13,566 nt of DNA, from NCBI GenBank assembly GCA_003165115.1, contig PLSJ01000243.1, positions 200 to 13,765 on the forward strand, read 5' to 3'. How positions within the stretch are numbered: position 1 is the stretch's first letter; the number at the start of each line of letters is the position of its first letter. The DNA is from Syntrophaceae bacterium. GTDB taxonomy: Bacteria; Desulfobacterota; Syntrophorhabdia; Syntrophorhabdales; WCHB1-27. The notes below the pieces were generated by a model. It had not been told where the DNA came from and did not search any database. It worked only from the letters and a program-made list of their open reading frames with translations. This document shows, piece by piece, positions 1 through 13,566 of this stretch. A program made the position numbers and the translations under genes.

Positions 1-1205
1 CCCTCGGTGGTCATCTCTATCTCTTTCCCCAGCTCCTGCGAGAGGTCCCGGATCAGCCTCTTGAAGCGGCTGAAGGTGGTGGCGATAGGGAGCATGCGGA
101 TATTGAGGGTGTTGTCCCTCAGCTCCGCCGTCAGCCTTTCGACCTCCTCGGCTATCGAGGTGAGATCGTTGTCGGCCCGGACCGATGCGGTTTGCGTGAG
201 CCGCGCCTGGGCCGTCACCAGTTCCCCTATCAGGTTTACGAGGATGTCGAGCTTTTCCGACGGGACCCGCACGCTCGATATGTTTTCTTCTTTCGTCTGC
301 GCCTTCTCTTTTATCTTCCGGACATGCTGCTGCTCCACCAGCGCCGATTCTACCGCCACCGGCGTCACGACGCCCTTCTCGACCAGCGTCTCGCCGAGGT
401 ACTTCCTCTCCTCCAGGACCGACTGAAGGTCCTTATTCGTGATGTCGCCACGCTCGACGAGGATCTCTCCAAGCTTGTAATCCTTCTCCGCGAGCGTGTC
501 GATCCGGAGGTCGCTTACGTCCTCCACGAAGATGAAGACATCCCTCACGGCATCGATTCCCCGGTCGGTGGTGAGGACGACGTCCCATCTGGTGTAGCAC
601 TGCTCAGGGTCGATATCCTCGAGAGAGGGTATGCCGTCCGTGTAGGCCGTGACGGTCGCCTCCCCCATGGCGGCCAGCTCGTCGAGGAGAAGGACCGGGT
701 TCGTCCCGGCGGCGAAGATGCCGGGGTTGGGGGCGAACCGGATGCGATAGGTGACGGACTCTCCCGGCGCGGGCGAGGCCCCCGGGGAAGAGGAAGGGCG
801 CACCGGGGGGCGGTCGGTCCCCTCCCCTTCCGCCGGGGTCAGGCGTTTAAAGGCGTCAACGATGTGTTCCATTGCCTGCCCCGGCACGTCAACACCTGCC
901 GGTTCGTCGAGCATGCTCTTTATGATGTCCCTCGCCTCCAGGGTAAGGGAGATAAGGTCTTCGGATACGTGTATCTCTCCGCTTCTTACCCTGTCGTAGA
1001 CGGTCTCTATCCCGTGGGTGAACGCGGCTATGTCGTAGAAGCCGAACATGGCGCCGGAGCCTTTGATCGTATGCATCACCCGGAACACCTTTCCGATCAG
1101 CTCGGTGTCGTCCGGCGCATCTTCCAGTTCCAGCAGCGCATCTTCGAGCGTGGAGAGCAGCTCGTATGCCTCTTCCCTGAATGCTTCCCTGTGTGTATCG
1201 ATCAT
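1..1205 (-). CDS. cheA: Chemotaxis histidine kinase CheA (N-terminal 401 residues; 3' end outside window)
   Basis: CheA autophosphorylates on its HPt domain and passes the phosphate to CheY. I translated it from the minus strand; the frame is open to the window edge. Residues about 1-105 form the HPt domain, with phospho-acceptor H45 in the motif MHTIKGSGAMFGF. Residues about 150-238 form a P2-like region. Residues 244-292 hold two repeats of the form xLGExLVExG, resembling an MshEN domain. From about residue 308 the dimerisation helices follow (VNLIGELVTAQARL, then the MLPI stretch). The ATPase and CheW-like domains would lie beyond base 1. The ATG overlaps the CheY stop in an ATGA junction, implying translational coupling. 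The family call is firm. The cellular output (flagellar, pili or other) cannot be read from this fragment. Confidence 0.95.
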   Translation of the reverse strand, partial: MIDTHREAFREEAYELLSTLEDALLELEDAPDDTELIGKVFRVMHTIKGSGAMFGFYDIAAFTHGIETVYDRVRSGEIHVSEDLISLTLEARDIIKSMLDEPAGVDVPGQAMEHIVDAFKRLTPAEGEGTDRPPVRPSSSPGASPAPGESVTYRIRFAPNPGIFAAGTNPVLLLDELAAMGEATVTAYTDGIPSLEDIDPEQCYTRWDVVLTTDRGIDAVRDVFIFVEDVSDLRIDTLAEKDYKLGEILVERGDITNKDLQSVLEERKYLGETLVEKGVVTPVAVESALVEQQHVRKIKEKAQTKEENISSVRVPSEKLDILVNLIGELVTAQARLTQTASVRADNDLTSIAEEVERLTAELRDNTLNIRMLPIATTFSRFKRLIRDLSQELGKEIEMTTE

Positions 1206-1567
1206 CCGAGCACCTTCTTCGTGACTGAAACGAGCTGCTCCGGCCTGAAGGGCTTGACGATCCATCCCGTCGCCCCCGCCTGCCTGCCTTCGACCTTCTT
1301 CGATTCCTGCGATTCGGTCGTGAGCATGATAACCGGGATAAACTTGTAGGCGGCGTGGCTTCTCACACCCTTTATCAGACCTATGCCGTCGAGGTTCGGC
1401 ATATTCAGGTCGGTGATGACCATATGGACCGGGCTGCCGTCGAGCTTACGGAGGGCGTCTTTCCCGTCGACCGCTTCCACGACTTCATAACCCGCCTGTC
1501 TCAGGGTGAAACTGACCATCTGCCGCACGCTCGCCGAATCGTCGACCGTCATGATGCGCTTACTCAT
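1202..1567 (-). CDS. cheY: CheY-like single-domain response regulator
   Basis: This is a 121-residue stand-alone receiver domain, the normal size for CheY. The acidic pocket D9/D10, phospho-acceptor D53 in VITDLNMP, switch residue T83 in IMLTTES and K105 in VKPF are all present, so it should be a working phosphoryl acceptor for the CheA encoded next. It has no output domain, so it probably acts by protein binding, at a flagellar switch or another target. The gene overlaps the STAS gene upstream by 8 bases and the CheA gene downstream by 4 bases, so the three are surely co-transcribed. A purine-rich AGAGGGG lies before the ATG. It could serve a non-flagellar chemosensory pathway; the sequence does not decide this. 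Confidence 0.95.
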   Translation of the reverse strand: MSKRIMTVDDSASVRQMVSFTLRQAGYEVVEAVDGKDALRKLDGSPVHMVITDLNMPNLDGIGLIKGVRSHAAYKFIPVIMLTTESQESKKVEGRQAGATGWIVKPFRPEQLVSVTKKVLG

Positions 1568-1913
1568 GGCATACCCCCTCTGCCCAGAGGCACCCCGCGC
1601 CCTTGCCGGGCGTGCAGCCGGCCGGGCGAAGCCAACCCGCGTGCCGCGCCGTCTGCCTGAAGACGGCAGACCGGTCGTCGAGGATACGCAGGGGCCTGTT
1701 CATGCGCACCGATGTCCTATGGGCGGCGCAAAAGAGCTGCAAACAGGAAACATCGATACCGGTAACCGACGAGACCTCGATCTCGATGCGGTCCGCGCTC
1801 TTGAGAGAGTCGCTGAGTATGGACCTTAACCTGGTCGCATAATCGATCATCAGCGCACCGGACAGATGGAGAATCGTGGCATTGCCATTCGCCTCTACTC
1901 GACAATCACTCAT
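1560..1913 (-). CDS. STAS-domain protein (anti-sigma-factor-antagonist-like) in the che operon
   Basis: A 117-residue protein with a STAS fold like SpoIIAA: an N-terminal beta region (NATILHLSGAL), then the conserved loop VTGIDVSCLQLF. S56, two residues after D54, aligns with the phosphorylatable serine of SpoIIAA-type proteins. The Cys-rich C-terminal tail (about residues 91-117, ending near CLWAEG) is, from memory, typical of STAS proteins encoded beside MCP and CheA genes in Deltaproteobacteria-like genomes. A good Shine-Dalgarno (GGAGGT) sits just before the ATG. The gene begins 23 bases after the MCP-like gene and overlaps cheY by 8 bases. Its partner is unknown: no serine kinase or anti-sigma factor is visible here, so an adaptor role in the chemosensory complex is inference. 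Confidence 0.82.
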   Translation of the reverse strand: MSDCRVEANGNATILHLSGALMIDYATRLRSILSDSLKSADRIEIEVSSVTGIDVSCLQLFCAAHRTSVRMNRPLRILDDRSAVFRQTARHAGWLRPAGCTPGKGAGCLWAEGVCHE

Positions 1914-1936
1914 GGGTCTACCTCCGTATCGCCTTT

Positions 1937-3688
1937 TCAGAATAGTTCGACATTACCCGCAAACCCCTTCTCTTCGACCATGGACCTGGTCCCGTTGATC
2001 CTGTCCATGTGGGCCTGGTGCAGCGAGCGTTCCTGGTTCATGGTATACCGCGCGGCCAGTTTGCCGAGAGGGTCGGCGCCACTGCCGGGTCGTGCGCCCG
2101 TAGCCGGTTTCCGCAGGGCCGTCACCTGCCGCAGTCCTGCGATGACGCCGTTCACGACCTCGTTTGTCCTTTCGTGGGCGGTGATACCTTCCACCACTCT
2201 CTCTATGCCGGACGTAAGCTCTCTCGATTCTTTCTCCAGCCCGTCGAGAAGCGTAAGGAGTCTTTCCTGCGATCGGGCAAGAGATTCGAGCAAAGGAGCC
2301 ATCCCTGCCGTTATCGCGCCGATCTCGCTTTTCCGCCCGCGGGCGTCGCCCGTGGTCCGCAGTTGCAGCGCCGTGTCGCTTACCTGCGTGAGCGTACCCG
2401 TCATCTCCACCGTCTGGCCGCGGGTAGTATCCGAAAGCGCCCTGATGGCTTCGGCGAGGACGCCGAGGGCGCCGCCGTTGTCCTCCGTCCGTGCCGCCCT
2501 TATCTGGGCGTTGATGGCGATCAGCTCTATTTCCGAGGCGATCTCTTCGATGTCGTTGACAAAGGCGGAGAGGTTTTCGATGAGGCCGGAGACGTAGTCC
2601 ACGGCCCCGCCCAATTCCTTGTCGGTGTCGCCGTTCCGGTCCAGCGAGCCGATCACGAACGACACGGAACGGCCCAAATCGGAGAGAAAAGAAGAATGCT
2701 CCCTGCCGGAGGCACCGGTCAGGGTCTCCGTCTCTTTCACCATCCCCGACAGCCTGGCCGCTATCCCGTGAAGTCCGTCCATCATCCTTCCCACGGCGGA
2801 CGATATCTCTCCTCTTGCATGATCGAGCTGATCGATCTGGAGACCGCCTATCTCGAAGATGACCTCGACGATGGCGTCCTCGCCGGCCAGCTCGTCGAAC
2901 GCATCGATCACGTGCTCGATCTGCTGCCTCGTGATATCGTGGAATTGCAGAGAGGAGATCACCTCCGACATGTCGGCCGATACCTCTTCCGATCCCGAAG
3001 CCAAACGGATGGCGGTCTGCGACGATGACCCGCGCTTCTCCGACAGCGTCGAGAGGCTCGAAGCGAGCCCGTCGAGTATCTCCAGCGTCCGGTCGTGGGT
3101 CGCGTCCCTGGCGGCGAAGATCATGGAAAGGGTTTGTTTCACGGCTTTATGCAGCGCGATAAGGCCCTTGAGAATACCGTCCGATTTTGACGCTATGACG
3201 ACGGACAGCTTTTCCACGTGCTCCGCCAGCGTGTCGAAACCGCCGTCTTCGTTGAGCCGCGCGTTTTCTATCCTTGTCGAGACGCCGAGCATATGGAGGT
3301 GTTTGACGATGGTCTTGAAAACGGACAGGGGCCTGTAGGCGGTCTCGACCACGTGCAGCATGCGCAGCAAAGACCCGGAGTCGCGTTCAAATTTCACCTG
3401 CGATTCCCGGAAGTATTCATCTACGGAACGGACCGCGTCACCGAGTCTTTCCGTATCTTTCCCGACTTCCTCACCGGTGACCAGCCCCACGACCGACTCC
3501 GCCGCCTTCGCTATTGAGGCCGCCCTGCGGGAGAGGTCCTGCAGATACGCCCCTATGGAGAGAAAATCTTCCTCGGTGGACGCATTCAGGGCCTTAAGCT
3601 GCTTTGCGCCCGACCGGATGATCTCCCCGGCGGTCTTCTCCCCGGCATACCGGCCCGCGTGCTCGTTTATGGGTGGAACATCGTACAT
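1937..3688 (-). CDS. Soluble MCP-like chemotaxis protein with two receptor-tip-like motifs
   Basis: 583 residues, almost entirely helical in character, with no signal peptide or membrane segment, so a cytoplasmic protein. Residues 389-421 (start ELIAINAQIRAAR) match the MCP signalling hairpin that contacts CheA and CheW, but with changes at normally fixed positions. Residues 130-162 (start HLHMLGVSTRIENARL) look like a second, more diverged copy. Between them, residues 248-256 (QFHDITRQQ) resemble the catalytic DxxxQ motif of the phosphatase CheZ. It is first in a run with the STAS, cheY and cheA genes, so it is probably the input or scaffold protein of this system. The ATG at 3688 is the only standard start in the open frame, since a stop lies at 3716-3718, yet no Shine-Dalgarno precedes it. 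The sensed signal is unknown. Confidence 0.85.
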   Translation of the reverse strand: MYDVPPINEHAGRYAGEKTAGEIIRSGAKQLKALNASTEEDFLSIGAYLQDLSRRAASIAKAAESVVGLVTGEEVGKDTERLGDAVRSVDEYFRESQVKFERDSGSLLRMLHVVETAYRPLSVFKTIVKHLHMLGVSTRIENARLNEDGGFDTLAEHVEKLSVVIASKSDGILKGLIALHKAVKQTLSMIFAARDATHDRTLEILDGLASSLSTLSEKRGSSSQTAIRLASGSEEVSADMSEVISSLQFHDITRQQIEHVIDAFDELAGEDAIVEVIFEIGGLQIDQLDHARGEISSAVGRMMDGLHGIAARLSGMVKETETLTGASGREHSSFLSDLGRSVSFVIGSLDRNGDTDKELGGAVDYVSGLIENLSAFVNDIEEIASEIELIAINAQIRAARTEDNGGALGVLAEAIRALSDTTRGQTVEMTGTLTQVSDTALQLRTTGDARGRKSEIGAITAGMAPLLESLARSQERLLTLLDGLEKESRELTSGIERVVEGITAHERTNEVVNGVIAGLRQVTALRKPATGARPGSGADPLGKLAARYTMNQERSLHQAHMDRINGTRSMVEEKGFAGNVELF

Positions 3689-3695
3689 GAACGAG

Positions 3696-3722
3696 TCATC
3701 GGCTTTTTTTGACGGTTAGTTA
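3696..3722 (-). promoter_or_regulatory. Possible sigma28 (FliA)-type promoter for the chemotaxis operon
   Basis: Reading the minus strand, TAAC, a 15-base spacer and GCCGATGA match the FliA consensus TAAA-N15-GCCGATAA at 10 of 12 positions. The spacer ends in seven A residues. The predicted start of transcription falls at or within a few bases of the MCP-like ATG at 3688, so the mRNA would be nearly leaderless. That fits the missing Shine-Dalgarno but is unusual. It could be a chance match. Confidence 0.45.
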
Positions 3723-3754
3723 AGGGCGCATGCCGTTGAGTTTTAGTGGAGGGA

Positions 3755-3775
3755 CCATGTATGACTTCTACATGG
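3755..3775. repeat. 21-bp dyad, 7-bp perfect arms: candidate operator or hairpin
   Basis: CCATGTA, a 7-base spacer and TACATGG form a perfect inverted repeat directly after the stop codon of the PAS/LuxR-HTH gene and 66 bases upstream of the MCP-like start. The arms resemble those of lux-box operators bound by LuxR-type HTH dimers, although the spacer here is 7 rather than 6 bases. No U-run follows on the minus strand, so it does not look like an intrinsic terminator. It could be an operator for the adjacent LuxR-HTH protein or an mRNA hairpin. Confidence 0.55.
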
Positions 3776-5422
3776 CTATGTAAGTGAAAGGAGATAGCTT
3801 CGGAGATTACTGACGTTTTTGTTGTTTCTCAGACCGAGCTTGTTCCTGATATTGTTCCTGTGGGTCTCGATGGTCGCCCTGGACACATTGAACAATTGCG
3901 CTATCTCCTTGCTTGTCTTGCCGTTCCTGATCAGATTGGCGATCTGGATTTCGCTTGGCGTAAAGCGGGCATATATCGCAGCCATCCTCTGCGCAAAGGG
4001 TGAGATGAATTCATTCAGGCCCGACTCGATCACCTCCAGATGCATTCTCTGGGTGTCGGCCAACTGTGTCTGCCTCAACTTTTCGATACTCGGAAAAATG
4101 AGCGCTTTCACGTTCGTGAGGATAGCATTCTCCAGCGTTGTCCTGTCTTCTTCCCTGTGCTTCAACAGCACCTTCAGGGCGGCATTCGCCTCCCCGAGGT
4201 CGAGGGCGTTCTTCTCCAGCTCTTTTTCCCTTGCCTTCAGCTCTTCCTCGGCCCTCCTGCGCTGCGTGACGTCCTGGAGCATGGCCAGAAAGTAATCGAT
4301 GGAACCGTCCGGCCTGCGCACGCATTTCACGGAAATCGTCGTCTCCACGACCCGGCCGTTCTTGCCGATAAACCTTTTGTCCATCGAGTATCCGTCGATC
4401 TCGCCGGCCAGGACCCGGCTGAACGAGGCAATATCCGCGTCCACGTCGTCGGGATGGGTCAGCTCCGTCCATGTCATGCGCAGCAGCTCGCTCCGTTCGT
4501 ACCCCAGGATGCGACAAATCTCGTCGTTAACCTCGAGGATTTGTTTGCTCGGCAGCGTGGTCGCCATGCCGATCAGCCCGAGATCGAAGTAGCGCCTGAA
4601 CTTTTCCTCGCTCTCGCGCAGCTTCTCCTCCGCGTCTTTGCGTTCGGTGATATCGACGGCGGTCCCCTCGTAATGCAGGATCGTCCCCTTCGGGCCCCTG
4701 ACCGTCCGGGCGTTGAGCGAGATCCAACGCTTCCGGCCGTCCTTCCGGTAGACCTCGCACTCGAAATTCTTCACCGCGCTCCTTTCGTCAAGAAGCTTCT
4801 TGAGACGTGGGTACGCGGCCGGGTCGACATGGACCCCGGCAAGGTCCCCGACGTCCCGTAAAAGCTCTTCCGGTGTGTCGTATCCGTGAATCCGGGCCAG
4901 GGCGGGGTTCGCGGAAAGGTACCGGCCGGCCGGGCTCGTCTGGTATACCCCTTCGATCGCGTTTTCGACGATCGTGCGGTACTTCGATTCACTCGCCCGA
5001 AGCGCGTCCTCCATCAGCTTGCGCTCCGTGAGGTCCGTCAGCGACCCCAGTATGCCGGGCTTCCTCCCGAACTCGACAAAGGTGGTGTCGACGCGCGCGA
5101 ATTTTTCCTCTCCCGATTTGGTGATGACCGTCGCTTCGTATGTCGTGGGAGCGGTATTGCCCGTTTGCTGACGGGCCGCCGCGATTGACTTCACCAATTC
5201 CCGCATCCCCGGTGAAACGATGTCCCAGAACTTCATCGACGACAGGTCTTCCAGGGTGTATCCGGTGCTCGCGGTAAAAGCGGGGTTTATATACACGAAC
5301 CGCTCCCCCTGGACGACGAAGATGCCCGTGGCGGAGTTCCTCGTGAGGGCGGCGAAGTTTGCATCCTTTTCACCCGGGTCCGTGTGCGCCCGTGTGCCCC
5401 GGGTACGCTCTTCGCTGCTCAT
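3776..5422 (-). CDS. Transcriptional regulator with three PAS domains and a C-terminal LuxR-type HTH
   Basis: 548 residues from the chosen start. There are three PAS domains at about 21-137, 145-262 and 271-389; the first two end in a DLTERK or DITERK-type PAC motif and the third in DVTQRR. A charged coiled coil follows (about 390-427), then a helical linker and a LuxR/FixJ-type HTH at 486-548 (FTPSEIQIANLIRNGKTSKEIA, ending in a THRNNIRNKLGL recognition region). There is no kinase or receiver domain, so it probably senses a ligand, redox state or partner directly and binds DNA. The frame stays open upstream to 5551, but I chose the ATG at 5422 because it overlaps the TetR stop as TGATG, with an AGAGG upstream. 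The PAS ligand cannot be told; no haem- or flavin-defining residues stand out. Confidence 0.9.
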   Translation of the reverse strand: MSSEERTRGTRAHTDPGEKDANFAALTRNSATGIFVVQGERFVYINPAFTASTGYTLEDLSSMKFWDIVSPGMRELVKSIAAARQQTGNTAPTTYEATVITKSGEEKFARVDTTFVEFGRKPGILGSLTDLTERKLMEDALRASESKYRTIVENAIEGVYQTSPAGRYLSANPALARIHGYDTPEELLRDVGDLAGVHVDPAAYPRLKKLLDERSAVKNFECEVYRKDGRKRWISLNARTVRGPKGTILHYEGTAVDITERKDAEEKLRESEEKFRRYFDLGLIGMATTLPSKQILEVNDEICRILGYERSELLRMTWTELTHPDDVDADIASFSRVLAGEIDGYSMDKRFIGKNGRVVETTISVKCVRRPDGSIDYFLAMLQDVTQRRRAEEELKAREKELEKNALDLGEANAALKVLLKHREEDRTTLENAILTNVKALIFPSIEKLRQTQLADTQRMHLEVIESGLNEFISPFAQRMAAIYARFTPSEIQIANLIRNGKTSKEIAQLFNVSRATIETHRNNIRNKLGLRNNKNVSNLRSYLLSLT

Positions 5423-6063
5423 CACCGGGCCTCTGGCGGCGGAACCTCGCTGCCCGCTGTTCTTAACGACCTGACGAACCGGTCGAAGATGATATGCGAC
5501 AGTCTCTCGGGGCCCATGCTCCCCTTCGGGTTGTACCAGGCGAAAATCCAATTGACCATGCCCAGGAGACAGAATGTGAGGACCGTCAGGGTTTCCTTGT
5601 CGACCGTCGGGCCCAGGTAGGAGGAGAGGGTTTCGGTAATGGTGGCGTAGTATTTCTTTTCCTTGGCCTTGATCTCCCTGAGTCTGGACGACAGCAGGTT
5701 ATGGGCCTCGTTGAGCAACGTTTTTGCCATGTACATATGTTCGCTGTAGGTTTTTACGTGGGTGAAGATAATAAGCCGGATCCTCTCTTCGGGGTCGTCC
5801 GCCTTTTCCAGGTCCCGCCGCATGTTGTGCAGGACCAGGTCCATAAAAGTGGACGAAATAAAGTAGAGGATGTCTCCCTTGCTTCCGAAATAGTGGTACA
5901 TTCCGCCTTTACTGATCTTCGCCGCCGCCGAGATATCGTCCATGCTTGTCTCGACATAGCCCCTCGCGCTGAACAATTTGGCGGCGGCCGCGGCAATCGC
6001 CATTACCTTCTTGTCCGACCTGGGCGGCTCTTTGAGCGCTCCTTTTTTTGTCCCTTTTATCAT
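5422..6063 (-). CDS. TetR/AcrR-family transcriptional repressor
   Basis: 213 residues. The N-terminal HTH spans about residues 17-65 (AAAAKLFSARGY, then MDDISAAAKISKGGMYHYFGSK), as in TetR repressors. The C-terminal ligand domain includes LLGMVNWIFAWYNPKG, which recalls the KstR2/FadR-like branch that often senses acyl-CoA esters; that ligand class is inference. The frame is open back to 6273, inside the flavoprotein gene, but a sigma70-type promoter at 6089-6117 puts the transcript start near 6082, so the ATG at 6063 is the sensible start. No strong Shine-Dalgarno precedes it. It is co-transcribed with the PAS/LuxR-HTH gene (one-base overlap). It lies directly downstream of the B12-mutase operon and may control that operon or itself. 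No clear TetR operator palindrome was found in its promoter. Confidence 0.9.
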   Translation of the reverse strand: MIKGTKKGALKEPPRSDKKVMAIAAAAAKLFSARGYVETSMDDISAAAKISKGGMYHYFGSKGDILYFISSTFMDLVLHNMRRDLEKADDPEERIRLIIFTHVKTYSEHMYMAKTLLNEAHNLLSSRLREIKAKEKKYYATITETLSSYLGPTVDKETLTVLTFCLLGMVNWIFAWYNPKGSMGPERLSHIIFDRFVRSLRTAGSEVPPPEAR

Positions 6064-6088
6064 TTCCGAAAACCCAACAGGCCCGATC

Positions 6089-6117
6089 AATCTAACCGCC
6101 GCCCCTTTCGATGTCAA
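6089..6117 (-). promoter_or_regulatory. Sigma70-type promoter for the tetR and PAS/LuxR-HTH genes
   Basis: On the minus strand TTGACA (complement of 6112-6117) and TAGATT (complement of 6089-6094) are separated by exactly 17 bases. The -35 is a perfect consensus and the -10 matches 4 of 6. Transcription would start near 6082, about 19 bases before the TetR ATG. This supports 6063 as the TetR start. Confidence 0.7.
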
Positions 6118-6118
6118 G

Positions 6119-6141
6119 AAAAAACCTTGGTTGGCCCTAGG
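6119..6141 (-). terminator. Probable rho-independent terminator after the flavoprotein gene
   Basis: On the minus strand CCTAGG, the loop GCCAA, CCAAGG and six T residues follow the flavoprotein stop by 22 bases. The six-position stem contains one A-A mismatch, so it is weak, but the T-run is immediate. It would separate the catabolic operon from the tetR promoter, whose -35 begins two bases after the T-run. Confidence 0.5.
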
Positions 6142-6163
6142 CGTGCGCAAAAGTGCCCGCCGC

Positions 6164-7723
6164 CTACTTTTCTCCGGCGGCATTGATGCCCGCGATCCGG
6201 CCGAAGACGATGCAATTCGGGATGGCGTTTCCACCAAGCCGGTTGGTCCCCTGCACGCCGCCGCAGACTTCACCGGCCGCGAACATGCGGGGAATGGGAT
6301 TACCCCAGATGTCGATCACTTGTGCCCTCGCGTCGATCCTGATGCCGCCCATGCAGTGGTGGATGGCGGGCCACTGAGCGATGGCGTAGAACGGTCCCTC
6401 CAGCAGGGGCGTCATGTTTTTTGTCATCGGTTTGTTGAATTCGGGGTCTTTTCCCTCTTTGACGTACGAGTTATGCAGGGCTACCGTCTCCTCAAGGCCG
6501 GCTTCGGGTATGCCCAGCTTTTGGGCCAGCTCGCCGATTGTATCCGCCTTGACGAACCTTCCCCGTGCAATGCCTTTTTCGATCTCTTCCTTGCCGACCG
6601 CCAGCTTGTCGAACACCTTCCCGTTCAGGATCGCATACGTCGGCTTCTGGCCCGACGCTATCTGGGTATTGGAGACCACGTCGCGCCGCTCCAGCTCGTT
6701 CACGAACCTCTTGCCCTGCTTATTGACGTAAAATAAGCCGAAGCCGGTCCCGGAATAAGGGTGGATGGCAAAAGAGTCTATGATGCCCTTCTCGGGCTCG
6801 GCGCACGGATAAAGCTGAATGAATTCAAGATGGAGGGCGTCGGCGCCGACGGACTGCGCGTACCGGATCATCTCACCGGTCGCTCCCGGCTGGTTCGTGC
6901 AATTGTACTCGGGGACAAGGGTGGGGTTAAAGCTCATGCGCATCTTCACGTCCCTGCTGAACCCTCCAGCCGCTATGATGAGTCCGCGGTTGATCCTGAT
7001 ATTGCTCTTCTTCTTTCCCGCCGTTACTTCGACGCCCAGGACCGGGCCTTCCGCATCCTTCCGCCAGATCCACGTCACCCGTGTATTCAGCCTGATTTTT
7101 GCGCCCCGCTTCTCGGCAAGCTTTCTCAGGGGCTCCGTAAACCCGCGGCCGACACCCTCGTCCGCCTGATAGCTTCGATACGCCGAGTGGCCCCCGATGC
7201 GGGGCAGCGTCTCCCTGATCGCGGCCCCGTTGTCGATAAGCAGGTTGAGGCCGTCGGGGGCGCCTTTTACCATGACCTCGACCAGCTCCGGCATGTTGAA
7301 ATAGTCCCCGCCCTTGAGCGTGTCCGCTTTGTGGCGTTCCCAACTGTCTTCGCCGAGGTTAAGCTTCTGCCTGAGGTGGAGCTTGCTGTCCCAGGAGCAA
7401 TAACCGCCCCCTGAGATGATGGAATTTCCCCCGTATACGGGCATTTTCTCCAGGATGACCACGTTGGCTCCCGCCCCGGCGGCCTCCGCCGCGGCTGCCA
7501 GGCCGGCAAAGCCGGAACCCACGATCACCACGTCGACCCGCTCGTCCCACCTGGCCGGCAGTTTTCGCGTCCCGGCCTCCGCCGGCGCGGGATTGAGGTT
7601 GAGGGCCAGGCCCGTTGCGGCCAGGGCGCCTACGCCGATCCCCGACTTCAGGAACCCCCGGCGATTGACGTTCGATGCGCCGGGACCTTTAATCTCCTCG
7701 GGTGAACCATTGCATTTCTTCAC
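6164..7723 (-). CDS. Tat-exported FAD-dependent oxidoreductase, fumarate-reductase/flavocytochrome c flavoprotein family
   Basis: 519 residues. A Tat signal (NRRGFLKSG at 20-28, hydrophobic stretch to about 45, likely cleavage near AEA-G at 50/51) predicts export to the periplasm with FAD bound. The GxGxxG FAD motif is at 69-74 with E92 at the end of the second strand (VVILEK). Active-site residues of the Shewanella soluble fumarate reductase appear conserved: R347 (ERRD), H456 (HHCMGG) and R495 (GTNRLGGNAI). The His of that family's QxHP motif is Tyr here (Y305 in QLYP), so the substrate may not be fumarate. No CXXCH haem motif or FMN-binding domain is present, so a separate electron donor is needed. 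A GTG start with AAGGAGGTG ahead is clear. It is last in the mutase operon, 36 bases after the MmgE/PrpD gene. Other possible substrates include mesaconate-like or aconitate-like enoates and urocanate. Confidence 0.88.
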   Translation of the reverse strand: MKKCNGSPEEIKGPGASNVNRRGFLKSGIGVGALAATGLALNLNPAPAEAGTRKLPARWDERVDVVIVGSGFAGLAAAAEAAGAGANVVILEKMPVYGGNSIISGGGYCSWDSKLHLRQKLNLGEDSWERHKADTLKGGDYFNMPELVEVMVKGAPDGLNLLIDNGAAIRETLPRIGGHSAYRSYQADEGVGRGFTEPLRKLAEKRGAKIRLNTRVTWIWRKDAEGPVLGVEVTAGKKKSNIRINRGLIIAAGGFSRDVKMRMSFNPTLVPEYNCTNQPGATGEMIRYAQSVGADALHLEFIQLYPCAEPEKGIIDSFAIHPYSGTGFGLFYVNKQGKRFVNELERRDVVSNTQIASGQKPTYAILNGKVFDKLAVGKEEIEKGIARGRFVKADTIGELAQKLGIPEAGLEETVALHNSYVKEGKDPEFNKPMTKNMTPLLEGPFYAIAQWPAIHHCMGGIRIDARAQVIDIWGNPIPRMFAAGEVCGGVQGTNRLGGNAIPNCIVFGRIAGINAAGEK

Positions 7724-7727
7724 AAGA

Positions 7728-7736
7728 CACCTCCTT
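7728..7736 (-). promoter_or_regulatory. Strong ribosome binding site fixing a GTG start
   Basis: AAGGAGGTG on the minus strand lies 4 bases ahead of the GTG at 7723. It is a near-perfect anti-16S match and decides the start of the Tat flavoprotein. Confidence 0.85.
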
Positions 7737-7759
7737 AGGATTTGGCAACACGATATGTT

Positions 7760-9127
7760 TCATCCCAAAAGGAGCAGAGGGACCAGGCCACGCACGTCGT
7801 CCATCGCATCGAGTCCGTCCACGGCCCGGATGATGGCGTCTGCCTGTTTTTCGGGAACGGGTTTCGCCGCGAACCCCAGGCAATCCCTGAAGCGCTGCAT
7901 GTGCTCCTCCCCGGACAGGGGCTTTTCCGGGAAACCCGGAACGAAATCTATGCTTTTCAGGTGCTCTTTTCCGCTTTTCATCAGGACCCGCATGTCCAGG
8001 GGCGTATGTCCCCGCTTTTCCATGTCGGCCTCCGAGATCACCTCGACCTTTTCCGCAAGCCTCAGGACCTCCGGGTCCCTGATCATTGCTTCCTCGAAAT
8101 AGGCCAGCTTCGAGCCTTTGCGTAACAGAGCGGACGCCACGCAGTAGCGGATGCTGAACTGTGCGTTGACCTTGGGATTGCTGCCGACCTGAAAAGGATG
8201 GCCCACCAGTTTATACGTGTAAGGCGGGACGGTGATCTCCACACGTTCGACGTCACCGGATTCGATGCCTTCATCCGCCATCAGCCCCAGTATCACGTCC
8301 GTGCTCCCCTGGGTAAGGCCGCAGCTCGGGTATTTCTTGAACACCAGCTTCCGCACCTCATAGGTCGCGCCGAGACCCGAAAGCACCTTTTCCGGCGACA
8401 CGCGGTCCCTGCCGAAAAGGTGGAAGTAGCCGTACACCCCGTCGAGGAAGTTTACCGGTCCCGTGATGCCGCGCCCCGCGAGCCTGGCGCAGGTCACGCC
8501 GCTTTCCGCGACCCACCCTTCGATCACCCTCACCGCGAGGGAGCCGTCCACGTTGGCCTGAAAGCTCGCCCCGCACTTGTTGAAGGCAAGGGCCAGGGCG
8601 TTCCAGGTCTCCTTTTCGGAAAGACGGAGTATCTTCGCGGCCGCCGCCGTCGAGGCGAAGGGCACGGCCACGCCCGTCGGGTCGAAGCCGTCGTATTCCG
8701 GCTCGCCCAGGTTCAACCTCACCGCCAGCTCGCATCCAACCGCGACGGCCGTCAGGAAGTCCTTCCCGCTGCACCCGCCGGCCAGCTCGGACGCGGCCAG
8801 CGCGGCCGGTATCGCGGCCGAGCCTATGTGGGCGCCGGGCGCGAGGGCGTCGCAAAAGTCGAGGGCCCGGGCCATTACGCCATTCACAAAGGCCGCCTGC
8901 TGGGCAGGGACCTTGCCGCCGTGGACGAGGATGGACGCCTCCGGTGCGCCTCCGATCTCTTTCGCCATATTCACGACCGCCTCGCAGCCGTCCGCGGAAG
9001 CGCCCGCGACCGTCGTGCCGAGGACGGCAAGCACCTGCTTCTTTATCAGCTCCACGGCCGAAGGCGGCACGTCGCCGAAGGCGGTGCCGCGGACAAAATC
9101 AACGACTCTCCGTTCGGTCTCCATCAT
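7760..9127 (-). CDS. MmgE/PrpD-family protein (2-methylcitrate dehydratase / aconitate decarboxylase superfamily), atypical active site
   Basis: 455 residues, full length for the family. Fold hallmarks are visible: ALDFCD followed by H100-x-GS, the mid-protein ITGPVNFLDG, KKYPSCG at 264-270 and NAQFSIRYCVASALL near 321-335. Known members dehydrate 2-methylcitrate, decarboxylate cis-aconitate or epimerise iminodisuccinate. Here several usual catalytic positions differ: GFHPTG reads GFDPTG (D149), the K-x-LH-x-G motif reads VRVIEG (V199, I202), and the His after YPSC is Q273. The usual dehydratase or decarboxylase chemistry is therefore doubtful; a hydratase, isomerase or epimerase acting on the mutase product is inference. 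No signal peptide, so cytoplasmic. Two adjacent ATG codons (9127, 9124) follow a GGAAGGTGA; the first is used here. It lies 43 bases after the TRAP gene. Confidence 0.88.
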   Translation of the reverse strand: MMETERRVVDFVRGTAFGDVPPSAVELIKKQVLAVLGTTVAGASADGCEAVVNMAKEIGGAPEASILVHGGKVPAQQAAFVNGVMARALDFCDALAPGAHIGSAAIPAALAASELAGGCSGKDFLTAVAVGCELAVRLNLGEPEYDGFDPTGVAVPFASTAAAAKILRLSEKETWNALALAFNKCGASFQANVDGSLAVRVIEGWVAESGVTCARLAGRGITGPVNFLDGVYGYFHLFGRDRVSPEKVLSGLGATYEVRKLVFKKYPSCGLTQGSTDVILGLMADEGIESGDVERVEITVPPYTYKLVGHPFQVGSNPKVNAQFSIRYCVASALLRKGSKLAYFEEAMIRDPEVLRLAEKVEVISEADMEKRGHTPLDMRVLMKSGKEHLKSIDFVPGFPEKPLSGEEHMQRFRDCLGFAAKPVPEKQADAIIRAVDGLDAMDDVRGLVPLLLLG

Positions 9128-9170
9128 TCACCTTCCTTTCATCTTTCACCGGGCTTATCCGTCACCGGTG

Positions 9171-10190
9171 CTATTTTCCGGTGTTCTTCAGGAAATCCCG
9201 TGCGAACCTGAGCACCTGGTCACCCGGCAGGCCCCTGGCTTTCATGTTCTTCACGTACTCGTCGAAGAGGGGCTCGACCTTCTGTGCCCACCTGGCGTTC
9301 TCTTCTGCGGAAAGGGTGATGACCTTATTGCCCCTCTTGGCGGAGAACTTCCGCCCCCCGTCGTCGATCCCCGCCCAGACCTGAGCCTGTTTTTCTATCC
9401 ACTCCTGGTTTATCTGCTCGATTGCCTTCTGGTCCTGGGGGGAGATGGCGTTCCACTTGGCCTTGTTCATCACGACGACGAAGGTCGCCGAGGAGGCGAT
9501 GCCATAGTCCTCGGTCGTATATTTGATCACCTCGCCCAGTTTCCAGCCGTCCAGTATCTCATAAGCCCCGGCGATACCGTCGCACACGCCCTTCGAGATG
9601 GCGTCATAGGAGTCTCCCATGGGCATCGCGACAGGCGTACCGCCGAGGAGCGCTATCATTCTGGCGGTGCTCCCGTAGGTCCTTATCTTCATGCCTTTCA
9701 GGTCTTCGAGTTTGGCTACGGGCTTCTTGGTGTGGAGGATGCCGGGGGTTTGGCCGTGGAAGTACATCACCTTCACTTCGTCCAGCTCCTTCGGCTTGAA
9801 CTTCGCGTAGTAGGCGTTCATGAGGTGCGTCGCCGCCGTCCCGTTCGGATACCCGAGGGGGTAGTCCAGCACCTCGGACAGGGGAAATTTCCCCATCGTA
9901 TAGCCGAGGACGCAGTTTCCCGCATCGACCACGCCCTGGACGATGCTGTCGTAGGTCTGGGCAGGCGCGGTCAGCGTCCCGCCCGGATAATGGCGGATCC
10001 TGACCCTGCCCGCTGTCCGTTTCTCCACTTCCTTGCACCATTCCGCGGTAACCTTCCATAGCTCGTGGCTCGGTGGAAAAAACGTCGAGAACCTGAGCTG
10101 GACGCTCTTTTCCTGGGCACACACAAGCGACCCGGCGAACAGGCTCATCAAGAAGACACATGCCACCACACGCGCGACGTTCCTTTTCAT
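9171..10190 (-). CDS. TRAP transporter substrate-binding protein, DctP family
   Basis: 339 residues. A Sec signal peptide (KRN, hydrophobic core 6-22, cleavage after VCA at 25) sends it to the periplasm. The mature part has the DctP pattern: LRFSTFFPPSHE at the first strand, GRVRIRHYPGG, then LKGMKIRTYGS, where R170 is the position that clamps a substrate carboxylate in this family, followed by GDSYDAISKGVCDG. It should deliver an organic acid to a DctQ/DctM permease, but neither permease gene lies between the neighbours in this window. The frame is open back to 10250, but the ATG at 10190 has GGGAGG five bases ahead and begins a proper signal peptide. Its place between glmL and the MmgE/PrpD gene suggests that its ligand feeds the pathway. 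Ligand identity is unknown. Confidence 0.92.
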   Translation of the reverse strand: MKRNVARVVACVFLMSLFAGSLVCAQEKSVQLRFSTFFPPSHELWKVTAEWCKEVEKRTAGRVRIRHYPGGTLTAPAQTYDSIVQGVVDAGNCVLGYTMGKFPLSEVLDYPLGYPNGTAATHLMNAYYAKFKPKELDEVKVMYFHGQTPGILHTKKPVAKLEDLKGMKIRTYGSTARMIALLGGTPVAMPMGDSYDAISKGVCDGIAGAYEILDGWKLGEVIKYTTEDYGIASSATFVVVMNKAKWNAISPQDQKAIEQINQEWIEKQAQVWAGIDDGGRKFSAKRGNKVITLSAEENARWAQKVEPLFDEYVKNMKARGLPGDQVLRFARDFLKNTGK

Positions 10191-10195
10191 TCGAT

Positions 10196-10201
10196 CCTCC
10201 C
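10196..10201 (-). promoter_or_regulatory. Ribosome binding site fixing the TRAP protein start
   Basis: GGGAGG on the minus strand ends 5 bases before the ATG at 10190. It selects this start over an in-frame ATG 60 bases upstream that would spoil the signal peptide. Confidence 0.8.
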
Positions 10202-10273
10202 TTCTCGTCCTTTGTACTCGTATGCAGACATACTCATCGTTCCCACCCATGCCTCTCGTCGGGGTTGCCCGAT

Positions 10274-11689
10274 TTACAGCGAGGCCGCCTTCAAATACTT
10301 CCTGGCAATTCTCAGGGCCGCGGCCGGAAACGCCTCGGCCAGCAACCCTATGCCGTACAGCATGTAATCCCGGTCTATGTACGCCTTCGGGGCTTGGGGC
10401 TTCAGGCTCCAGGGAGTTTCCGGGTTGAAGAGCGCGGACCGCAGGATCCTTTCCGGCTGCAGGCCGTACCTGAATATGCCGCCGGTCCCTATCATGTTTT
10501 CCACCGAAAGCAGGTTCTTCCCGTGCTGGACCATTATCTCGCCGACCACGGAAAATTCCTGCCGCAGGGTCCCTGCATGACGCCGGACGGCCGTCGAGAC
10601 AGCGGCCTCGGCGAGCACTATATCGACATTGAGCCCGACGTCCGTCGAAGGCACGTGCCCCACGTTGCGGGACAGGTAGTCGATATGCCGCCGGGCGTCA
10701 CATTCCCGCCCGTCCGCTTCGGGCACGATTGCCCTCAGCCTCGACAGGAACGCGTCGGGGCCGATAAGGTCGTAAATCGTCGGGGCGTTGTACCTGATCC
10801 CCAGGTCGCCTTCCACCGTCCTTTTTATCCGCAATTCGGGCAGGCCCCTGACGACCGTCTGGGGTGTCGCGGGAGAGGAGTCGGCGACGGAATGGATGTT
10901 CGTCGTGGCCCCGCCGACCTCGACGATGACGAGGCTGCCTATGCCCGGGTCGTCCCCGGCGCCGTTGGCGAGCAATGCCGCCGCCTGCAGCGTCGCCTTC
11001 GGCGTCGGCACGATCGGCGAGCCGATGAACGCGGCCGCCTTGTCCAGGCCTTTCGCCTTGGTGATGTGGGCGATGAAAATATCGCGGATGAGGGCCTGAG
11101 CCGGTTCCACCTCTACCGTCTCCAGGTTCGGCAGCACGTTTTTTGTCGTGTAAACCTGCTTGCCCCCCTGCTCCAGGGTCTCCCTGACCCTGCCCGTGGT
11201 CACGCGGTTGCCCGCGACCAGTATGGGACAGCGGATGTTTGATGCGGCAAGCATGCCCGCGTTGTGGATAATGACTTTCTTGTCGCCCCCGTCCGTCCCG
11301 CCGCACAGGAGGACGATGTCGCACGCCGCCGATTCTATCTCGCGGACTATCTCTTCGTCGATCTCGAAGCCGTAAGCGCAGACGACTTTCGCGCCCGCGC
11401 CCAGACACGCCCTGCGCGCCGCCTCTAAGGTCAGCTCGGGGACGAGCCCTATGGCCGCCATCTTCAAGCCGCCGGCGGCGCTGCTGCTCGCGTATTTGCC
11501 ATCCACCTTCTCCGGGTCCACCCCGCTTGACGCGGCCAGGTCGGTGAGGGCGTCGTTCAGTCCGATAGTGATGTCCGTACCGACCGTCGTGGGCGTCTGG
11601 GCCCTCCCCAGGATTATTTCTTTTTCGAGGTCCACCGCCGTCACTTTCGTATAGGTGCTTCCGAAATCCACCAGCAAGTAGGTGCTCAT
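10274..11689 (-). CDS. glmL: GlmL/MutL, ATP-dependent reactivating factor for the B12 mutase
   Basis: 471 residues of the ASKHA ATPase fold. The phosphate-1 loop is LLVDFGSTYTK (5-15), the phosphate-2 loop is IVEVGGATTN (255-264), and the adenosine motif is MIGTGGIFRYG (399-409). The family signature YASSSAAGGLKM is at 67-77. GlmL proteins are found with glutamate mutase genes and are thought to swap damaged cobalamin out of inactivated mutase, as the reactivases of diol dehydratase do. The neighbours agree: glmS starts 27 bases upstream and the catalytic subunit precedes that. ATG start with AAAGGAAG ahead. The name MutL here is unrelated to the mismatch-repair MutL. Confidence 0.95.
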   Translation of the reverse strand: MSTYLLVDFGSTYTKVTAVDLEKEIILGRAQTPTTVGTDITIGLNDALTDLAASSGVDPEKVDGKYASSSAAGGLKMAAIGLVPELTLEAARRACLGAGAKVVCAYGFEIDEEIVREIESAACDIVLLCGGTDGGDKKVIIHNAGMLAASNIRCPILVAGNRVTTGRVRETLEQGGKQVYTTKNVLPNLETVEVEPAQALIRDIFIAHITKAKGLDKAAAFIGSPIVPTPKATLQAAALLANGAGDDPGIGSLVIVEVGGATTNIHSVADSSPATPQTVVRGLPELRIKRTVEGDLGIRYNAPTIYDLIGPDAFLSRLRAIVPEADGRECDARRHIDYLSRNVGHVPSTDVGLNVDIVLAEAAVSTAVRRHAGTLRQEFSVVGEIMVQHGKNLLSVENMIGTGGIFRYGLQPERILRSALFNPETPWSLKPQAPKAYIDRDYMLYGIGLLAEAFPAAALRIARKYLKAASL

Positions 11690-11716
11690 CGTTTCTTCCT
11701 TTCGGCCCCGGAACCT

Positions 11717-12151
11717 TTAGTCGATGCCAAGATCAGCTTTCAGGGCCTGCACCGCTTCATCTGCCGTGCACGTATTCGGGAATGCGCGGTTGAAGCCCAT
11801 TGCCGTGAAGCGCCGCTCCACTTCGGGCCAGTTCTTTTCAAGCTCCAGCGGCGCCGCGACGGTGCCGCCCACATAGAGGATGATGTCCTTAATGCCCGCC
11901 TCGATGCATTTGTCCCTCAGCCCCTCGCAGTCGAGTAAGCCCATTCCGAACATCGACGACACGAGGATGGCGTCGGCGTCAATCTCGATGGCGGCGTTGA
12001 TGAATTCCTGCTGGGGAACGACGGCGCCAAGAAAAGCGACGGTGAACCCGGCGTCCTTGAACGCCTTCTGAAGCACCCATGCGCCGATCATGTGGCAGTC
12101 GGACCCGATCGTGCCGATGACGATACTCTTGTTTACCTCTCTCTTTTCCAC
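11717..12151 (-). CDS. glmS: B12-binding (sigma) subunit of a glutamate-mutase-type enzyme, GlmS
   Basis: 144 residues of the small cobalamin-binding Rossmann subunit. The base-off/His-on signature is complete: DxHxxG as GSDCHMIG (His22 is the lower cobalt ligand), S-x-M in VSSMFG in place of the usual S-x-L, and GG in YVGGTVA. It closely resembles the Clostridium cochlearium GlmS as I recall it. It carries adenosylcobalamin into the barrel of the catalytic subunit encoded 36 bases upstream. The start is GTG, preceded at 5 bases by a long GGAGGAGGAG. Cofactor function looks intact even though the partner's substrate site is not the classical one. This is not glucosamine-6-phosphate synthase, which shares the symbol. 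Confidence 0.95.
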   Translation of the reverse strand: MEKREVNKSIVIGTIGSDCHMIGAWVLQKAFKDAGFTVAFLGAVVPQQEFINAAIEIDADAILVSSMFGMGLLDCEGLRDKCIEAGIKDIILYVGGTVAAPLELEKNWPEVERRFTAMGFNRAFPNTCTADEAVQALKADLGID

Positions 12152-12156
12152 TTTAT

Positions 12157-12166
12157 CTCCTCCTCC
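12157..12166 (-). promoter_or_regulatory. Strong ribosome binding site fixing the glmS GTG start
   Basis: GGAGGAGGAG on the minus strand lies 5 bases before the GTG at 12151. No ATG fits the frame nearby, so it decides the start. Confidence 0.8.
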
Positions 12167-12187
12167 GGTCGGCCACGTGCGGTACCC

Positions 12188-13566
12188 CTATTTCTTCTTC
12201 AACGTGGATGCGAATTGCAGGTCCCGGACCACCATGTCGAAGCTCGCTTTCCGGCCTTCCTTCCTCTCCCTCTCCGCCAGTTTTTCCCTGTGGTATTCCT
12301 TCACTTCCGGAGGCAACGGGACGTTCCCCGTCTCGAAATACCTGACCGCGTTTTCGGCGTCGCGCATCACCATGACGTTCCCTTTATTGTGCTTCCAGGG
12401 GGTGAGCATCGTGTCTATCCATCCCGCCTCGACCCCTTTGCACATGCCAACGGCCATATCGCCGTCGCCGGCCTCAAGGCATTTCTCCATTATCGCCCTT
12501 ACTTCCATCTCGATCATCAGCTCTTCAAGCTTCAGCTTCTCGCTCTCGGCGATCTTCTGGGTCCCCATCAGGGTGAGCAGATGCCTCGCGATCCTGACGG
12601 ACATGGCCATGCCTTCCTTCGTGGGGGTCGCGAATGCCTCGTCCTGGCATTTCAGGATGACGCCGGTGATGCCGCCCATGATGGCGATCACGGCGTTCCA
12701 CGCGATCATCGCGTTCGCTTCTTCCGCCCGCGCGGGCCAGGCGCCCAGGAACGGGAAAGCCCCCGTGAAGAAGCCGATGTCGTGATAGCCGAAGCGCTCG
12801 CAATACTCGTGACAGAGCTTTTCGGTCACCCTGATCATCGCGATGTCCTGGATCATGTTCATGTTGAGCCCGTGTTCGAGGAACTGGTATTTCACCCCCT
12901 GCTCGGCGGCCAGCAGGGATTCGGAGACGCAGACGAACGACCGGTACCCGGCGCTGTCATATCCGGTGAGGTTACACGGGTTGTGGGGGCATTCCGGCAC
13001 GCCGTTTTCCGTGTAAATCGCCGCCAGCCTGGCCTCGTACTGGTTTATCCTGATCTCGTCCTCCAGAGGGATGTCCTTGCAATGGGCTATCACTTCCTGG
13101 AGGGACCGCGTATTGCACGCGTTCCAGCCCGCGGCCAGCGCGATTTCCGAGGCCAGCCGCCCGTCCTCGTCGGTAGAGTTGAGGGTGAGGGGCACGCGGC
13201 TCGCCTTCTTTATCCGCCTCGCCTCCTCCACTCCGAAATTGACGATGGGCCAGCCGTTCAGCATGGACATGCCTTCGGCCCGGCTTCTCTTGATCCCGTC
13301 GGCGGCACTCTTGTAATCGTTTTTCCGCGTATAGGAATCGGAGTAGATGTTCCAGATGGCGTTCGGCGCAAGGTCCGATTCCTCTTCCACGTAACGGAGG
13401 CCCTCGACGACGTATTCGGTGAGGGCCCGTCCGAATTGCGGAAAGAGCACATGCGTCCCGTTCTCTTTCGCCTCCTTGAGCTTGAGGGCATGGTTCTTGC
13501 CCTGGGACAACTCCCTGGCCGCGGCGATACACTCGTCCAGGTCCGCAACCTCTTTCCCCGTTTCCC
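12188..13566 (-). CDS. Catalytic (epsilon, GlmE-type) subunit of an adenosylcobalamin-dependent mutase, divergent substrate site; 5' end outside window
   Basis: 458 visible residues of a TIM-barrel mutase. The frame stays open to the right edge, and its first visible residues (ETGKEVADLD) align with residues about 26-35 of Clostridium GlmE, so roughly 25 residues are missing. A TTG at 13510 is therefore not the real start. Strong family blocks are SLLAAEQGVK, NMIQDIA, EAFATPTKEG and MLNGWPIVNFG. K305 and E309, equivalents of K326 and E330 that contact the cofactor's adenosyl group, are kept. Of the arginine claw that holds glutamate (R66, R100, R149) only R80 (= R100) remains; the others are Q43 and N129. 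E171, Y177 and Y181 are N151, E157 and H161. I infer a mutase for a substrate other than glutamate. It heads the visible operon with glmS and glmL. The family call is firm; the substrate is unknown. Confidence 0.92.
   Translation of the reverse strand, partial: ETGKEVADLDECIAAARELSQGKNHALKLKEAKENGTHVLFPQFGRALTEYVVEGLRYVEEESDLAPNAIWNIYSDSYTRKNDYKSAADGIKRSRAEGMSMLNGWPIVNFGVEEARRIKKASRVPLTLNSTDEDGRLASEIALAAGWNACNTRSLQEVIAHCKDIPLEDEIRINQYEARLAAIYTENGVPECPHNPCNLTGYDSAGYRSFVCVSESLLAAEQGVKYQFLEHGLNMNMIQDIAMIRVTEKLCHEYCERFGYHDIGFFTGAFPFLGAWPARAEEANAMIAWNAVIAIMGGITGVILKCQDEAFATPTKEGMAMSVRIARHLLTLMGTQKIAESEKLKLEELMIEMEVRAIMEKCLEAGDGDMAVGMCKGVEAGWIDTMLTPWKHNKGNVMVMRDAENAVRYFETGNVPLPPEVKEYHREKLAERERKEGRKASFDMVVRDLQFASTLKKK

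Follow-up and report, generated by a model that had tools for sequence, protein, structure and literature searches.

Putative adenosylcobalamin-dependent mutases with a replaced substrate pocket form a clade of the glutamate mutase superfamily

Introduction

Carbon-skeleton B12 mutases are few, and proteins of the PF06368 family tend to be read as glutamate mutase. The window considered here is a 13,566-nucleotide stretch of DNA covering positions 200-13765 of contig C116 (13,765 bases) of genome G000. It carries a gene from this family whose product has a substrate pocket differing from that of glutamate mutase at most positions. We asked what such a protein does. It could be a catalytically dead or regulatory paralogue, it could still produce 3-methylaspartate using relocated substrate ligands, or it could be a live mutase acting on another substrate, either a dicarboxylate or an acid with an uncharged migrating group. 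The first-pass annotation of the window favoured a live mutase and suggested branched dicarboxylates.

Results

The mutase gene and its pocket

The gene of the GlmE-like catalytic subunit (12188..13564, minus strand) encodes 458 aa in a 5'-open frame. As the gene runs off the contig end, the N-terminus is lost (approximately 25 residues in GlmE numbering); by ORF reading, the frame is otherwise open and intact. Just before the opposite end of the window there is a run of 13 N (C116:187-199, L002), the assembly there being scaffolded or masked. With 356.4 bits against the PF06368 cut-off of 26.6, the protein belongs to the superfamily, and it is the single match to this family in the window genome, which is 75% complete. 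In phmmer, its residues 2-449 align to residues 26-470 of the Clostridium cochlearium GlmE chain (1cb7; E-value 3.4e-82) at about 35% identity.

According to the GlmE ligand map in PMC10947579, contacts to the migrating glycyl group come from R66, R149 and E171, and those to the acrylate half from R100. The phmmer alignment and two MAFFT alignments all agree on the residue mapping: R66 corresponds to Q43 of the window protein, R149 to N129, E171 to N151, Y177 to E157, and Y181 to H161, and there are further changes of V69 to R46, H150 to S130, F297 to W276, and I334 to T313. R100 (R80), N123 (N103), K326 (K305) and E330 (E309) are kept. On the minus strand of the window, the block Q43-F44-G45-R46, holding R66 and V69 in GlmE, is encoded at 13427..13438 (coordinates derived by hand from the frame), the acrylate-side claw residue R80 at 13325..13327, the replaced pair N129-S130 at 13175..13180, and the segment from N151 to H161, containing the replaced equivalents of E171, Y177 and Y181, at 13082..13114. 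The adenosyl-side residues K326 and E330 correspond to K305 and E309, which delimit the segment at 12638..12652.

Thus, from the set comprising the claw R66/R100/R149, E171 and Y177, the window protein retains R100 alone, while both adenosyl-side residues are present. Of the two substrate anchors, that of the acrylate half is therefore kept and that of the glycyl group discarded. The replacement of five of the six glutamate contacts (R66Q, R149N, E171N, Y177E and Y181H), noticed in the first-pass annotation, is reproduced by all three alignments. Its description of the key blocks as free of gaps does not hold for the R100 block, as a 5-residue insertion lies shortly before R100, which itself aligns. 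We also looked for the alignment that the annotation had named as its own refutation, that is, one with the claw conserved at shifted positions. We reject this option, as the three alignments place the same residues and none restores the claw. In the predicted structural model, confidence is low (pLDDT below 50) at residues 1-4, 47-49, 77-84 and 98-104, which include R80 and N103, and hence the pocket geometry of the model is not established.

Conservation, phylogeny and distribution of the clade

A protein search, in which 7999 candidates were scored, yielded 505 matches, and we read the pockets of the best 120 of these 505 homologues (65-94% identical to the window protein); the counts in this paragraph refer to these 120 proteins unless stated otherwise. 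F67, G68, R100, N123, H181, K326 and E330 are each present in all 120, in agreement with the earlier observation of an intact K326/E330 pair in the window protein. Arginine never occurs at position 66 (Gln, n = 110; Met, n = 6; His, n = 3; Ala, n = 1) or at position 149 (Asn, n = 93; Val, n = 27), and glutamate never occurs at position 171 (Asn, n = 65; Ser, n = 43; the rest mixed). Position 177 is Glu in 113 proteins, position 297 is Trp in 119 and Trp or Phe in all 120, and position 94 is Tyr or Phe in 112. Judging by this conservation, the rewritten pocket is a clade signature, more than a product of chance. Position 69, at which the window protein has R46, is variable: Arg, Gln and Lys occur in 105, 14 and 1 proteins, and in the 30 locus rows Arg, Gln and His occur in 19, 8 and 3. 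The suggestion that R46 supplies a replacement charge is thus weakened, since a residue varying in this way is unlikely to serve as an essential ligand of a carboxylate; in the members having it, this arginine could bind a second carboxylate.

The first-pass annotation had proposed a PF06368 phylogeny with the pocket positions scored. In a tree of 72 rows, in which the canonical and homologue rows were thinned, the sampled rewritten-pocket proteins, coming from four phyla, form a single clade (support 100/100; stem, 1.76) separate from the 17 canonical GlmE rows and from two further pocket classes. Within the clade, one row alone (P0120) carries the label 'other', its residue 66 not being Gln. 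Long branches meet in the tree (the clade with L069 and L122-L124), which leaves the branching order of the classes uncertain but does not affect the clade itself. The dN/dS ratio was 0.014-0.12 in all eight pairs tried, with dS saturated (>1) in four of them, and on this measure the clade is under purifying selection. We reject a decayed gene on account of the conservation among the best 120 of the 505 homologues together with these ratios.

Scanning of about 85,000 species genomes revealed at least 28 loci in 27 genomes; as the scan used two conserved peptide patterns, this number is a floor. Among the carriers are Sporomusa silvacetica, Sporomusa sp. KB1, Geobacter argillaceus, Sporobacter termitidis, two Gordonibacter and a large number of uncultured lineages. 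In three phylum samples of 398, 296 and 297 genomes, a relative with identity above 38% was found in the centre genome only, which makes the clade rare and patchy in its distribution. The sample of 297 genomes shares contigs with the phylum draw made for the window genome, which therefore appears to belong to the phylum of Geobacter argillaceus. In the fourth sample (299 genomes, family search), PF06368 exceeded the cut-off in 79 genomes, and among the 30 best pockets read, 29 and the second copy of the centre genome (L061) were canonical; a few clade members could be present among the weaker PF06368 matches of this sample.

Two loci contain pairs of clade members. In L046 (7077-10057), two adjacent members have Gly and Glu, respectively, at pocket position 177, and in L039 (10016-15241) two members situated approximately 2 kb apart differ at positions 147 and 171. 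Such pairs may serve two substrates or form a mixed dimer.

B12-binding subunit, reactivase and cofactor supply

The window encodes both partners of a glutamate mutase system, that is, a separate S subunit with the DxHxxG motif and GlmL. The GlmS-like B12-binding subunit (11717..12151, minus strand; 144 aa) has the motif in the form DCHMIG and scores 158.6 bits with TIGR01501 (cut-off, 135.8), and the GlmL-type reactivase (10274..11689, minus strand; 471 aa) scores 537.7 bits with NF040745 (cut-off, 475). The earlier statement that both partners are intact therefore holds. Considering all 29 loci, the window included, GlmL is present in 27 and GlmS in 24, the two missed GlmL and five missed GlmS genes being due to cut contigs or ORF choice. 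The B12 motif was found in 23 of the 24 S rows; the exception (L040) is a 124-aa frame, probably without its start.

A corrinoid adenosyltransferase is encoded nearby in 12 of the 29 loci, six being of the CobA/BtuR type and six of the PduO type (types were assigned from protein clusters, with one member of each scanned); none was found within the window among the frames scanned. The presence of two unrelated families in the same slot argues for dependence on adenosylcobalamin (AdoCbl).

Apparent separation from the glutamate mutase pathway

The clade falls below the equivalog cut-off of glutamate mutase (TIGR01503, 390.1 bits). The window protein, whose N-terminus is missing, scores 332.1 bits, and the nine other members scored (480-505 aa) have 285-358 bits, so that all ten are below. 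Where source names are given among the best 120 of the 505 homologues, they are mostly 'methylaspartate mutase epsilon subunit'.

The carrier set comprises 28 genomes, including that of the window. A second, canonical GlmE with the full canonical pocket (L061-L064) was found in four carriers (G298, G305, G313 and G314), and methylaspartate ammonia-lyase (PF07476) is over the cut-off in exactly these four. Where no canonical GlmE was found, the ammonia-lyase is over the cut-off in none of the 24 carriers, ten of which have a weak sub-threshold match; the window genome, 75% complete, has no match to PF07476. The other second PF06368 copies (L065-L070 and a two-piece copy in G299) belong to the clade itself or to other pocket classes; one 26.8-bit match in G306 was left out of this reading. 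The two pieces in G299 are not a canonical GlmE, since the N-terminal piece has the pocket of the PW class described below and both pieces are >80% identical to L065/L066. This co-occurrence of the ammonia-lyase with canonical GlmE is the strongest functional separation found in the analysis, and the window mutase appears to lie outside the METHYLASPARTATE pathway, that is, the pathway of glutamate mutase. The claim of a live B12 mutase with another substrate, as opposed to a decayed gene, is supported by the conserved pocket, the clade support of 100/100, the low dN/dS and the ammonia-lyase staying below its cut-off in the 24 carriers in which no canonical GlmE was found.

Gene neighbourhood

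On the minus strand, the gene order is mutase, GlmS-like subunit, GlmL, DctP, MmgE/PrpD, flavoprotein and TetR, and the intergenic gaps from the mutase through the flavoprotein are 23-43 bases. For the TetR-family regulator (5422..6063, minus strand) we propose a start at 6063, the longest frame opening at 6273. Just beyond it, a PAS-repeat protein (3776-5551, minus strand) has, by eye, a C-terminal LuxR-type helix-turn-helix and is a possible regulator. Chemotaxis-type genes were also recognised by eye in the segment 3-3688 (minus strand). They comprise a CheA-like frame with an Hpt domain, truncated by the edge of the window, and frames for a receiver resembling CheY, a short STAS-like product and a sensor-like protein of 583 aa. 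In two Sporomusa loci, L034 (scanned) and L041 (clustered), the mutase genes follow those of a methyl-accepting chemotaxis protein and CheW; these genomes have no close MmgE/PrpD. At the DNA level, no plasmid relatives of the window were found.

The MmgE/PrpD-family protein (7760..9127, minus strand; PF03972 and PF19305) is a frequent neighbour of the clade and the only PF03972 match found in the window genome. Its orthologue (identity at least 45%) occurs in 21 of the 29 loci, being missing or distant in L034, L041, L042, L043, L044, L045, L048 and L053; the genome of the latter has one at L052. Seven carriers have no close copy at the locus, and the best relative anywhere in their genomes is only 27-35% identical, so MmgE/PrpD is not obligatory. 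We aligned 21 rows, leaving out the distant L044 and L045. Residues His160 and Lys208 of cis-aconitate decarboxylase (CAD), which presumably have a substrate role, binding a further carboxylate, are replaced by Asp in 21 of 21 and by Leu, near gaps, in 20 of 21 rows. Thus, the MmgE/PrpD neighbour lacks the basic residues expected of CAD at these positions. A narrow term search of the open-licence literature found no paper mentioning both methylaspartate mutase and MmgE, and an equally narrow search on glutamate-mutase homologues found nothing.

The flavoprotein (6164..7723, minus strand) is an FAD-dependent reductase of the fumarate/urocanate reductase type. Its best PDB match is UrdA (6t85, 280.6 bits), nearly tied with flavocytochrome c fumarate reductase (279 bits), and its TAT-signal match is marginal (20.8 bits, just under the Pfam cut-off of 22.7). 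It is encoded in five of the 29 loci, the other four copies being 53-66% identical to that of the window. In flavocytochrome c3 (fcc3), H365 presumably lines the substrate site together with R402, H504 and R544. All five flavoproteins keep the latter three residues and have Tyr at position 365, and thus lack the histidine expected of a fumarate reductase.

The TRAP solute-binding protein DctP (9171..10250, minus strand) is nearest to the aromatic-acid (TarP-like) subfamily. By its model, it comes closest to TRAP proteins whose structures contain coumarate, cinnamate, caffeate, ferulate and other aromatic acids, and the DctPs of four other loci match the same set. As a control, 15 of 16 other DctPs of the window genome proved to be equally near this subfamily, which makes the clue weak for the mutase operon. 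The incomplete 3.9 Mb genome has 17 DctP-type genes, C116:9448-10290 among them, and many carboxylic acids, perhaps aromatic ones, may serve this organism as growth substrates. The transporters encoded near the mutase differ from locus to locus (TRAP, TctC, MFS, SSF, lactate permease and CitMHS types) and hence indicate no single substrate. In L042, L045 and L046, UbiD-family decarboxylases are encoded close to the mutase, and the next-best models for them, which stay below the cut-off, are phenylphosphate carboxylase or hydroxyaryl decarboxylases; as pointers to an aromatic substrate these are suggestive only. Acyl-CoA ligases are found in L037, L042 and L045, and thiolases in L040 and L045.

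Discussion

Proposed reaction and alternatives

At the sequence level, the fold, B12 subunit, reactivase, K326/E330 and R100 are kept, and none of the members examined retains R66, R149 or E171. We consider it likely that the clade comprises AdoCbl-dependent carbon-skeleton mutases descended within the glutamate mutase superfamily that do not act on glutamate, but interconvert 3- and 2-substituted propionates with a non-glycyl substituent R. As in glutamate mutase, the 5'-deoxyadenosyl radical would abstract a hydrogen adjacent to the carboxylate that R100 holds, and R would then move from C3 to C2: R-CH2-CH2-COO(-) <-> CH3-CH(R)-COO(-). The branched product, or a precursor of it, may be the substrate of MmgE/PrpD; the flavoprotein, where present, would convert R-CH=CH-COO(-) to R-CH2-CH2-COO(-). 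Judging by the presumed residue roles, the mutase, MmgE/PrpD and the flavoprotein each keep one carboxylate site and lose a further one; these residue trends argue against the dicarboxylates of the first-pass annotation and favour an uncharged or aromatic R in R-CH2-CH2-COO(-). Thus R probably carries no carboxylate, and we favour a non-glycyl, possibly aromatic migrating group.

If R is indeed aromatic, the enzyme would be an AdoCbl-dependent aryl mutase converting 3-arylpropionate to 2-arylpropionate by a neophyl-type radical rearrangement. The TarP-like TRAP system would import the acid, the flavoprotein would make 3-arylpropionate from a cinnamate- or urocanate-like acrylate, and MmgE/PrpD would process the branched acid. 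The retained R100 with the glycyl anchor gone, the aromatic residues Phe67 (120), Trp/Phe297 (120) and Tyr/Phe94 (112 of the best 120 of 505), the UrdA-like Tyr365, the closeness of DctP to aromatic binders and the UbiD neighbours all speak for this version, which we nevertheless regard as doubtful, as 15 of 16 other DctPs are equally near, the flavoprotein is present in just five of 29 loci, and no aryl-specific residue is proven. On paper we also considered the homocitrate/2-methylcitrate and succinate/methylmalonate pairs, both fitting poorly to the loss of carboxylate ligands, and the levulinate pair, to which nothing points.

A dicarboxylate mutase (of the 2-methyleneglutarate, succinate/methylmalonate or 2-hydroxyglutarate type) would have R46 in place of the lost claw arginines, and R46, situated three residues from the lost R66, is indeed Arg in 105 of the best 120 of 505 homologues; moreover, relatives of MmgE/PrpD use di- and tricarboxylates (CAD, IDS-epimerase, 2-methylcitrate dehydratase). 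However, position 69 is Gln or Lys in 15 of those 120 and Gln or His in 11 of 30 locus rows, MmgE/PrpD has Asp (21/21) and Leu (20/21) at the two basic CAD positions, and the flavoprotein lacks the fumarate-type H365 in all five cases. Branched dicarboxylates, proposed in the annotation, are thus not favoured, since the mutase and, by presumed residue roles, both partners are altered at carboxylate-binding residues, and we consider a dicarboxylate mutase unlikely. If, vice versa, the protein were a glutamate mutase with a relocated claw, still making 3-methylaspartate, the shared fold, S subunit and GlmL would be expected, as would the GlmL and GlmS scores, which exceed the respective NCBI equivalog cut-offs for parts of methylaspartate mutase. 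The catalytic subunits themselves, however, fail theirs in ten of ten members (285-358 bits vs. 390.1), the ammonia-lyase is over the cut-off in none of the 24 carriers where no canonical GlmE was found, and the four carriers having it hold a second, canonical GlmE; such an enzyme seems highly improbable. Even less credible is a catalytically dead or regulatory paralogue: while five of six substrate contacts are lost, K326 and E330 persist in all of the best 120 of 505 homologues, the B12 motif is kept in 23 of 24 S rows, a reactivase is co-encoded in 27 and a corrinoid adenosyltransferase in 12 of 29 loci, and dN/dS is 0.12 or less.

Comparison with other pocket classes and known systems

Among the rows read, PF06368 splits into at least four pocket classes. 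The LL class (8 rows: L004-L010, L068) keeps R66, R100, Y177 and Y181 and has Leu at 149 and 171; the PW class (5 rows: L011, L065-L067, L070) keeps R66, R100 and R149 and has Pro171 and Trp177. Both resemble the window clade in belonging to PF06368, in keeping R100, N123, K326 and E330 and in the loss of E171, and differ from it in retaining R66 and Y181 and in their neighbours. Of three LL neighbourhoods (L171, L172, L174), two have TctA and one a 2-hydroxyacid dehydrogenase. In the PW neighbourhoods L173 and L176, the mutase is adjoined by a glycyl radical enzyme that stays far below all cut-offs listed; L173 further encodes a radical-SAM activase and another PFL-like enzyme. In L175, caprolactamase/acetophenone-carboxylase-like subunits and a distant MmgE/PrpD lie alongside, and in L177 (G299) the PW copy is in two pieces.

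The window class has discarded the whole site of the migrating group and kept the radical machinery. If its substrate is identified, the class would provide a new B12-dependent rearrangement for bacteria of soils, sediments and the gut, as well as a natural comparison showing how the claw selects the migrating group. Since cultured genera carry the clade (Sporomusa silvacetica, Geobacter argillaceus, Sporobacter termitidis, Gordonibacter), the proposal is directly testable.

The MmgE/PrpD neighbour shares the family of CAD, IDS-epimerase and PrpD and keeps the core columns (Asp, Asp, His and Lys) in all 21 rows; the window protein, however, matches these enzymes with only about 97 bits. The flavoprotein resembles urocanate reductase UrdA in Tyr365 and in the kept R402, H504 and R544, whereas its other substrate-side columns differ and the window copy has the marginal TAT signal. 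2-Methyleneglutarate mutase is an AdoCbl carbon-skeleton mutase whose substrate has no amino group; it is a single polypeptide with a fused B12 domain. Compared with this enzyme, the window system has a separate S gene. With glutamate mutase the window system has in common the fold, the radical machinery and the reactivase; it differs from GlmES (EC 5.4.99.1, C. cochlearium, 1cb7/6h9e) in the replacement of R66, R149, E171, Y177, Y181, H150, V69, F297 and I334, in the scores of the clade below TIGR01503 and in being unlinked to methylaspartate ammonia-lyase. Since it fails on both the claw and the equivalog cut-off and appears to lie outside the pathway, we assign it to a new substrate class among the PF06368 mutases.
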